NCBI GenBank assembly: GCA_016792935.1
Contig: JAEUJS010000708.1
Location: 1 to 64,000 of the forward strand
Length of the DNA stretch: 64,000 nt
DNA from: Archangium sp.
Lineage (GTDB): Bacteria > Myxococcota > Myxococcia > Myxococcales > Myxococcaceae
Direction of reading: 5' to 3'
The position numbers were made by a program, and so were the translations under genes. The notes beneath the pieces are model-generated. The model searched no databases. It saw only the letters and a list, made by a program, of their open reading frames with translations, and had not been told where the DNA came from. This document shows, one piece after another, positions 1 through 64,000 of the stretch. Position 1 is the first letter of the stretch, and every line of letters starts with the position of its first letter.

Positions 1-1371
1 GATATGGAAGGGGTAGCGCCCGACGAAGTTCTGCTGGCCGAGTCCTTTGAGCTCGAGGCCCGACACGCGCGCCTGGCCGTGAATCAGAACGTGACCGCCG
101 AACGTCGGAGCGTTCATCAACACGCTCGGCGCGGTGTGGAACTCGATGCTGCGTGAGAGGAGCGCGACCTCGGCCTGGTACTCGCCTCCGCCGTAGTGCT
201 GCGTGTTGATGGCAGGCCAGAAGTTGATGGTGTTGCCCATCACGGTGGTGACGGTGCGCACGTCGTTCTGGTCTTCGAACGGGTAGTCGCGACGGCCGGT
301 GCTGACGATGACGAATTGCTGGCCGAGCTGCCAATCGACCGCGTCTTGAACGGTGATGGACGTGCTGTTGGGCAAGGTGGTCGAACCGAGACGCGTCCAC
401 GTCGGTTGGTAGAGCTTGCCGAACGCTTCGAACTCTCCGTCGACGACGAGCCCGAGTCCTTCGCGCGCTGCGATGGCTGCGCGCACGCCCGCGTCGCCGA
501 CCGCTTCATCGGTGTCGAACACGAACGAGATGGCGGAATCGAGACGGCACGTCGGTGAGCCGAGACGGAACGCTCCGAGCACGCGCACGTCGGTGAACGT
601 GTACGTCGCGGGCACGTCGTCGACGATCAGCTCGCTGCCGACCGGAATCGTGAGCGTGCGAAGACGCGTCGTCGTGGGAAAGTCTGAGTTGCCGCGCAGA
701 ATGACCGACGCTCCGACCGGAATCGTGACGTCGCCGCCGTTCACCGACCACATCGGGTTCCAGGCGGTGAGTCCCGAGCGCAGGTGAGGACAGTTGGTGC
801 GCGGAGGAACGGTGATGCGCGCCGGGCGCGGGAGCGTCGCCACGTGCTGCGTCGACTGCGTCACCATCGCCGCCATCGCCTCGTACGGAATCTGAGGAAT
901 CGGAGGTCCAGCGTCGACGAAGCCTGCATCGCTTCCCGCGTCGCCTGGATGCATGTGGCCTGCGTCGGTTCCTGCGTCGGTCACGCCTGAGTCGTTTGCG
1001 CCTGCGTCGTTCGTGCCCGCATCGCTGGTGGTGCCCGCATCGTCGCCGGCATCGGTGGGATGCATGTGGCCGGCGTCTTCTTCGCCCGCGTCGCTGCTGC
1101 CTGCGTCGTCATCACCTGCATCGGTTGGATGCATGTGCCCCGCGTCTTCGTCGCCCGCATCGCTGACGCCCGCGTCCTCACCCGCGTCGGGATGCAGGTG
1201 ACCCGCATCGACCTCTCCGGCGTCAGGCGCGCCCGCGTCGTGCTGATGACCGGCGTCGGTGCCCGTGCCCGCATCGACCGGCGGAATCGGAACGCCCGCG
1301 TCATCCATCGGCATCGCTGGGCTGCACGCACACCACCACGTCGCACACACGGCGAAGAGCAGACGTTTCAC
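1..1371 (-). CDS. G8-domain secreted lipoprotein, C-terminus beyond window
   Basis: This leftward reading frame stays open from a GTG at 1371 to the window edge (457 codons) and is therefore truncated. The N-terminus KRLLFAVCATWWCACSPA looks like a lipoprotein signal with Cys near residue 16. Residues about 20-140 are a low-complexity tract of Asp-Ala-Gly triplets broken by four Gly-His-Leu/Met-His-Pro motifs. From about residue 170 the sequence resembles a G8 domain, followed by the segment typical of CEMIP/PKHD1L1-like proteins: Val-Asp-Trp-x-Leu-Gly near residue 355, then HYGGGEYQAEVALLSRSIEF near residue 405. G8 proteins are extracellular and many bind or degrade polysaccharide; the substrate here is unknown. 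It is divergent from the response regulator at 1472. An ATG at 1375 lies in another frame, so GTG is the best start. Confidence 0.75.
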   Translation of the reverse strand, partial: MKRLLFAVCATWWCACSPAMPMDDAGVPIPPVDAGTGTDAGHQHDAGAPDAGEVDAGHLHPDAGEDAGVSDAGDEDAGHMHPTDAGDDDAGSSDAGEEDAGHMHPTDAGDDAGTTSDAGTNDAGANDSGVTDAGTDAGHMHPGDAGSDAGFVDAGPPIPQIPYEAMAAMVTQSTQHVATLPRPARITVPPRTNCPHLRSGLTAWNPMWSVNGGDVTIPVGASVILRGNSDFPTTTRLRTLTIPVGSELIVDDVPATYTFTDVRVLGAFRLGSPTCRLDSAISFVFDTDEAVGDAGVRAAIAAREGLGLVVDGEFEAFGKLYQPTWTRLGSTTLPNSTSITVQDAVDWQLGQQFVIVSTGRRDYPFEDQNDVRTVTTVMGNTINFWPAINTQHYGGGEYQAEVALLSRSIEFHTAPSVLMNAPTFGGHVLIHGQARVSGLELKGLGQQNFVGRYPFHI

Positions 1372-1471
1372 GCATACCCCCGAAATAGAGAGGAGCAGCG
1401 TAGCGCTCGAAGCCTTGGCGATCCGCACGTTCAGCTGCGATTCAGGCGGACATGAGAGGGTGCTTGTCGCC

Positions 1472-2134
1472 ATGAAGGTCCTGGTCATCGACGACGAAGC
1501 CGAGGTGCGAGAGGTGACCACTCGCGCGCTTTCGCTCGACGGCCACGTGGTGCGTGAAGCGGTCGACCTGCAGTCAGCGCGTGCTGCGGTCGATGAAGGC
1601 GTGGAGCTGATCGTGCTCGACCTCCGCTTGCCCGACGGCTTCGGGCTCACGCTGTGCCGTGAATTGCGCGCGGCGGGCTCGACGATTCCGGTGCTGCTGC
1701 TGACTGCGCTCTCGCAAGTCGCGACGCGTGTCGAAGGTCTCGATGCGGGCGCTGATGATTTCCTCGCGAAGCCGTTCGCCGTGGCCGAGCTGCGCGCGCG
1801 GGTTCGAGCGTTGGCGCGTCGTGGACATTTGCCGTCGGGCTTCGCGCACCAGTTCGAAGACGTGCACCTCGACTTTCCGGCGCGACGCGCGACGAAGGCG
1901 GGGAAGGAAGTGCCGGTCACTCCGCGCGAGTGGTCGATTCTCGAGTTGCTGGCGCGGCGGTCCGGGAGAGTCGTCTCTCGCGACGAATTGCTCGAGAGCG
2001 TGTGGGGTGAAGCGAGCGAGTCGGCCGCGAGCAGTCTCGAGGTGCTCATCGCGCGTCTGCGCCGAAAGCTCGGAGCGGGGCTGATTCGGACGATGCGCGG
2101 CGAGGGCTACGCGCTCGAAGGGAAGGCGCCGTGA
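1472..2134 (+). CDS. OmpR-family response regulator of the RND operon
   Basis: This 220-residue cytoplasmic protein has a receiver domain (about 1-115) and a winged-helix DNA-binding domain (about 125-218). The receiver begins MKVLVIDDEAEVRE, has the phospho-acceptor Asp in VLDLRLPDG and the conserved Lys in DFLAKPFA. The C-terminal half has the OmpR pattern TPREWSILELLARR and ends RTMRGEGYALE. The ATG at 1472 was chosen because MKVLVIDDE is the canonical start and GAGAGGG lies about 11 bases upstream; the open frame extends further up without domain character. The histidine kinase 104 bases downstream is the expected partner, and the pump genes that follow are the likely targets, probably in answer to metal. 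The signal itself is inferred. Confidence 0.9.
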   Translation: MKVLVIDDEAEVREVTTRALSLDGHVVREAVDLQSARAAVDEGVELIVLDLRLPDGFGLTLCRELRAAGSTIPVLLLTALSQVATRVEGLDAGADDFLAKPFAVAELRARVRALARRGHLPSGFAHQFEDVHLDFPARRATKAGKEVPVTPREWSILELLARRSGRVVSRDELLESVWGEASESAASSLEVLIARLRRKLGAGLIRTMRGEGYALEGKAP

Positions 2135-2237
2135 GCGGGCTCGTTCACTGCACTGAGGTCGAAGTGAACTGCGTCGTGCGCTCGCAGTGCCAAGCGGCGC
2201 CCGCCGCACTCGCTTCACAGCTGGGAGCGCAATCGCG

Positions 2238-3467
2238 ATGACGCTGCTCTCTCGCGTCACCCGCGGTGCTGTGCTCTTCGCGATCGCCGCCGCGCTCCTC
2301 GCCGCGCTCGCCACCAGCGTGTTCACCAATGTCCTGGTGCAACGCGAAGAAGATCGCCGCTTGCGTGACGCGGCCGTGGTGCTCGCCGACGAATTGCCGA
2401 CAGGGAAGGAAGATGTGGCCGCCACCGTCGCCGATGAACTCCGAGAGACCGGTCACATGGCGCTCGTCTTCGCAGTCTTCGAAGGCACCAGGCACCTCGG
2501 CGGCGACGAGCACCTTCCCGCTCCAGAGAGCGATGGATGCAGCAACACCGGAGACCTGCGCGCGTGCGCCGTGACCGCTGCTTCCGGACTGCGCGTCGTC
2601 GCCGCCGGTCCGCGCGCGATGACCGCGTGGTGGCTCGTGCTCGCAGCAGCGCTCTCGGTGCTCGTCGCCACGGTGCTCGCGCTGGTCGTCAGCCGTCCCT
2701 TCGCGCGCGCGCTGGTTGCTCCACTGACGCGACTTCGTGGACGCCTCGAACATCTGCACCCCGGTCAGCAGGCCGACCTCAGAGCGCGCGAAGGCGTCGA
2801 AGAGATCGACTCCCTGCGCGACGCGCTCGCGAGTCTGTTGCAGCGGCTCACCACCGCGCTTGGTCAGGCCGAACGGTTCTCCGCGAACGCCGCGCACGAG
2901 CTGCGAACGCCGCTCACCGCGATTCGCGGGCAGCTCGAGCTGCTCGGCGATGACAGCGGGAAGCTCACAGGAATTCGGCAGACGGTGACGCGGCTGGAGA
3001 CACTCGTGGAACGGCTGCTGGTGCTCGCGATGCCACCCGAGTCCGCTGGCCCGGCTGAGCTCGTCTCGCTGCGTGACGCGGTGGAAGACGTGGTGCACGC
3101 GTTGCCGAAGCCCGAGCGCGTGGTGCTGCACCTCGACGACGACTCGATGGTGCGGGCCGATGGTCCGCTCGTGCAGGCGATGCTCAGCAACGCGCTGCAG
3201 AACGCGCTGCGCTTCGGAACGAGCGCGACGGTGACTTTGCGCCACTCGGGTCCACTTGCGACCGTGCTCATCGAAGACGACGGTCCGGGAATTCCGCTCG
3301 AAGAACGGGAGCGCGTGTTCGAGCCGTTTCATCGCCTGTCGCCAGGAGGTCATGGACTCGGGCTCGCCCTCATCGCGCACCTCGCGAGACGTTACGGCGG
3401 CTACGCGCGTTTCCTCGACGCGCAGCGCGGCGCGCGACTCGAACTGGCCTTGCGGCGGGAAACATGA
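2238..3467 (+). CDS. Sensor histidine kinase paired with the OmpR regulator
   Basis: This inner-membrane kinase has 409 residues. A first membrane segment lies at about 10-32, a periplasmic sensor follows, and a second membrane segment lies near 135-158, then a HAMP-like linker. The H-box is ANAAHELRTPLTAIRGQ, the N-box QAMLSNALQNALRFG, the G1 box DDGPGIP and the G2 box GHGLGLALI, so all catalytic elements are present. The short periplasmic loop contains two Cys (SDGCSNTGDLRAC), which could form a disulfide or bind metal; that is inference. The ATG at 2238 is preceded by GGGAG. Its stop overlaps the next start as ATGA, so it is probably translationally coupled to the outer-membrane factor. 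Confidence 0.88.
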   Translation: MTLLSRVTRGAVLFAIAAALLAALATSVFTNVLVQREEDRRLRDAAVVLADELPTGKEDVAATVADELRETGHMALVFAVFEGTRHLGGDEHLPAPESDGCSNTGDLRACAVTAASGLRVVAAGPRAMTAWWLVLAAALSVLVATVLALVVSRPFARALVAPLTRLRGRLEHLHPGQQADLRAREGVEEIDSLRDALASLLQRLTTALGQAERFSANAAHELRTPLTAIRGQLELLGDDSGKLTGIRQTVTRLETLVERLLVLAMPPESAGPAELVSLRDAVEDVVHALPKPERVVLHLDDDSMVRADGPLVQAMLSNALQNALRFGTSATVTLRHSGPLATVLIEDDGPGIPLEERERVFEPFHRLSPGGHGLGLALIAHLARRYGGYARFLDAQRGARLELALRRET

Positions 3468-4822
3468 GCCCGCGGCGACTCACTGTGGCGGCCAGTGCGG
3501 CTCGCCGAGTGAGCGCACTCGCCTGGTGCGCGTTGGTTCTCGGAGCGGCGTGTGTTCCGAATTCCGCTCACACGCGCGATGCGCTCTCGAGCGCGATGAA
3601 GGAACGCGTCGGTGTCGGGCTGCGGGATGACTCCGAGACGTCGCAGCGTTTGCCGCCGGGCATCGAGCTCACGCGCGCGCTGTCCGAAGACGACGCCGTC
3701 GCCATCGCGCTGTGGAACAACGCGCAGTTTCAGTCCGACCTCGCGACGTTGAGCCTGAGCCGGGCCGACCTCGTCGAGGCGGGCATGATTCGCAACCCGC
3801 TCTTCAACTTCATGTTTCCGCTCGGGCCCAAGCAGCTCGAGTTCACCGCGCTGATTCCCATCGAAGCGCTGTGGCAGCGGCCGCGTCGTGTCGAAGCCGC
3901 GCAGCGTGACGTCGAGCGCGTGGCCACCAATCTCGTGCAGTCGGGGCTCGATCTCGTGCGCACCGTGAAGTTGAGCTGGGCCGATGCCGCGCTTGCCGAA
4001 GCGCGCGTGCGTGTCGCAAAGGAAGGCGTGGTGGTGCGTCAGCGCCTCGAGAAAATCTCCGAAGCGCGCCGCAAGGCTGGAGACATCAGCGAGCTCGAGC
4101 TCATCACCGCGCGCGTCGACTGCCGTCGCGCAGAGCAGGATGCGCGGCGCTTCGAGCTCGAAGAAGTCGCTGCGCGCGAGCGGCTGAGCGCACTCCTTGG
4201 CCTCGCGGATGGCACCGTGCTGCAGCTCGCGCTCGCAGAACCCGAACCGCGCGTACTCGCTGCGCCGGCAGACGAAGTGAAGGAAGCGCTCGCGCTGCGA
4301 CCTGATTTGCGCGCGGCAGAACTCGCCATCGAAGCCGCGCACGCGCGCACGGGAGCGGCTACCGCTTCCATCATTCCTCCCGTGTCGCTCATCGCCGATG
4401 CGAACGGCGCGGGCACGCAGGGCTTCGAGATGGGGCCGGGCATTCAGGCCGAACTTCCCATCTTGAATCAGGCGCAAGGTGCGCGAGCGCGTGCAGCGGC
4501 GGAGCTCGAACGCGCGCAATGGAACTACGTCGCGACCGCGCAACGCATCGCGCTCGAAGTGCGGCAGGCCCACGCGCGCTACGTCATCGCGCAAGAATCG
4601 GTGGTCAGTCTTCGCCGCGACGTCATCGGCAGTCTCGACACCGCTTCATCGCGCGCTGCGCAGGCCTTCGCCGCGGGTGAGGCTTCGTACCTGTTCGTTC
4701 TGCAAACCACGCAGCAACAGCTCGACGCCCGCGCGCGTGAAATCGAACTCGTCGCTGAGTTGCGGCGCGCCGCCGCTGAGCTGGATCGCGGCATCGGAAG
4801 GAAGGAAGTCCATGCGAAGTGA
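3464..4822 (+). CDS. TolC/CusC-type outer-membrane efflux factor lipoprotein
   Basis: This 452-residue protein is the outer-membrane channel of the tripartite pump. It begins with a signal peptide and lipobox-like VLGAAC near residue 29. The body shows two rounds of long heptad-rich helices (for example near 120-205 and 325-440), as in the duplicated OEP fold of TolC, CusC and CzcC, and the usual landmarks ALWNNAQFQSDLA and IRNPLFNF near the start of the first helix pair. Its start overlaps the kinase stop (ATGA) and its end overlaps the adaptor start by 11 bases, so one transcript with tight coupling is likely. Family assignment is firm; substrate is inferred from the neighbouring HME-type pump. 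Confidence 0.85.
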   Translation: MSPRRLTVAASAARRVSALAWCALVLGAACVPNSAHTRDALSSAMKERVGVGLRDDSETSQRLPPGIELTRALSEDDAVAIALWNNAQFQSDLATLSLSRADLVEAGMIRNPLFNFMFPLGPKQLEFTALIPIEALWQRPRRVEAAQRDVERVATNLVQSGLDLVRTVKLSWADAALAEARVRVAKEGVVVRQRLEKISEARRKAGDISELELITARVDCRRAEQDARRFELEEVAARERLSALLGLADGTVLQLALAEPEPRVLAAPADEVKEALALRPDLRAAELAIEAAHARTGAATASIIPPVSLIADANGAGTQGFEMGPGIQAELPILNQAQGARARAAAELERAQWNYVATAQRIALEVRQAHARYVIAQESVVSLRRDVIGSLDTASSRAAQAFAAGEASYLFVLQTTQQQLDARAREIELVAELRRAAAELDRGIGRKEVHAK

Positions 4823-5978
4823 ACTCGCGAGAAGGATGAGCTCCCTCACCCAACCCTCTCCCCGAGGGAGAGGGGAACGCCTCGTTCTCTTCGCACTGTG
4901 TGTGTCGCTCGTGGCGTGCAGTCGCGCTCCTGAAGCCCCGAAGGCGACGCCGGCCGCGACGGTGTCGAACAAGGTGACGGAAGAATCACTCACGACCATC
5001 ACGCTGACGACGCGCGCCGTGGAGCGTCTCGGCGTGCAGACGGCTGAGCTGCGAGTCGCTCCCACCGCCGCGAAGCGCGAAGTCGCAGCAGAGCTCGTCG
5101 TGCCTGGAGGCGGCGCGTTGTTGGTGACGGCTCCGATGGCGGGCGTGGTCGTGATGTCGTCGCTGGTGCCCGGAGTGAAGGTGAAGCGCGGGCAGGTGTT
5201 GTTGCGACTCGCTCCGTTGCCGAGCGCAGCTGAGCTCAACGCCGCCGAAGCGCGTCTCGACATCGCTCGCAAACGCGCGCAGCGAAACGCCGAGCTGGTG
5301 AAAGAAGGAGCCGTCGCCGAACGCTCGAACGAAGACGCGCAGCTCGAGCTCGCGCTCGCGCAAGCCAACCTCGCCGCCGCGCAACCGGGAGGTGGAACGC
5401 GTGCGTCGATTCCGCTCTTCGCAGTGCGTGACGGCGTCCTCCGTGACCTGCGAGTCGCCGATGGTCAGACGGTCGCGGCGGGAGCACCACTGTTCCAACT
5501 CGACGCCGTCTCCACGCTCTGGGTTCGAGCGGCGGTGCCCGCTGGTCTTCGTGCGTCGACTGGAGCCGCGACGTTGCAGACGCTCGACCGTCGGCTCACG
5601 CGCGAGGTGTCTCCCATCGAAGCGCCGCCGTCGGCAGATCCACTCGCTGCGACGGTGGACCGCTTCTTCTCCGTGGACAACGCCGACGCCGCGTTGCGCC
5701 CTGGAGAGCGCGTGCTGCTCACCCTCACACTCGAAGGCACCGAGGCGCGTCCGCTCGTCGCGTCGTCGGCCATCGTGCGCGACATCCACGGCGGTGAATG
5801 GCTCTACGAGTCACTGGGAGAGAATCGCTTCGCACGGAGGCGCGTCAGCGTGCGGTACTCGGTCGGGGACGACGTGGTGCTCAGCGAAGGCGCAGGTGAA
5901 GCGCCTCCAGTCGGCACGAAGATCGTCACCGTCGGCACCGCGGAGTTGTTCGGCGTCGAGTTCGGAGCGGGAAAATGA
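4812..5978 (+). CDS. RND periplasmic adaptor (membrane-fusion) lipoprotein
   Basis: This 388-residue periplasmic adaptor links the RND pump to the outer-membrane factor. The signal region ends in the lipobox LVAC near residue 37. A biotinyl-lipoyl half-motif ([20 protein letters not shown]) is followed by an alpha-hairpin at about 135-190, then the second lipoyl half and beta-barrel, as in CusB/CzcB proteins. The ATG at 4812 overlaps the upstream stop. The first 25 codons are odd: [14 protein letters not shown], just before the signal hydrophobic stretch, is the translation of a REP-like palindrome at 4841-4875. The true start could therefore be downstream, or the element was captured into the coding region. 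Its end overlaps the pump gene as ATGA. Confidence 0.85.
4841..4875 (+). repeat. REP-like palindromic element inside a coding region
   Basis: The element contains the arms CCCTCTCCC (4854-4862) and GGGAGAGGG (4866-4874) around a 3-base loop, preceded by CTCCCTCACCCAA. A second, one-armed copy lies inverted at 62097-62119, matching except for one inserted base. Elements of this look are dispersed in many proteobacterial genomes and are often seen translated as LTPTLS-like peptides. Here it sits at the 5' end of the adaptor gene. Confidence 0.7.
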
Positions 5979-8900
5979 TCTCCGCGCTCGTTCGTTCCGC
6001 GCTCAACCTCCGCGTCGCGGTGGCGTGTCTGTCCATCGTGTTGCTGGTCGCGGGCTATCGCTCCATCGCCGACACGCCGCTCGACGTGTTCCCGGAGTTC
6101 GCTCCGCCGCTCGTCGAGATTCAGACGGAAGCGCCCGGCCTCTCCACCACCGAAGTCGAAGCGCTCATCAGCATGCCGCTCGAGAACGCGCTCAACGGCA
6201 CGCCGTGGGTGAAGACGATTCGCAGCAAGTCGGTGCTCGGGCTCTCGTCGGTGGTGCTGCTCTTCGAAGACGGCACTGACTTGCTCCGCGCGCGCCAACT
6301 CGTCGGAGAACGGCTCGCGGTGACAGCGCCGACGTTGCCTGCGGTGGCGCGTGCTCCGGTGATGATGCCGCCCCTCTCGTCGACGAGCCGCGCGATGAAG
6401 ATTGGCGTTTCTTCAAAAACGCTCTCGCAGGTCGAGCTCACGACTCTTGCGCGCTGGACGATTCGGCCGCGATTGATGGCCGTGCCCGGCGTCGCGAACG
6501 TCGCCATCTGGGGCCAACGCGACAAACAACTGCAGGTGTTGGTGGACCCCGAGCGGCTCGCAGCGAATCAAGTCACGCTCGATCAACTCACGCGCGCCGT
6601 CGCCGACGCGACGCAACCAGCCGCGGGCGGATTCGTCGACACGCCCAATCAGCGACTGCCCGTGATGCACGCGGCGAACGTCTCTTCGCTCGCCGACCTC
6701 TCACTCGTTCCGGTCTTCACGCGCGCGGGCGTCTCGCTTCCCGTGGGCGCGGTCGCCGAAGTCATCGAAGGCCACCAACCGCCCATCGGAGACGCCATCA
6801 TCAACGACGGCCCCGGCCTGCTGCTCATCGTGGAGAAGCAGCCATGGGGAAACACGCTCTCGCTCACCCGCGATGTCGAGCGCGCACTCGAAGCGATGAA
6901 GCCCGGGCTGAGCGGCGTCGAAATCGATTCGACCATCTTCCGTCCCGCGACCTACATCGAGCAGTCGCTCGGAAATCTCGAACACGCGCTGCTTCTCGGC
7001 TGCATCCTCGTGGTGCTGATTCTGGTGCTCTTCCTGTGGGAGTGGCGCACCGCATTGATCAGCGTCACCGCGATTCCGCTCTCGCTCGTCGCCGCGGGCT
7101 GGGTGCTCCACGCGCGCGGAGGAACGCTCAACACCATGGTGCTCGCGGGCCTCGTCATCGCGCTCGGAGAAGTGGTGGATGACGCCATCATCGACGTCGA
7201 GAACATCGTGCGGCGGTTGCGGCTCAACGCGCAGTTAGCGACGCCGAAGTCTGCATTCCAGGTCGTGCTCGAAGGCTCGCTCGAGGTCCGCAGCGCCGTC
7301 GTCTACGCGACGCTCATCGTCGCGCTCGTCTTCTTGCCGGTGTTCATGCTCGACGGATTGGCCGGCGCGTTCTTCCGTCCGCTCGCGTTGTCGTACCTGC
7401 TCGCCGTCGGCGCTTCGTTGCTCGTCGCGTTGGTGGTGACTCCTGCGCTGTGCCTGTTGCTGCTGCCGAGCGCGAAGCTCGGTGAGGAGCGCGAGTCGCC
7501 AGTGATGCATTGGTTGCGCGCGCGATACCGTTCGGTGCTGGAGCGACTCGTCGACTCTCCACGTCGCGCGCCGGTGGTGCTCGGGGCGTTGCTCGCTGCG
7601 TCCGTCGCCGCGGTGCCGTTTCTCGGAGAAGATTTTCTCCCGCACTTCCGCGAGTACGACTTCCTGATGCACTGGGTGGAGAAGCCCGGCACGTCGCTGA
7701 GTGCGATGAATCGCATCACCATCGCCGCGAGTCGTGAGCTGCGGAGCATCGATGGCGTTCGCAACTTCGGCTCTCACATCGGACGTGCGGAAGTGGCTGA
7801 TGAAGTGGTCGGTCCCAACTTCGCGGAGCTGTGGATCTCCGTGGACCCGCGCGTCGACTACGACTCGACGGTGAACAAGGTGCAGGAAGTCGTCGACGGC
7901 TATCCGGGCCTCTACCGCGACGTGCTCACGTACCTGCGTGAGCGCATCAAAGAAGTCTTGAGCGGAGGGCAGGGCGCGCTCGTGGTGCGTCTGTACGGAA
8001 GTGACCTGGGAACGCTCCGCTCGGAAGCGCAGCGCCTCTCGAAGGTGCTCGGTGGCATCGAGGGCGTCAGCGACCTGAAGGTCGAAGCGCAAATCCTGGT
8101 GCCGCAAGTCGAAGTGAAGCTGCGCGCGGAAGCAGCGAGTGTGCTCGGCGTCTCCGCGGCCGACGTGCGTCGCGCATTGGGCACGGTGCTCCGCGGAGCG
8201 CGCGTCGGTGAAGTGTTCGAAGGCCAGGCGCGCTTCGACGTGACCGTGTGGGGCGAGCCTGCGTTGCGCGGTGACCTCGACCGCTTGCGCGCGTTGCGCA
8301 TCACGTTGCCGACTGGGCTGCAGGTGCCGCTCGACACGGTGGCGGAGCTGCGAATCGCTCCGACGCCGAACGTGATTCAGCGTGAGAGCGCATCACGTCG
8401 CATCGACGTCTCGTGCAACGCGAAAGGCCGCGATCTCGGCGCCGTCGCGCGAGATATCGACGCGGCGTTGAAGGTGCAGGCGTTGCCCTCGGGGTACCAC
8501 GCCGAATTGCTCGGCGAATACGCAGAGCGCCAACGTTCGCAGGCCCGCCTCGCACTCTTCGCCTTGCTCGCGCTCGCGGGAATCTTCCTCGTGTTGCACA
8601 GCGACTTCGGAGACGCGCGCGTGGCAACGCTGGTCTTCGTGAGCCTGCCGTTCGCGCTCGTCGGAGGCGTCGCTGCCGTGTTCCTCGGAGACCGCACGCT
8701 CTCCCTCGGCGCGCTGGTCGGCTTCGTCACCGTCATCGGCATCGCGGCGCGAAATGGAATTCTGCTCGTCAGTCACTTCCGCCATCTCGAGAAAGAAGAA
8801 GGCGTGCCGTTCGGACGAGAGCTGGTGCTGCGCGGCGCCTCGGAGCGATTGCGCCCCATTCTCATGACCGCGCTCGCGACGGGGCTCGCGTTGGTGCCGA

Positions 8901-9058
8901 CGCTCATCGGCGGAGTTCGTCCCGGCACCGAAATCGAACGCCCACTCGCGGCGGTCATCGTCGGAGGCCTCTTCACCTCGACGGTGCTCAACCTCTTCCT
9001 GATGCCGTCGCTCTATTTGCTCTTCGCGCGTTCGAGCGTGACGAAGCCAGCGAGCTGA
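5975..9058 (+). CDS. RND efflux pump, heavy-metal (CusA/CzcA-like) type
   Basis: This 1027-residue inner-membrane pump has the full RND architecture. TM1 lies at about 12-32 ([17 protein letters not shown]), a large periplasmic porter domain follows, TM2-TM6 cluster near 335-500, a second porter domain follows, and TM8-TM12 occupy about 865-1020. [19 protein letters not shown] after TM1 and the TM4 motif [17 protein letters not shown] are characteristic of the heavy-metal (HME) branch. Acidic residues in TM4 would form the proton relay. The exported ion cannot be read from sequence; Cu(I)/Ag(I) or divalent metals are plausible. It is the last gene of the operon starting at 1472, and its stop directly abuts the stop of the convergent esterase gene. 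Confidence 0.9.
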
Positions 9059-9790
9059 TCAGCCGACCATTTCAGCGAGGTACTTCGGCAACATGTCTCG
9101 CCACGTCATCCAGTCGTGCGGCGTCTTCTTTCCCCACGAGTCGACGCGATTGGGAATGCCCTGCTTGCCGAGCACCTTCGCCAGCGCCCACGACTCGCTG
9201 ATGTCTTCGGCTTTTCCCTCTCCCGACGGCATCAACACGAAGCGCGTACGCAGCTTGTCGAGGTGCGGTCCCTTCAACGTCGGCACGAAGTGCAGCGGAG
9301 AGCTCACCCAGTAGTCGTCACCAAACTTCTCCGACGACATGAAGCGCCGAATGTCGAACGTGCCCGACATCGCGATGGCCTTGCTGAACACATCGGGGAA
9401 GCGGCACAGCACCGCGGCGGCGTGGAAGGCACCGATGCTCGCTCCGGCGGAGATGACCTCGATGTTCGGGTTCTGGCAGTCGTTGCGAATCGCCGGCACC
9501 AGCTCGTGGCGGATGTACTGGTGGAACTGGTTGAGCACCCACTGGCGGTGACCCGGCGAGCCTTCGCGCTGCACCATCGCCTGACCGGCGACCGAGTCAC
9601 ACGAGTAGAGCTTGATCTTCCCCGCGTCGATGAGCGGAGAGAGCACCTTGATCATCAAGAAGCGCTCGATCTCCTCGAAGTCGCCGCCCGCCGTCGGGAA
9701 ACACAACACCGGCTGACCGAACGTGCCCCACCGCACCATGCGCACGTCGCGTTGAACGCGCTGCGAGTACCACTTTGCCGTCGTCTTCAC
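9059..9790 (-). CDS. Alpha/beta-hydrolase-fold esterase-like protein
   Basis: This 243-residue protein resembles the esterase (PF00756-type) family. The nucleophile-elbow-like GASIGAF lies near residue 115, after VISA, and the late segment TPHDWMTWRDMLP offers His-Asp residues for the rest of a triad, followed by the C-terminus. No signal peptide is seen, so it is probably cytoplasmic. The GTG at 9790 (VKTTAKWYSQRV) was chosen because GGAG sits 6-7 bases upstream; the frame stays open further up only by overlapping the preceding gene. It lies 10 bases after the small gene at 9801-10139, so they are probably co-transcribed. Natural substrate is unknown. Confidence 0.75.
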   Translation of the reverse strand: MKTTAKWYSQRVQRDVRMVRWGTFGQPVLCFPTAGGDFEEIERFLMIKVLSPLIDAGKIKLYSCDSVAGQAMVQREGSPGHRQWVLNQFHQYIRHELVPAIRNDCQNPNIEVISAGASIGAFHAAAVLCRFPDVFSKAIAMSGTFDIRRFMSSEKFGDDYWVSSPLHFVPTLKGPHLDKLRTRFVLMPSGEGKAEDISESWALAKVLGKQGIPNRVDSWGKKTPHDWMTWRDMLPKYLAEMVG

Positions 9791-9800
9791 GTCGTGCTCC

Positions 9801-10139
9801 TCAGCCCTCGAGTTTGTCGACCACCAGCTCGATGAATTCGCGCGCACCGAGCGTGCGGTATTGGTGCTCGTCTTCGAACCATTGCACCACCGGGTCGCTC
9901 TGGCCGCTCTTCATCTTCGCGGCGACGGCGGGACTCTTGTCGGCGACCGCGACGAGACGCGCGATGACGGCGCCGCTCGGGTCATCGGCGTAGCGCCGGC
10001 GGATCCACGTGAAGATGAGGTACACCAACGCGGGGTCGGCCTCTTCGAGCAGCGCCACCGAATCAGCAGTGCTCGCCGAGCCGCTCTCCAACCCGTCGAG
10101 GATGCGCAAGGCCGCTGCGTTCTGTCGCTCGAAGCTCAT
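9801..10139 (-). CDS. Small conserved-looking helical protein of unknown function
   Basis: This protein has about 112 residues (117 if the GTG at 10154 is used). It is predominantly helical, with no signal peptide or membrane segment, and begins MSFERQNAAALRILDGLESG. I do not recognise the family. No clear Shine-Dalgarno separates the two possible starts; ATG is preferred because the protein then begins with a typical cytoplasmic N-terminus. It is followed after 10 bases by the esterase gene and preceded by the lipocalin-like membrane-anchored protein, and all run leftward, suggesting one operon. Function cannot be assigned. Confidence 0.6.
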   Translation of the reverse strand: MSFERQNAAALRILDGLESGSASTADSVALLEEADPALVYLIFTWIRRRYADDPSGAVIARLVAVADKSPAVAAKMKSGQSDPVVQWFEDEHQYRTLGAREFIELVVDKLEG

Positions 10140-10162
10140 CTCGACATCGTACACGCAGGTCT

Positions 10163-10798
10163 TCAGCGGCCCGGACTCAAGATGTAGCTGAACGGAAAGT
10201 CGGGGTGCACCGCGAAGGTGTGGTCGCGCCGCGTCGGCTCTCCGTTCGTGGTGAGAATGAGATCCGTCTCGCCAATGCCCTCGAACAGGTGGAAGCGCAC
10301 GCGGTAGGTGACGACGTCGAGCGGGTTCTCGCCTTCGTCTTTCAATGGACCGCCGGGCTTGCGCGAGCCGTTGTTGAGCCCGTGTCTACGCCACGTCGAT
10401 TCTTCCGGAGTCAGCGTGAGCTGATCTCCCTCGAGCGACCACGAGCCCTTCTCGTCCTGGAAGTAGAGCGAGTCGCTGTAGTTGGGCAGGTACTGCGCCT
10501 CGAAGGTGTACGTGCCGTCGTCAGCGAACGTGTACCAATGGCGCGTCACGCCCGGGTCCGTCGCGATGCAGGCGACGTCGGTGAGCGGACACCCGCGCGA
10601 GGCTTTGCGATTCCACGTGCCGATCAGTTTCCCCTCGAGCGAATCGGCCGCGGCGTTTGGAGCGACCGGTGCCGTCGTCTGTTCCGCTCGAGAGTCGCCG
10701 TCTTCACCGCCGAGTCCGAACAGGTACACGCCGACCGTGCACATGAAGCAGAGGCCGGCGATCGACGCCGCGGCGATGAGCAGAACGTTCTTGTTCAC
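10163..10798 (-). CDS. Membrane-anchored lipocalin-like protein
   Basis: This 211-residue protein has a single N-terminal membrane segment (about 5-30, VLLIAAASIAGLCFMCTVGVY) and an extracytoplasmic domain starting with the pattern LIGTWNRKA. The body alternates beta strands with Trp/Tyr/Phe (HWYTFADDGTYTFEAQY, GSWSLEGDQLTLTPEES), as in small lipocalin-like or META-type domains that report fit to a calculated curve rather than a known ligand. Three Cys in RGCPLTDVACIA may form a disulfide. The GTG start overlaps the stop of the ATP-grasp gene (GTGA), so it is coupled to it. Function is unknown. Confidence 0.65.
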   Translation of the reverse strand: MNKNVLLIAAASIAGLCFMCTVGVYLFGLGGEDGDSRAEQTTAPVAPNAAADSLEGKLIGTWNRKASRGCPLTDVACIATDPGVTRHWYTFADDGTYTFEAQYLPNYSDSLYFQDEKGSWSLEGDQLTLTPEESTWRRHGLNNGSRKPGGPLKDEGENPLDVVTYRVRFHLFEGIGETDLILTTNGEPTRRDHTFAVHPDFPFSYILSPGR

Positions 10799-12042
10799 GC
10801 CTTCTGATCAGCGCGCCACTGCTGGATGCGCTTGAAGAAGAGCTCCGTGAACTGCTCCACCTCGTGCGCGGGGAAGAGCGCGGTCACCTTCTTGCGAATC
10901 GCGTCCTTCGCCGCATCCGTCGAGAAGAACTCCCACGCCACTTCATCGAGGTGCTTCAAGTGCGTGCCGCAGAATTCTTCGAACTCGTCCGCTTGCAGAA
11001 TCTTTCGGCTGAGCGCGCCGTACTTCTTCAGCTTCTCGGCGTACGGCATCTGCTCTTTCGCGATGTCGTAGAACGGCTGCCAGTCGAACGCCTTGCGCAT
11101 CGGTCGCCTGGTCGCCGACGTGAAGATCGCCCACTTGAGGTACGCCTTCACCATCCACGGGAAGTGGTAGTGCAGCGACGTCACCTGCGAGTCGGGGCAC
11201 GGATTGGCGAAGTCGATGGGGTACCAGATTCCGTCCTTGCTGCTCCGCAATGCCTCACATGAATTGAAGTCCCACCCGAAGAACGCGTTGATGGTGAGCG
11301 TCGTGTCGCGCAAGACCTGAGCGTCCGCGTCGGTGAGGAACTCCTTCTCCTTCTTCATCGTGTAGCGGTCGTGGAGCGGCGCATCGGGGTCGTAGAACAC
11401 CGAGTGCGTCTGCGGGCCGAACCCGATGGTGCGCACGAAACGGTCGTACGGGTCGACCGCCTTCTGCAGGTGCATCACCAGCGTGCCCGACTCGTCGTAC
11501 GCCTTCTTCAGCGCCGCCTCGTCCTTGATGCGCGTGACGCCCTTCCACCCGCCGCCGTCGTACGGCTTCATGAAGAGCGGGTAGCCGATTTTCTTTCCGA
11601 GCGTCGCGAGGTCGAACAGCTGCGCGTACTGCTTCAGCGTCGGCTTCAGGTCGGGCAGCTGCTCGTACGACTTGGGAGGCACCATCCACGTCTCGGGGAT
11701 GGGCATGCCGAGCGCCATCATCGCGGAGTACGAGGTGTGCTTCTCCATCGACTGCACGGCCCACGGGTTGTTGAAGACGTAGAGCCCGTCCATCAACACC
11801 GACTTCTTGATCCACTCGCGCGTCACGTCGTACCAGTGCGTGAGCCGGTCGATGACCACGTCGTATTTCACGGGCTGCGCGAGGTTGAACGGCTCGATGG
11901 TCACGCGCTCGACGTGAAAGTCGAGGGTGTCCCCGCGGTACGGAATGCGGAGCGCGAGTCGCTTCATGATGTGCTCGAAGCAGAGAGGCCAACAGATGTC
12001 TGCGCCGAGCGACAGGCCGATGTTTCGGGTCACGTTCGCCAA
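10795..12042 (-). CDS. RimK-like ATP-grasp enzyme
   Basis: This 415-residue cytoplasmic protein resembles carboxylate-amine ligases of the ATP-grasp superfamily. The core runs from about 115 to 300. IGYPLFMKPYDGGGWKGVTR matches the ATP-binding beta-hairpin and glycine-rich loop, and later residues WDFNSCEALRSS and WYPIDFANPCPD would supply Mg and nucleotide ligands. The start is uncertain: TTG at 12042 (MANVTRN) or GTG at 12033, neither with a good Shine-Dalgarno. A second ATP-grasp enzyme from a different subgroup lies at 60871. It leads a leftward set ending at the esterase. The substrate is unknown; such enzymes can add amino acids to peptides or proteins. Confidence 0.7.
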   Translation of the reverse strand: MANVTRNIGLSLGADICWPLCFEHIMKRLALRIPYRGDTLDFHVERVTIEPFNLAQPVKYDVVIDRLTHWYDVTREWIKKSVLMDGLYVFNNPWAVQSMEKHTSYSAMMALGMPIPETWMVPPKSYEQLPDLKPTLKQYAQLFDLATLGKKIGYPLFMKPYDGGGWKGVTRIKDEAALKKAYDESGTLVMHLQKAVDPYDRFVRTIGFGPQTHSVFYDPDAPLHDRYTMKKEKEFLTDADAQVLRDTTLTINAFFGWDFNSCEALRSSKDGIWYPIDFANPCPDSQVTSLHYHFPWMVKAYLKWAIFTSATRRPMRKAFDWQPFYDIAKEQMPYAEKLKKYGALSRKILQADEFEEFCGTHLKHLDEVAWEFFSTDAAKDAIRKKVTALFPAHEVEQFTELFFKRIQQWRADQKA

Positions 12043-12075
12043 GGTGCGTGCACGTTAGCCCCGGCGCTTGCGGAT

Positions 12076-12849
12076 TCAGAACGAGAACGGAAAGTCGAAC
12101 GTGCCGAACGTGGCGTCGCCCGAGGTCATGCCGAGGTGCACCACCCACTCACCGGCCATGCTGAAGTTCACGGTGCCGCGATACAGCCCGTCTTCGCCGA
12201 GCTGAGGCGCCTGGTTGTTCGCCGAGCCGTGACCCATCGAAGGCATTTCCGGAATGACGGTGAACGCGAGGTCGGTCACGGGCGTCCACTCGAGCAACAT
12301 CGCGTCGGCGCTGTGCGCAGTGACCAGCAGGGTGTTCGCTCCGAGCTTCGCCGGCCCGACGAGCCCCGCGGTCAGCAACACCTTCTTCCCGTCACGCGTG
12401 ACGAACTGACGCAAGGGCGAGTCTTCGACGGCCAGCTCGCCGAGCTCGACCGTGGTCGTCGGGCCGTCGTGGTGCAGCTCGACCTCGACGCTCAACGTCC
12501 ACCGCGCGTCTTCGCCGCTGGGCATGTTGAAGATGATGAGGCCCGGGAAGAAGCCGTCGGCGTCGGGCTCGTGGTCGGGCTTCTGCACCGGGCAGCTGTG
12601 CGTCATGCCCATCGCCATCATTTCCATCACCGGGCGCTGCAGGAGCGTCGCGTGGGGCGCAGGGGTTCCATCGTGCAGCACGCGGTAGCGCACCAGGTTC
12701 TGCCCCACGCGCAGCGGGCCGTCGGTGTGGAGCTCGAGCGTCACGTCATCGCGCGTCGCCGTGACGAGCGGAACGCTCTGGGCCGCCGCCTGCGGCCCAC
12801 ACGCGAGGGTGAGGAACGAGAGCGTGAGAAGGAGGGCGTACGTCTTCAT
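12076..12849 (-). CDS. YtkA-like Met/His-rich lipoprotein
   Basis: This 257-residue exported protein has a lipoprotein signal (LLLTLSFLTLACGP). Two beta-sandwich segments follow; the C-terminal one has the YtkA/FixH-like signature PEMPSMGHGSANNQ, then LYRGTVNFSMAGEWVVHL, and the first has a Met/His-rich patch (PVMEMMAMGMTHSCP). YtkA-type domains occur with copper delivery and cytochrome oxidase maturation, and the exposed Met/His fit copper binding; that role is inference. The ATG at 12849 is preceded by GGGAGAAC and overlaps the stop of the thioredoxin-like gene (ATGA). It is the last gene of a three-gene leftward operon next to the nos island. Confidence 0.75.
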   Translation of the reverse strand: MKTYALLLTLSFLTLACGPQAAAQSVPLVTATRDDVTLELHTDGPLRVGQNLVRYRVLHDGTPAPHATLLQRPVMEMMAMGMTHSCPVQKPDHEPDADGFFPGLIIFNMPSGEDARWTLSVEVELHHDGPTTTVELGELAVEDSPLRQFVTRDGKKVLLTAGLVGPAKLGANTLLVTAHSADAMLLEWTPVTDLAFTVIPEMPSMGHGSANNQAPQLGEDGLYRGTVNFSMAGEWVVHLGMTSGDATFGTFDFPFSF

Positions 12850-13469
12850 GGTTGTTCTCCCATCGGCTGTTGGCAATGCGGTGCTGCGGCGCGGCCGAGC
12901 GCGCGAGTGATGGTGCAACCCCACGTCGGGCTGCGAGCGGCGAAGGGGCGATGGGTGACGAAGCCGTTGAGCGCCGACTCGAGCCACGCTTCCCGACCGT
13001 CTTCTCCAGGAGCGCGCTCGTTGTCGATCCACCCGCGGTAGAGCACCGAGCCATCGCGCGCCACGAAGACCGCCGTCGGCGTGCTCTTCGCTTCCAGCGC
13101 CTCGGCGAGGGCGCCGTCGTCATCGCGCCACACCGGCAATTTCAACCCGCGCGTTCTGACGTTCGCCGTGAGCGACTCGAGCGACTCGCCGGCGTTGCTC
13201 GAGACCTGCACGAAGGCGATGCCGCGTTCGCTCCACTCGGCGGCGAGCGCTTCGATGCGCGCCTGGTAGCGGCGCACGCACGGGCAACCGCCAGACCAGA
13301 AGACGAACACGGTGCCGTCTGCGGCCTCGACCAGCTCGCGCGCGGTCGCGCTCTGCCGCGTCGTCGAGACCAGCGTCGCGTGCTCGAGCCCGCGGCCCTG
13401 ATGCGACGTCGCGCAACCGGCGAGCAGGACCGCGACGAGAAGGAGGTGTCGAGAATCAGAAGAAGCCAT
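12846..13469 (-). CDS. Thioredoxin-like (AhpC/TSA-type) lipoprotein
   Basis: This 207-residue lipoprotein (LLLVAVLLAGCATS) has a thioredoxin fold between about 38 and 180. The active-site region is FWSGGCPCVRRY, so the redox pair is Cys-Pro-Cys rather than the usual Cys-x-x-Cys. STPTAVFVARDGSVLYRG supplies the cis-proline segment. A conserved-looking tail, TWGCTITRALGRAAAPHC, adds two further Cys. It would act in the periplasm on thiols, perhaps keeping copper-binding cysteines of NosL or CuA sites reduced; that link is inferred from position. It overlaps the barrel gene upstream by 14 bases and the YtkA-like gene downstream by 4 bases, so the three are tightly coupled. Confidence 0.8.
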   Translation of the reverse strand: MASSDSRHLLLVAVLLAGCATSHQGRGLEHATLVSTTRQSATARELVEAADGTVFVFWSGGCPCVRRYQARIEALAAEWSERGIAFVQVSSNAGESLESLTANVRTRGLKLPVWRDDDGALAEALEAKSTPTAVFVARDGSVLYRGWIDNERAPGEDGREAWLESALNGFVTHRPFAARSPTWGCTITRALGRAAAPHCQQPMGEQP

Positions 13470-14337
13470 GACGAACTCCCAGCGTTCCTGCGAGCCGCGT
13501 CTCGCGGTTGAGCCCGAACGCGTCGGCGGTGAAGGCCGCGGTGACGGTCCAATGCGAATTCACCTTCCATGCCGCTGACGCCGACGCGCCGAACGTGGTC
13601 GCCGCGGTGCCGCTCATCGCCACGCCGTCGAGCGAGTAGGCGAGCTCGTGTTCTGCCCGCACCGAGAGCGCGAGCACGAGCTTCTCGCGCCACACTTCGC
13701 GACCGCCGGACAGCGCGGCCTGCAGCGCAGGCCCGAGCCACTGCGTCGCTCCGGTGTCCACGCGACGAAACGGAGCCGCCACCAGGACACCCGCGTCGAG
13801 TCGCGCGAACCACGGGCTCCACGTCTCTTCGACGGTGACGCCGAAGCTGCCGGCGAAGACGCCGCGCCCGGTGACGGAGGCTCCGAGCGCGTCGGTGGAC
13901 TGCTCGGGCCGCCGGCCGGTGGGCCCTGCGACCCCGAGCGTGAACGCGAAGCCGGGGACGTGGAGGTACGTGCCGAGGGGAATCGCTTCCCATCGGATCG
14001 CCGCGCTCACGTCACCCGGGCCGGTGCCGACCGAGCGCTCGTCGCCAGCAGCGCGGAAACCGACGACCCACGGCACGCGCGCCGAGAGCTGCCACGCGTC
14101 CGCGAGCCGCACGATGCCCCACGCTTCGAAGCGCAACTCGTCTTCGAGGAGCGTGCCCTCGAAGGAGCGCCACGTTCCGCTCGAGGTCCAGCGGCCCGTC
14201 GCGCGTGAGAACGATGAGTTGATTCCGGCGGCTCCGGCTTCCCACGCGGTGAGGCGGCCGGTGCCGACGACGGACACCGAGAGACAACAGGCAGCGGCGT
14301 GCGCCGCCGGGGCGACGAGGACGCACGCGATGAGCAC
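13456..14337 (-). CDS. Predicted outer-membrane beta-barrel protein
   Basis: This 293-residue protein has a Sec signal (VLIACVLVAPAAHA) followed by alternating amphipathic strands and ends in an aromatic residue (GVRHGFF), the usual sorting signal for outer-membrane barrels. I see strands such as WQLSARVPWVVGFRA, YLHVPGFAFTLGVAG and HWTVTAAFTADAFGLN, consistent with transporter-type barrels. The ACC after the signal peptide contains adjacent Cys residues. The GTG at 14337 was chosen because it places the signal peptide at the N-terminus; the frame is open upstream but that part is not protein-like, and no strong Shine-Dalgarno is seen. It heads the operon with the thioredoxin-like and YtkA-like lipoproteins. 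A metal or small-molecule channel is plausible but unproven. Confidence 0.65.
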   Translation of the reverse strand: MLIACVLVAPAAHAAACCLSVSVVGTGRLTAWEAGAAGINSSFSRATGRWTSSGTWRSFEGTLLEDELRFEAWGIVRLADAWQLSARVPWVVGFRAAGDERSVGTGPGDVSAAIRWEAIPLGTYLHVPGFAFTLGVAGPTGRRPEQSTDALGASVTGRGVFAGSFGVTVEETWSPWFARLDAGVLVAAPFRRVDTGATQWLGPALQAALSGGREVWREKLVLALSVRAEHELAYSLDGVAMSGTAATTFGASASAAWKVNSHWTVTAAFTADAFGLNRETRLAGTLGVRHGFF

Positions 14338-14370
14338 TGTTCGCGTGAGGCCCCACTCCGTACGCGCTGC

Positions 14371-14501
14371 CGTGCGCGGGTCTTCAGCGGCGGAAGTCGA
14401 GCGCCACGAAGCACGGTGGTCGGTCCGCTGCGCGTACGTCGCGCGCGCGATGGAGGACCACGCCGTACGCGGGTGCTCAGCGCGGGAGGTCGAGGGCGAC
14501 G
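14371..14501 (+). repeat. Imperfect direct repeat, two 38-base copies
   Basis: Copies at 14371-14408 and 14464-14501 match at 30 of 38 positions with a period of 93 bases. They fill the 217-base gap between the barrel gene and nnrS-like gene. On the minus strand, both encode a similar short end (VALDLPR-stop and VALDFRR-stop) in one frame, suggesting remnants of a duplicated gene end or a paired regulatory site. No other gene is seen in this gap. Confidence 0.4.
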
Positions 14502-14554
14502 TCTGCGTGTGAGGGCACGACAAACTTGCCGTGGTGGTGTGGCTCTGGCTCGCG

Positions 14555-15823
14555 TCACTCGCGCGCATCGGCCTGCCCTCCCACCCGAATCGAGCGCAGC
14601 AACGCCGCGGCGCAGAGCGCGACGCCGAAGAACGCGAGCGGGCCAGACCCACCGGCGATGGCCTGCGCGACGCGCAGCGAAGACAGCTCGCAGAGTCGCC
14701 CGCCCGCTCCGAGCGCCAGCGCGAGGACGCCTGCGTCGTAGACGCGTGGCCACTGCAGCTGCACGCCCGCGAAGCCCGGCACCATGCGGCCCGCGAAGCC
14801 GAAGGCGAGGAGCGACGCCGCGCCGAGCGTGAAGGCGTGTCGCGAGGCGTCGTCGAGCAGGGCGGGGCTCCACGTGCCGAGAGCGCGCGCGGCGACCCAG
14901 AGCTGCAACGCGCCGAAGGCCAACAGAAAGACGAGGCCCGCCTGAATCGCGCGCGGCTGCAGCGCTCCGAGCGCCGCCACGCTCTGACCCGAGAACGGCC
15001 GCACCAACCACCACACCACACCGCACGCGAAGGCCAGCGCGAGTCCGCTCAGCGCGGTCAGCAGGTCGAAGAAGACCGAGGCCACGGCCGTGACGCACGC
15101 CAGCTGCCACGCGATGAGGAGGAAGCGCTGCGCACGCAGCGACGCGCGCGCCACGCGCAGGGTGCAGATGCCAGCGCGAAAGAAGACGCCCCACAGCCAC
15201 GAGCCGACGCCGCCGAAGAGCGCGGCGCGCCACACCGCTTCCAACGGCACGCGCGCGGGCGAAAACGACCACACCACCATCGCCAGCGCGGCCAGCCACC
15301 ACCACGCGGCGCCCGCGGTGACGAAGAAATGGAGCGGCTCTTTGGGCGCGATGCCCTGGCGCCACGCGCGCGAGAGCCACCAGCCCCACGTGCTCATGGC
15401 GGCCAACACCAGGAGCGCGCCGAGCGGGCCGAGGACCTGCGAGCCGGGGACCAGCACGCCGAAGCGGCCGATGACGAGCAGCAGCGCTCCACCGATTCCT
15501 GCCCACGCGAGTACGCGCGTCATCACCTTCGAGGGCGCCCGCCAGGCGAAGAAGCGCGGCGCCAGATGGAGCGAGACGCCCAGGGTCAACAGCCACAGGA
15601 AGCCGAAGAGCTGGCCGATGGCGTGCGCGGTGCGATGCGCCTCGGGCACCGCCTTCTGCAACACGCGCAGCGTCCACAGGTCGAGCGCGCCGGTGAGCGC
15701 TCCCACCAGCGTGGTGAAGCACAGGGCGGCGATGACGAACGGTGGCCACGGAGCGCGTTCTCGTGTCACCGGTCGCGCTTCGACCACGCTCAGCTGCAGG
15801 AAGCGCTGCGCAGTGAGCCTCAT
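14555..15823 (-). CDS. NnrS family membrane protein
   Basis: This polytopic inner-membrane protein has 422 residues with about 11-12 hydrophobic segments. NnrS-like landmarks are HAIGQLFGFLWLLTLGVSLH, where His residues face a membrane helix, and SRHAFTLGAASLLAFGFAGR, followed by MVPGF. NnrS proteins are haem- and copper-containing and protect cells against nitric oxide and nitrosative stress; they are often found with denitrification genes, which fits the adjacent nosZ cluster. The ATG at 15823 (MRLTAQRF) has GGAG upstream; the longer open frame is unsupported. It lies 64 bases after the conserved membrane protein and probably shares its transcript. Confidence 0.82.
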   Translation of the reverse strand: MRLTAQRFLQLSVVEARPVTRERAPWPPFVIAALCFTTLVGALTGALDLWTLRVLQKAVPEAHRTAHAIGQLFGFLWLLTLGVSLHLAPRFFAWRAPSKVMTRVLAWAGIGGALLLVIGRFGVLVPGSQVLGPLGALLVLAAMSTWGWWLSRAWRQGIAPKEPLHFFVTAGAAWWWLAALAMVVWSFSPARVPLEAVWRAALFGGVGSWLWGVFFRAGICTLRVARASLRAQRFLLIAWQLACVTAVASVFFDLLTALSGLALAFACGVVWWLVRPFSGQSVAALGALQPRAIQAGLVFLLAFGALQLWVAARALGTWSPALLDDASRHAFTLGAASLLAFGFAGRMVPGFAGVQLQWPRVYDAGVLALALGAGGRLCELSSLRVAQAIAGGSGPLAFFGVALCAAALLRSIRVGGQADARE

Positions 15824-15887
15824 GGCGTCGCTCCGTCGCGCTCGGCGCGGTGGCCACGCGGTTCCGCAGCGAGCCGACGCGCGGGGC

Positions 15888-16547
15888 TCACGTCGCCGCT
15901 CCCACGAGCGCAGCCTGGCGAACGGCTTCACGACGGCCCGCGATGAGATGCCAGGTGACGAGCACCACCACGCCGAGCGCGAAGACGCCCAGCAGCAGCG
16001 AGCCTTCGCGCGGCCAGCTGTGGGTCGTGAAGTTGGCGATCTGCTTGCTGCCGAGCACCGCGGGCATGAAGCCGGGCACCTTCACCGGTGCGTCGGGCTT
16101 CAAGTGATGGCCGAACACCCACAACGTGTAGATGAAGCGGCCGAACGCGAAGGCGCTCACGTAGAAGGTCGCCACCGCGAGGTCGACCAGCGAGCTGACG
16201 TTGCCGATGGCCGCCACCCGCAGCGCGAAGAGCGCCAGCGCGCCGAGCGCGAACGGAATCCAGTCGAGGTCGGTCATCGCCGCGCGATCGAGCGTGCGCA
16301 TGCCGATGTAGTGGTTGAGCGTGTTGATTTCTTGAAGGTGCTGTCCGTTGTTTCCGCCCTCGACGGTGTGCGCGTAGATGTCGAGGTAGAGCCCGCCCGG
16401 GTATTGCGGCGCTTCCATCGAGATGCGCCACAGCGGCTGGAAGAACGAGAGCGCGAGCGGAATGGTGAGCGCGGCGAGCAGCACGCGCGCCGTGGGGCGC
16501 AGGGGCTGAGCGAGGAAGGCGTAGAAGCGCGACAAGTAGATCTTCAT
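15888..16547 (-). CDS. Conserved membrane protein of the nos island
   Basis: This 219-residue protein has four or so membrane segments. Between the first (about 23-45, VLLAALTIPLALSFFQPLW) and second lies an extracytoplasmic loop with EINTLNHYIGM, preceded by MEAPQYPGGLYLDIY. I recognise this Pro-Gln-Tyr-Pro and Asn-His-Tyr-Ile-Gly-Met pattern as recurring in uncharacterised membrane proteins associated with N2O reductase clusters, but I do not know a name. His and Met in the loop could touch copper or haem. The ATG at 16547 (MKIYLSRFYAF) gives a clean N-terminus. It is divergent from the AAA+ regulator at 16610 with only 62 bases between starts, so both promoters lie there. Confidence 0.7.
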   Translation of the reverse strand: MKIYLSRFYAFLAQPLRPTARVLLAALTIPLALSFFQPLWRISMEAPQYPGGLYLDIYAHTVEGGNNGQHLQEINTLNHYIGMRTLDRAAMTDLDWIPFALGALALFALRVAAIGNVSSLVDLAVATFYVSAFAFGRFIYTLWVFGHHLKPDAPVKVPGFMPAVLGSKQIANFTTHSWPREGSLLLGVFALGVVVLVTWHLIAGRREAVRQAALVGAAT

Positions 16548-16609
16548 GCGCGGGCGGACTGCATCGGCCACGCCAGCGCCGGTATCGGGTGTGCAGGCAA
16601 ATCCCACCC

Positions 16610-17605
16610 ATGGTGGATGGAGTGAAAACCGCCGGACCTTTCACGTGTTCGACGCCGCTCGAGCGCGGCACCTTGTGCAGAATTTGCCGTCACGAGAGCG
16701 AGCAGCACTCCGGGCCGCGGACCTGCCGACGCCTCGTCGCTCACAGCGCGGCGATGCGCTCGTTGCTCGAGCGCGTCGAGTCGCTGGCGCCGGCCAATGA
16801 CCCGCTGCTGATTCGCGGTGAGCCCGGCGCGGGCAAAGAAGTCATCGCGCGCACGGTGCACGCCAACGGCAACCGGCGAGACCGCCCCTTCGTGGTGCTC
16901 AACTGCGCGGCCAGCGAAGCCGCCCGGCTCCACTCCGAGCTCTTCGGCGCCCCGATGCAGCGCGGCCTCTTCGAGGTCGCCGGCGGGGGAACGCTCTTCC
17001 TCGATGAAATCGCCGACATTCCACTCGACGTGCAGGCGCGGCTGCTGCGCGCGGTGGAAGACCACGAGGTCAAACCGCTGGGCGGAGAAGTCGTGCACGT
17101 CGACCTGCGCGTCATCGGCTCGAGCGCGCGCGACCTCGAGACCGCCGTGCGCGAAGGGCGCTTTCGCGAAGACCTCTTCTATCGGCTGAACGTCTTCACG
17201 TTGACGGTTCCTCCCCTGCGTGAGCGCGGAGACGACGTGCTCGAGCTGGCGGAGATGTTCCTCGCGCAACTGGGTCACCAGGGGGGGCTGACGCCGACGG
17301 CGCTCCTCGCGTTGCGTGCCTATGGTTGGCCGGGCAACGTGCGCGAGCTCCACAGCGCCGTGCGCCACGCCGCGGCGATTTCTCGCGGCGCTCCAGTCGA
17401 GCCGAAGCACCTGCCGGAAGCCGTCACGCACATCGCGCAGAAGCGTGAGACGCGGCTGCTGACGCTCGAAGAAGCCGAGCGCAAACACATCATCGCGGTG
17501 CTCGAGGCGTGCGGGGGCGAGCAGGTCGAAGCGGCCCGGGTGCTCGGCATCGGGCGCACGACCCTGTGGCGAAAGCTGCGCCACTACGGGCTGATTTCAA
17601 AGTGA
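16610..17605 (+). CDS. AAA+/Fis-type transcription regulator without a GAFTGA loop
   Basis: This 331-residue protein resembles bacterial enhancer-binding proteins. Walker A is GEPGAGKE (70-77), Walker B LFLDEIADIP (129-138), the arginine-finger region REDLFYRLNVF, and the C-terminal Fis helix-turn-helix AARVLGIGRTTLWRKLRHYG. The sigma-54-contact loop is missing: ELFG is followed by only APMQ before RGLFE, where the family has the GAFTGA segment. The N-terminus instead of a receiver or GAF domain carries four Cys (13, 23, 26, 39) that could bind a metal or Fe-S cluster. The start is uncertain (GTG 16589 or ATG 16610). It precedes nosZ by 159 bases and probably regulates it; the mechanism need not involve sigma-54. 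Confidence 0.75.
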   Translation: MVDGVKTAGPFTCSTPLERGTLCRICRHESEQHSGPRTCRRLVAHSAAMRSLLERVESLAPANDPLLIRGEPGAGKEVIARTVHANGNRRDRPFVVLNCAASEAARLHSELFGAPMQRGLFEVAGGGTLFLDEIADIPLDVQARLLRAVEDHEVKPLGGEVVHVDLRVIGSSARDLETAVREGRFREDLFYRLNVFTLTVPPLRERGDDVLELAEMFLAQLGHQGGLTPTALLALRAYGWPGNVRELHSAVRHAAAISRGAPVEPKHLPEAVTHIAQKRETRLLTLEEAERKHIIAVLEACGGEQVEAARVLGIGRTTLWRKLRHYGLISK

Positions 17606-17713
17606 AACGGCCTCGAAACACCCGCCCTCGCAACCGCTGCGTCTTTTGGAGCCCAAACGCAGGGTGTGCGTGGCGCGTGGCGGCCTGGGCTGATCCGTCC
17701 CTCTGAAGGCGCG

Positions 17714-17729
17714 TGGCACATCGCTCGCA
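17714..17729 (+). promoter_or_regulatory. Candidate sigma-54 (-24/-12) promoter of nosZ
   Basis: TGGCACATCGCTCGCA has a perfect TGGCAC -24 element, exactly 10 bases between the GG and GC pairs, and one mismatch at -12 (TCGCA for TTGCA). It would start transcription about 25 bases before the nosZ ATG, leaving room for the GAGGAGG ribosome site at 17754-17760. Other regulators could also bind here. Confidence 0.6.
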
Positions 17730-17764
17730 CTCGGCGTGGCCGTCGCATCACTCGAGGAGGTCAC

Positions 17765-19732
17765 ATGCACCGCAGACTGCTCAGTTCTCTGGCCGCGCTG
17801 ATCATCGCCGGCTGTTCCCAGGGCAACACCGCGCCCAACGGCACCGGCCCGACCGCCGCCGCGCAAGGCAGCGCTGGCCTCAAGGGCATCATGCAGGAGC
17901 GCAAGCTCACCGAGGCTGACGTCGAGGCCGCGCTGCTGACCTACAAGCCAAGCGGCGCCAAAGACGACTACGTCATCTTCGCGTCAGGTGGTCAGTCTGG
18001 TCAGGTGCTCACCATCGGCGTGCCGTCGATGCGCCTGCTCAAGGTGCTGGCGGTTTTCACACCCGAGCCGTGGCAGGGCTACGGCTACGGGGGTCTGTCG
18101 GACAAGGTGCTCGCCGGCGGCCAGCAGTACAAAGACGGCAAGCTCGCGTGGGCCGACGTGCACCACCCGAACTTGTCGGAGAGCGGCGGTGAGTACGACG
18201 GCAAGTTCCTCTTCGTGAACGACAAAGCCAACGCGCGCGTCGCGGTGGTGGACCTCGCCGACTTCCAGACCAAACAAATCGTGCCCAACGTGCTGGTGGC
18301 GTCCGACCACGGCGGCGCGTTCGTCACGCCCGACACCGACTACGTCATCGAGACCAGCCAGTACCCCGCGCCGCTGGGGCGCGAGTACGCGCCGCTGAGC
18401 CAATACAAGGAGAAGTACCGCGGGCTGGCGATGTTCTGGAAGTTCGACAAGACGAAGGGCCGCATCATCGAGAGCGAGTCGTTCGGCATCGAGCTGCCGC
18501 CGTACACCCAGGATCTCGCCGATTCCGGCAAGCGCGCGTCCGACGGCTACATCTTCATCAACAGCTTCAACACCGAGATGGCCACCGGCGGCATCCTCGA
18601 AGGCAACCCGCCCATGGAATCGGGCGCGTCACAGAACGACACCGACTTCCTGCACGTCATCAACTGGAAGAAGGCCGAGGCGCTGGTGAAGGACGGCAAG
18701 GCGAAGACCATCAAGGGCGTGAAGGTGCTGCCGCTCGAGGTGACCGGCCCCGAGAAGGTGCTGGCGCTCATCGCCGAGCCCAAGTCACCGCACGGTGTCG
18801 ACGTCACTCCCGACGGCCAAGACATCGTGGTCGGAGGCAAGCTCGACACGCACGCCACCGTGTACCGCTTCGAGAAGATCAAGGCGCTGCTCGAGGCCGG
18901 CACGTTCGAAGGGAAGGACCCGTACGGTCTGCCGATTCTCCCCTTCAAGGACTCGATTCGGGGCCAGGTCGAGATTGGGCTCGGGCCGCTCCACACCGTC
19001 TACGACGACAAGGGCTTCGCCTACACCTCGGTGTTCATCGAGAGCGTGGTCGCGAAGTGGGACCTCAAGACCCTGAAGGTCGTCGAGAAGCTGTCCGTTC
19101 ACTACAACATCGGCCACATCCTCGCGGCTGAGGGCGACACCGTGAGCCCCGACGGCAAGTACGTGGTGGCGATGAACAAGATGAGCATCGACCGCTTCGC
19201 GAACATCGGCCCGCTCTACCCGCAGAACTTCCAGCTGGTCGGCATCGACGGACAGAAGATGAAGCTGCTGGCCGACATGCCCATCGGCATCGGTGAGCCG
19301 CACTACGCGCAGATGATCAAGGCCGACAAGTTGAAGCCCATGAAGGTCTACCCGATGGGCACCAACCCCTACACCGACGAGAAGGACGAGTTCGCGGTGA
19401 CGCCCGGCAAGGAACGCATCGAGCGCAACGGCAACGTGGTCAACGTGTACATGACTGCCATTCGCAGCCACTTCACGCCCGACCGCATCGAGGTCGAAGA
19501 AGGCGACATCGTCTTCCTGCACATCACGTCGGTCGAGCAGGCCGAAGACCAGGTGCACGGCTTCACCATCGACATGTACGGCATCAACCTCTCGCTCGAG
19601 CCCGGCAAACACGAGAACGTGAAGTTCGTCGCCGACAAGCCAGGCACCTTCCCGATGTACTGCACCGAGTTCTGCTCGGCGCTCCACCTCGAGATGGCCG
19701 GCTATTTCATGGTCAAGCCGAAGGCGAAGTAG
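17765..19732 (+). CDS. nosZ: Nitrous-oxide reductase, clade II (Sec/lipoprotein) type
   Basis: NosZ reduces N2O to N2 in the periplasm. This copy has 655 residues. The signal peptide (SSLAALIIAGCSQ) lacks a twin-arginine motif and has a lipobox, as in clade II enzymes. The beta-propeller supplies the CuZ histidines: DVHHPN, SDHGGAF, SPHGVDV, GPLHTVYD, NIGHILAAEGD and GEPHYAQM give seven. The C-terminal cupredoxin domain ends with the CuA ligands Cys633, Cys637, His641 and Met644 in YCTEFCSALHLEM. The ATG at 17765 follows GAGGAGG; the upstream open frame is leader. Genes for an electron donor and NosD, F, L and Y follow in order. All catalytic ligands I can check are present, so the enzyme should be functional. 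Confidence 0.97.
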   Translation: MHRRLLSSLAALIIAGCSQGNTAPNGTGPTAAAQGSAGLKGIMQERKLTEADVEAALLTYKPSGAKDDYVIFASGGQSGQVLTIGVPSMRLLKVLAVFTPEPWQGYGYGGLSDKVLAGGQQYKDGKLAWADVHHPNLSESGGEYDGKFLFVNDKANARVAVVDLADFQTKQIVPNVLVASDHGGAFVTPDTDYVIETSQYPAPLGREYAPLSQYKEKYRGLAMFWKFDKTKGRIIESESFGIELPPYTQDLADSGKRASDGYIFINSFNTEMATGGILEGNPPMESGASQNDTDFLHVINWKKAEALVKDGKAKTIKGVKVLPLEVTGPEKVLALIAEPKSPHGVDVTPDGQDIVVGGKLDTHATVYRFEKIKALLEAGTFEGKDPYGLPILPFKDSIRGQVEIGLGPLHTVYDDKGFAYTSVFIESVVAKWDLKTLKVVEKLSVHYNIGHILAAEGDTVSPDGKYVVAMNKMSIDRFANIGPLYPQNFQLVGIDGQKMKLLADMPIGIGEPHYAQMIKADKLKPMKVYPMGTNPYTDEKDEFAVTPGKERIERNGNVVNVYMTAIRSHFTPDRIEVEEGDIVFLHITSVEQAEDQVHGFTIDMYGINLSLEPGKHENVKFVADKPGTFPMYCTEFCSALHLEMAGYFMVKPKAK

Positions 19733-19807
19733 GTCGAGCGAGCAGGTCCCAACAAGTCTCACAGCTCGGCCCGGTCACGCGGGTCGAGCCCTCACCCGGA
19801 GAGCGTC

Positions 19808-20266
19808 ATGAAGCGAATCTTCCTCGCCGCAGGACTCGTGTTGTCTGCGTGCAACGACAAGCAGCCCGCCGCCGTCGAGCCAGCACCGGTCGCCGCGCTC
19901 GCCGCGCCTGCTCCCGCAGCAGAAGCGCCGCCCGCGAAGACGGTCATCGAGGTGCCCGACTTCGTGGTCAGCGTCGCACCGGCCGACGTGAAGAAGGGCG
20001 AGGAAGTATTCGCCGCGAAGGGCTGCGTGGCCTGTCACAAGATTGGTGGCGGCAAGCTGGTGGGGCCCGACCTGAAGGGCGTCACCGCGCGTCGCGACGA
20101 GGCGTGGCTCAAGAAGATGATTCTGCGCCCCGACGTGATGATCAAAGACGACGACGTCGCGAAGAAGCTCTTCACCGAGCACCTCACGCCGATGCCCAAC
20201 CAGAACGTCGACCCGAAGACCGAGCTCCCGTTCATCTTGAGCTACCTGAAGAGCGTGGAGAAATGA
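19808..20266 (+). CDS. Membrane-anchored c-type cytochrome
   Basis: This 152-residue lipoprotein (lipobox LSAC, Cys15) has an Ala/Pro-rich linker (about 20-50) and a class I cytochrome c domain. The haem motif is CVACH at 73-77 and the distal ligand probably Met in LTPMPNQN near residue 125. Its location directly after nosZ and one base before nosD suggests it passes electrons to the CuA site of NosZ, as cytochromes encoded in clade II nos clusters are thought to do. The ATG at 19808 follows GGAGAG. The specific partnership is inferred from position. Confidence 0.85.
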   Translation: MKRIFLAAGLVLSACNDKQPAAVEPAPVAALAAPAPAAEAPPAKTVIEVPDFVVSVAPADVKKGEEVFAAKGCVACHKIGGGKLVGPDLKGVTARRDEAWLKKMILRPDVMIKDDDVAKKLFTEHLTPMPNQNVDPKTELPFILSYLKSVEK

Positions 20267-20267
20267 C

Positions 20268-21512
20268 GTGAGCGCCCTCGTCCTCACGCTCCTCGCCGCC
20301 GCTGGGCCGCTCTCTCCAGCGTGCCCTTCGAACGCGGTGCGCGACGCCGACTCGCTCCGTGCGGCGCTCGCGAACGTGGACGTGCGCGAGGTGTGGGTGG
20401 GCGGGCGCGTGCAGGGCGACTTCGAGAGCAAGCGCGGCGTGGCGATTCACGGCTGCGAGGCCGCGACGCTGGTGGGGTCGGGCACCGCGACCATCTTGAA
20501 GCTGAAGGGCGACGACGTGCTGGTCGAAGATGTCGCCTTCGAAGGGTCGGGCAGCCGCGTCTCGTTCGAAGATGGCGCGCTGAAGGTGAGCGGTGAGCGC
20601 GCGGTGGTGCGGCGCGTCTCGGTGCGCGACACGCTCTACGGCATCGCCTTCGAGCAGTGCCACGCGTGCGTGCTCGAAGACACGCGCATCGAAGGCCGCG
20701 CGGAAATCGAAGAGAACCAGCGCGGCGACGGCGTGAAGTTGTGGGAAGCGCACGGCTCGAGCGTTCGCCGCCTCGACGTGCGCGGCGTGCGGGACCTCGT
20801 GGTCTGGTACTCGCGGCACGTCACCCTCGAAGACAACCGCATCACCGGCGGGCGGTACGGCACGCACTTCATGTACGCGCACGATTCGACGGTGCGTCGC
20901 AGCATCTTGCGCGGCAACACCGTGGGCATCTTCGTCATGTATTCGGCGCGCGTGCTCGCGGAAGACAACGAGCTGTCGGGCGCGCGCGGCCCGGCCGGCA
21001 TGGGCATCGGCTTCAAGGAAAGCGACGCGGTGACGTTGAAGCGCAACGCCATCGTCGCCAACACCACCGGCCTGTACCTCGACTACACGCCGCGCGACCC
21101 GAAGCAGCCGGTGCTCTTCGAGAACAACATGCTGGCGCTCAACGCCGTGGCGCTGCGCACCCATTCCAGCGAACACGGCGCGCGCTTCGCCGCCAACGAC
21201 TTCCTCGAGAACGACGCGCTGGTCGAAGTCGACGGCAACGGCGACGCGCTGGGAGTCGACTTCGTCGGCAACCACTGGGCCGCCTACGCCGGCTACGACC
21301 TGAACGGCGACGGCGTCGGCGACGTGGCCTTCCAGGTGAAGCGAGCCAGCTCGAGCCTCACCGACGCGCACCCCGACCTGCGGTGGTTCCACGCCACGCC
21401 GGCGTTCGGGCTCTACGACGCCGTCGCCACCGCGCTGCCGTACTTCGGAACCACGTTGCTGCTGCAAGACGCGACGCCCGCCATGCGTCCCCACCGCGAG
21501 GTGCCGAGATGA
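20268..21512 (+). CDS. nosD: NosD, periplasmic copper-centre maturation protein
   Basis: NosD is a periplasmic parallel-beta-helix protein needed with NosF and NosY to assemble CuZ of NosZ. This 414-residue copy has a Sec signal (SALVLTLLAAAGPLSPACP) and successive right-handed beta-helix rungs from about 60 to 320, marked by repeated asparagine/valine turns and lengths near 22 residues per rung. The family landmark RYGTHFMYAHDS is present, as is LEDNRITGG. The GTG at 20268 begins one base after the cytochrome stop. Its stop overlaps nosF (ATGA), implying coupled synthesis of the ABC partner. Confidence 0.93.
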   Translation: MSALVLTLLAAAGPLSPACPSNAVRDADSLRAALANVDVREVWVGGRVQGDFESKRGVAIHGCEAATLVGSGTATILKLKGDDVLVEDVAFEGSGSRVSFEDGALKVSGERAVVRRVSVRDTLYGIAFEQCHACVLEDTRIEGRAEIEENQRGDGVKLWEAHGSSVRRLDVRGVRDLVVWYSRHVTLEDNRITGGRYGTHFMYAHDSTVRRSILRGNTVGIFVMYSARVLAEDNELSGARGPAGMGIGFKESDAVTLKRNAIVANTTGLYLDYTPRDPKQPVLFENNMLALNAVALRTHSSEHGARFAANDFLENDALVEVDGNGDALGVDFVGNHWAAYAGYDLNGDGVGDVAFQVKRASSSLTDAHPDLRWFHATPAFGLYDAVATALPYFGTTLLLQDATPAMRPHREVPR

Positions 21513-22243
21513 TTTCGTTTCAGAACGTCAGCAAGACGTTCGGGCGCGTGCGTGCACTCGACGCGGTGTCGCTCGACATCAAGCCCGGCGAGCGCGTGGC
21601 GTTGGTGGGCACCAACGGCTCGGGGAAGACGACGCTCCTGCGCGCGCTGTGTGGGCTGCTGCGCGTCGAAGGGCGCGTGACGCTCTTTGGCAGTGACGTG
21701 GCGCGCGAGCCCCAGGTCGCGCTGCGGAGTCTGGCGTGCATGCCGCAGGTCGCTCCGCCGCTCGATGCGCCGGTGCGCGAGCTGGTGAACGCCTTCTGTG
21801 CGCTGCGTTCGCGCGATGCGGCTGCGTGTCGGCAGCGCGCGCGGCGCCTGGGGCTCGATCTCGAGGCGGTGGCGAAGACGCGGGTGCGCGACCTCTCGGG
21901 AGGCATGAAGCAGAAGCTCCTCGCGGCGCTCGCGCTGACGGCCGAAGCGCCGGTGCTGGTGTGCGACGAGCCGACCGCCAACCTCGACGCCGAGGCGCGC
22001 AGCGTGTTCTTCGAAGACGTGCTGGGTCGCCCCGACAATTCCATCCTCGTGTTGTGCAGCCACCGGGTCGATGAAGTGCGCCACCTCGTTCAACGCGTGG
22101 TGCAGCTCGAAGAGGGCCGCGTGGTGCAGGACGCGACGCTCGAAAACATGCAGTGGGGGGCGCAGGCGGCCAGCCCCGACAACGTCATCGCGCTGCGCCC
22201 AGGCAGTCACGTCGCCGGCGGGCTTCACGGAGGTGGCCGATGA
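21509..22243 (+). CDS. nosF: NosF, ABC transporter ATPase of the Nos system
   Basis: This 244-residue cytoplasmic ATPase energises the NosFY transporter that works with NosD in CuZ assembly. All ABC elements are visible: Walker A GTNGSGKTT, Q-loop region CMPQ, signature LSGGMKQ, Walker B VLVCDEP and the switch His in CSHRVDE. The C-terminal 40 residues are longer than in minimal ABC domains. It overlaps nosD upstream and nosL downstream by four bases each, so translation of the three is chained. Confidence 0.93.
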   Translation: MISFQNVSKTFGRVRALDAVSLDIKPGERVALVGTNGSGKTTLLRALCGLLRVEGRVTLFGSDVAREPQVALRSLACMPQVAPPLDAPVRELVNAFCALRSRDAAACRQRARRLGLDLEAVAKTRVRDLSGGMKQKLLAALALTAEAPVLVCDEPTANLDAEARSVFFEDVLGRPDNSILVLCSHRVDEVRHLVQRVVQLEEGRVVQDATLENMQWGAQAASPDNVIALRPGSHVAGGLHGGGR

Positions 22244-22653
22244 GACGCGCCCTCATGCTGCTGGTGCTCGGCGTGGTGCTCGCGTGTGAGAAGGGCGGCC
22301 CCGTTCCACAAGAGCCCGTGTGGGGCAAACAGGCCTGCGCGCACTGCTCGATGTTGGTGAGTGAGAAGGCGCCCAGCGCACAGGTGGTGCTGAAGAACGG
22401 CCAGCGGAAGTTCTTCGACGACGTGGGGTGCCTCGTGGCGTGGGAAGAGCGAGAGCACCCCGACGTGTCGGCGCGATGGGTGCGTGGCCCGAGCGCAGAG
22501 GGGTGGGTCGACCCCGCGCAGACGCGCTTCGCCGAAGGGCAAACCACGCCGATGGACTTCGGCTTCATCGCGGCCAGGGAAGGCGTGACGTTCGACGTGG
22601 TGCGCGCCGCGGTGGCGAAGAAGGCGCGGCCGGGCACCGAGGTGACGCCATGA
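22240..22653 (+). CDS. nosL: NosL copper chaperone lipoprotein
   Basis: NosL is an outer-membrane lipoprotein that delivers Cu(I) to NosZ. This copy has 137 residues, a lipobox in LGVVLACEKG, and the Cu-binding region ACAHCSMLVSE, with further ligands in FFDDVGCLVAW. MDFGFIAAREGVTF is part of the NosL fold. The C-terminal codons RPGTEVTP, overlapping the next start, recur as RPNTEVTP and NSSGTEVSP in two following tiny ORFs. It starts inside the nosF stop (ATGA). Function is well supported by sequence and context. Confidence 0.92.
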   Translation: MRRALMLLVLGVVLACEKGGPVPQEPVWGKQACAHCSMLVSEKAPSAQVVLKNGQRKFFDDVGCLVAWEEREHPDVSARWVRGPSAEGWVDPAQTRFAEGQTTPMDFGFIAAREGVTFDVVRAAVAKKARPGTEVTP

Positions 22654-22718
22654 GCCTCTTCGCGACCAACGACGTGACGTTCGAGACGACGCGGCCGAAC
22701 ACCGAGGTGACGCCATGA
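22650..22718 (+). CDS. Tandem mini-ORF 1 between nosL and nosY
   Basis: A 22-residue ORF, starting MSLFATNDVT and ending RPNTEVTP, begins in the nosL stop (ATGA) and ends in the start of mini-ORF 2. It is copy one of the tandem repeat and its last residues repeat the nosL C-terminus. The first four residues resemble the nosY start. It has the same junction style as real genes of the operon, so ribosomes would be expected to traverse it by reinitiation. Whether the peptide has a role is unknown; it may only be a by-product of duplication. Confidence 0.5.
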   Translation: MSLFATNDVTFETTRPNTEVTP

Positions 22719-22792
22719 GCCTCTCCGCGACCAACGACGTGACGTTCGAGACGACGCGGCCGAACAGCTCGGGCACCGAGGTGTCGCCATGA
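22715..22792 (+). CDS. Tandem mini-ORF 2 between nosL and nosY
   Basis: A 25-residue ORF, starting MSLSATNDVT and ending NSSGTEVSP, begins in the stop of mini-ORF 1 and ends within the nosY start (ATGA at both ends). It differs from mini-ORF 1 by Phe-to-Ser at residue 4 and an insertion of three codons near the end. The preserved frame in both copies is notable, because a 65-base period would break a continuous frame; each copy instead restarts at its own ATG. Function is unknown. Confidence 0.5.
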   Translation: MSLSATNDVTFETTRPNSSGTEVSP

Positions 22793-23622
22793 GCCCCTTC
22801 GCGGCCTTTCTTCGCCTCGAGCTCGCCGACGCGCTGCGCTCCCGCTGGGTCGCGCTGACCGGCCTCATCTACACCGGCCTGGCGGGAGCCTTCGTGTGGT
22901 TCGGGCTGCGCGAGTCGACGGTGCTCGGCTTCACCGGCCTCTCGCGCGTTCTGCTCAATCTCGCCAACGCGGTCATCCTCGTCTTCCCGCTGGTGGTGCT
23001 CATCGCCACCCACGCCGCGGTGGTGCGCGCGCGGACCAGCGGGTTCTGCGAGCTGATGCTGACGCAGCCGGTGAAACGTTCGACCTGGTTCCTCTCGCTG
23101 CTGGCGTCGCGCCTCATCGTGCTCGTCGGTCCGTTGCTGGTGCTGCTGGTGGGGTGCTTCATCGCCGCGTTCTTCGTCGAGCCCGAGCCGGGCCTCGGCG
23201 TCATCGCGTTCAAGAGCGTCGGCGTCAGCGTGGCGCTGGTGTTCGCGTTCGTCGGGCTGGGGCTCGTCATCTCGACGTACGCCCGCACCGCTGAGCGCGC
23301 GATGGTGTGGGCGCTGTTGCTCTTCGTCGTCACCGCGGCCTTGCACGACGTGTTGCTCATCACGGTGCTGCTGCGGACGTCGCTCCCGCCGCAGGTGGTC
23401 TTCGCGGTGTCGGCGCTCAACCCGACCGAGGCCGCGCGCGTCGGCATTCTCGCCAGCGCCGACCCGGAGCTCTCGGTGTTGGGGCCAGTCGGCTTCTGGC
23501 TGGCGAACACGCTCGGGCCGAACCTGGCGTTGAGCGTGGCCATCGCGTGGCCGCTCGCGCTCGGGGCCATCGCCACCCTGGCGGCGCTGCGTCGCGCCGA
23601 ACGAATGGACCTCGTTGGTTGA
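22789..23622 (+). CDS. nosY: NosY, ABC permease of the Nos system
   Basis: NosY is the membrane subunit of the NosFY transporter. This 277-residue protein has about six membrane segments (near 20-40, 55-75, 100-130, 140-165, 175-205 and 240-262), with conserved NosY-like elements GFCELMLTQPVKRSTWFLS after the second helix and SALNPTEAARVGILA near 205-220. The ATG at 22789 begins within the stop of mini-ORF 2, so its translation should depend on the chain of short ORFs after nosL. It is the last recognised nos gene before the fasciclin-domain protein. Confidence 0.9.
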   Translation: MSPFAAFLRLELADALRSRWVALTGLIYTGLAGAFVWFGLRESTVLGFTGLSRVLLNLANAVILVFPLVVLIATHAAVVRARTSGFCELMLTQPVKRSTWFLSLLASRLIVLVGPLLVLLVGCFIAAFFVEPEPGLGVIAFKSVGVSVALVFAFVGLGLVISTYARTAERAMVWALLLFVVTAALHDVLLITVLLRTSLPPQVVFAVSALNPTEAARVGILASADPELSVLGPVGFWLANTLGPNLALSVAIAWPLALGAIATLAALRRAERMDLVG

Positions 23623-23665
23623 AGTCGCTGGAACGTTGCAGCTGTCTCTTTCCCCGGAGGACAAC

Positions 23666-24145
23666 ATGAGAAGCACTTCCCTCGCAGTCATCTGCTTCCT
23701 GGCGTCGGTCACGTTGGCGGCAGACGCACAGCCCGCGACGGTGGTCGACATCGCCGTCGGCTCGAGTGACCACACCACCCTGGTCACCGCGCTCAAGACC
23801 GCTGACTACGTCCGTTCACTGCAGAACGCCGGTCCGTTCACCGTGTTCGCGCCGACGAACGCGGCGTTCGACAAGCTGCCCAAAGGCACGCTGGAAGGCT
23901 TGATGAAGCCCGAGAGCAAGGACGCGCTCCAGAACATCCTCAAGTACCACGTGGCGGTGTCCGTCTACGAAGTGCGCGCCATGAAGGAAGGCATGAAGCT
24001 GGGCGTCGCCAACGGCGCCAACGTCGTCTTCCACGTGAAGGACGGCAAGACGTACGTGAATGACGCGCAGATTCTCGGGTCCGCCCGCGCCGGTAACGGC
24101 ATCGTGCACATCGTCGACGGAGTCCTCCTCCCTCCGACGAAGTGA
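23666..24145 (+). CDS. Fasciclin (FAS1) domain secreted protein
   Basis: This 159-residue protein has a Sec signal (SLAVICFLASVTLAADA) and one FAS1 domain. Signature blocks are FTVFAPTNAAFDKLP, NILKYHVAV (the YH motif) and IVHIVDGVLLPP at the end. FAS1 domains mediate adhesion or binding in the envelope. The start at 23666 follows GGAGG. It lies 43 bases after nosY in the same direction, so it may be transcribed with the nos genes; a direct role in N2O reduction is not established and coincidental placement is possible. Confidence 0.88.
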   Translation: MRSTSLAVICFLASVTLAADAQPATVVDIAVGSSDHTTLVTALKTADYVRSLQNAGPFTVFAPTNAAFDKLPKGTLEGLMKPESKDALQNILKYHVAVSVYEVRAMKEGMKLGVANGANVVFHVKDGKTYVNDAQILGSARAGNGIVHIVDGVLLPPTK

Positions 24146-24166
24146 CGCTCCTCGCGGACGTGTCGT

Positions 24167-25114
24167 TCAGCCCCCGCTGCGAAAACGCCTGGGGTTCTTC
24201 ACGAAGCGCTCCTGGTCGGCGACGAAGCGGGTGAGCGCCTTCTCGAGCGTGACCTTCGCCTTCGTCAGCGGCCCGCGCCCGAGTGGCCAGGGCCAGTACG
24301 AGTTCGGGCTCGAGCCCGCGAGGCGAGCAGAGACGATCAAGTCCGCGCTCCGCTCACCCGGGTCGAGCGTGCTGACGACGCTCAATTTACCCTTCGAGAA
24401 ATGCAGCTCGCGCCGCGTGGAATCCTTCCGTTCCTTGAAGCCGTGCGGACCGAGCACGCGCCGGAACACCTCGCGACCGACACGCAGCACGTCGACCTTC
24501 GCCTGTCGTTCGACGTCGTCGATGAGGAGCACGTCGACGGCCTCGGTCAGCGCCTCGCGTTTGCCGGGCACCGCGTCGAGCGGAGAAGCGGCGAGCCCGG
24601 TCACCAGCGTCTTCTTGCTCGTGCGCTGAAAGCCGCCTTTGTGCTTCGCCAGAAACGCGGGGATGCCGGCCCGTTCGAGGCGAGCGCGAACGGCTCCTCC
24701 GCAGATGAAGAGCCAGCCAGAGTGTGGCCCGTGCTGGAAGACGTTGAAGGTCTCGAAGTCGCGTCGCCACACCTTGCCGCTCTCGACAGGCGCGAGTGCC
24801 AGCAGCGCGTCGAGCCAGTCGAGCCAGGCGTCGACGCGTCGTCCCCGCCAGTCGAACCACATCGAGAGCCTGTCTCTTCCGAGGATGAAGGTCGGACCGT
24901 TGGGGTCGGCGCTGCGGAACACCACCTGCCAGAAGCTCTTCTTCTTCAGCCACACCGCGACTCTTCCGAGCGGGTCTTCGCCGAGCGGACGGTCGGTGTT
25001 TCCGACCGAGTACGTGTCGAAGCGGTGCCCGTCGCGCGAGAGCAGGTCCCACACCTTCGCGAGCTTCGAGACGACCGAGAAGCCTTCGAGCTCGAGGTGA
25101 ATCTCGTCGTCCAT
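24167..25114 (-). CDS. Unrecognised cytoplasmic protein
   Basis: This 315-residue protein has no signal peptide or membrane segment. I do not recognise the family. The N-terminal part is rich in aromatic residues (WDLLSRDGHRFD, SMWFDWRGRRVDAWLDWLDALL); from about residue 215 a second part contains FRRVLGPHGFKERKDSTRREL, reminiscent of small domains that start with a long-jumping aromatic strand, but not enough to name. It is convergent with the fasciclin gene (21 bases apart). The next leftward gene ends 20 bases upstream of its start, so they may share a transcript. Function is unknown. Confidence 0.6.
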   Translation of the reverse strand: MDDEIHLELEGFSVVSKLAKVWDLLSRDGHRFDTYSVGNTDRPLGEDPLGRVAVWLKKKSFWQVVFRSADPNGPTFILGRDRLSMWFDWRGRRVDAWLDWLDALLALAPVESGKVWRRDFETFNVFQHGPHSGWLFICGGAVRARLERAGIPAFLAKHKGGFQRTSKKTLVTGLAASPLDAVPGKREALTEAVDVLLIDDVERQAKVDVLRVGREVFRRVLGPHGFKERKDSTRRELHFSKGKLSVVSTLDPGERSADLIVSARLAGSSPNSYWPWPLGRGPLTKAKVTLEKALTRFVADQERFVKNPRRFRSGG

Positions 25115-25134
25115 GTCGCTCCGATGTTAGCGGC

Positions 25135-27120
25135 TCAGAGTGAGCGCAGGGCGTTGGTGATGGGCTTCCAGTCGTTCTTCTTCAGCTCGGTGAAGGCCAC
25201 GCGCACGTGTTGGGCCTCGGCGCCTTCCACCAACTTCTTCGCCGCGCCGACGAAGCGCTCCACCTCAGTGAGCGGCAACTTCAGCGAAACGAAGGCGATG
25301 TCTTTGCGCAGCTGGACCTCGGGCGGTTTGCGTCGTTGCAGCAGTCGCAGCGACGAGGCGCGCTTGTTCTTCAACCAGCTCGAGAACACGTCGCGAGGCG
25401 CTGCCGGGAGCGGTTGCGCGGCGGCGAAGTCGATCGACGTGGCGTTGAACTCAGCCTCGAACTCGTCGGCGAGCAGCGCCAACAGCCACGAGAGCCGCTC
25501 GACGTCGTCGAAGGGCTTGCCGGCGGTGAACTCGATGACCGCGAACTTCTCAGTGGCGCGCTGCGGCTTCGGCTTCGTGCGCAGGGTCGTGAGGTCGAGG
25601 CTCGGGAAATGGCGCAGGGCCTTGCGGAGCTCGTCGTCTTCTCCTTCGAGCTCCGGTTGATCGCTCGAGAAGCGCTCGAGCGTTTTGGGCAGGCTCGCCA
25701 ACGCTGCGTGCAGCTGGTGTGGCTCGCCAATCATCAGCTCGACGAAGTGTTTGCTGTCGCGCGGTCGCGAGACGCGCACTGCTCCGAGCTCGACACGAAG
25801 TACGCCGCTGGCTTCGAGTCTTTCCCACGTTGAAGCGTCGACTGCTTCCCTCGCGCCGAAGCCGTCGAACGCAATCTCTTCGAGCCGCGGCAGCTGACGC
25901 TCGAGGAGACCGAGGTCACGCGGGCCGCGAAGGACGACGCGCTCGAGCGCCGAGAAGCGGCTCAACACCTCGAGCGAAGCCGCCTGCGAGTACAGCTGCA
26001 GCGACTCGAGGCGAGGTGTCGGCTCGAGCTCCGCGAGCCTGGTTACCTCCGGCGCGTCGAGGAAGAAGTTCAAGCGGCGCACGCGCGCGAAGTTTGGGTG
26101 AGCGAGCGCTTCGGCGAGCGGAACCCACGAGCTCGGCCAGCCTTCGAGCACTTCGACGGTGCGCCACTCGGGTCGCTCGAAGAGCGCGCGCAGTCGGTCT
26201 TCCGCGTCGTACTGCGCGAGCCCGACGTTCATCGCCCACGCGAAGCCGCCGCGGAAAGTCGGTGGCAACGATGCCCGTTGCCCGGTCGCGTTGCAGCACC
26301 AGTCGGCGAGCGGACCCATCCACGTGCGCCAGTGTTTCTTGTGGAGCGCGCGCATGCGTACCTCGGACGTGCGCGAGGGCGGACTGAGCTGGAGCGAGAT
26401 GAACTCTCCGCGTGGGTCGCCGTGCTCGGTGAGCCAGTCGGCGTACACCGCGCGCAGGCTCACGTCGTCGGGGTTGGCGTAGACCGCGCTGAGCAGCTTC
26501 GCGCCGTCCTCCGTCAGTTTCGCGTCGCGTGCGTGAGGCGCTTCGAGCTGCGCGAGCGCTGCTTCGTCGGCTGCGCTGAGGACCGGCGCCTCGAGCGCCG
26601 CGAGGCGTTGCAGCGCGGTGGCCTCGAGGGACTGCACCGTCGTACGCCACGACTGCCCCTTCGAACGGCTGGTCTGCGCCTGCAGCACGGCGAGCTGCCG
26701 CGTGTCCTTCAGTCCGACGAGACGGCGGAACACCGGCATCCACAACTTGCGCGAGGCGAGCGACGCGTAGTGGCCGCGATCGACCTGACGCGCAAACTCA
26801 GCAGCCACACGCGGGTCGTCGACCTTCGCGAGCGCGTGCACCAACGGGAGCGCCTGCTGCCACGTCCCGGGCCAATCGGTGGCGAGCACGCGGCCGAGTT
26901 CGAGTGCATCGTTGCTCCGCACCAGGGCGATGCACTGCTTCACGCGCTCGGGCACGGAAACGGCGACGACCGGGCCGGCTGCTCTGACGAGCTGCGCGCT
27001 GACGGCGTCGATGAGCTCCGCGATGCGCGGGTGCCGCACCTTCTTCCACGCGACGAGCAACGCGGTGAGCTTCTCGCGCTCCGTCTTCGCGGTGAGCACG
27101 CGCTGCAGCACTGGCTTCAT
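25135..27120 (-). CDS. TIGR02996-type repeat-companion protein
   Basis: This 661-residue protein has a helical N-terminal half (about 1-190) and the TIGR02996-type segment LLSAVYANPDDVSLRAVYAD near 208-227, followed by HGDPRGEFISLQL. That domain is common in myxobacteria and planctomycetes, usually ahead of leucine-rich-like repeats, and repeated leucine/alanine-rich units do follow from about 310 to 480 here. No catalytic motif is apparent and no signal peptide is seen. It starts immediately after the stop of the zinc-ribbon membrane gene at 27121, so the two are probably co-expressed. Its biological role is not known. Confidence 0.75.
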   Translation of the reverse strand: MKPVLQRVLTAKTEREKLTALLVAWKKVRHPRIAELIDAVSAQLVRAAGPVVAVSVPERVKQCIALVRSNDALELGRVLATDWPGTWQQALPLVHALAKVDDPRVAAEFARQVDRGHYASLASRKLWMPVFRRLVGLKDTRQLAVLQAQTSRSKGQSWRTTVQSLEATALQRLAALEAPVLSAADEAALAQLEAPHARDAKLTEDGAKLLSAVYANPDDVSLRAVYADWLTEHGDPRGEFISLQLSPPSRTSEVRMRALHKKHWRTWMGPLADWCCNATGQRASLPPTFRGGFAWAMNVGLAQYDAEDRLRALFERPEWRTVEVLEGWPSSWVPLAEALAHPNFARVRRLNFFLDAPEVTRLAELEPTPRLESLQLYSQAASLEVLSRFSALERVVLRGPRDLGLLERQLPRLEEIAFDGFGAREAVDASTWERLEASGVLRVELGAVRVSRPRDSKHFVELMIGEPHQLHAALASLPKTLERFSSDQPELEGEDDELRKALRHFPSLDLTTLRTKPKPQRATEKFAVIEFTAGKPFDDVERLSWLLALLADEFEAEFNATSIDFAAAQPLPAAPRDVFSSWLKNKRASSLRLLQRRKPPEVQLRKDIAFVSLKLPLTEVERFVGAAKKLVEGAEAQHVRVAFTELKKNDWKPITNALRSL

Positions 27121-28320
27121 TCAGCGAGCGCTCGCGCAGAACGGAATGAACTCGCCGCCGCTCGTCCCGGTGATGAACGCACGCACGCGGTACCAACCGG
27201 AACGATCGACCTTGAACGCCGCGTTCGGCAGCTCGCCCTTCTCGTGCAGCTTCCAGCCCTCGTCTGCGAAGCGCACGTCGCGCTCGTCGAGCCACACCTT
27301 CCCCTGCGCAGCTGGACTCACGACGGTCACGGTCTCTCCAACGCGCGCCGCGATGATCTTGAACACCGCGCAACCGTGGTCGCGGCAGTCCTCGGCGCGC
27401 GGCTTCACCTTGAGGAAACCGAGATTGCCCGGAGTGCATTCGAGCGACTTTCCGACGTATTCGCTCCACGGCGGCACGTCGGACGAGCTCGCCTTCCACG
27501 CTTCGAAGCTGTCGAGCGTCGAGCGCGGACGATCTTTCGCGGTCGCGATCATCACCGCTGGACCGAGCAACAGCGCACCGAAGACGATTCGCAGCAGCAA
27601 CGACGTGCGCAAACTCGAACGCGCCTCGGCGAACGCCTTCACACCGGCATCGACCGACTGCTCGAGCTTCGCGGTGTGCTTCTTCAGTCGTTCCAGCCAC
27701 GCGGGCGGCAACCGCACGAGATTGTCGGCCTCGCAGTAGGGGCAGCGGGCTCCGAGGGCGTCAGCGGCGACGTACAGCGGAGCGCCGCAGCTGCGACAGC
27801 TCGCGCTTCCTGCGGTGCGTGAAGGCGCAGCCGCGAGCGCTGCCTGCAGACCGCCGAGCTTCACGACGCGCTGTCGTGCCCAGCCGGAAAAGAGGAGACC
27901 GAGAACCACGACTCCGAGCGGGAGCGCCATCGTCAGCGCGACCTGCTGGCTCTGCGGCAACACGTCGAACGGGTTGGCGTGCAGGGCGTGGCCGATGGCG
28001 TTCGTCGCCGCGAGCGCGAGCGCAGAGCCGACGCACATCCACACCGGGAGGCCGAGCGCCCAGAACCACGCCGACTCGGTGAAGAAGAAGATGCGCCACA
28101 GCGGGCTCGGCTCGGTCCCCAGCGACGCGTAGAGGCGATGCGCGGCCTCGCGCGTGTGCTCGGCGGCGGCGTGCGCGTCGCGCAACGCGCGGTGCTCGGG
28201 CGGCACCTCGACCGGTTGCTGGCACGCGGGGCAGGGCACCTGCTCTCCCGGCGCAAGCGGGACGTGGCTTCCGCAGTTGCGGCACTGCAGCGGGTTCAAG
28301 CTGGGCACGCGGCTCACCAT
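27121..28320 (-). CDS. Membrane protein with two zinc ribbons
   Basis: This 399-residue protein carries an N-terminal zinc ribbon (CRNC at 13-16, CPAC at 30-33) and a second (CRSC ... CPYC) near 170-200. Three or so membrane segments are seen: WALGLPVWMCVGSALALAA, LTMALPLGVVVLGLLF and LLLRIVFGALLLGPAVMI. The C-terminal domain after residue 270 ends with the beta-strand-rich DRSGWYRVRAFITGTS and has paired Cys (CRDHGCAVF). I do not recognise a family. Its start is 13 bases from the divergent GTG of another zinc-ribbon gene, and its stop abuts the TIGR02996 gene. Function unknown. Confidence 0.65.
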   Translation of the reverse strand: MVSRVPSLNPLQCRNCGSHVPLAPGEQVPCPACQQPVEVPPEHRALRDAHAAAEHTREAAHRLYASLGTEPSPLWRIFFFTESAWFWALGLPVWMCVGSALALAATNAIGHALHANPFDVLPQSQQVALTMALPLGVVVLGLLFSGWARQRVVKLGGLQAALAAAPSRTAGSASCRSCGAPLYVAADALGARCPYCEADNLVRLPPAWLERLKKHTAKLEQSVDAGVKAFAEARSSLRTSLLLRIVFGALLLGPAVMIATAKDRPRSTLDSFEAWKASSSDVPPWSEYVGKSLECTPGNLGFLKVKPRAEDCRDHGCAVFKIIAARVGETVTVVSPAAQGKVWLDERDVRFADEGWKLHEKGELPNAAFKVDRSGWYRVRAFITGTSGGEFIPFCASAR

Positions 28321-28333
28321 ATAGAATCGGAAC

Positions 28334-28765
28334 GTGAGCGCTTGCAGAAGCTGCGGAGCTGATTGGGACCGCGGTGCATGGAAGTGGAACTGCCAGGAAT
28401 GCGGCGGCGGCGCGTTGGTGAAGCCCTGCGAGTGTTTTCAGAGCTGCGGCGCCTCGTATTCGCGCGCGGTGATGGACTCGAACGACTTCCGGCGCTCGCA
28501 TTGGAATGGTGGCTGCGGCGCTCCGATTCAGGAGCTCGTCGATCGATGGAAGCGGGTCATCGACACGCTCGAGAAGAGCAACCACGGCCCGCTCGTCGTC
28601 GAGGAACTCGTGAAGTGGCCGACCTCGACCGACGCGTATTGGGAACGAAATCCGGACGGTCCGGCGCGGTTGCACGTGCTGCGAGATGAGCTGGCCGAGA
28701 ACGGAATCACGCTCCCGGCGCGGGTGCTCGCCAGCGCGTTGTTCATGGTTCACGGGACACGCTGA
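28334..28765 (+). CDS. Small zinc-ribbon-like protein
   Basis: This 143-residue cytoplasmic protein begins with MSACRSCGADWD and continues NCQECGGGALV, CECFQSCGASY and GGCG, giving up to nine Cys in the first 63 residues, which suggests one or two zinc-binding sites. The rest is helical. GTG at 28334 is the first start after the divergent gene, and GGAAC lies just before it. No family name is evident. It ends 51 bases before the next rightward gene. Because it is back-to-back with another zinc-ribbon gene, the two may share regulation. Confidence 0.6.
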   Translation: MSACRSCGADWDRGAWKWNCQECGGGALVKPCECFQSCGASYSRAVMDSNDFRRSHWNGGCGAPIQELVDRWKRVIDTLEKSNHGPLVVEELVKWPTSTDAYWERNPDGPARLHVLRDELAENGITLPARVLASALFMVHGTR

Positions 28766-28816
28766 TCAGCTGGTCATGAAGTCGAGGGGTCGTGACTTTC
28801 GTGGTCTTCTTGGGTC

Positions 28817-29971
28817 GTGCTTTCTCTCGTGCTCGCACTCTCGCTCTCGGCGACTGATCAGCCCGGAGTCGAGTTCATCGACGACGTGCGCCCCATCTTC
28901 GAACTGGTGACGTGTCAGGCGACTCCGAGCGGCCTCGACGCGACGGTCGTCGACACGTGGTGCACGAAGCAGAAGCGCCGCTACGAGCGCTTCACCTCGA
29001 AGTGGGGAACGAAGGCCAACGCGTTCCTCACGCCGCACAAACCCGCCGGACTGCCGACGACGCTCGTGTATCCGTTCGGTGGTGGCGACCTGATGTCGGC
29101 GCTGCAGATTTTCCCCGAGGCGCAGGAAGTCACCACCATCTCGCTCGAGCTTGCGGGTGACCCGCGCCGGTGGAAGTCGCTGAGCGACGCGAAGGTGCTC
29201 AAGAAGTCGCTCAAGGTCATCGCCGACGTCAGCGAGTCCACGCTCATCAACAACGACTCGGTGTCGGAAGAGATGTCCGACGCGCAACGCGGCGAACTCC
29301 CCGCTCAGCTCTCGATGCACCTCATGGGTCTCGCGCTCGCTGGCCAGGAGCCGGTGTCAGTGCGCTTCTTCCGCCTCGAGAAGGACGGCTCGCTGCACTA
29401 CTTGAACGCCGAAGACATCGACGCGCTCGACGGCAAGAAGGCCAGGAAGCTCAACGACGAGTGGAAGAGTCCCGACTTCTCTCCGGCCTTCGCGAACGTC
29501 GAGGTGCAGTTCGTGCCGAAGGGGCAACCCGATGCGACGCGCCGCGTGCATCGCCACTTCGCCGCCAATCTCGCGAACAAGAAGCTGCCGCCGGGGTTGA
29601 TGGCGCACCTCACCGCGAAGGGCCGCGTCACGACGATGACCAAGGCCGCGAGCTATCTGTTGTGGGACGGCGGGTTCAGCAAGCTGCGCGACTGGATGAC
29701 GGCGAACACTGCGTTCATGGTCGCTGATTCAACCGGCATCGCGCCGTCGGTCTGGAAGGAGAAGGGCTGCACCGTCGAGGCGTTCGGCAAGTTCGAGAAG
29801 CCGTTCCTCGTCGAGGCGCAGAATGATCCGCACGTCGAAGAGGTGAAGGCGCTCTTCGTCGACGCCAGGAAGTTGCCGATGCGCTTTGGCTACGCCGACG
29901 GCACGGAAGACAAGAACGACCACATGGTCATCACGAAGTGCCCGACGTCGCGGAAGTCCGGACGAAAGTGA
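28817..29971 (+). CDS. Secreted protein of unknown function
   Basis: This 384-residue protein has a short N-terminal hydrophobic segment (MLSLVLALSLSATDQ) compatible with a Sec signal, then no membrane segments. The body mixes helices and strands; Cys occur as LVTCQ, DTWCTKQ and the C-terminal TKCPTSR. I do not recognise a domain. The GTG at 28817 has a weak ribosome site. Its stop overlaps the next start (TGATG), so it is coupled to the serine-hydrolase/NodB-like fusion gene and probably works in the same envelope process. Function is unknown. Confidence 0.6.
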   Translation: MLSLVLALSLSATDQPGVEFIDDVRPIFELVTCQATPSGLDATVVDTWCTKQKRRYERFTSKWGTKANAFLTPHKPAGLPTTLVYPFGGGDLMSALQIFPEAQEVTTISLELAGDPRRWKSLSDAKVLKKSLKVIADVSESTLINNDSVSEEMSDAQRGELPAQLSMHLMGLALAGQEPVSVRFFRLEKDGSLHYLNAEDIDALDGKKARKLNDEWKSPDFSPAFANVEVQFVPKGQPDATRRVHRHFAANLANKKLPPGLMAHLTAKGRVTTMTKAASYLLWDGGFSKLRDWMTANTAFMVADSTGIAPSVWKEKGCTVEAFGKFEKPFLVEAQNDPHVEEVKALFVDARKLPMRFGYADGTEDKNDHMVITKCPTSRKSGRK

Positions 29972-32568
29972 TGCGCAGCGGAGAACCGACTCGGGGCGGT
30001 TCGCAGCGAGCAGGCAAGTGGCGGGCGCTCGTCTTCGCCGTGCTCCTTGCTGCGAGCGCGGCTTCGGCTGGGAAGTTCAAGAAGCACGAGGGGCCCGAGA
30101 AGCTCTCGCTGTTCGACTCGCAGGGAGATCTCACGACTGATCTCTGGGGTCCGAGTGACGCCACGCTGCAGCAGCAGATTGATCAGCTGATCAGCGCGCG
30201 CCCGGTGTTCGCGAAGGCGCTCGCCGACGAGCAGTTCTCGATGGTGATGGTGGACCTCACCGACCCTTCGCGACTCGCGACGGCTGCGGTGCGACCCGAC
30301 TGGGAGACGTTTCCCGCCTCGCTCGGGAAAATCGCGATTCTCCTCGGCACGGTCGACAAGGCGCGCGCGAGCGATCCCTCGCAGCTGATCAAGCTGAAGC
30401 CGTCGATGGATCGCATGATCAAGGCGTCGTCGAACGAAGACGCGTCCGCGCTCTTCACGTGGACCGGGCACGAGTCGATCGTCGCGTCAGTCGCGCGTCA
30501 CAAGCTCTACGACGAGAAGACCGGCGGCTTGTGGTGGACGCCGTCGGCTCCGTTTCCGAAGAGCCCGAAGGAAAAGCTGCGCATCTCAGCGACTGCGCGC
30601 CAGGTCGCGCGCTACTTCCTGATGATGGAGCAGGGGAAGCTCGTCTCTCCCGACGACTCGCGCTTCATCAAGGCGGTGTTTCACAACGCGGGGCTGGCGC
30701 TCTTCTCGAAGGGAATTCAGAAGCGCTTCGGCGACACCGACTACTACGGCAAGCCCGGCATCCTCGAGAAGGAGATCGCCGAGGGCATGCTCATCGAAGC
30801 GCCCGGCGCCCGGTACATCGTCGCCATCGTGATGAAGGGGCTCGGCAAAGACGCTCCGGAATTTCAGGAACTCGGTCAGTCACTCCACGCGCTGATTCTC
30901 GAGCGCAACAAGAGCAACAAGAGCAAGAGCGGAGGCAACTGGTCACTCGAGCTCGACGCGAAGGGAATGCTCGCGCTCGCGCGTCCCGATGGAAGTGTCG
31001 CGTTGCCGCTGAAGCCGTTGGTGCGCGTGACGAGAGAAGGCGTCGCTGAGGACGCCAGTGAAGCGAAGTGGACTCGCACCGACGCCGGCGTCTTCAAGAC
31101 CACGCTCACCACGCGCGGCTCGAAGTGGGAACTCGAAGCGACTCCGAGCGGAATGAACGCCGCGCTCACCTGGACCGCCGACGGCTCGGTGGATGCTGCG
31201 TCGCTCGAATTTCCGCACACCGCGAAGACCGCGCGAATGCTCGACGCTGCGTATCGACAACGTGCAGCACCCGTGCGGACGGGAACATTCTCTCCGCAGG
31301 TCGCGTGGCTCGACGACGTCACGCTCGTCGGTCACGCCCAGGGCCTGACGGTGACGAAAGACACGCTCACACTCGACGCAGAAGTCTCCGGAGCGCATCC
31401 CTTTCGTTCGTGGAGTGAGTGCGTCGTCGAGCCGACCGGCAAGCCCATCGTGACGCGGCCTCCGCTGCTCGAGCAGAGCGCGCGCGTGGTGAAGGCTGGA
31501 GAACGCACCTCGCTCTCGCTGCAGTTCTTCCCGCAGACGCCGTGGGTGCCGGTGGTGCTGCGGTACCCGAACGGATTTCGCGGCGCGTTCGTGCTCACCG
31601 ACCACGGAGACCAGGTCAGCAGCACTCGCCTCGGCGCGCTGATGTACGGCAAGGCGACGTTCAAGGATGCGCTGGTGGGTCGTGGAGGAAAGAAGGGCTT
31701 CGCGAATCACGGCCTCACGCTGACCAAGGTCGTCTTCGCGTACACGACCGAGGGCTACGCGCGGCAGCTCGATGAAGATCCGAAGGTCGCAGAGCTCTAC
31801 GACGCGCTGGTGAAAGACGGCATCGAGCTCGGCTCGCACTCGGCTTCGGGAGACCCTGATTCGGTCGAGCGCACCACGAGTGGACTCCAACAGCTCGCCA
31901 AATGGTCTCCGAGCACGTGGATCGATCATCAGCCCACGACGAACTGCGAAGCGCTCACCAACAAGGGCCGCGACGAGACGCTGAAGATTCTCGCCGCCCA
32001 GAACTTCCGCTACGCGTGGAGCGGCGAAGAGACGCGCGCGGGAAAAGAGCTCAACCTCTTCCAGCCCTCGTCGATGAAGCCGGTGAGCAGCGTGCTGTAC
32101 CAACACCCGCTCACGGGCTCGCTCTGGCTCTTTCCTTCGCGGTGGATGGCGCTGCCGAAGGAAGAGTTCTTCGAGCGGCTCTCGGCGAAGTCGCTCGAGA
32201 AGCTGGAAACCGAGCGCGGGCTCGTCATCGCGCACACCTACCTCGACATCTTCATCGAGGGCTCCGCGACGCGGCTCGATCAATGGTCGCTGCTCGAGAA
32301 GATTCCCAACGGCTACGCGCTGACCGCCGAGGCAGACGAAGCGTTCGAGCGACTCGCCAAACACCAGAAGCAGGGGAAGTTGTGGGTGACGACGCTGCGC
32401 TCGCTCGGAGACTTCATGCGCGACGTCGATCAACTCACCTGGCGCATCGAGGGCAGCACGGTGATCCTCACCAGCGCGAAAGCCATCAAGGGTGTCTCGC
32501 TGCTGAAAGAAGACGGCACCGTGGAGGTCGTCGACGTCGTCGAGGGTGAAACGAGGATCCGGTGGTGA
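29971..32568 (+). CDS. Beta-lactamase-like serine hydrolase fused to a NodB-like domain
   Basis: This 865-residue protein has an N-terminal signal (WRALVFAVLLAASAASA) and is probably periplasmic. Residues about 60-310 resemble class A beta-lactamase/transpeptidase folds, with the nucleophile motif SLGK (Ser117, Lys120), a possible SNE motif near 170 and YYGKPG in place of KTG. The C-terminal part (about 520-740) resembles polysaccharide deacetylases of the NodB type: VLTDHGDQ for the first metal motif, GIELGSHSAS for the second, and IDHQPTTN further on. Catalytic residues are not fully standard, so activity is uncertain. The ATG at 29971 overlaps the preceding stop, and the stop overlaps the next start (TGATG). 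A role in cell-wall or exopolysaccharide editing is a reasonable inference. Confidence 0.65.
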   Translation: MRSGEPTRGGSQRAGKWRALVFAVLLAASAASAGKFKKHEGPEKLSLFDSQGDLTTDLWGPSDATLQQQIDQLISARPVFAKALADEQFSMVMVDLTDPSRLATAAVRPDWETFPASLGKIAILLGTVDKARASDPSQLIKLKPSMDRMIKASSNEDASALFTWTGHESIVASVARHKLYDEKTGGLWWTPSAPFPKSPKEKLRISATARQVARYFLMMEQGKLVSPDDSRFIKAVFHNAGLALFSKGIQKRFGDTDYYGKPGILEKEIAEGMLIEAPGARYIVAIVMKGLGKDAPEFQELGQSLHALILERNKSNKSKSGGNWSLELDAKGMLALARPDGSVALPLKPLVRVTREGVAEDASEAKWTRTDAGVFKTTLTTRGSKWELEATPSGMNAALTWTADGSVDAASLEFPHTAKTARMLDAAYRQRAAPVRTGTFSPQVAWLDDVTLVGHAQGLTVTKDTLTLDAEVSGAHPFRSWSECVVEPTGKPIVTRPPLLEQSARVVKAGERTSLSLQFFPQTPWVPVVLRYPNGFRGAFVLTDHGDQVSSTRLGALMYGKATFKDALVGRGGKKGFANHGLTLTKVVFAYTTEGYARQLDEDPKVAELYDALVKDGIELGSHSASGDPDSVERTTSGLQQLAKWSPSTWIDHQPTTNCEALTNKGRDETLKILAAQNFRYAWSGEETRAGKELNLFQPSSMKPVSSVLYQHPLTGSLWLFPSRWMALPKEEFFERLSAKSLEKLETERGLVIAHTYLDIFIEGSATRLDQWSLLEKIPNGYALTAEADEAFERLAKHQKQGKLWVTTLRSLGDFMRDVDQLTWRIEGSTVILTSAKAIKGVSLLKEDGTVEVVDVVEGETRIRW

Positions 32569-33710
32569 TGCGACGACGGCTGGCGCTGCTGTGTCTGTTC
32601 GCGTTCGGTTGCCCTCCCACGGTCGACCAGTCGGTGCAGTTCTGTGTCGACCAGACGCGCGCGCACGGCGCCTTCCTCGAGCGCTGTGGGGCGTTCGCGT
32701 CGGCCGAGGCGTTCTCGCTCCATGCGGTCCCGTGCACGCCCTCTCCCCATCTGCGCTTCGACGCGTCGCGGGCCGCGAAGTGCCTGCAGTCGCTCGCCAC
32801 CGTGTCGTGCTCCACGTCGGGCTTCGACTGCGATGGTGTCTTCGAGGGGGTGCGCAGCGAAGGCGAGAGCTGCTTCGAGGGCGAATGCCTTCCGGGCCTC
32901 GTCTGCGATTTCGCCGCGACGTGCCCCGGCCAGTGTGTTCGCCCGGGCGGCGTTGGCACGCCCAGCACCAACGGGTGCGAGTCCGGCGCCGCAGACCACG
33001 AGGGACTGTGTGTGCCCACCGTGGCCGAGGGCGGCAGCTGCTTCACGCCTGATGCTTCCGTCTCGTCGCTGCCGTGCGAGCGAGGCGCGCTCTGCACGGT
33101 GAACGGAACCTGTGCCCTGCTCGTGCGCGCCGACGCGGGTGCGTATTGCCAGCCCGACCTCGGGTTGAGCTGCGGCGAAGGAACGGAGTGCATCGGCGAT
33201 GGCTGCGCGCCGCTGCCTCGGCCCGGTGAGACGTGCGCCGGCTTCCGCCAGTGTCAGGCCGACCTCTCGTGCGTCGGCAACGTGTGCGTGGGCGCGGCCA
33301 CCAGCGGAGCGCTCTGCGAAGCCGACCGCGAATGCCGCGCGTCGCTCTTCTGTGGCTTCGACGAAGGCGCGACGGTGGGCAACTGCATGCCGCGCATCGA
33401 GGAAGGCAACGCCTGCTTCGTCGGTGCGGAGCAGTGCGAGGTCACGCTGACCTGCGACCTCGAGGGAACGGAAGCCGACCGACGCGGCCGTTGCCAGCTG
33501 CGCCACCCACGCGGAGCGAGCTGTCGACGCGTCGCCGACCCCAACGTCTGTGCGCACGGTCTGTTCTGCAACGCGACGGCGCTCGAGCCCGAGGGCACGT
33601 GTGTCGACCTGAAGACGCGGGGGCGCTGCGAGACGTCGGTCCAGTGTCAGAGCGGTTGGTGCCAGGAAGACGGCGGCTGTCTGCCCTCGTGCCTGCGCCC
33701 CGTTCCGTGA
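32568..33710 (+). CDS. Cysteine-rich lipoprotein of unknown function
   Basis: This 380-residue lipoprotein (CLFAFGCPP) contains more than 30 Cys arranged in repeating patterns of about 30-40 residues, typically G-x-x-C then five to nine residues, then C and a short LxC (for example GESCFEGECLPGLVCDF, GETCAGFRQCQADLSC). This resembles the Dickkopf-like or EGF-like Cys-rich modules found in large numbers in myxobacterial lipoproteins. The ATG at 32568 follows GAGG and overlaps the previous stop. An adhesion or matrix role on the cell surface is plausible but not shown. Confidence 0.7.
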   Translation: MRRRLALLCLFAFGCPPTVDQSVQFCVDQTRAHGAFLERCGAFASAEAFSLHAVPCTPSPHLRFDASRAAKCLQSLATVSCSTSGFDCDGVFEGVRSEGESCFEGECLPGLVCDFAATCPGQCVRPGGVGTPSTNGCESGAADHEGLCVPTVAEGGSCFTPDASVSSLPCERGALCTVNGTCALLVRADAGAYCQPDLGLSCGEGTECIGDGCAPLPRPGETCAGFRQCQADLSCVGNVCVGAATSGALCEADRECRASLFCGFDEGATVGNCMPRIEEGNACFVGAEQCEVTLTCDLEGTEADRRGRCQLRHPRGASCRRVADPNVCAHGLFCNATALEPEGTCVDLKTRGRCETSVQCQSGWCQEDGGCLPSCLRPVP

Positions 33711-33812
33711 CCTCCGGTGGACGTCGTTGCTGGCGAGACGAGACCTCCGTGGTGAGGGACCAGCGACTTCACGTTGCTCCCGGCGCACTGGAGCGGCACG
33801 CTCGCCCGCGGC

Positions 33813-34805
33813 ATGGACCTCGAAGCCCACCTGCGTCACCACCCCGATGACGAGAAGACGTGGGCGGTCTACGGCGACGTCCTCGAGAGCAAAGGCGACG
33901 TTCGCGGCGAGCTGATTCGGCTCGAGCAACTCGCGAGCGGCCAGAGCGAGACCGACGCGAAGCGCGAGAAGACGCTCAAGTCCATCGCGGCGCTGGTGAC
34001 GAAGCACAAGAAGACGTGGTCCGGCGACGCACCTGGTGAGTTGCGCTGGAAGCACGGCTTCGTGGTGGGCCTCGCGACGCGGTGGACCGAGGAGAGCGCT
34101 GAATCGCTTCCGCGTTTTCTCGCGTCCGACCACGCGCGACTGCTTCACACGCTCGCCATCACCGGCTTCGGTGAACAAGAGGACGCGTTCGACGAAGAAG
34201 AGTTCGACGAGGAGAGTGGCGTCGCGATCAGCACCGTCGACGCCGCCATCTCGCACCCCGCGCTGAAGGCCGTGCTCGCGCTCGACCTCTCGCGCGTCAT
34301 CACGCTGAGCTTCGCGTACTGCCAGATGGGGGAAGCCGGCATCGAATTGCTCGCTGCCGCGCCCGCGCTCGGTGGCGTCGAGCAGCTCGACCTCCGCTAC
34401 AACTTCATCGGCGCGAAGGGACTCGCCCGGCTCCTCGACGCGAAGTTCCTTCCTTCGATGCGTGTGTTGCATCTGCAGGCCAACGCGATTGATGCGAAGG
34501 CAGCGAAGGCGTTCACGTCGGCCGTGTTGCCGAAGCTCGAAGCGCTCGACCTGCGTCAGAATCCGCTCGAACCGGCCGGAGCGAAGGCACTCGCTACAGC
34601 TCCGTTTCTCTCGCAACTCAAGCGACTCGATCTCGCGCGTCACGACGTCGGAGCCGCCGGAGCGAAAGCACTCGCCGCCGCTCCGCTCGCGCCATCACTC
34701 AAGACCTACTGGAGGGCTTTGCATGCCGACCCCACCCCGTGGCCAGGCGAAGGTGAAGTCGAAGACGACGACGAAGGTGACGAAGGAGACCAGGCCGAAG
34801 ACTGA
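33813..34805 (+). CDS. TIGR02996-like protein with leucine-rich repeats
   Basis: This 330-residue protein starts with a TIGR02996-like segment (HPDDEKTWAVYGDVLESKGD, then VRGELIRLEQL) and continues with leucine-rich repeats from about 170 to 300: units near 23-27 residues, such as VEQLDLRYNFIGAKGLARLL, MRVLHLQANAID and LEALDLRQNPLEPAGAKALA. The C-terminal tail is acidic (EDDDEGDEGDQAED). The ATG at 33813 gives the standard domain start. Its last 83 bases overlap the start of the next gene in another frame. It likely serves protein-protein contact, with no enzyme motif. Confidence 0.72.
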   Translation: MDLEAHLRHHPDDEKTWAVYGDVLESKGDVRGELIRLEQLASGQSETDAKREKTLKSIAALVTKHKKTWSGDAPGELRWKHGFVVGLATRWTEESAESLPRFLASDHARLLHTLAITGFGEQEDAFDEEEFDEESGVAISTVDAAISHPALKAVLALDLSRVITLSFAYCQMGEAGIELLAAAPALGGVEQLDLRYNFIGAKGLARLLDAKFLPSMRVLHLQANAIDAKAAKAFTSAVLPKLEALDLRQNPLEPAGAKALATAPFLSQLKRLDLARHDVGAAGAKALAAAPLAPSLKTYWRALHADPTPWPGEGEVEDDDEGDEGDQAED

Positions 34806-36738
34806 GTACGCGGCGCTCCGCGACCGGTTCTTCGAGCTGAGCGCGTCCAAACAGAGAGACGCCAAGTTCCTCGAGCAGGTCGAGGCGCTCGAGACGCCGG
34901 GCATCGCGCGCGTCGATGGCCTTCCCGTCAGCGCGTGGCCGACGAAGCGCTTCAAGGCGGTGCGCTTCTTCGACCCTGACGTGCTCGACCCGAAGTTGCG
35001 CGACGTCTTCGCACGGCCGCTTCCGCACGTCCCGCACCTCGCCGCGGCCTTCATCGACCCGGCCGACCTCTCGTTCCGCAACTTCGAGAACATCGTCGGC
35101 CTCGATGGCTTCTTCGGAGAGACGAAGCTCTCACTCGGGAGCCGCTCGCGCTTCGGCAAGAAAGACGTCTACGCGTTCAGCCTCGACGCCAGCGATGAGG
35201 TGAAGGCGCGGCTGTTGCAGCTCGATTCGCTCGACCTCTACGCGACTCCGCTCAATCGTGGCTCACGCGGTGGGCAGCGCTTCATCTTCCATTCCGCCGA
35301 GCTGGCCGACGCGCTCACCGTCGCGGTGAAGCAGGGGCTTCAGCCCGGCGGCGCCGCCAGCACACACGGGCTCGGCAAGTCACTGCTCGGCGGCTTCGTG
35401 CACGTGAACCCGGTGTTCCGCTGCAATCGCTTCGAGCCTGACGACGAGAAGTTCCATCAGCACTTCGACACGCCGTACTTCGACCCCGCGCGCAAACACG
35501 TCAGCCGATGGACTCTGCTCCTCTACCTGACTGGTGGAACGGGAGAGCCCTCGCTCTCGGTCGAGGGCGAAGAGGTGCTCGGCAAAGTCGCGCCGTTCAC
35601 CGCGGTGGTGCTCAATCAGAAGTACGCGCACGAAGGCAGTCCGTACGTCGATGGCCGCAAGGTCTTCCTCCGCACCGAGCTCATCTTCGAAGAGACCGAC
35701 CTCGAGCATGACCCGCGCATCGCGCAGACCTTCGCGAAGGCCGTGTATCTGACGGGAGAGAGCGTGTTCGCGCCCGAGCTCGAGCGCTTCGCCGAAGCTG
35801 CATACAACCGCGCCGCCGCGTCGCACTGGCGCGCGAAGGTGCCCGACGTGAAGAGCGAGCCGCTGCTCCACAAGCGCTTCCGCGGGCTGTCCTTCGTCAC
35901 CAACGGCTACGACTGGTGGTTCCCTGCGGTGATGGATGTGAAGGAGGCAGCGGCGTTGGCGCTGGTCGACTTCTTCAACGCCGAGGTCGCGGGCAAGCCG
36001 TTCCGAGCGCAGTGCGAGTCGAAGCCCACGACCGCCGCTCCGCCCGAGGTGCTGAAGAACGCGAAACCCGTCGACGCAGTGGGCACGCTCGACAAGGCGC
36101 TGCTCTTCCCCGCGCCGGAAGAGCCGAACGACGCCTGTTGTCCCTTCCATGCGCCGAACTTCGACCCCACGCGCCACACCGAAGTGCTCGACCTCTATTG
36201 CGCAGCGCAGACCTTCGCGCGTGAGCGCATCTTCCCCGCGCCGGTGATGGTGATGGGCGAAGAGGTGTTGCTCGACCCGAGTCGCTTCGTCGTCGAGGCC
36301 GACCGCGTGCACGTGTTGTCGGACAAGCGCCTCGCTCCGGTGAACTTCGCCGCGTGTTGGAACTACGGAGGCTCACCCGAGGCGTACGTCGGCGTCGAGG
36401 CGCGCGTGACGACGCTCCAGCCCCTCGTTCCTCCGATGCTCTTCTCGCGCGAAGGAGACACCTGGCACCTGCGCCTCGACTTCTTCCGCAACGACTGGCT
36501 CGTGAAGAACCAGGTCGAGCAGGTGCCCGTGCCTTCCATCGGCGCGGTCGACCCGAACGACGCAGAAGAATGGGACTGGGACAGCGAAGACGGCGAAGCG
36601 CAGCAGAGCTGGCTGGACGCCGCGCAGAAGGTCGAAGCGAAGGTGAGGAAGTCGGCTCCGAAGGCGAACACGTGGTGGGGCGCCGACTCGCCGCTGCTGC
36701 GTGAGCTCAACTCGTATCGCCGTCTCGGTCAGCGCTGA
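34723..36738 (+). CDS. 2-oxoglutarate/Fe(II)-dependent oxygenase-like protein
   Basis: This 671-residue cytoplasmic protein has a 2OG-Fe(II) dioxygenase core near 185-340. The iron motif is HFDTPYFD (His and Asp) with distal His in KYAHEGSPYVDG, and Arg in KVFLRTELIFEE is the expected 2-oxoglutarate-binding residue. Such enzymes hydroxylate proline, lysine or small molecules. The C-terminal half is unfamiliar, with Cys-rich DACCPFHAPN and a long acidic tail (DPNDAEEWDWDSEDGEA). The ATG at 34723 follows GGAGGG and lies inside the preceding gene, whose end overlaps it by 83 bases. The N-terminal 20 residues are lysine-rich. The target is unknown. Confidence 0.72.
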   Translation: MPTPPRGQAKVKSKTTTKVTKETRPKTEYAALRDRFFELSASKQRDAKFLEQVEALETPGIARVDGLPVSAWPTKRFKAVRFFDPDVLDPKLRDVFARPLPHVPHLAAAFIDPADLSFRNFENIVGLDGFFGETKLSLGSRSRFGKKDVYAFSLDASDEVKARLLQLDSLDLYATPLNRGSRGGQRFIFHSAELADALTVAVKQGLQPGGAASTHGLGKSLLGGFVHVNPVFRCNRFEPDDEKFHQHFDTPYFDPARKHVSRWTLLLYLTGGTGEPSLSVEGEEVLGKVAPFTAVVLNQKYAHEGSPYVDGRKVFLRTELIFEETDLEHDPRIAQTFAKAVYLTGESVFAPELERFAEAAYNRAAASHWRAKVPDVKSEPLLHKRFRGLSFVTNGYDWWFPAVMDVKEAAALALVDFFNAEVAGKPFRAQCESKPTTAAPPEVLKNAKPVDAVGTLDKALLFPAPEEPNDACCPFHAPNFDPTRHTEVLDLYCAAQTFARERIFPAPVMVMGEEVLLDPSRFVVEADRVHVLSDKRLAPVNFAACWNYGGSPEAYVGVEARVTTLQPLVPPMLFSREGDTWHLRLDFFRNDWLVKNQVEQVPVPSIGAVDPNDAEEWDWDSEDGEAQQSWLDAAQKVEAKVRKSAPKANTWWGADSPLLRELNSYRRLGQR

Positions 36739-36759
36739 ACACTGCCCTGGAACCGACAG

Positions 36760-36827
36760 GTCGATTTCGTGCCCGAGTCATCGACTTGCTTTTGGGCACG
36801 AAATCGACATGTGGACGATTTCGTGCC
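36760..36827 (+). promoter_or_regulatory. Triple repeat (inverted plus direct) before an ATPase gene
   Basis: GTCGATTTCGTGCCC (36760-36774) is perfectly inverted at 36794-36808, with 19 bases between. A third copy (GACGATTTCGTGCC, 36814-36827) lies in the same direction as the first, ending 11 bases before the chosen ATG at 36839. This could be an operator for autoregulation. It is not followed by a T-run, so it does not look like a terminator for the preceding oxygenase gene. Confidence 0.6.
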
Positions 36828-36838
36828 AGAAGAACCTG

Positions 36839-38293
36839 ATGCGTTCCGGGCACCAAAGCGACGAGGGCTTCATCGGGCGAGCACGTGAGCGCGCCGAGTT
36901 TGTTGCATTGTTTCAGCGCAAGGGCGCGTCACTGGTCACCTGTCTGGGTCGACGGCGCATCGGCAAGAGCCGCTTCATCGCCGAGTGTGCGCGCCAGGCC
37001 GACCTCTTTCTCTCGTTCAGTGGGCTCGCGCCGCGCGAGGGCCTCGGAAAGCAGGAACAGCTTCTGGCCTTCGCTGAACAGCTCGCGAAGCAGACCAAAA
37101 TGCCGCGCGTGGCGCTCGACAGCTGGCCGACTGCCCTTCGACTCCTCGACAGTCAGTTGCCCACGACTGGCTCGGTGGTGGTGGTTCTCGACGAGATCTC
37201 GTGGATGGCGATTGGCGATCGCGACTTCGCAGGCCACCTCAAGACCGAGTGGGACGAACGTCTCTCGAAGCGTCGCGGGCTGATTCTCGTGCTGTGCGGC
37301 TCGGTGTCGTCGTGGATCGAGGAGAACATTCTCAACAGCACCGGCTTCGTCGGCAGGTGCACCTGGCAGTTTCACTTGAAGCCGTTGCCTCTCGACGAGT
37401 GCGCAGCTTTCTGGGGCACGCGCTCGTCACGTGTGAGCGCCGCCGAGAAGTGGCGCATGTTGGCCGTCACTGGCGGGGTTCCCGGCTACCTCGAGCAGGT
37501 GCTGCCATCGAAGACCGCCGACGAGAACGTCGAGCGGCTCTGCTTCAACCCGAGCGGCATGCTGTTTCACGAATGCCGACGAATCTTCCACGACATCTTC
37601 AGCCGCCGCGCTGGCGCCTACGAGGCAATCGCCGCGACCCTCGCCGCTGGGCCCAGAACGCTGCAGGAAATTGGTGACGCCCTGGGCCGCGAGCGCGGCG
37701 GTTCGCTCGGAGATGCGTTGCGCGACCTCGAACTCGCAGGCTTCTTGCGCCGCGATGCGTTCTGCGACCCCCTCACCGGGAAGACGCGGCCTCGGGAGCA
37801 CCGCTACCGCGTCTGCGACCCGTATCTGCGCTTTCACCTCAAGTACGTCGCGCCGAACGAAGAGCGCATCAACAAGGGGCTGTACCAACACGCATCATTC
37901 GAGAGGCTCGAGGCGTGGGACACCATCATGGGGTTGCAGTTCGAGGCGCTGGTGCTCGACAGCCAGGAAGTGCTCTTCAAGCGCCTCGGGCTTGCCAATC
38001 GCGCGGTGCTCAACGCCGGGCCGTATGCGCAGGGCAAGACCCTGCGACGTGAGGCGTGTCAGATCGACTTCCTCATTCGCACCCGGGAGTCCCTGTACAT
38101 CGTCGAGCTGAAGTGCCGACGTGTGGTCGGCGTCGATGTCATCGCCGACGTGAAGCGGAAGATCGAGCGGCTCAAGCTGCCGAAGGGGCAGTCGTTTCGA
38201 GCCGTGCTGGTCCACACAGGCAAGCTCGACCCCGCGGTCGAGGAGTCGGACTACTTCGACGTCATCATCAACGCCGACGAGTGGCTGAGCTGA
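36839..38293 (+). CDS. Archaeal-type AAA ATPase with a C-terminal nuclease-like domain
   Basis: This 484-residue protein resembles the ATPase family found with DUF234 or DUF4143 tails. Walker A is GRRRIGKSRF, Walker B VVVVLDEISWM, and VTGGVPGYLEQV is a well-known family element. A winged-helix part (about 285-345, RTLQEIGDALGRERGGSLGD) follows. The last ~130 residues have CQIDFLI and YIVELKCRR, fitting a PD-(D/E)xK nuclease-like fold. These proteins often appear as mobile, toxin-like or defence-like solitary genes; the role is unclear. The ATG at 36839 is used; ATG at 36809 is in frame but would lie in the repeat. The gene is preceded by the triple repeat. Confidence 0.75.
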   Translation: MRSGHQSDEGFIGRARERAEFVALFQRKGASLVTCLGRRRIGKSRFIAECARQADLFLSFSGLAPREGLGKQEQLLAFAEQLAKQTKMPRVALDSWPTALRLLDSQLPTTGSVVVVLDEISWMAIGDRDFAGHLKTEWDERLSKRRGLILVLCGSVSSWIEENILNSTGFVGRCTWQFHLKPLPLDECAAFWGTRSSRVSAAEKWRMLAVTGGVPGYLEQVLPSKTADENVERLCFNPSGMLFHECRRIFHDIFSRRAGAYEAIAATLAAGPRTLQEIGDALGRERGGSLGDALRDLELAGFLRRDAFCDPLTGKTRPREHRYRVCDPYLRFHLKYVAPNEERINKGLYQHASFERLEAWDTIMGLQFEALVLDSQEVLFKRLGLANRAVLNAGPYAQGKTLRREACQIDFLIRTRESLYIVELKCRRVVGVDVIADVKRKIERLKLPKGQSFRAVLVHTGKLDPAVEESDYFDVIINADEWLS

Positions 38294-38382
38294 CGCCGCT
38301 CGCCCGACCGCTCGACCCGAGACTTCGACCGCTCGCCCACTCGCCCCCGCCCCACGCGGCGCCGCCGGTCAACGTGGCGACC

Positions 38383-39051
38383 ATGAACGCTCCCGTGGCT
38401 CCGAAGCTCATCAGATCAGCCGACGAGTCGGCTGGGGCAGTCATCGATGGCACCGCGCATTCCGCCGACGAGCTTCGTGAAGCAGTCACGCGTCCTCACG
38501 AGTTGCTGCAGCTCGTGCTCACGCAACGTGAGCGGCTCTTCACGTCCGTCGCGCGCGCCTCGAATCTCTGGTGGCTCGTCGGAGCGATGTTGCTGGGCAC
38601 CGCTCTCTACGCGGTCCCCTTCGGCGTCGTGCTCGACGGGCTGCACTTCTGGAAGGTGCCGGCGCTGCTGCTCGGCTCGGTCGCCATCTGCGCGCCGTCG
38701 CTCCACGTCGTGGGAGCCTTCGTCGGCACGCGCCTCTCGCTCCCGCAGACGTTGAGCCTCAGTCTGCTCATCTGCTCCGTCGCCTCGCTCTTCACGTTCG
38801 GCTTCTTCCCCATCATGTGGTTCCTCGGAGCGACCGTCGGAGACGGGGCGACCGCGCGCGCCCTCGCCGGCTTGTTGCTCAGCGTCTCGGTGCTCGCGGG
38901 CGTCGCGCACTCGCTGCGCTCCCAACACGCCGTCGGAAGACTGCGCGAGTTCCGCGGGCCGCTGACGCCGCTCTTCTTGCTGTGGACCGTGCTCTTCCTC
39001 TTCATCACCTGGCGGCTCGCGCTCGTGCTCGACCTCGGAAGCAGCACGTGA
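38383..39051 (+). CDS. Polytopic membrane protein of unknown function
   Basis: This 222-residue protein has a soluble N-terminal part (about 1-60) and about five hydrophobic segments from 62 onward, including LWWLVGAMLLGTALYAVPFGVV, VPALLLGSVAICAPSLHVVGA and TPLFLLWTVLFLFITW. I do not recognise the family. ATG at 38383 is used; a GTG at 38374 is in frame. The stop overlaps the next gene's GTG start (GTGA), indicating a membrane pair. The 89-base gap before it is low-complexity CGCTCGCCC-type sequence. Confidence 0.6.
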   Translation: MNAPVAPKLIRSADESAGAVIDGTAHSADELREAVTRPHELLQLVLTQRERLFTSVARASNLWWLVGAMLLGTALYAVPFGVVLDGLHFWKVPALLLGSVAICAPSLHVVGAFVGTRLSLPQTLSLSLLICSVASLFTFGFFPIMWFLGATVGDGATARALAGLLLSVSVLAGVAHSLRSQHAVGRLREFRGPLTPLFLLWTVLFLFITWRLALVLDLGSST

Positions 39052-39704
39052 AACGCATCGTCTTCACGCTCATCGCAGCCGCGGGCGCGTACGGCTTTTC
39101 CATCGGCTGCGTGCACTCGCTGCGGTACGGCGTACACAACGTCATCAAGTTCCCGCTCTTTCTTCTCGTCACCGCGAGCGTCTGCGGACTTGCGTATTTC
39201 GTCGTCGCGAGCGCGTTCGGAGCGGGCCTCAAGTTCGCGCAGGTGCAGACGCTGAGCTTCTCGTTGTTCCGCGACGCGTCGGTGTTGCTCGCGAGCTTCG
39301 CGACGGTGAGCCTGTTTCTCTCGCTCGCGCTGCAGCGGCCCGACGCGAAGGGCCTTCACGAGTACCCGCTCTTCATGGCGGCGAACGTGGTGCTCATCGG
39401 GTTCTGCGGAGTGGTCGCGTTGCTCCGCCAATCGCGCGACGTGCTCACGTCGACCACGCTGACGCGAACGCGCGCCGGTGTGCTCGTCGCCTGCTGGCTC
39501 GCGCTCTCACTCTTCGTCGGCAGTCAGGCGGCGTGGTTCTTCCGGCCCTTCTTCGGAGTCGCCACCATCAGCGCCGACGCGACGCCGTTCTTCCTGGGCA
39601 CGCAGCCCGACTTCCGCGGAGCGACGAGCTTCTACGAGGCGCTGTGGGACCTGTTCGATCCGCCGAACGAAACGCGCATCGAGTTCGAGCGCGTCACGGA
39701 CTGA
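39048..39704 (+). CDS. Second polytopic membrane protein of the pair
   Basis: This 218-residue protein has about five membrane segments, for example VFTLIAAAGAYGFSIGC, FPLFLLVTASVCGLAYFV, PLFMAANVVLIGFCGVVALL and GVLVACWLALSLFVGSQ, with an extracytoplasmic C-terminal tail (TPFFLGTQPDFRGATSFYEA). It resembles its upstream neighbour in layout, which together suggests a two-subunit membrane complex or an old duplication. The GTG at 39048 overlaps the upstream stop (GTGA). No function can be assigned. Confidence 0.6.
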   Translation: MKRIVFTLIAAAGAYGFSIGCVHSLRYGVHNVIKFPLFLLVTASVCGLAYFVVASAFGAGLKFAQVQTLSFSLFRDASVLLASFATVSLFLSLALQRPDAKGLHEYPLFMAANVVLIGFCGVVALLRQSRDVLTSTTLTRTRAGVLVACWLALSLFVGSQAAWFFRPFFGVATISADATPFFLGTQPDFRGATSFYEALWDLFDPPNETRIEFERVTD

Positions 39705-39777
39705 TCACGTCGAGGAGGACCATCGTTCAGCGCAACAACGTGCCCAGCAGCGACACCCGGCTTGTCAGTTCCCCGCA

Positions 39778-40345
39778 GTGACGAGCGACTCCGCCGAAGC
39801 GACGTTTCTCGCAGCCGTTGGCTGCGTCATTGGCGTGATCGCGACCAGCAGCAACCCTTTCACGGCAGGCGCCTCTCCGGTCTTGGTTGGAGTCGCGATC
39901 GCGCTCGCAGCTGGCGGTCGATGTCGTCGGTGGCCCAATTCCTGTCGCTCTCACGGTTGTTGATCGCCGGCTTCGTGTTGGTGATGACAAGAAGGCGGAG
40001 CGCGTTCTGGATCAAGACGTCCTCGCGCTCGTGCGGAATCGTGTCGCTGCGGAAATCGGTCGACGGTCGTTTGCGGTTGGCGAGGGCGAAGCAATGCTGG
40101 TCGAGTTGCTCGAGTTCTCGTGGGACTGGGTACGAGTTCAGCTCATGGGGCTCGTCGCTCGTGCCGACGCTGGATTTCGCATGCGCGTCTCTTTTCGCGG
40201 ACAGACCGCCATTTTTCATGGGGAGCGTTCGCGCCAGGAATCGTCAGCCCTTCAGCTCATCGCCGACCAGCTCGAACTCGCGATGGACGACGCGATGCGC
40301 TCTCTTGGCGAGTGGTCGGGTCTGGCGCCACCAACTGGTCCTTGA
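39778..40345 (+). pseudogene. Probable frameshifted gene
   Basis: Two frames together look like one protein. From the GTG at 39778, frame 1 encodes TSDSAEATFLAAVGCVIGVI and on to about 39915, with no stop until 39963. From about 39905, frame 2 encodes AVDVVGGPIPVALTVVDRRL, continuing to a stop at 40345. A single-base shift between about 39895 and 39925 would join them into a protein of about 188 residues. It could be a true pseudogene, a sequencing error, or two unrelated ORFs. No family is recognised. Confidence 0.4.
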
Positions 40346-40350
40346 ACGCT

Positions 40351-41481
40351 TCACTCGTCTGTGTCGTGTGACGTCTCAACGCGACCCGCGGAGACCCGGA
40401 ACCACTTCGTGTCTGCACCCGCGGCCTTCCGCACCAGCGCCGCATCCGTCGTCGTCAGCAACGTCTGCGCACCCGACTCGGCGAGGTAGTTCATCAAGAA
40501 CGCGTTGCGCTCCGGGTCCAACTCGCTCGACACGTCGTCGAGCAGCAGCAACGGCAGAAACCCATTCTGCGCCGCGAGGTTTTCGATCTCCGCGACCTTC
40601 CACGCCAACACCAGCGCGCGGCTCTGCCCCTGACTCGCGTACGCGCGCGCCGACTTCTCACCGAGCGTGATGTCGACGTCATCCGCGTGTGGACCGACCG
40701 AAGTGAAGCCGCGCTCCACGTCGCGCGTCAGCCGTGCGTCGAGGCGCGACAACATGCGCTCCGCCAATTCGTTCTCCGACGCGGTGCCGAACGCGAGCCC
40801 GTCACCCAGATGCGCGGGCTCGTAGAACCAGGTCGCTTCCAATTCCGAGCGGCCGATTCGCTGAAACGCCGCGCGTGCGCGTTCTGACAACGCAGCCATC
40901 AACGTGCGACGACGCACCCACAGCCGCGCGCCCAGCTTCGAGAGCGTCGCGTCCCACGCCTGCAGGTGACTCATCGGCGCGCGGTCTTTGAGCAGCCGGT
41001 TGCGATTCTTCAGCGCGCGCCCGTACTCGCGGCTCTCGTCGAGATACGCGGGCTGCACGTTGAACACGCTGCGATCGAGAAACGCGCGCCGCCCATCGGG
41101 GCCGCCCTTCACCACGCTCAAGTCATCCGGAGTGAACGCCACCACCGACACGCCGCCGAAGTACGCCTCGAGCGACGACGCGCGCTTTCCGTCGACGAAC
41201 GCGGTGCGTCCTCCGGGAATCACCTCGACCGAAATCTCTCTCTCCGCTCCGGCGATGAGGAACTTTCCGGTGACGCGCGCCTCGTGTTCTCCGAAGCGAA
41301 TCAGTTCCTGCAGCTTGTTGGCGCGCAGCGGCTTCAACGTCGCGAGCAGGTACAGCCCCTCGAGCAGATTCGTCTTCCCCTGACCATTCTGCCCGACGGC
41401 GATGGTCGCGCGCGCCGATGGTTCGAGCGTCAGCGCCTCGAGGTTCCGAAAGTTCCGGTAGCTCAGCGAAAGCAGCCGCAC
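40351..41481 (-). CDS. recF: DNA replication and repair protein RecF
   Basis: RecF is an SMC/ABC-like ATPase that loads RecA at gaps with RecO and RecR. This 376-residue copy is complete. It begins VRLLSLSYRNFRNLEAL, has Walker A GQNGQGKTNLLEG, signature ASQGQSRALVLAW and Walker B PLLLLDDVSSELD. The GTG at 41481 follows AGGGG; the upstream open frame overlaps the preceding lipoprotein gene and has no RecF-like sequence. Unlike many bacteria, no dnaA, dnaN or gyrB is adjacent. The end abuts the pseudogene candidate on the other strand. Confidence 0.95.
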   Translation of the reverse strand: MRLLSLSYRNFRNLEALTLEPSARATIAVGQNGQGKTNLLEGLYLLATLKPLRANKLQELIRFGEHEARVTGKFLIAGAEREISVEVIPGGRTAFVDGKRASSLEAYFGGVSVVAFTPDDLSVVKGGPDGRRAFLDRSVFNVQPAYLDESREYGRALKNRNRLLKDRAPMSHLQAWDATLSKLGARLWVRRRTLMAALSERARAAFQRIGRSELEATWFYEPAHLGDGLAFGTASENELAERMLSRLDARLTRDVERGFTSVGPHADDVDITLGEKSARAYASQGQSRALVLAWKVAEIENLAAQNGFLPLLLLDDVSSELDPERNAFLMNYLAESGAQTLLTTTDAALVRKAAGADTKWFRVSAGRVETSHDTDE

Positions 41482-41494
41482 AAAGCCCCTGGCT

Positions 41495-43987
41495 TCAGCG
41501 AACGAACGAACCCACCTGGAACACGCCGTCGTCGAGGAAGACGTGGAGCCGGAACTCGGTGCCTCCGTCTTCGATGCGCGTGCTCGACGTGAAGAGCTTG
41601 CCGCGCGTCTTGTCTTTGCGCGCCCAGGGGCGTCCGCCGTCGGGCTGAACGATTTCACGCCAGTCCATCGGGCGATTCACACCGCCGTCGGGGAACTTGT
41701 TGAGCAGCTTGCCGCTCTCATCCGTGTCCCACCGCGCGATGAAGAGCCCGTGCCTGGCGAGCGCCACCGGCCAGCCGCCGAAGTTCTCGTAGTCGACCAC
41801 GCTGAGCACCGTGCCGTCGGAACTCCCCGGCAGTGGCAGCGCGAGCTGATAGCCGCCGGGGAGGGTGAAGATGCGGCCATCGGAATAGCCGACGCGACCC
41901 AGCGCGCTGCGCGCAGTGTCGAACCACACCTCGAGCGGCTCACCACCGGCGACCGCGAGCGGCCGACTCGACCACCGCGCGGGCGAGCCACCGAAGGTCC
42001 ACTCGAAGACGTTGCGTGACGTCACGAGGTAGCCGCGCGCGCGACCGACGCCGGTGCCCAGCGGCGTTCGCTCGAGCGCGAGGCTGCGAATCGGCACCGA
42101 CGGCTCGGGCTGCAGCTGCGGCGTGAGCTCATCTTTCGATTGGTCTCCCAGCGCGTCGAGCGGGTTCTCGAGGAAGTACAGCGCGTCGTCGGCCGCGATG
42201 ACCATCGACAGCGCCCCACCGTCGGTGCCGTTGAACATCTCGCCGCCGATGCTGCGCTCGACCGGCTCGCCGGTCGACGTCACCAGCTTTGGCCCGAATT
42301 TCACTTCGCTCTTCTCTCCCACGTTCTCGTTGAGCGCGAAGCGCACCACCACGCCATCTCGCAGCACGCCCCAGCCTTCCGTGCCGTGAATCGCCGCGAA
42401 CAGCTGCACCGCGCTCTTGCCCGAGAAGTCCGCGTCTTCATCGAGCCGTCGGAAACCCGCCGGGAGCTGCCCCGCAACCGGCGGCTGGTTCACCGCGCTG
42501 TAGCGGTCGGTGATGGCGACCAGTCGCTGTGAACGTTGTCCGTCGGCGAACACCGGCGCCACCGTGACGTCGAGGGGCACGCGCTCGAGGGTCAGCGGCA
42601 ACAGCGTCGACAGCGTCTCGCCGAACCACACCTGCCCGTGGCGCCCGCCGACCGCGACGCCGCGCTGACCGGCTGCCGCGACGATGCCGAGGTTGCTCAC
42701 GTTGCCGATGCTCAGCTGCCGCGGGTCGATGGGCAGGGTGAGCGGCTCGCTCAGACACGCATCACTCGGCACCACCGCGTTGCTCCCCGTGACGCGGAAG
42801 AGCGAGGTGGGAATCTCGGTCGCGCCCGCAGCCGGCGTGCCGATGCAGAACACCTCGACTCCCAGGCCATCGGCGGGCGGGAGCGGCGTGGCGCGCTTGA
42901 GCAGCCCGCCCTTGCACGGCGTGCAGTCGGGCCACGCCAGCTGGAGCGTGTGCTCGGCGCCGTTCAAGCCGACCTGCCAGGTCGAGAGCACGCTGTTCAT
43001 CGGAGAGGTGACCGACTCGATGGCCATCAGGGTCCCGGAGCCGTTGAAGCGCAGCTGCGAGGTGGGCTCCCACGGGCCTCCGGGGAATTCGTCGAAGCCG
43101 CCGTCTCCGCGCGCCACCACCAGCGCGTTCTGCGTGAGAATGACGGCCTCGGTCTTCGGCGGGGTCGCCAGCGGCGGAGGCTCGCCCGCAAACGCGCCGC
43201 GCATCAGCACGCCGACGTCGATGGCGCCCGCATCGATGTCGAACGTTCTGCCGAACTGCAGATCCGTTCCGACGAGGACGACTTCCCCCGCGACCGGTCG
43301 CAGCATGCCCGGCTGCGGGCGCACGCCGTGGAGCAGCGGAAAGCGCTGATTGGCCGGCGGTGTGACGCGCAGCACGCGCGCCGCGTCCCCCGACACGCTC
43401 GACGGACCTGGCCCGCCGTCGATGGCCGAAAAGTAGGCGAGCTGAAAACCCGCGGGCACGCGCGGCGTCAGCCCGGCCAGCACCTGCGCTTCGACGCCCG
43501 ACCCCGTGCCGAACTCGCCCCGGTAGAACACCGCGTCGTGCAGCTGCGCCATCGGCGGATTCGGAGCGGTGCGCAGCCCCTTCTCGACCGAGACCACGAA
43601 GCGACCGTCTTCCAGCCCTGCCATGAGCGGGCCGGGCGTCGAGGTCGCCGCGCGCGCGAGGAAGGTGATGGGGCGGTCGAGCGTCAGCGGGTGGAGCGTG
43701 GCGAACTCCTCGCTCGCGAAGACCGGCAGCTTCGCGTTCCCCTCGAAGCGCGGGCCCTCGTAGAAATACGGATGACAGACGTTGTCGGTGCCGCACACGT
43801 CGCCGGCCACGCACACCGCGTCGCGCACGCCGAGGCCCGCGTTGAAGTCACAGGGAAACGCGTTGCCCTTGTCGAAGAAGATGCCGGTGCACGCCGCGAA
43901 GAGCAGCGCTGCGCTGACCAGGCTGCGTGGTGAGCGAAGCGAGCGCAGGTGGCCCAAATCGAACCGACTGAGCAGAAGGCGCCGCAT
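41495..43987 (-). CDS. Large lipoprotein of unknown function
   Basis: This 830-residue lipoprotein has a lipobox after SAALLFAACTG. A Cys-rich segment follows (PCDFNAGLG, CVAGDVCG, NVCHPYFYE), a pattern often seen at the N-terminus of surface lipoproteins. The remainder is mainly beta, with repeated strand-turn patterns such as EVVLVGTD and GVVVRFALNENV, which may form beta-propeller-like repeats. No enzyme motif is visible. ATG at 43987 is used (overlap TGATG with the upstream CsgG/FlgO-like gene); GTG at 43990 is in frame. The pair may act together at the outer membrane. Confidence 0.68.
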   Translation of the reverse strand: MRRLLLSRFDLGHLRSLRSPRSLVSAALLFAACTGIFFDKGNAFPCDFNAGLGVRDAVCVAGDVCGTDNVCHPYFYEGPRFEGNAKLPVFASEEFATLHPLTLDRPITFLARAATSTPGPLMAGLEDGRFVVSVEKGLRTAPNPPMAQLHDAVFYRGEFGTGSGVEAQVLAGLTPRVPAGFQLAYFSAIDGGPGPSSVSGDAARVLRVTPPANQRFPLLHGVRPQPGMLRPVAGEVVLVGTDLQFGRTFDIDAGAIDVGVLMRGAFAGEPPPLATPPKTEAVILTQNALVVARGDGGFDEFPGGPWEPTSQLRFNGSGTLMAIESVTSPMNSVLSTWQVGLNGAEHTLQLAWPDCTPCKGGLLKRATPLPPADGLGVEVFCIGTPAAGATEIPTSLFRVTGSNAVVPSDACLSEPLTLPIDPRQLSIGNVSNLGIVAAAGQRGVAVGGRHGQVWFGETLSTLLPLTLERVPLDVTVAPVFADGQRSQRLVAITDRYSAVNQPPVAGQLPAGFRRLDEDADFSGKSAVQLFAAIHGTEGWGVLRDGVVVRFALNENVGEKSEVKFGPKLVTSTGEPVERSIGGEMFNGTDGGALSMVIAADDALYFLENPLDALGDQSKDELTPQLQPEPSVPIRSLALERTPLGTGVGRARGYLVTSRNVFEWTFGGSPARWSSRPLAVAGGEPLEVWFDTARSALGRVGYSDGRIFTLPGGYQLALPLPGSSDGTVLSVVDYENFGGWPVALARHGLFIARWDTDESGKLLNKFPDGGVNRPMDWREIVQPDGGRPWARKDKTRGKLFTSSTRIEDGGTEFRLHVFLDDGVFQVGSFVR

Positions 43988-44853
43988 CACCAGAACCCTC
44001 CCGCGAACGCGAGGCCTGAAGGCGTCGGCACCAGGCGCAGGCTGATGCGGGTGCGCGCGTCGTCAGGCGGCATCAGCCACACGCCCAGCCCGATGAGAAT
44101 CGCTCCCGCGGCCATCACGCCGATGCCCACGGCCTTCTGAATCGTCAGCGCGTTCTGTTGCTGCACGTAGAAGTCGCGCGGACGCAGGCTCACGCCGCTG
44201 CAGCGACCACCATCCGACACGCCGCCGGGGCAGAGCTCTTCGTTGAGCTGTGATTCCCGCGAGAGCGCCAGCACCTCGACCGCGCCACCCGAGAGCAGCG
44301 TCGCGGCGCCGACGACCAGAACGGTGAACGGCAACACGCGAGAGGGCGGCGGCGGCAGCGGAGACCCCGTCGCTTCCGACGCGGCGTACGGAATCAGGTC
44401 ACGAATCGCCTCGAGCGAGCCGGCCAGCTTGCTCGAGCGGCTGGCGGTCGCCGACTTCTCGGTGTCGATCATCTGCAGCGTGAGCTGGTACGCGCTCCCG
44501 ACGCGCGCCAGCTGACCGGAGAGCACGAAGCGCGCTGCCACCAACTTCGACAAGTCCACGCCGCACGCCATCGGGTCGCTCTCGCACACGCCGAAGAGCT
44601 GCCGCTGACGGTCCGCTCCGAGCAGCGTCTGAATGTCGCGCGGCCCGAGCACTTCGAAGAAGCCTCGGCCCGCGAGGTACGTCACCACCGCGTCGCCGAC
44701 GGCTTGCGCCTCTTCAGGCGACACCTTCTGCGCGGTGAATTCGTTCACCACCAGGCGCGGCTTCGCGGACGGATTTGATGGCGCGGCTGGAGCGTCGGCG
44801 GCGGCCGCGCTCAACGCCAGGAGACACACTGCGACCGTGACTGACCGGGGCAT
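43987..44853 (-). CDS. CsgG/FlgO-like periplasmic protein with two membrane segments
   Basis: This 288-residue protein has a Sec signal (VAVCLLALSAAAADAP) and a domain (about 35-150) resembling the CsgG/FlgO-type alpha-beta fold: RLVVNEFTAQKVSPEEAQAV, VVTYLAGRGFFEVLGPRDIQ and ARFVLSGQLARVGSAYQL. Two hydrophobic segments near 180-200 and 240-262 anchor it, and the C-terminus is beta-rich (RISLRLVPTPSGLAF). The start at 44853 is divergent from the rightward gene at 44918. Its stop overlaps the next gene's start, suggesting a surface-export or assembly pair. Specific function is unknown. Confidence 0.65.
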   Translation of the reverse strand: MPRSVTVAVCLLALSAAAADAPAAPSNPSAKPRLVVNEFTAQKVSPEEAQAVGDAVVTYLAGRGFFEVLGPRDIQTLLGADRQRQLFGVCESDPMACGVDLSKLVAARFVLSGQLARVGSAYQLTLQMIDTEKSATASRSSKLAGSLEAIRDLIPYAASEATGSPLPPPPSRVLPFTVLVVGAATLLSGGAVEVLALSRESQLNEELCPGGVSDGGRCSGVSLRPRDFYVQQQNALTIQKAVGIGVMAAGAILIGLGVWLMPPDDARTRISLRLVPTPSGLAFAGGFW

Positions 44854-44917
44854 GGCTGGACCGTACCTGAAGCAACACGCGACGCCCCGGAGAGTTGCGT
44901 TTTGCGCCACACTTTGC

Positions 44918-46051
44918 GTGCCCTTGAGTTTGCCGACCGACGAAGACTTGAAGCGCACGCTCGAAGGCGGCGCCGACGACCTCGAGGCCGCGCGGCTGCG
45001 TCTCGACGCGCTGGTGCCGGCCATCGAGAGCTGGCGCTGGCGCACGCGGGTGCGGGAAGTCGCCGACATCGCGCGCGCGGTGGTGCGCTCGCTCCCCGAG
45101 TTGAGGCCGCTGGTCGCGCGCACGCGCCGTCGCGCCACGGCGGAGAACTGGAACAAGTCGAGCAAGCTCCGCGCGCTGGTAGAACGCGTGCACGCGCAGT
45201 TGCTCGCGCTCGACCAGGCGGTCGTGTCTCGCGAATACGAGACGCTCGAGGCGCTGTTGCTCGCCACCGTCGGGCTGACGCGCAAGGTCGCCATTCACGA
45301 GCGCGAGACCGCGGCCGTCGAGGTGCTCGACGCCGAAGACCCGCTCGTGGCGCGGCTGCAGCGCTTTCAAGAAGAGGTGGCGAAGGTCTTCGGTCGCCCG
45401 CGCGGTGGTTCGCGCACCGTGGCCTTCACCTACGACGACCACGAGCGTCTGCGGCCGCTCTGGCGTGACGGAGAGAACGCGCTCGCCGAAGCGTGGGCGC
45501 GCATCGCGAAGGTGGACAGCACCGGAGGCGTCGAGCGGTGGCTCAAGGGCCGCGCGGCCGTCGCGCCACGGCAGTCCGCGCGCCTCAAGCGCAATGGCCC
45601 GAGCGTGCTCGCTGCGGCTGAGTTCTGGCGCTCGCACGCGCTGGCGCTGCGCACGCAGTACGTGACGGAACACTTCGCGCCGCTCCGCGTTCAGGAAGAG
45701 GAAGAGAGCGAGGCGCTCAAGTTCGTGTTGCTGCGCCACACCGACGGCGCGGCGGTGCTCGGTGAAGACGCGCGCGCGGCGCTGCTGATGCTGGCGCACG
45801 AGTTGATGGGCGGTGCGCCGGGCCGCGTGCCGCTGACCGGAGGAGTCACGCGCGTTCGCGAGTGGGCCGCGCTCGCCGACACGTTGCCGCGTGGTGACGA
45901 AGATTGGGTGAGGCTGCGCGAGTCGTTGCGCGTGGTGATGTCGCGCACGGTGTCTCCGGTGCTGCCGCCACTGAAACGCGTCGCCGGTGTTCCTCCCCGC
46001 AAGTTGGAGCAGACGCTGGCGGACTTCTTTCCTCCTCCCACGCGGACGTGA
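44918..46051 (+). CDS. Unrecognised cytoplasmic protein rich in Arg and Leu
   Basis: This 377-residue protein is almost entirely helical with many Arg/Glu pairs, no signal peptide or membrane segment and no familiar motif. The GTG at 44918 (MPLSLPTDEDLK) is used; an ATG at 44852 is in frame but would overlap the divergent promoter. It is followed 12 bases later by the small secreted-protein gene. Function is unknown; the composition would fit a structural or scaffolding role. Confidence 0.55.
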   Translation: MPLSLPTDEDLKRTLEGGADDLEAARLRLDALVPAIESWRWRTRVREVADIARAVVRSLPELRPLVARTRRRATAENWNKSSKLRALVERVHAQLLALDQAVVSREYETLEALLLATVGLTRKVAIHERETAAVEVLDAEDPLVARLQRFQEEVAKVFGRPRGGSRTVAFTYDDHERLRPLWRDGENALAEAWARIAKVDSTGGVERWLKGRAAVAPRQSARLKRNGPSVLAAAEFWRSHALALRTQYVTEHFAPLRVQEEEESEALKFVLLRHTDGAAVLGEDARAALLMLAHELMGGAPGRVPLTGGVTRVREWAALADTLPRGDEDWVRLRESLRVVMSRTVSPVLPPLKRVAGVPPRKLEQTLADFFPPPTRT

Positions 46052-46063
46052 GAGAACGCCGCC

Positions 46064-46633
46064 ATGAAGCGCGTGATCTTTCTGAGCGTGTGTGTCCTCT
46101 CTCTGGTGGCGGTTGGTGCGCCGAAGAAGAAGAAGGGGCCGCCGCCTCCGCCTCCGCCGGTGACCGAGCCGATGCCGAAGGTGAGCGAAGCGCTCGGAGA
46201 CACGGTGCTCAACGGCATCGCGAACGCCACGAAGGTGCAGGTCTTTCGCGTCGCTGATTCGGGCGGTCTGCGGCCCGACCCCGCGAAGGCGATTCTGAGC
46301 GACTTCATTCGCGGCAACCCCGGCAACGAGCTCGACGCCAGGGCGCTCGAGGGCCTGCGCTCGATGCTCTACGACGACAAGAGTTACAAGTTCGAGAGCG
46401 ACGTCGCGAAGTGCCGCTTCGTGCCGCACCTCTCGTTTCAGATGCAGGTCGGGCTCGAGACGCTCGAGGCGGTGGTGAGCTTCTCGTGCAACCAGGTGCT
46501 CTTCGCGCTCGGCAAGCAGGGTGGCCGCTGGGTGCCGCAGGGCACGTTCGACGTGAAGCCCGCGCGCAAGAAGCTGCTCGAACTCGCGAAGGCGACGCTC
46601 CCGCAGGACAAAGAGACTCAGGCGCTGAAGTGA
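46064..46633 (+). CDS. Small exported protein with poly-proline linker
   Basis: This 189-residue protein has a Sec signal (VIFLSVCVLSLVAVGAP), a Lys-rich then seven-proline linker (KKKKGPPPPPPP) and a globular domain from about 40 with two Cys (AKCRFV, FSCNQV), probably disulfide-bonded. The ATG at 46064 has GAGAG upstream. I do not recognise the family. It follows the unknown helical gene closely and may share its transcript. Confidence 0.6.
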   Translation: MKRVIFLSVCVLSLVAVGAPKKKKGPPPPPPPVTEPMPKVSEALGDTVLNGIANATKVQVFRVADSGGLRPDPAKAILSDFIRGNPGNELDARALEGLRSMLYDDKSYKFESDVAKCRFVPHLSFQMQVGLETLEAVVSFSCNQVLFALGKQGGRWVPQGTFDVKPARKKLLELAKATLPQDKETQALK

Positions 46634-46636
46634 GCT

Positions 46637-46652
46637 GAGACACGCGTGTCTC
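46637..46652 (+). repeat. Perfect 16-base palindrome after a stop codon
   Basis: GAGACACGCGTGTCTC begins four bases after the stop at 46633. It can form a 6-bp stem with a CGCG loop or serve as a protein-binding palindrome. A similar copy (GAGACGCGCGTGTT) lies at 46688-46701. No T-run follows, so an intrinsic terminator is not supported. Confidence 0.5.
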
Positions 46653-46761
46653 TCGCTCGATGAGAATGGACGTGGCGTCCGTCGGCGGAGACGCGCGTGT
46701 TGCGAAATCCCAGTGACGACATGAGCGCGCGCTGGTCGCTGGCTTGCTCGAGCGACTGTGC

Positions 46762-47847
46762 ATGCGAGTCACTCCTCTTCTTTCCAATGTGGTTGGTGCG
46801 GTCGAAACCGAACCGTTCGTGCGAGCGCGTCCGAGCGCGTACGCCGCGACCGACGAGCAACTCCGCGCAATCAGAAGGATGTCAGACGCGGCCACTACGC
46901 TCGCTCGCGTGCTCACGACGCGACCGGAACTGACTCCGCAGCTCGGCGGTGGAAACAGCAGCGCGAAGTTGTTGCAGCTCATCGCCGACAAGGAACTCTC
47001 GCGAGGGCTCGCGCCGCTCTCGGTCGCCATCGGCGCCAACGACACCATTCGCCGCAACGTCGATGGAACGCTGACGCTGAGCTCGCCGCCGAACGCGCCG
47101 GTGGTGCTCCACGACCGACACGGTGACCTCGCGCGCTTGTTGTCGACCGCGGGTCCGTTGCTCGAGGCGCTCCACGAGACGACGCTCGAGACGTTTCTCT
47201 CGGAAGCCGTTCACGCGCACTACACGCGCGAGGGGTTCGACGGTGGTGCGACGGCGCTCAACGAGCGCGGCGGCAATGCGTTCAGCTACGCGACGATTCA
47301 GCAGGTGCTCGCGTCGGATGATCCTTCGCAGCGTGGCATCGAGTGTCTCGCGTCGGCCGCGGTGCACCTGTGGAAGTCGATGGGGCTGATTCCGCCCGAG
47401 CTCGACCGGCGCGAATTCGAAGACCGGTACACCTCGATTCACGGCGGACGCGGTGGCGTGCGACTGGGCCACGAGTTCGACAAGTCGCTGCGCGGCTTTC
47501 CTTCCTCCAATCCAGTGGACCGCCGCGTCGACGCGACCGGCACCGCGGAGTTCGCAAATCTCTTGCGTCACGACGACTGGGCGAAGCTCACCGGTGCATC
47601 GCGTGGTCGCTACGTCGTGCGCGCGCTCGCCGACACCAACGCGTTGCTCGAACACTTCGCGCGCGGCGGCGCCGGCGTGCGCACCTCGTGGGATGACAAC
47701 GGCCACTACTTCGTCATCAGCGGCGCGCGCCTGGAGCACGGCGTGTTGTTGATCAACGTCGACGATTCACTGCGGCGTCTGCCGGTGAAGTCCGTCGTCG
47801 AATACACGCCGGTGCTCCACACGCGCTTCTGGACGCTCGAGCGCTGA
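46762..47847 (+). CDS. Unrecognised protein
   Basis: This 361-residue protein (ATG at 46762; TTG at 46744 in frame) has no obvious signal peptide and no membrane segment. It contains a hydrophobic alpha-helical N-terminal region and a beta-rich C-terminal end (GARLEHGVLLINVDDSLRRL). I do not recognise it. SRGRYVVRALADTNALLEHF and GHYFVISGARLE suggest a compact domain near the end. It is convergent with the acetyltransferase and separated from it by a terminator-like hairpin. Function is unknown. Confidence 0.55.
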   Translation: MRVTPLLSNVVGAVETEPFVRARPSAYAATDEQLRAIRRMSDAATTLARVLTTRPELTPQLGGGNSSAKLLQLIADKELSRGLAPLSVAIGANDTIRRNVDGTLTLSSPPNAPVVLHDRHGDLARLLSTAGPLLEALHETTLETFLSEAVHAHYTREGFDGGATALNERGGNAFSYATIQQVLASDDPSQRGIECLASAAVHLWKSMGLIPPELDRREFEDRYTSIHGGRGGVRLGHEFDKSLRGFPSSNPVDRRVDATGTAEFANLLRHDDWAKLTGASRGRYVVRALADTNALLEHFARGGAGVRTSWDDNGHYFVISGARLEHGVLLINVDDSLRRLPVKSVVEYTPVLHTRFWTLER

Positions 47848-47855
47848 AACACCAA

Positions 47856-47884
47856 CGCCCTGACCTCGGTGAGAGATCAGGGCG
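47856..47884 (+). terminator. Bidirectional hairpin between convergent genes
   Basis: CGCCCTGA (47856-47863) pairs with TCAGGGCG (47877-47884), extended by three inner base pairs, with a 5-base loop. It sits between convergent genes ending at 47847 and 47920, where a shared terminator is expected. No strong T-run follows, so termination efficiency is uncertain. Confidence 0.5.
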
Positions 47885-47919
47885 CCCATGCACCGCGGAG
47901 AAGTGAGCGAAGGAACTCT

Positions 47920-48441
47920 TCAGAGCTCGCGGCTCATCAGCAAGCGGAGCTTGCCGCTCTTCTTCGACACCACCGTCGCAACCGTGGTGAAGCCGGCCTT
48001 GCGGTAAAAGCTGACAGCGGGACCATTCGCGGGGTCGACGCGCAGCGCGAGCGTCTTGCGATTCATGTCGCGCGCCATCGAGAGCCCCTGCTCGAGCATC
48101 ACGTGGCCCAGCCCCTTCTGGCGGAACTCGACCTTCACCACGATGTTGCGCAGGTACGCCGCGCCGGGCACCGGGCCGTCACGCTCGATGGTCACGTAGC
48201 CCGCGAGGCCGCCGTTCAGTTTTCCGACCGAGATGAAGGGCCGCAGCTTGGTGAGCGCCTCGAGCGATTCGGCCTGCGTCTCGCCGCGCGACTTCCACGG
48301 GTCTGAACCCGAGCGAAGCTGCGCGAGCAAGTTCATGTCTTCATCGGTGGGCTGAGCGAACTTGACCTGCTTCCAGTCCGTCGGGACCGGCATCGGAGGC
48401 GTCACTGCAGCGCCTGCCGAGTCCAGCTGCTTTTCAGTCAT
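47920..48441 (-). CDS. GNAT-family N-acetyltransferase
   Basis: This 173-residue cytoplasmic protein has the GNAT fold. Motif A is VKVEFRQKGLGHVMLE, with the acetyl-CoA pyrophosphate loop QKGLGH, and motif B NGPAVSFYRKAGFTTV. The N-terminal strands IERDGPVPGAAYLRNI are standard. The ATG at 48441 (MTEKQLDS) is preceded by AGGAGAGGT, a strong ribosome site. It is divergent from the MglA-like GTPase across 222 bases. Substrate is unknown; GNAT proteins acetylate amines on antibiotics, proteins or metabolites. Confidence 0.85.
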   Translation of the reverse strand: MTEKQLDSAGAAVTPPMPVPTDWKQVKFAQPTDEDMNLLAQLRSGSDPWKSRGETQAESLEALTKLRPFISVGKLNGGLAGYVTIERDGPVPGAAYLRNIVVKVEFRQKGLGHVMLEQGLSMARDMNRKTLALRVDPANGPAVSFYRKAGFTTVATVVSKKSGKLRLLMSREL

Positions 48442-48663
48442 TTCGTTACCTCTCCTGAGGTGTTGCTCGGCCTGGTTCCTGATCCTAACCACCAAGTTCA
48501 ACGGCGTGCACGAGCAGACATTTCATGACGGCCACTCTGCTGAGCATGTGTGTGCGTAAGGCCGACAGTGGCCACCGCGCATCAGGAATACGGATGGCGT
48601 GCTGATCTGGTTCCGTCTCTTCGTTCTTGGTGAGTCAGGGCAACGCGTGGAGACTCCCGCGAC

Positions 48664-49374
48664 GTGCAACTGAATCACGCGCAGCGCGAGCTCACGGTCA
48701 AGATCGTCTATTACGGCCCCGGTCTTTCGGGGAAGACGACCAACCTGCAGATGGTGCATCAGCGCACGAGCCCCGAAGTGCGCGGGCGCCTGCTGACGGT
48801 CGAGACGCATGACGACCGCACGCTGTTCTTCGACCTCCTCCCCGTCTTCTTCAGCACCGCCAACGGCTTCAAGGTGAAGGTGAAGTTGTTCACGGTGCCT
48901 GGCCAGGTGATTCACAACGCCACGCGCCGCATCGTCTTGCAGGGTGCTGACGCGGTGGCCTTCATCGCCGACAGCCGCCGTTCCGCCGCGCAGGAGAACA
49001 ACGCGTACTGGAAGAACCTGCAGGAGAACATGCGGGAGAACAACCTCGACCCCGCGCAGACGCCGATCATCATCCAGTACAACAAGCGAGATCTCCCCGA
49101 CACCAAGACGGACGCGGAGATCGAAGAGACACGCAAGAAGGGCAAGGAGCCCGTCGTCGGAGCCATCGCCATTCGCGGCGTCGGCGTGCTCGAGACGCTC
49201 TTCGCGGTATTGCAGTCGGCGTATCGCTCGCTCGAGGCGCGCGCGTCGCTGAGCAAGGCGATTGGCCTGACCGAGAAGGAATTCCTCACCCAGGTCTTCG
49301 CCAACATCGACGTGACCGGCACCGAGCTCGAAAAAGTGCTGCCGCAGCGCGCGCCGCAGGGAGCCAAGCCGTGA
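48664..49374 (+). CDS. MglA-like Ras-family GTPase
   Basis: This 236-residue protein resembles MglA, the polarity GTPase of myxobacteria. The P-loop is YYGPGLSGKTTNLQ, the next element DDRTLFFDLLPV, the switch II region FTVPGQVIHNATRR, and the guanine-specificity motif NKRDL; the sequence AFIADSRRSAAQ after switch II is as in MglA. In myxobacteria, MglA cycles with MglB to set cell polarity and drive motility; no mglB is here. The C-terminal extension (about 185-236) is longer than in MglA. Start is GTG 48664. It is coupled to the PocR-type kinase (GTGA overlap), and an actin-related gene follows. Confidence 0.85.
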   Translation: MQLNHAQRELTVKIVYYGPGLSGKTTNLQMVHQRTSPEVRGRLLTVETHDDRTLFFDLLPVFFSTANGFKVKVKLFTVPGQVIHNATRRIVLQGADAVAFIADSRRSAAQENNAYWKNLQENMRENNLDPAQTPIIIQYNKRDLPDTKTDAEIEETRKKGKEPVVGAIAIRGVGVLETLFAVLQSAYRSLEARASLSKAIGLTEKEFLTQVFANIDVTGTELEKVLPQRAPQGAKP

Positions 49375-50846
49375 GGCAGGGCGAGTCCGTTCTCCAGCGG
49401 CGCATCTCGTTGAGCGAGATGCTCGACACCGAGTCCTTCACCGAGGTGGTGAAGGGCTTCGTCGAGTTGTACCGCGTCGGCATCAAGGTCTTCGACGACA
49501 AGGGCGGGAAGATCGCCGACATCAAGATCGGCAACGGTGACTTCTGCGGCTACGTGTTTTCGTTTCCGGAAGGGCGTCGTCGCTGCACCGCCACCGTCGG
49601 TCGCGTGAAAGATGGACCGCTCGGGCTGTCGCACGGCGCGCGCTTGCCGGTGCTCGAGCCAGATCAGGTGCCACACGCGAAGGGCATGCTCACCGTCCCG
49701 TGCTTCACGGGGCTGCGCTACCTCATCGTTCCCATTCTCTGGGAAGGCGACACGCTCGGTCGCGTGGTGTTCGGCCCGTTCTTCCCCGACGACTTGCGCG
49801 ACTTCGCGCCGAAGACGCTCACCGAAATCTCCGAAGGCTTCGACGTCGGCAACGCGAAGTCGCTGGTCGAGAAGGTGCGTCGCGCTCCGGAAGGCACCAT
49901 CGCGCGCGTGATGCTGCACTTCGGGCAGCTGCTGCAGACGATGTTGTTCGGCGGCCAGAAGATGTTCCTCACCTCGCAGCTGCACATCGAGGCCACGCTC
50001 GACAGCAACCGCGAGCTGGAAGAGCGGAACAAGCGGCTCGAAGACGCGAACACCAAGCTCAAGGAGCTCGACCGGCTGAAGAGCGCGTTCCTCGCCACGG
50101 TCAGTCACGAGCTGCGCACGCCGCTGACCAGCATCATCGGGTACTCGGAGATGCTCGCTGAAGGGCTCGCCGGCGCGCTCAACGGTGAGCAGCTCGACTA
50201 CGTGCGCACCATCATGGAGAAGGGCGAGACGCTGCTGAAGTTGATCAGCAGCATCCTCGACATCTCGCAGATCGAAGCCGGCAAGGTGCGCCTCAACTTC
50301 GAGCCGATGGATGCGCTGGAGCTGATCAATTCGTCGGTGAGCTCGCTCAAGCCCCAGACCGCGAAGAAGGGCGTGGTGCTCGAGGCGAAGTTGCCGCCGC
50401 GCATGGCGATGGTCACCGGAGACCGAGATCGTCTGCGTCAGGTCATCGTCAACCTGCTGACCAACGCGGTGAAGTTCACGCCCAAGGGCGGCAAGGTGTC
50501 GGTCACGCTCACCGAGATTCAGCAGCAGCCTGACTTGAACTCACCGGGCTACCGCATCCTCGTCGAAGACTCGGGCGTCGGCATTCCGGCTGATCAATTC
50601 GACAAGATCTTCCACAGCTTCTACCAGGTCGATTCTTCGTCGACGCGCGAGTACGGCGGCGCGGGTCTCGGCCTCGCCATCGTGAAGAGCTTCGTCGAAG
50701 GCCACGGCGGCGTGGTGCGCGTCGCCAGTGAGATGGGCAAGGGCAGTCGCTTCACGCTCGTGCTGCCGGTGACTCCAGGGAGTCAGCAGCAGGTGCTCAT
50801 CACACCGCCCGTCACGCACGTCGGCCCAGCAGACGACCGGTTCTAA
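49371..50846 (+). CDS. Histidine kinase with PocR-type sensor domain
   Basis: This 491-residue kinase has no membrane segment. Residues about 18-165 resemble the PocR sensory domain, with FVELYRVGIKVFDDKGGKIAD, the Cys pair in DFCGYVF and RRRCTATV, and VPCFTGLRYLIVPILWEG. A coiled-coil linker (about 205-232) follows, then the H-box FLATVSHELRTPLTSIIG, N-box VNLLTNAVKFTPKGG, G1 DSGVGIP and G2 GGAGLGLAIVKSF. Thus it is a complete cytoplasmic kinase sensing a small ligand or metal. Its GTG start overlaps the GTPase stop, so the two are probably made together. No response regulator is adjacent. Confidence 0.85.
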   Translation: MRQGESVLQRRISLSEMLDTESFTEVVKGFVELYRVGIKVFDDKGGKIADIKIGNGDFCGYVFSFPEGRRRCTATVGRVKDGPLGLSHGARLPVLEPDQVPHAKGMLTVPCFTGLRYLIVPILWEGDTLGRVVFGPFFPDDLRDFAPKTLTEISEGFDVGNAKSLVEKVRRAPEGTIARVMLHFGQLLQTMLFGGQKMFLTSQLHIEATLDSNRELEERNKRLEDANTKLKELDRLKSAFLATVSHELRTPLTSIIGYSEMLAEGLAGALNGEQLDYVRTIMEKGETLLKLISSILDISQIEAGKVRLNFEPMDALELINSSVSSLKPQTAKKGVVLEAKLPPRMAMVTGDRDRLRQVIVNLLTNAVKFTPKGGKVSVTLTEIQQQPDLNSPGYRILVEDSGVGIPADQFDKIFHSFYQVDSSSTREYGGAGLGLAIVKSFVEGHGGVVRVASEMGKGSRFTLVLPVTPGSQQQVLITPPVTHVGPADDRF

Positions 50847-50930
50847 GCCGTTACGACTTTCGTTTAGGCGCCTCTGGCGATTCGTCTTCTGTGGTGAAGG
50901 CGCACGTCGAGTGTCCGTAACATCTCGCAC

Positions 50931-52733
50931 ATGGGCACTCCGCAAGCAGGCGACGAAGTCATCCTCTTCTCCATCGACGAGCGGCGCTTCCTGGCACTGC
51001 CTACCGCGGGAACGCTGGGCACCGACGCGAACGAGCCCGTTGCCTTTCCCGACGTCGGCGTGGTCGAGGTGAAGCAGAAGGCGCTCGATGATGCCAACGC
51101 GGCGCTCGACAAGGCGCAGGCCGCGGTCGACCAGGCCGTCGGTGAGAGCGCGCCGTTCCTGATGATGCCGAACGCGCCCCAGGCCAAGAAGGCGAAGAAG
51201 AAGGTCGACGCCGCGAAGAAGGACCGCGACGGCGCAGAGAAGGCGGTCACCGCGGCGAAGGCAGCGCTCAACGCCGCGAAGGACGGCGTGAAGGCCTTTG
51301 CGCCCGTTCGCTTCGAGCTCGTCAGCGCCGGAGGCAACAAGGTCGCGCTCCGCAACGCTGCGGCCGGGGCCTTCGTGCGAGTGGCGACGGGTGGAAAAGC
51401 CGACAGCGTCGCCGGCAAGACGCTCGACAAGAGCTGGAAGGGCGTCGCCTTCACCATCGCTGCGTCGGGCAGCGGCGTGACCTTGCGCGCTGACGACGTC
51501 GGGCTCTTCCTCGCCCTGAGCAACGCCAGCACCGCCGTCGCCTCGCCGCAGGCTGAAGTGTTTCAAGCGCAGGTCAGTGGAACGCCACTCGCCGCACTCG
51601 CAGCGCCCACTGCGCCTGGTCCTTCGCCGAAGCCGAGCGCAGGGGCCGTGCCCTTCGTCGTCGCGCCCGGTTCCGCCTTCACGCGCTTCGGGTTGACCTC
51701 GTTGAATGCGCCTCAAACGGCGCCCACGCTGGTGGGGCGCCCGAAGGTCAACGTCTCGGTGAATTCAGGCCCGAAGTTCGGTGACGCGGCCGTCGCTGCG
51801 GGCGCCACGGTGACGGTGAGCCAACCGATTCTGTTTGGAGAGGTGTCGAAGCCCGATGACGCGCGCCTCTTCCTCGAGTGGGTGGCGCGGCTGCAGACGG
51901 CGCCCGACGAGCACCCACTGGTTCTCACCGAGCGCAGCGGCCTGTCGAAGGACAAGCGCGCGTTCTTCGCCGACCTCGCGTTCAACACGCTCAACGTGCC
52001 GTCGCTCTGCATCGTCAACGAGTCGCTGATGGCGCTGAAGGTGACGAACAAAAACACCGGACTGGTGCTGATGGTGGGCGACACGGTCACCACGGCGACC
52101 CCAGTGGTGAACGGAGTGGTCATCGCGTCCGCGGTGCAGACGCGAAACATCGGCGGACGTGACGTCTCGAGCTTGTTGAAGACGCTCCTCACGCCGCGGA
52201 TGGCGTTCAACACGCGTGCGGAACTCGAGGTCCTGCGTGCCATCAAGGAACGCTCTTCGAAGGTCGCCCTCAACTTCGAGGACGAGTTCGCGAAGGCGCA
52301 GTCGGGGAACACGAGCGGGACTCACACGTTCGAAGACGGCGAGAAGCTCTCCATGCACGGTGAGAACCTCAAGGGCCCCGAGGTGCTCTTCCAGCCGTCG
52401 TTGGCGGGCGGCGAAGTAACCGGGGTCGCGAACCTGTCGTTCGAGTCCATCAGCGAATGTGCCACCGACGTCCGTGCGGGGCTGTTCGCCAACGTCGTGC
52501 TCGCCGGCGGTTCGGCGAAGTTTCCCGGGTTCGCGGAGCGGCTGAAGAAGGACCTCGCAGCGCTCGGCCCTGAGGGCACCGTCGTCACCGTGTCGCCGGC
52601 TGGCTCGCAGCTCGAGAATGCCGCGTGGCTCGGCGCGGCCGCCTTCGCGCGGGCCGACATGTTCGCCGCTGCTTCGGTGACGCGCGCCGAGTACCTCGCC
52701 AACCCTTCCGTCATTTCCACTCGCTTCCCCTGA
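50931..52733 (+). CDS. Actin-related protein with N-terminal fascin-like/coiled-coil region
   Basis: Residues 242-600 of this 600-residue protein align with eukaryotic-type actin over the full fold: TLVGRPK, DEHPLVLTERSGLS, FNTLNVPSLCIVNESL, TGLVLMVGDTVTTATPVVNG, IGGRDVSSLLKTLL, PEVLFQPSLAGGE, NVVLAGGSAKFPGFAERL and AAWLGAAAFA. Phosphate loops are altered: VVAPGSAFTRFGL (243-255) replaces the DNGSG loop, and VLMVGDT replaces the second Asp-containing loop; the actin Gln137 position is Glu. The adenosine motif AGGSAKFPG is intact. Residues about 1-215 resemble fascin-type beta-trefoil strands (NKVALRNAAAGAFVRV, SGVTLRADDVGLFLAL) with an Ala/Lys coiled-coil hairpin inserted at about 45-120. Reminiscent of the bacterial actin-related protein noted in Haliangium. 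Filament formation is untested and ATP hydrolysis is doubtful. Confidence 0.85.
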   Translation: MGTPQAGDEVILFSIDERRFLALPTAGTLGTDANEPVAFPDVGVVEVKQKALDDANAALDKAQAAVDQAVGESAPFLMMPNAPQAKKAKKKVDAAKKDRDGAEKAVTAAKAALNAAKDGVKAFAPVRFELVSAGGNKVALRNAAAGAFVRVATGGKADSVAGKTLDKSWKGVAFTIAASGSGVTLRADDVGLFLALSNASTAVASPQAEVFQAQVSGTPLAALAAPTAPGPSPKPSAGAVPFVVAPGSAFTRFGLTSLNAPQTAPTLVGRPKVNVSVNSGPKFGDAAVAAGATVTVSQPILFGEVSKPDDARLFLEWVARLQTAPDEHPLVLTERSGLSKDKRAFFADLAFNTLNVPSLCIVNESLMALKVTNKNTGLVLMVGDTVTTATPVVNGVVIASAVQTRNIGGRDVSSLLKTLLTPRMAFNTRAELEVLRAIKERSSKVALNFEDEFAKAQSGNTSGTHTFEDGEKLSMHGENLKGPEVLFQPSLAGGEVTGVANLSFESISECATDVRAGLFANVVLAGGSAKFPGFAERLKKDLAALGPEGTVVTVSPAGSQLENAAWLGAAAFARADMFAAASVTRAEYLANPSVISTRFP

Positions 52734-52749
52734 TTCACGAGAGACCGTC

Positions 52750-53211
52750 ATGACCACGTTGACTCGCCGTTCCCTGGTGCACCTCGCGCTCGGCGCGCCG
52801 CTGCTCGCTCACGTCGCCCACGCCGAAGGCGACTCGTTCGTCACCACGCTCCGTGTTTGGTCAGCCGACGCGACGGGCGTTCAACACCTGCGCGACGCTG
52901 CGCGCATCACGCCGGCCTCGGTGTCGGGGTCGCTCGCGCTCGACCTCGATGAAGCGGCCGTGCTGTTCGACGCGCTCGAGAGTGCGACCGCCCTCGACCG
53001 GCTCAACCGCGAGGGCCTTCGCGCCGCTCGCCGGCGCTTCGTGGTGACGCGGCACGAACGCGGCGAGCTGCACGCGGTCGCGGTGGACGAGCGCATGACG
53101 CTCGTGGCGCGCCGCGAGGGAGAGGTCGTGGTGGCTGCCACCAGCGTGGCCGTGCACGGACGCGCACACGAAGCCGTGCTGCGGTGGTTCGCCGCGTCGC
53201 GCGTCGCTTGA
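52750..53211 (+). CDS. Small exported protein with Tat-like signal
   Basis: This 153-residue protein begins MTTLTRRSLVHLALGAPLLA, which has a twin-arginine-like TRRS start and a hydrophobic core ending HVAHAEG. The mature part is beta-rich and ends in the segment TSVAVHGRAHEAVLRW. I do not recognise a family. The ATG at 52750 lies 16 bases after the actin-related gene with GAGAG upstream, so it is probably co-transcribed. Function is unknown, and its link to the actin-like protein is positional. Confidence 0.6.
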   Translation: MTTLTRRSLVHLALGAPLLAHVAHAEGDSFVTTLRVWSADATGVQHLRDAARITPASVSGSLALDLDEAAVLFDALESATALDRLNREGLRAARRRFVVTRHERGELHAVAVDERMTLVARREGEVVVAATSVAVHGRAHEAVLRWFAASRVA

Positions 53212-53221
53212 GTTCAGCACG

Positions 53222-55462
53222 TCAGCCGTTCTTCGCTTCGTACGCTTCGAACAGCTCCGTGATTTTCGCGGCGTGCGGAGCGAGCTCGGGAATCTCGTTC
53301 GCTTTGCGCAGCTGCAGCTGCTCGTCGGTCTCGTAGGTCTCGACGACGTGCTTCGCGAAGTGCAGCACCTTCTTCTCGTCGCCGCGTCGCGCCCACAGCC
53401 TCGCGAGGAGAAATGACAGCGCCGCTTGCGTCGAGAACGGCTTGCCGTAGTCCTTCGGGATGCGCGTCAGCAGCTCGTCTTCGAGCGCGGTGTCTGCGAT
53501 TTTCGCGGCGGCATCGAAGCCGAACGGGAGCACGTACGCTGGAGCGGTGTCCTCTTCGTCGAACTTGAGGCGCGGCATCGCGCGGGCCCAGGCGAGGATC
53601 GCTTCGGCATTTCCGGCGTCATCGAGGCGCTTGAGCAGCTGAGACAAATCTCTCCACGGCACGGTGAGCGGCTCGCTGGCAGCGAGAATGGCTTCCAACA
53701 CGCGCAGGTGCTGGCGGCCGGCTTGCCCGAGCAGAAAATCGAACGCCTCTTCCGATTCGTCTTCATTGGCGAGGAGCGCGAACTTTTCTTCGATGAGCTG
53801 CGGCTCGGCCTCGGGTCGCCCCGAGAAGAGCGCGGCGCGAACTTCTTCTTTGCTGATGTCGGCTCCCTCATAGGCCGCGGCGCGGAGCAGCTCGTCGGCC
53901 TGCGCGAGGCGTTGTCCAAGCACCGCGTCGGCGCGAAGGGGGCCGAGCACTGACGTCCAGTTGTCGCGAATCTCGACTCCCGCGCGCAGGGCGTCGTCGA
54001 GCCATTCCATCGAGCGTTGCTCGTTACCGATGGCGTGCGCGGCGAGGCTCATCGCGATGGCAATCTTCGGGTCGTTCTTCGGAGCGACCACGTCGAGCGC
54101 CATGAACGAATCGGCATCACGCGCGGCCGCCGTCGAGTTCGCGAAGAGCTCGAGGAGGATGTGTTTGTCGTGGGCGTCGAGCACCAGATGCGAGAGCGCA
54201 TCGACCCATGCGAGCACGCGCTCGTGCGCTCCGCCTTTCTGCAACTTCTCCATCGCGGTGGCGAGCAGGCGCTGGCCTTCGCGACCCAACTTGAAGGGCT
54301 GCGGAGCACTGACGACCAGCTCTCTGGCGCGCGACTCGCACGACGGCTTCGTCTGCAGGAGCCACGCGACGCGGTCGCCTCGCTCGTTGCTCGGTTGGTA
54401 GTGCTTCAGCCCGAGCGCGTGCAGCTTCTCGCTCATCGCCTTGCGCGTGACGGGCTGCTCACCACCGACGTCTTCGATCCACGAGGCGTTGATGAGCGCA
54501 TCGCCGAAGTCGCGGTCTTCCGCTTCCTTCCACTCTCCGAGCCTCTTCAAGAGCGCGTCGGGCTCGGCGTCGGCGAGCTCCCACAAGAAGTCGATGAGCT
54601 GCAGCCGGTCGGTGCCTCCGCGGCAGTGGGGGATGAGCAGCTCGAGGTAGCTCAGCTTCACGCTCGTGGAGAGCTCGGCGCCGCGAACCAGCGCGTGCAG
54701 TTCATCGAACTCGTCGGTGGGACCGGGGAGCTCGAGCGCGTGCTTCTTGATGCTCGCTTCGAGCGACGCGCGCTTCGCGGCGGCCGGCTTCTTCGGCTTC
54801 GGCACCTCGAGGTCGCCCATGAAGAGACGCAGCAACCGCTCGTGCAATGCCGAGCCGACGACCTTGGGCAACGCGACGTCGAAGAGCTTTCCGAAGCCGT
54901 CTCCGTCGGAGCTCAGGTGATCAGCGTCGAGCTTGCTCAGCAGGTTCGCGATGGCCTCGGGGTACAGCTTGGCGAGCGTGCCGTCGATGAGCCGGTCGAA
55001 CACCGTGCCTTCGTGCGCGCGGTGGCCGCTGTCGTAGGTCTTCATCGCGGCGAGGAGCGCGTCGACGAGCTTCAAGTGCGCGTCGAGGTCTTCGCGCCGC
55101 GTGATTTCCTCAGCCGCAGTGAGCGCGGCGGCCCACGAGTGCCCGACGTGGGGGAAGGTCTTCTCGAACACGGTGAGGAGTGACTTTGCCGGCAACGTCG
55201 TGCCCACGCGCGCGAGGGCGGAGTCGAGCGCAGGCCAGGCCCAGAGCGGCTCGTTCTTCACCTTCTTCGGAGCGGGCAGGGTCTTGATGGCCGCGATGCC
55301 TTCCGCGACCTTCGCGACGTCGGCGCTCGCGAGGAGCGCGTCGGGCGTCGATGACTTCTTCTTCGCCCGCGGCACCGGTTTGGATTTCGGCCTGGCCTTC
55401 GCCTTCGTGGGCTTCGCCTTGGACGGCTTCTTCGCTCTCTTGGGCGTCTTCTTCGTGGCCAT
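53222..55462 (-). CDS. Large cytoplasmic protein with histone-H1-like N-terminal tail
   Basis: This 746-residue protein has an N-terminal tail of about 40 residues rich in Lys, Ala, Pro and Ser (KKTPKRAKKPSKAKPTKAKA), like the C-terminal tail of histone H1, suited to binding DNA or acidic polymers. The rest is mainly alpha-helical repeats (about 35-40 residues each), as in TPR- or HEAT-like solenoids. I recognise no catalytic domain. The ATG at 55462 (MATKKTPKR) is used; ATG at 55471 is in frame but sits too close to the GGAGA ribosome site. It is divergent from the transhydrogenase genes. Function is unknown. Confidence 0.65.
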   Translation of the reverse strand: MATKKTPKRAKKPSKAKPTKAKARPKSKPVPRAKKKSSTPDALLASADVAKVAEGIAAIKTLPAPKKVKNEPLWAWPALDSALARVGTTLPAKSLLTVFEKTFPHVGHSWAAALTAAEEITRREDLDAHLKLVDALLAAMKTYDSGHRAHEGTVFDRLIDGTLAKLYPEAIANLLSKLDADHLSSDGDGFGKLFDVALPKVVGSALHERLLRLFMGDLEVPKPKKPAAAKRASLEASIKKHALELPGPTDEFDELHALVRGAELSTSVKLSYLELLIPHCRGGTDRLQLIDFLWELADAEPDALLKRLGEWKEAEDRDFGDALINASWIEDVGGEQPVTRKAMSEKLHALGLKHYQPSNERGDRVAWLLQTKPSCESRARELVVSAPQPFKLGREGQRLLATAMEKLQKGGAHERVLAWVDALSHLVLDAHDKHILLELFANSTAAARDADSFMALDVVAPKNDPKIAIAMSLAAHAIGNEQRSMEWLDDALRAGVEIRDNWTSVLGPLRADAVLGQRLAQADELLRAAAYEGADISKEEVRAALFSGRPEAEPQLIEEKFALLANEDESEEAFDFLLGQAGRQHLRVLEAILAASEPLTVPWRDLSQLLKRLDDAGNAEAILAWARAMPRLKFDEEDTAPAYVLPFGFDAAAKIADTALEDELLTRIPKDYGKPFSTQAALSFLLARLWARRGDEKKVLHFAKHVVETYETDEQLQLRKANEIPELAPHAAKITELFEAYEAKNG

Positions 55463-55568
55463 CGCGCGCATTCTCCAGCGTTGAACGAGCGGGCGTGGAG
55501 CGAAATCAGCCAGGGCTCGTGGCCGCTTGGCGGCGTCGCGGGTCTTGGCTGCAGGAGGGTGGTTCGCG

Positions 55569-56678
55569 ATGGCCGACGTCGTCACGGTGTTCGTTCCCCG
55601 CGAGCGAACCGAAGGGGAACGTCGTGTCGCGCAAGTGCCCGACACCGTCGCCCGTCTCGTCAAGGCTGGCCTGCAGGTGCAGGTCGAGTCCGGCGCAGGC
55701 GTTGCGTCGGGCTATGCCGACGCTGACTTCGAGAAGGCGGGCGCGAAGGTGGTGCGCGACCGCGACGAAGCGCTGCGCACCGCCGCGGTGGTGCTCAAGG
55801 TGCAGCCGCCCGACGACGGCGAGCGCGCGCTCCTCCGCGCCGGCGCGCTGGTGGTCTCGTTTCTTCCTGCGGTGCTCCGACCGTCGTTCGCCGAAGCGAA
55901 GGTCGATGCGCTGGCGATGGAACGCGTGCCCCGCACCACGCGTGGCCAGGCGGCCGACGCGCTGAGCTCGCAAGCGACGGTCGCCGGCTACAAGGCGGTG
56001 TTGATGGGCGCAGACCGCCTGCCGCGGCTGCTCCCGATGATGACCACCGCCGCGGGCACGCTCACCCCGGGGCGCGTGCTGGTGCTCGGCGCGGGCGTCG
56101 CGGGGCTGCAGGCCGTGGCCACCGCGCACCGCCTCGGCGCCGTGGTGACCGCCTTCGACGTGCGCGCCGCGGCGAAGGAACAGGTGCTCTCGCTGGGCGC
56201 GAAGTTCCTCGAGGTCGAGGGCGTGGCGAGCGCCGAAGGGCAGGGCGGCTACGCGAAGGAAGTGGCCAGCGACGAGCAGGCGCGCATCTTGTCGACGCTG
56301 GGCAAGGCGGTGCCACAAGCAGACCTGGTGGTCTCGACCGCGGCGATTCCTGGCAAGGCCGCACCGCGGCTCATCACCTCCGCGATGGTGGCGCAGATGC
56401 GCAACGGCTCGGTCATCGTCGACCTCGCGGCCGAGAGCGGCGGCAACTGCGAGCTCACGCGCGTGGGCGAGACGGTGCTGACCGACAACGGCGTGACCGT
56501 GCTCGGCCCTCGACAGCTGGCCAGCCACATGCCGTTTCACGGAAGCGCGATGTACGCGCGCAACGTCGCCACGCTGCTGCAGTGGTGCGTGAAGGACGGC
56601 CAGCTCGAGCTCAACCTCGCCGACGACGTCATCGCGGCGATGCTCGTCACCCATCAAGGCGCGGTGCGCCACGCCTGA
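55569..56678 (+). CDS. pntAA: NAD(P) transhydrogenase alpha-1 subunit
   Basis: This 369-residue soluble subunit binds NAD(H) in the proton-translocating transhydrogenase that moves hydride between NADH and NADP+. The N-terminal part has VFVPRERTEGERRVAQVPDT, and the nucleotide site is GRVLVLGAGVAGLQA with VTAFDVRAAAKEQ after it; the mobile loop region and STAAIPGKAAPRLI are as expected. In this split arrangement the alpha subunit is divided into a soluble part (here) and a membrane part (pntAB). The ATG at 55569 follows GGAGG. Proton-pumping NADPH supply fits biosynthesis and redox stress. Confidence 0.94.
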   Translation: MADVVTVFVPRERTEGERRVAQVPDTVARLVKAGLQVQVESGAGVASGYADADFEKAGAKVVRDRDEALRTAAVVLKVQPPDDGERALLRAGALVVSFLPAVLRPSFAEAKVDALAMERVPRTTRGQAADALSSQATVAGYKAVLMGADRLPRLLPMMTTAAGTLTPGRVLVLGAGVAGLQAVATAHRLGAVVTAFDVRAAAKEQVLSLGAKFLEVEGVASAEGQGGYAKEVASDEQARILSTLGKAVPQADLVVSTAAIPGKAAPRLITSAMVAQMRNGSVIVDLAAESGGNCELTRVGETVLTDNGVTVLGPRQLASHMPFHGSAMYARNVATLLQWCVKDGQLELNLADDVIAAMLVTHQGAVRHA

Positions 56679-56718
56679 GCGGCGAGCGCCGGGGCCCACA
56701 CTCTTCCAGAGAGGAACC

Positions 56719-57015
56719 ATGGACTTTGCGTTTGCGGAGCTCACCATCTTCGTGCTCGCCGGCTTCGTCGGCTTCCAGGTCATCACCCGGGTGCCGCCGT
56801 TGCTCCACACGCCGCTGATGTCGGCGACCAACATGATCAGCGCCATCTCGCTGGTCGGCTCCATCGTCGTCGCGGGCGGCAACCACGACACCCTCAGCAC
56901 CGTGCTCGGCACCATCGCGGTGACGTGCGCCACCATCAACCTCGTCGGCGGCTACATCATCACCGACCGCATGCTGAAGATGTTCGACGGCGGCGCGAAG
57001 GGTGGCCATCGATGA
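56719..57015 (+). CDS. pntAB: NAD(P) transhydrogenase alpha-2 (membrane) subunit
   Basis: This 98-residue protein has three membrane segments (about 5-25, 40-55 and 60-82) and the family element HTPLMSATNMISAISLVGSI. It forms part of the proton channel with PntB. The ATG at 56719 has GAGAGG upstream. Its stop overlaps the pntB start (ATGA), as usual for coupled subunits. The C-terminus DRMLKMFDGG is typical of the family. Confidence 0.93.
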   Translation: MDFAFAELTIFVLAGFVGFQVITRVPPLLHTPLMSATNMISAISLVGSIVVAGGNHDTLSTVLGTIAVTCATINLVGGYIITDRMLKMFDGGAKGGHR

Positions 57016-58430
57016 GCGACCCGGCCACCGCAGTCGACCCCATTCGCACCGCCTTCATTTCCACCGCCTACCTCGGCGCGGCGGTGAGCTTCATTCTCGG
57101 GCTGCGCGGCATGACGCGACCCGAGACCGCGCGCCGCGGCATGCAGTTCGCGCTGGGCGGGATGATCGCCGCCCTCGCTGGCACGCTCGTCAACCACGAG
57201 GTGGTCGCCTATCAGTGGGTGCTGCTCGGCCTGGTGCTCGGCTCGGTCATCGGCTGGCCGCTGGGCATGAAGGTGGCGATGACGCAGATGCCGCAGCGCA
57301 TCGCCATCTCACACATGTTCGGCGCGCTCGCGGCGTCGCTGGTGGGCATCGCCGAGTACTGGAAGCACCACCTCGACGGCGTCGCGCTCGAGCGCCCGCA
57401 GATGGCCGCGCTCGGCTTCGAGGTGCTCTTCGGCGCGCTCACCGTGTCGGGCAGCTTCATGGCGTTCGCCAAGCTGCACGAGCTTCTCCCCGGGCGCGGC
57501 ATCACGTTTCCGTTCCAGAACGCCGTCAACCTCACGGTGTTCGCCGGCACCATCGGGCTGCTCGTGTACCTGGTGGTCGACCCCACCGCGACGTGGGCCT
57601 TCGTGGCGATGACGGTGCTGGCCTTCATCTCGGGCTTCTCGATGGTCTTGCCCATCGGCGGCGCCGACATGCCCGTCGTGGTGTCGCTGCTCAACAGCTA
57701 CGCCGGCCTCGCGGCCTCGGCGACCGGCTTCGCGCTCGGCAACACGGTGCTCATCATCGCCGGCGCGCTCGACGGCGCGTCGGGCTTCCTGCTCTCGGTG
57801 CTGATGTCGAAGGCCATGAACCGCTCGTTCTCGAACGTCCTCTTCGGCGCGTTCGGGAGCGCTCCCAGGGCGAGCGCGGCGCAGCTCGGCGCGGGCGGCG
57901 AAATGAAGGAAATCTCGCTCGAAGACGCTGCGACCGCGCTGCGGTACGCGAAGAACGTGGTGGTGGTGCCGGGCTACGGGCTGGCGGTGGCGCAGGCGCA
58001 GAAGGCCGTCGGCGAGCTCGCGGAGCTGCTCGAGGGGCACGGCAACGAGGTGCGCTACGCGATTCACCCGGTCGCGGGTCGCATGCCGGGCCACATGAAC
58101 GTGCTCCTCGCTGAGGCGAACATCTCTCACGAGAAGATGGTCGAGATGGAAGAGATCAACGATTCCTTCGAGTCGGTCGACGTCGTGGTCGTCATCGGCG
58201 CGAACGACGTGGTCAACCCCGCGGCCAAGCGCGACCCGGGCAGCCCCATCTACGGCATGCCCGTGCTCAACGTCGATCAAGCGCGGCGCGTGCTGGTGCT
58301 CAAGCGCGGCAAGGGCACCGGCTTCGCGGGCATCGAGAACGCCCTGTTCGTCGAAGAGCGCACCTCGCTGCTGTTCGGCGACGCGAAGTCGACGCTCACG
58401 CGCCTGGTCTCGGAGCTGAAGGCGATGTGA
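57012..58430 (+). CDS. pntB: NAD(P) transhydrogenase beta subunit
   Basis: This 472-residue subunit has about eight or nine membrane segments in its first 270 residues, then an NADP-binding domain. Landmarks are IGGADMPVVVSLLNSYAGL in the membrane region and VPGYGLAVAQAQ in the NADP domain, with AGRMPGHMNVLLAEA, VIGANDVVNPAA and PIYGMPVLNV following. With PntAA and PntAB it makes the complete enzyme. The ATG at 57012 overlaps the pntAB stop. glgA begins 69 bases after its stop. Confidence 0.95.
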   Translation: MSDPATAVDPIRTAFISTAYLGAAVSFILGLRGMTRPETARRGMQFALGGMIAALAGTLVNHEVVAYQWVLLGLVLGSVIGWPLGMKVAMTQMPQRIAISHMFGALAASLVGIAEYWKHHLDGVALERPQMAALGFEVLFGALTVSGSFMAFAKLHELLPGRGITFPFQNAVNLTVFAGTIGLLVYLVVDPTATWAFVAMTVLAFISGFSMVLPIGGADMPVVVSLLNSYAGLAASATGFALGNTVLIIAGALDGASGFLLSVLMSKAMNRSFSNVLFGAFGSAPRASAAQLGAGGEMKEISLEDAATALRYAKNVVVVPGYGLAVAQAQKAVGELAELLEGHGNEVRYAIHPVAGRMPGHMNVLLAEANISHEKMVEMEEINDSFESVDVVVVIGANDVVNPAAKRDPGSPIYGMPVLNVDQARRVLVLKRGKGTGFAGIENALFVEERTSLLFGDAKSTLTRLVSELKAM

Positions 58431-58499
58431 CGCACTGCCGCAACGGCTCGCACGAATCCTCACCGTTGAACGAGAGCAGGTTGGTACCGTTCGCGCTCC

Positions 58500-59948
58500 A
58501 TGAACGTGTTGTTCCTGAGCTCCGAGGTCGCTCCGTTCGCCAAGACGGGGGGCTTGGGAGACGTCGCCGCCGCGCTCCCCCGCGCGTTGCACCGCCGCGG
58601 TCACGACGTGCGCGTGTTCATGCCGTTCTATTCGCGCATCGAGCAGAACAAGTACCGCTTCCGCTCCATCGATTCGCTGCGCGGCATGCGCGTCATCTTC
58701 GGAACGCGCTCGTTCGAGGTGAGCATCTTCGCCGCGCAGCTGCCGCACTCGATGATGGAGGTCTTCTTCGTTCACTGCCCGCAGCTCTACTCGCGCCACG
58801 CCATCTATGCGCACGACGGTGACGAACACCTGCGCTTCCTGGTGCTCTGCTACGCCGCGCTCGAGGCCGCGCAGCGCATGCGGTTCGCTCCTGACGTCGT
58901 GCACTGCAACGACTGGCAGACGGCCATGGTGCCGCTGCTCTTGAAGACCCGCTTCGCGTGGGACGGAGCCATCTTTGGGCGCGCACGCTCGGTGCTCACG
59001 ATTCACAACCTGAACTACCAGGGCGCGTTTCCGACGCGCGTGTTGCCCGAGACGGGGCTGCTCCGCGACTCGCACCTGCTTCATCAGGACCAGCTGAAGG
59101 AAGGGCGCATCAACTTCCTGCTGCACGGAATTCTGTACGCCAACGCGGTGACGACGGTGAGCCCGACGTACGCGAAGGAGATTCGCACTCCGGAGTTCGG
59201 CGCCAACATGGACGGGTTCCTCCGCGCGCGAGAGTCGTCGGTCTTCGGAATTCTCAACGGCGTCGACTACGACGAGTGGAGCCCGCAGGCCGACAAACAC
59301 ATTCCGCAGCGCTACGGCCCCGACTGGCTCGAGGGGAAAGAGCTGTGCAAGGGCGAGCTGCTCTCTCGTGCGCGGTTGCCGTCGCTCCCCGGCGTTCCGC
59401 TCCTGGGAATCGTGTCGCGGCTGGCGAGCCAGAAGGGCTTCGAGCTGTTGCCCGACGCGCTCGGCCTCGCGCTGCGTGAAGGAAAGTTCCAGCTCGTGGT
59501 GCAGGGCAGTGGAGAGAAGCGCTTCGAGCGCATGTTCCACGACCTGCGGCGGCGTTTTCCCCGGCAGGTGCGGTTCCAGACCCAATTCGACAACGCGCTC
59601 GCGCACTGGATTCAGGCGGGCAGCGACTTCTTCCTCATGCCCAGCAAGTACGAGCCGTGCGGGCTGACGCAGCTGTACGCGCTCAAGTACGGCACCGTGC
59701 CCATCGTGCGGAAGACGGGCGGGCTCGCCGACACCGTGCAGCTGTGGTCGCCGCGCACCGGCACGGGCACGGGCATCGTGTTCGACGACTTCAACGCGCA
59801 GGCGGTGCACTGGGCGCTCGAAGCCGCGTTCAACATCTACCGCGACCGCCCCGAATACCGGCAGCTCCAGCGCAACGGCATGCTGCAGGACTTCTCGTGG
59901 GACCGCTCGGTGAAGTCGTATGAGGCGTTGTACGCCAGGCTGCGTTGA
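58500..59948 (+). CDS. glgA: Glycogen synthase (GT5)
   Basis: GlgA elongates alpha-1,4-glucan from ADP-glucose. This 482-residue cytoplasmic enzyme is full length. The N-terminus is MNVLFLSSEVAPFAKTGGLG with the KTGG motif that binds ADP-glucose; the N-domain continues DVVHCNDWQTAMVPLLL and TIHNLNYQG. The C-domain has PSKYEPCGLTQLYALKYGT, with the catalytic Glu and Cys region, then GGLADTV. The ATG at 58500 gives the canonical start. The transhydrogenase genes are upstream and the metallopeptidase-like gene downstream; any functional link is not evident. Confidence 0.95.
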   Translation: MNVLFLSSEVAPFAKTGGLGDVAAALPRALHRRGHDVRVFMPFYSRIEQNKYRFRSIDSLRGMRVIFGTRSFEVSIFAAQLPHSMMEVFFVHCPQLYSRHAIYAHDGDEHLRFLVLCYAALEAAQRMRFAPDVVHCNDWQTAMVPLLLKTRFAWDGAIFGRARSVLTIHNLNYQGAFPTRVLPETGLLRDSHLLHQDQLKEGRINFLLHGILYANAVTTVSPTYAKEIRTPEFGANMDGFLRARESSVFGILNGVDYDEWSPQADKHIPQRYGPDWLEGKELCKGELLSRARLPSLPGVPLLGIVSRLASQKGFELLPDALGLALREGKFQLVVQGSGEKRFERMFHDLRRRFPRQVRFQTQFDNALAHWIQAGSDFFLMPSKYEPCGLTQLYALKYGTVPIVRKTGGLADTVQLWSPRTGTGTGIVFDDFNAQAVHWALEAAFNIYRDRPEYRQLQRNGMLQDFSWDRSVKSYEALYARLR

Positions 59949-59961
59949 GGAGAGGTCCGTG

Positions 59962-60834
59962 ATGCGTGTCGTGTTCGCCGTGCTCGTCGTTTCTTCGTTC
60001 GCGTTCGCGCAGCAAAAGCCCGTGGTGCTCACGCCGCCTGATCAGCTCGAGAAGCTGGCGAAGAAGAACGCCGCGCCCGTCGTCCTCAAGTCACCCGAGG
60101 AGCTCGGCTTCACCTCGAAGAAAGAGAACAAGGCGTTCTTCTGGTACTCGCTCCCGGTCAACAAGAAGGCCGAGTACTTCGACGCGTGGCAGTTGGTGGT
60201 CGACGAGAAGCTGCTCGACACCGCGGTCGAGACCGTCAACTCGTTGGTCGTGCTGAAGCGGCCGATGCTCGTGTACTTCACCGAGTGCGGCACGCCGAAC
60301 GCGTTCTTCAGCCGCGACACCGGCAACATCACGTTCTGCTCCGAGCTGGTGGCGCTGCTGTCGAAGACGATGAATGGGCTGGGGCTCGCTCCCGAGCTCG
60401 CGAAGGAACGCGTGCGCGGTGCGCTGTACTTCATCTTCCTGCACGAGCTCGGGCACGCGCTGATTCACGAGCTGCAGTTGCCGAGCACGGGTCGCGAAGA
60501 AGACGCGGTCGATCAATTCGCCACGCTGATGTTGCTCGAAGGCGGCGCGCAGGGCGGAGAAGCGGCGTTCAGTGGAGCGCTCTTCTTCCTCGCGCTCGGC
60601 GAAGCGAAGAAGGGCCAGGCCATTGCGTGGTGGGACGAACATTCCATCGAGCAGCAGCGCTTCTTCAACATCGCGTGCTGGTTGTTCGGTGCGCATCCGT
60701 TCGAGCGACTGACCCTGGTCGCGAAGGGCGTGCTGCCGCCCAAGCGCGCCGAGCGATGCGGTGACGAGTACGCGTCGATGCGCAAGGCGTGGAAGGCCAT
60801 CGCCGACACGAAGCTGAAGCGGCCGCTGAAGTAG
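59962..60834 (+). CDS. DUF4344-like secreted metallopeptidase
   Basis: This 290-residue protein has a Sec signal (VVFAVLVVSSFAFAQQ). The zinc-binding motif HELGHALIHE lies near residue 160, with acidic residues further on (REEDAVDQFATL), matching the DUF4344 putative metallopeptidase family. Two Cys in ECGTPNAFF and ITFCSEL may be bridged. The ATG at 59962 is used (GTG at 59959 also possible), with GAGG upstream. Its natural substrate is unknown. It lies between glgA and an ATP-grasp gene in one direction. Confidence 0.8.
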   Translation: MRVVFAVLVVSSFAFAQQKPVVLTPPDQLEKLAKKNAAPVVLKSPEELGFTSKKENKAFFWYSLPVNKKAEYFDAWQLVVDEKLLDTAVETVNSLVVLKRPMLVYFTECGTPNAFFSRDTGNITFCSELVALLSKTMNGLGLAPELAKERVRGALYFIFLHELGHALIHELQLPSTGREEDAVDQFATLMLLEGGAQGGEAAFSGALFFLALGEAKKGQAIAWWDEHSIEQQRFFNIACWLFGAHPFERLTLVAKGVLPPKRAERCGDEYASMRKAWKAIADTKLKRPLK

Positions 60835-60870
60835 TCAGCTTTTCGCGCACGGCGGGGTACCTTTCGCCGC

Positions 60871-62094
60871 ATGCACGTCGTCTTCATCGAGCCTCGTTTT
60901 CCGGCGAATCAGCGGTTCTTCGTTCGAGCGCTCAAGGAAGTCGGAGCGACCGTCACCGCCATCGGCGAAGGCAGCAAAGAATCGCTCCCTGGTGACTTGA
61001 AGCAGTGCCTCTCGCACTACGAGCAAGTCGACTCGGTGGTGAACGAGGGCGCCGTGCTGCGCGCGGCGAAGTTCATCAACTCGCGGGCCCGCATCGATCG
61101 CATCGAAGCCGTCGTCGAAGCGCACATCATGTCGACCGCCAAGGTGCGCGAGGCGATGGGCATCGAGGGCACGTCGGTGAAGACGTCGTTCCTCTGCCGC
61201 GACAAGCCGTCGATGAAGGAAGCGCTGCGCAATGCGGGAATTCCGTGCGCGCAGTCGAGCGCGGTGTCGTCGGTGGAAGAGGCCATCGCGTTCGCGAAGC
61301 AGGTCGGCTTCCCGCTCATCTTGAAGCCGCGCGACGGCGCTGGAGCGTCAGGCACCGCGCGTGTGAACTCCGTCGCCGACATTCAGCGCGCAGCGGGAGA
61401 GCTCGGGCTCGACCGCGGTCGCTCGGTCGCCATCGAGGAGTTCATCGAGGGCCACGAAGGTTTCTACGACACGCTGACCATCGGTGGTCGCATCGTTCAC
61501 GACTTCGCGACGCACTATTACCCCAACGTGTTGGAGGCGATGCGCACCCGGTGGATCAGCCCGCAGTTCGTCACCACCAATCGCATCGACTCCGCGCCTG
61601 GCTATCAGGAACTGAAGGTGCTCGGCGCGAAGGTGGTGCGCGCGCTCGACATCGGAACGTCGGCGACGCACATGGAATGGTTCTCGGGGCCGAAGGGGCT
61701 CAAGTTCTCCGAGATTGGGTGTCGGCCTCCCGGCGTGCGCGCGTGGGATTTGTACAACGTGGCGAACGACGTCGACCTGTACCGGGAATGGGCCATGGCG
61801 GTGGTGCACGGTCGGCCGGGTTCGCGGCTCTCGCGGCGGTTCTCGACGGGAATCATCGCGCTGCGTCCCACGCAAGACGGGCGCATCGCGGGGTACATCG
61901 GTCTCGACAAGGTCGAGCGCGCGTTCGGTCAGTGGATGATCGACGCCCACATTCCGCCGGAAGGGTCGCCCACGCAGCCGGTGTCTGCGGGGTACATGGC
62001 CAACGCGTGGTTGCGCTTCAAGCACCCTGACTACGACCAGCTGCGGCAGATGCTCAACACCGTCGGAGAGACGGTCAAAGTCATCGCGCGGTAG
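60871..62094 (+). CDS. ATP-grasp carboxylate-amine ligase-like enzyme
   Basis: This 407-residue cytoplasmic protein has the ATP-grasp fold. The N-terminal pre-ATP-grasp domain starts MHVVFIEPRFPANQRFFVRA, and the ATP-grasp core at about 115-325 has GFPLILKPRDGAGASGTARV for the nucleotide loop and KFSEIGCRPPGVRAW for the metal-binding end; THMEWFSGPKGL precedes it. The family includes enzymes making peptide or dipeptide bonds and carboxylate-amine ligases such as those of the CarB/PurK lineages; the substrate cannot be given. It is unlike the ATP-grasp protein at 10795 in sequence. A REP-like element follows its stop. Confidence 0.8.
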   Translation: MHVVFIEPRFPANQRFFVRALKEVGATVTAIGEGSKESLPGDLKQCLSHYEQVDSVVNEGAVLRAAKFINSRARIDRIEAVVEAHIMSTAKVREAMGIEGTSVKTSFLCRDKPSMKEALRNAGIPCAQSSAVSSVEEAIAFAKQVGFPLILKPRDGAGASGTARVNSVADIQRAAGELGLDRGRSVAIEEFIEGHEGFYDTLTIGGRIVHDFATHYYPNVLEAMRTRWISPQFVTTNRIDSAPGYQELKVLGAKVVRALDIGTSATHMEWFSGPKGLKFSEIGCRPPGVRAWDLYNVANDVDLYREWAMAVVHGRPGSRLSRRFSTGIIALRPTQDGRIAGYIGLDKVERAFGQWMIDAHIPPEGSPTQPVSAGYMANAWLRFKHPDYDQLRQMLNTVGETVKVIAR

Positions 62095-62096
62095 GC

Positions 62097-62119
62097 GGGA
62101 GAGGGTTGGGCTGAGGGAG
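62097..62119 (-). repeat. One-armed copy of the REP-like element
   Basis: Read on the minus strand this matches the element at 4841-4863 except for one inserted G, so the two are inverted relative to each other. It lacks the second arm. Its GAGGGAG also provides a ribosome site five bases before the ATG at 62125. Confidence 0.6.
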
Positions 62120-62124
62120 AATTC

Positions 62125-62457
62125 ATGCTGCTCGCGCTCACCTTCGTGTTGCTCTCGGCTGAACCCACGCCGGCGCTCAAGTCGATGCAGGGCCTCAACG
62201 TGAAGTCGCTCAAGCCGTGGCTCATCGACAACCTGCCGTCGCTCGCGAAGTGCGGGAAGCCCGGCAGTGCGAACGACAGCGACGAGGTCACGGTGCGCGC
62301 GCAGTTCTCTTCGTCTCCAGACGTGAAGGTCGAGCGCGTCGACGCGGCGTTGAGCGACGTGCGCTGCGTGAAGACTGAAATCGAGAAGTGGAAGAATGAC
62401 GGCCACCAGCCACGCGCGGGGCCGTTCAGCTTCACGTATCGCTTCCGACCAAAGTGA
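62125..62457 (+). CDS. Small exported protein of unknown function
   Basis: This 110-residue protein has a Sec-like N-terminus (MLLALTFVLLSAEPTPA) and a small domain with two Cys (AKCGKPG, DVRCVKTE) that may be disulfide-bonded. It resembles in layout the exported protein at 46064, with a TEIEKWKND-type helix near the end, but is not clearly homologous. The ATG at 62125 is preceded by GAGGGAGA. The gene lies between an ATP-grasp gene and the FAD oxidoreductase. Function is unknown. Confidence 0.6.
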   Translation: MLLALTFVLLSAEPTPALKSMQGLNVKSLKPWLIDNLPSLAKCGKPGSANDSDEVTVRAQFSSSPDVKVERVDAALSDVRCVKTEIEKWKNDGHQPRAGPFSFTYRFRPK

Positions 62458-62577
62458 GAAGCGAGAAACGAAGTGTCGGGGTGAGGGAGCGCATCTTCGC
62501 CAGCTTCGCGTTCCGATTCGGGAGACTGATTCGCGAGCGAGGGCGCCTTCGACGCGAGCGGTGTATGAGACCGCGCG

Positions 62578-63912
62578 ATGGTCGCGCTCTCGGGCTGGGG
62601 TCTGTATCCAACGGTGGACTGCAAGCTCGTCGAGCCCGAGTCGGAGCGTGACGTCGCGCGTGCTCTCGACGTGAACGGCACCATCGCCCGCGGCCTTGGC
62701 CGCTCCTACGGAGACCCCGCCATCAACGAGCGCCGCACCGTGCTCGGCATGACGAAGCTCGATCGCGTGCTTGGCTTCGACGACGCGACGGGTGTGCTGC
62801 GCTGTGAAGCCGGAGTCTCGCTCTCGCAAGTCATCGAGCGCTTCGCAGGGCGTGGGTGGTTCCCGATGATTACTCCGGGCACGCGCTGGGTGACGATCGG
62901 CGGCTGCATCGCCAACGACGTGCACGGCAAGGCGCACCACGCGCAGGGCTCGTTCCTGGAATCCGTGTTGTCGATGCGGGTGCTGCTGGCGAGCGGAGAC
63001 GTGGTCACCGCCTCGCGCACCGAGAACGCCGACCTCTTCTTCGCGAGCTTCGGCGGAATGGGGCTGCTCGGAGTCATCGTCGAAGCGACGATTCGCTTGC
63101 GCAAAGTCAGCACCACGTTCTTCAAGCAGCGCGTCTTCGTCGGCAACGACCTCGAGTCGTTGATGCAGCACATCGAAGAGCAGGACGCGGCATTTCCCTA
63201 CTCGGTGGCGAGCATCAACCCGCTCGAGACCGGAGCGCGCCTGGGCAAGGGCGTGCTCTCGGCGGGAGACCACGCCTCGCTCGAAGACCTGCCTGAGAAG
63301 TTCGCGCGCGAGCCGCTGCGCGGAAACGGCCGCGCCTTCTTCGACATGCCGTTCCTCTTTCCGAACTTCACGCTCAACCGCGCGACGCTCTCGCTGGTGC
63401 ACGTGTTCGGTCAGCAGTTCATGACGCGCGGAGCAGCCATCACGCACGCCGACAACTTCTTCTACCCACTCGACGTGCTCGTCGGAGACTGGAACCGCGG
63501 CTACGGCAAGCGCGGCTTCACGCAGTACCAATTCGTGATTCCGAAAGAAGACGGAGCGCGGAATCTGCGCGCGATTCTCGAGACCATCGTGAGCGCGCGG
63601 CAGTTGCCGTCGCTCAACGTGCTCAAGAAGCTGGGCAAGGAGAACGCCGCGCCGCTCTCGTTCCCGCGCGAGGGGTGGACGCTGGCCATCGACTTCCCGG
63701 TCATCGACGGGCTCGCCGAGCTGCTCTCGCGCCTCGACGCGATGGTGGCCGACATGGGTGGCCGCATCTACCTGGGGAAGGACGCGTTCCTCGACGCGGC
63801 GACGTTCGCGCGCATGTACTCGCGCCTGCCGCAGTGGCGCGTCGCGAAGCAGAAGTACGACCCACACGGCGTCTTCACGTCGAATCTCTCACGCCGCGTC
63901 GGCCTGACCTGA
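62578..63912 (+). CDS. DprE1-like FAD-dependent oxidoreductase
   Basis: This 444-residue protein belongs to the FAD-binding (PCMH) oxidoreductase family and resembles DprE1, which oxidises decaprenylphosphoryl-ribose. The FAD loop is ARGLGRSYGDPA, then the central TPGTRWVTIGGCIANDVHGK. A C-terminal substrate domain ends KQKYDPHGVFTSNL, a typical DprE1-type ending. DprE2-like partners are usual in actinobacteria; none lies in this window. The ATG at 62578 is used. In a myxobacterium the likely role is polyprenyl-sugar or surface-glycan synthesis, by inference. Confidence 0.82.
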   Translation: MVALSGWGLYPTVDCKLVEPESERDVARALDVNGTIARGLGRSYGDPAINERRTVLGMTKLDRVLGFDDATGVLRCEAGVSLSQVIERFAGRGWFPMITPGTRWVTIGGCIANDVHGKAHHAQGSFLESVLSMRVLLASGDVVTASRTENADLFFASFGGMGLLGVIVEATIRLRKVSTTFFKQRVFVGNDLESLMQHIEEQDAAFPYSVASINPLETGARLGKGVLSAGDHASLEDLPEKFAREPLRGNGRAFFDMPFLFPNFTLNRATLSLVHVFGQQFMTRGAAITHADNFFYPLDVLVGDWNRGYGKRGFTQYQFVIPKEDGARNLRAILETIVSARQLPSLNVLKKLGKENAAPLSFPREGWTLAIDFPVIDGLAELLSRLDAMVADMGGRIYLGKDAFLDAATFARMYSRLPQWRVAKQKYDPHGVFTSNLSRRVGLT

Positions 63913-63924
63913 CGCGAGAATGGC

Positions 63925-64000
63925 TCAGCGACCGATGCCGCCGAACGCTTCGGGAGAGCGGAGCGTGAACAGGGTCAGCTCAGGCTCCGAGCCGTGGTGC
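63925..64000 (-). CDS. C-terminal end of a gene continuing beyond the right edge
   Basis: The reverse frame ends at 63925 with a stop, and its last 24 residues (HHGSEPELTLFTLRSPEAFG then GIGR) look protein-like. It opposes the DprE1-like gene with 12 bases between stops. Too little is present to name the product. Confidence 0.55.
   Translation of the reverse strand, partial: HHGSEPELTLFTLRSPEAFGGIGR

Follow-up and report, generated by a model that had tools for sequence, protein, structure and literature searches.

We report a short tandem array between the nosL and nosY genes in the nitrous oxide reductase cluster of an uncultured myxobacterium, Archangium sp., which we read, with a probability of roughly 0.8, as a recent, lineage-specific and mostly harmless tandem duplication of the nosL-nosY junction, whose mini-ORFs probably pass ribosomes on. 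Judged from its sequence, the array looks like the outcome of a two-step local tandem duplication and not like a new control system. It shows that ATGA overlaps can outlast duplication, yielding chained mini-ORFs de novo without a mobile element, and it suggests one simple way in which coupled mini-ORF arrays like the MIRUs might have arisen, besides offering a natural test of the number of reinitiation steps that a ribosome tolerates. It tells us little about denitrification itself and is a modest curiosity. A literature search, covering open-licence papers, did not turn up any previous description of a nos operon with an array of this kind.

The window, the whole 64,000-nucleotide stretch of DNA analysed, carries on its plus strand a nitrous oxide reductase gene cluster of clade II type, comprising nosZ, a c-type cytochrome gene, nosD, nosF, nosL and nosY (Table 1). 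The NosL assignment is weak, though above the cut-off (Pfam PF05573, E 1.7e-5, 25.6 bits against a cut-off of 24). Consecutive co-oriented ORFs are joined by RTGA (-4) overlaps, in each case ATGA, at nosD-nosF (21509), at nosF-nosL (22240) and at the array junctions (22650, 22715 and 22789), which confirms the original prediction that every junction of the array has this form. On the same strand, just upstream of nosZ, positions 16589-17605 encode a sigma-54 activator (AAA+ with a Fis-type HTH) that may control the nos genes; a fasciclin-domain protein is encoded immediately downstream of nosY (23666-24145).

Table 1. Features of the nos cluster and of the nosL-nosY array (positions in the window)
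Feature	Position	Strand	Remarks
nosZ	17666-19732	+	TIGR04246, 824 bits; clade II type
nosF	21509-22243	+	ABC ATPase, NosF position; ATGA link at both ends
nosL	22240-22653	+	137 aa; PF05573; start in ATGA overlap with nosF, end in the array's first ATGA
Junction copy J1	22631-22667	+	true nosL end and nosY-like start; repeat search
SD-like GAGGTGA of J1	22640-22646 (within about a base)	+	predicted anti-SD duplex -11.5 kcal/mol
Unit 1	22650-22714	+	65 nt (2 mod 3); TRF, repeat search; a single unequal exchange yields it with 1 mismatch
Mini-ORF 1	22650-22718	+	22 codons, MSLFATNDVTFETTRPNTEVTP then stop; ATGA at both ends
Junction copy J2	22696-22732	+	chimera: left half of J3 type, right half of J1 type
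SD-like GAGGTGA of J2	22705-22711 (within about a base)	+	predicted anti-SD duplex -11.5 kcal/mol
Unit 2	22715-22788	+	74 nt (2 mod 3); TRF, repeat search, exchange reconstruction
Mini-ORF 2	22715-22792	+	25 codons, MSLSATNDVTFETTRPNSSGTEVSP then stop; ATGA at both ends
Junction copy J3	22770-22806	+	nosL-like end and true nosY start; MSPF start common to near relative L021
SD-like GAGGTG of nosY	22779-22784 (within about a base)	+	predicted anti-SD duplex -9.8 kcal/mol
nosY	22789-23622	+	ABC-2 permease, NosY position, 277 aa; PF12679, E 1.4e-11

Two head-to-tail units occupy the interval from the nosL stop codon (22651-22653) to the nosY ATG (22789). TRF describes a tandem repeat at 22625-22766 with a period of 65, 2.2 copies, 96% matches and a score of 263, and a repeat search finds a 37-nt junction sequence three times, beginning at 22631, 22696 and 22770, 92% identical and spaced by 65 and 74 nt. 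The sequence, TRF and the repeat search thus agree with the earlier description of a repeated unit of 65-74 bases that carries the end of nosL and the start of nosY and creates two mini-ORFs of 22 and 25 codons. Three ATGA overlaps chain nosL, mini-ORF 1, mini-ORF 2 and nosY, with an SD-like GAGGTG(A) a few bases ahead of each ATG. Similar RTGA pairs occurred in none of 20 scrambled versions of the window, and the array exceeds chance expectation.

The units are made of the sequence that flanks them, lie head to tail and can be accounted for by slippage or unequal exchange. Each consists of a nosY-like start fused to a nosL-like tail from which 24 nt are absent: the unit head reads MSLFAT against MSPFAA in nosY, and the tail DVTFE..TRPNTEVTP against GVTFDVVRAAVAKKARPGTEVTP in nosL. 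The common sequence GTGACGTTCGA precedes the ATGA by 65 nt in nosL and by 41 nt in unit 1, from which it follows that 24 nt (8 codons) are missing. The unit interior shares with nosL a 12-nt exact match in the same reading phase and 24 nt nearer to the ATGA, which was equalled by 4 of 5000 shuffles and by 13 of 4940 random stretches of the window; this homology is short, a point against the duplication reading. Unit 1 can be rebuilt, with 1 mismatch in 65 nt, by joining the left-hand portion of unit 2, as far as CGGCCGAACA, to the right-hand portion of the nosL tail, beyond CGGCCGGGCA, the exchange point between nosL tail and unit 2 being CGGCCGnnCA. The NosY start at this locus agrees with that of a near relative.

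Replication slippage or unequal exchange would have given rise to the array and then enlarged it. In a first step the nosL tail and the nosY head would have been copied; either in that event or subsequently, 24 nt (8 codons) would have been lost and a 9-nt difference from the nosL tail gained. In a second step the new unit would have undergone an exchange with the nosL tail in matching register, giving the second unit. As the copied segment included an ATGA overlap together with its SD-like site, and had a length of 2 mod 3, each copy would have become a small ORF. We infer both this order of events and the near-neutrality of the array.

The original prediction treated as surprising that a unit whose length is not a multiple of three should keep an open frame in each copy. 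The lengths of 65 and 74 nt are indeed not such multiples, and they present no puzzle. In an ATGA overlap the stop codon TGA begins one base past the ATG, and the frame of the first ATG reaches the copied TGA of a tandem copy at period L only if L+1 is divisible by three; a length of 2 mod 3 is therefore required, both units have it, and each copy is in consequence an open frame up to the next overlap. A unit length divisible by three would have failed to keep the coupling frame. The second unit falls into phase automatically because unequal exchange or slippage takes place in matching register; chance or selection has to account for the phase in which the first duplication, the 24-nt difference and the 9-nt difference fell. 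Chance would keep the frame in about 1 case in 3 for a single event and in about 1 in 27 for three independent ones; the latter figure, if independence holds, counts against the duplication reading and hints that continued coupling was selected for. It may be that only in-register copies survived purifying selection on nosY.

Overlaps at -4 spacing usually couple translation, with a contribution of the SD sequence that ranges from none to essential (PMC6728339). The predicted anti-SD pairing of the array sites is similar to that of other nos genes (nosF -9.6 and nosL -14.2 kcal/mol). Ribosomes that finish nosL may restart on mini-ORF 1, then on mini-ORF 2 and then on nosY, and some ribosomes would start directly at nosY by way of its own SD, so that NosY translation probably continues through chained termination-reinitiation aided by that site. 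The two reinitiation steps to nosY that had been proposed are thus plausible but not obligatory, since the strong SD-like site at each ATGA permits de novo starts. We infer from sequence that the mini-ORFs themselves are translated. The peptides themselves probably serve no function: the inter-copy differences inspected, which are too few for a conservation test, alter amino acids and so give no sign of peptide conservation. Folding of the array RNA is no better than that of shuffles (z 1.27, 0.01 and 0.37) and an Rfam search of the array region gave no match, on which grounds an RNA structure or riboswitch was rejected. An internal sigma-70 promoter or terminator was likewise rejected, as a search for sigma-70 promoters and terminators, other myxobacterial promoter types lying outside its scope, found neither.

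The comparison of the nosL-nosY junction in related genomes, proposed at the outset, was made with 39 distinct relatives' loci in which nosL adjoins nosY, obtained from NosY searches (NosY homologues 65-79% identical). The junction is a single -4 or -1 overlap in 32 of the 39, a gap of 11-28 nt in four and one of 34-243 nt in three; mini-ORF units occur at none. The nearest loci (L021-L025), from four assemblies of the same genus and one other in the family, have NosY proteins 70-79% identical and one ATGA or GTGA each; three of them are labelled Archangium sp. or uncultured Archangium sp. Absence from all 39 junctions implies that the array was derived in this lineage, and excludes it as a conserved feature of the nos operon; it is probably young.

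It had been suggested that the array could set NosY levels. Such a rheostat would be a selected one, in which a fraction of the ribosomes is lost at each reinitiation, the level of NosY relative to NosL and NosF follows from the number of copies, and heritable variants arise by slippage. Every copy is in register and has an SD-like site, the frame survives the 24- and 9-nt differences, and two papers (PMC13255528, PMC8708949) indicate that a short ORF can change the translation of what lies downstream of it. Against this, the relatives lack the array, the RNA folds as shuffles do, the differences between copies change the peptide, nosY possesses its own SD, and the copies are nearly identical and hence young. 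We regard this explanation as unlikely, and the regulatory reading in general as possible but unsupported. A coupling array of MIRU-like kind but local origin, attenuating or boosting NosY to a degree that slippage can adjust, which if true would make the maturation of N2O reductase tunable by copy number, appears to us quite unlikely. That the array is an artefact of assembly is worth considering in a fragmented metagenome-assembled genome (8,828,644 bases in 740 contigs, 81% complete), and we nevertheless consider it very unlikely: the array sits in an 85 kb contig, its copies differ from one another and in their spacing (65 and 74), exact repeats within it reach 41 nt at most, short of the longer k-mers in common use among assemblers, and the first unit has a nosY start fused to a nosL tail, which the merging of haplotypes would not yield. 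The true number of units could be higher than two.

The closest known counterparts are the mycobacterial interspersed repetitive units (MIRUs), repeats that insert at start codons and carry an internal ORF coupled at -4 spacing, with likely minimal impact on the gene (2025 review, PMC12548453). Those of the mycobacterial senX3-regX3 region have units of 77 and 53 bp (PMC4213456), which like our 65 and 74 nt are all 2 mod 3; in both systems tandem units, each with a small ORF and -4 start/stop overlaps, lie between co-oriented operon genes, and the proposed benefit is the least disturbance of the downstream gene. This matching layout (PMC12548453, PMC4213456) is what would favour a MIRU-like mobile repeat inserting at ATGA sites. 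MIRUs are, however, by definition a dispersed and apparently mobile family, unrelated in sequence to the genes where they insert, whereas the array is found in one place and its unit sequence comes from nosL and nosY themselves. A 236-nt query matched the own assembly once only, the 65-nt unit, searched there at E up to 10, gave its own copies and otherwise chance-level matches of 22-37 nt, and about 95 other genomes of the family held only short, weak matches to it. A mobile or dispersed repeat was rejected on this single site, in an assembly 81% complete, and on those weak family matches; the idea is largely refuted and we hold it to be most improbable. On its sequence, the array resembles a MIRU in its working, yet it does not qualify as one, since it is not dispersed and not of foreign origin.

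The preferred reading, a local duplication of a coupled junction, also sets the array beside the ATGA (-4) termination-reinitiation pairs of Huber et al. (2019), to which kind the relatives' nosL-nosY pairs belong. The overlap is the same, as is the SD-like site in the end of the upstream gene, but those pairs ordinarily have one overlap between two real genes, while the array is a chain by way of duplicated mini-ORFs. The axe-txe minigene and bicistronic designs similarly employ a short ORF that may bring ribosomes to the next start; there function was tested, whereas here two recent tandem copies are presumed to act so.

The frequency of such duplications was estimated from a 631-kb sample of the own genome, of which the window is part, and from 400 kb of each of two relatives. 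Tandem arrays with a period of 30-150 and a score of at least 80 number 28 in the own-genome sample, 24 with a triplet period, as expected within genes, and four, the nosL-nosY array among them, without. That array is the only one of the sample at a coupled operon junction, and neither relative's 400 kb contained any. Small non-triplet duplications occur in this genome; one in phase on an operon junction is rare and needs no special mechanism. Elsewhere in the own genome (C156), locus L085 has a non-triplet 62-nt repeat of about 3 copies at 14555-14752, in which the 3' end of a minus-strand ORF (14702-15136) recurs in the space past that ORF. It is a second instance in this genome of a repeated gene end; it was rejected as a second coupled case because what is repeated is a gene's 3' end on the other strand and not an operon junction. 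The same locus has a 49-nt tandem repeat of 3.4 copies, also of non-triplet period, at 424-589. Within the window, a further tandem repeat at 1049-1180 (69-nt period, 1.9 copies, 85%, rich in GCATCG/GCGTCG) lies in ORFs of both strands and, given its triplet period, is probably an ordinary coding repeat.
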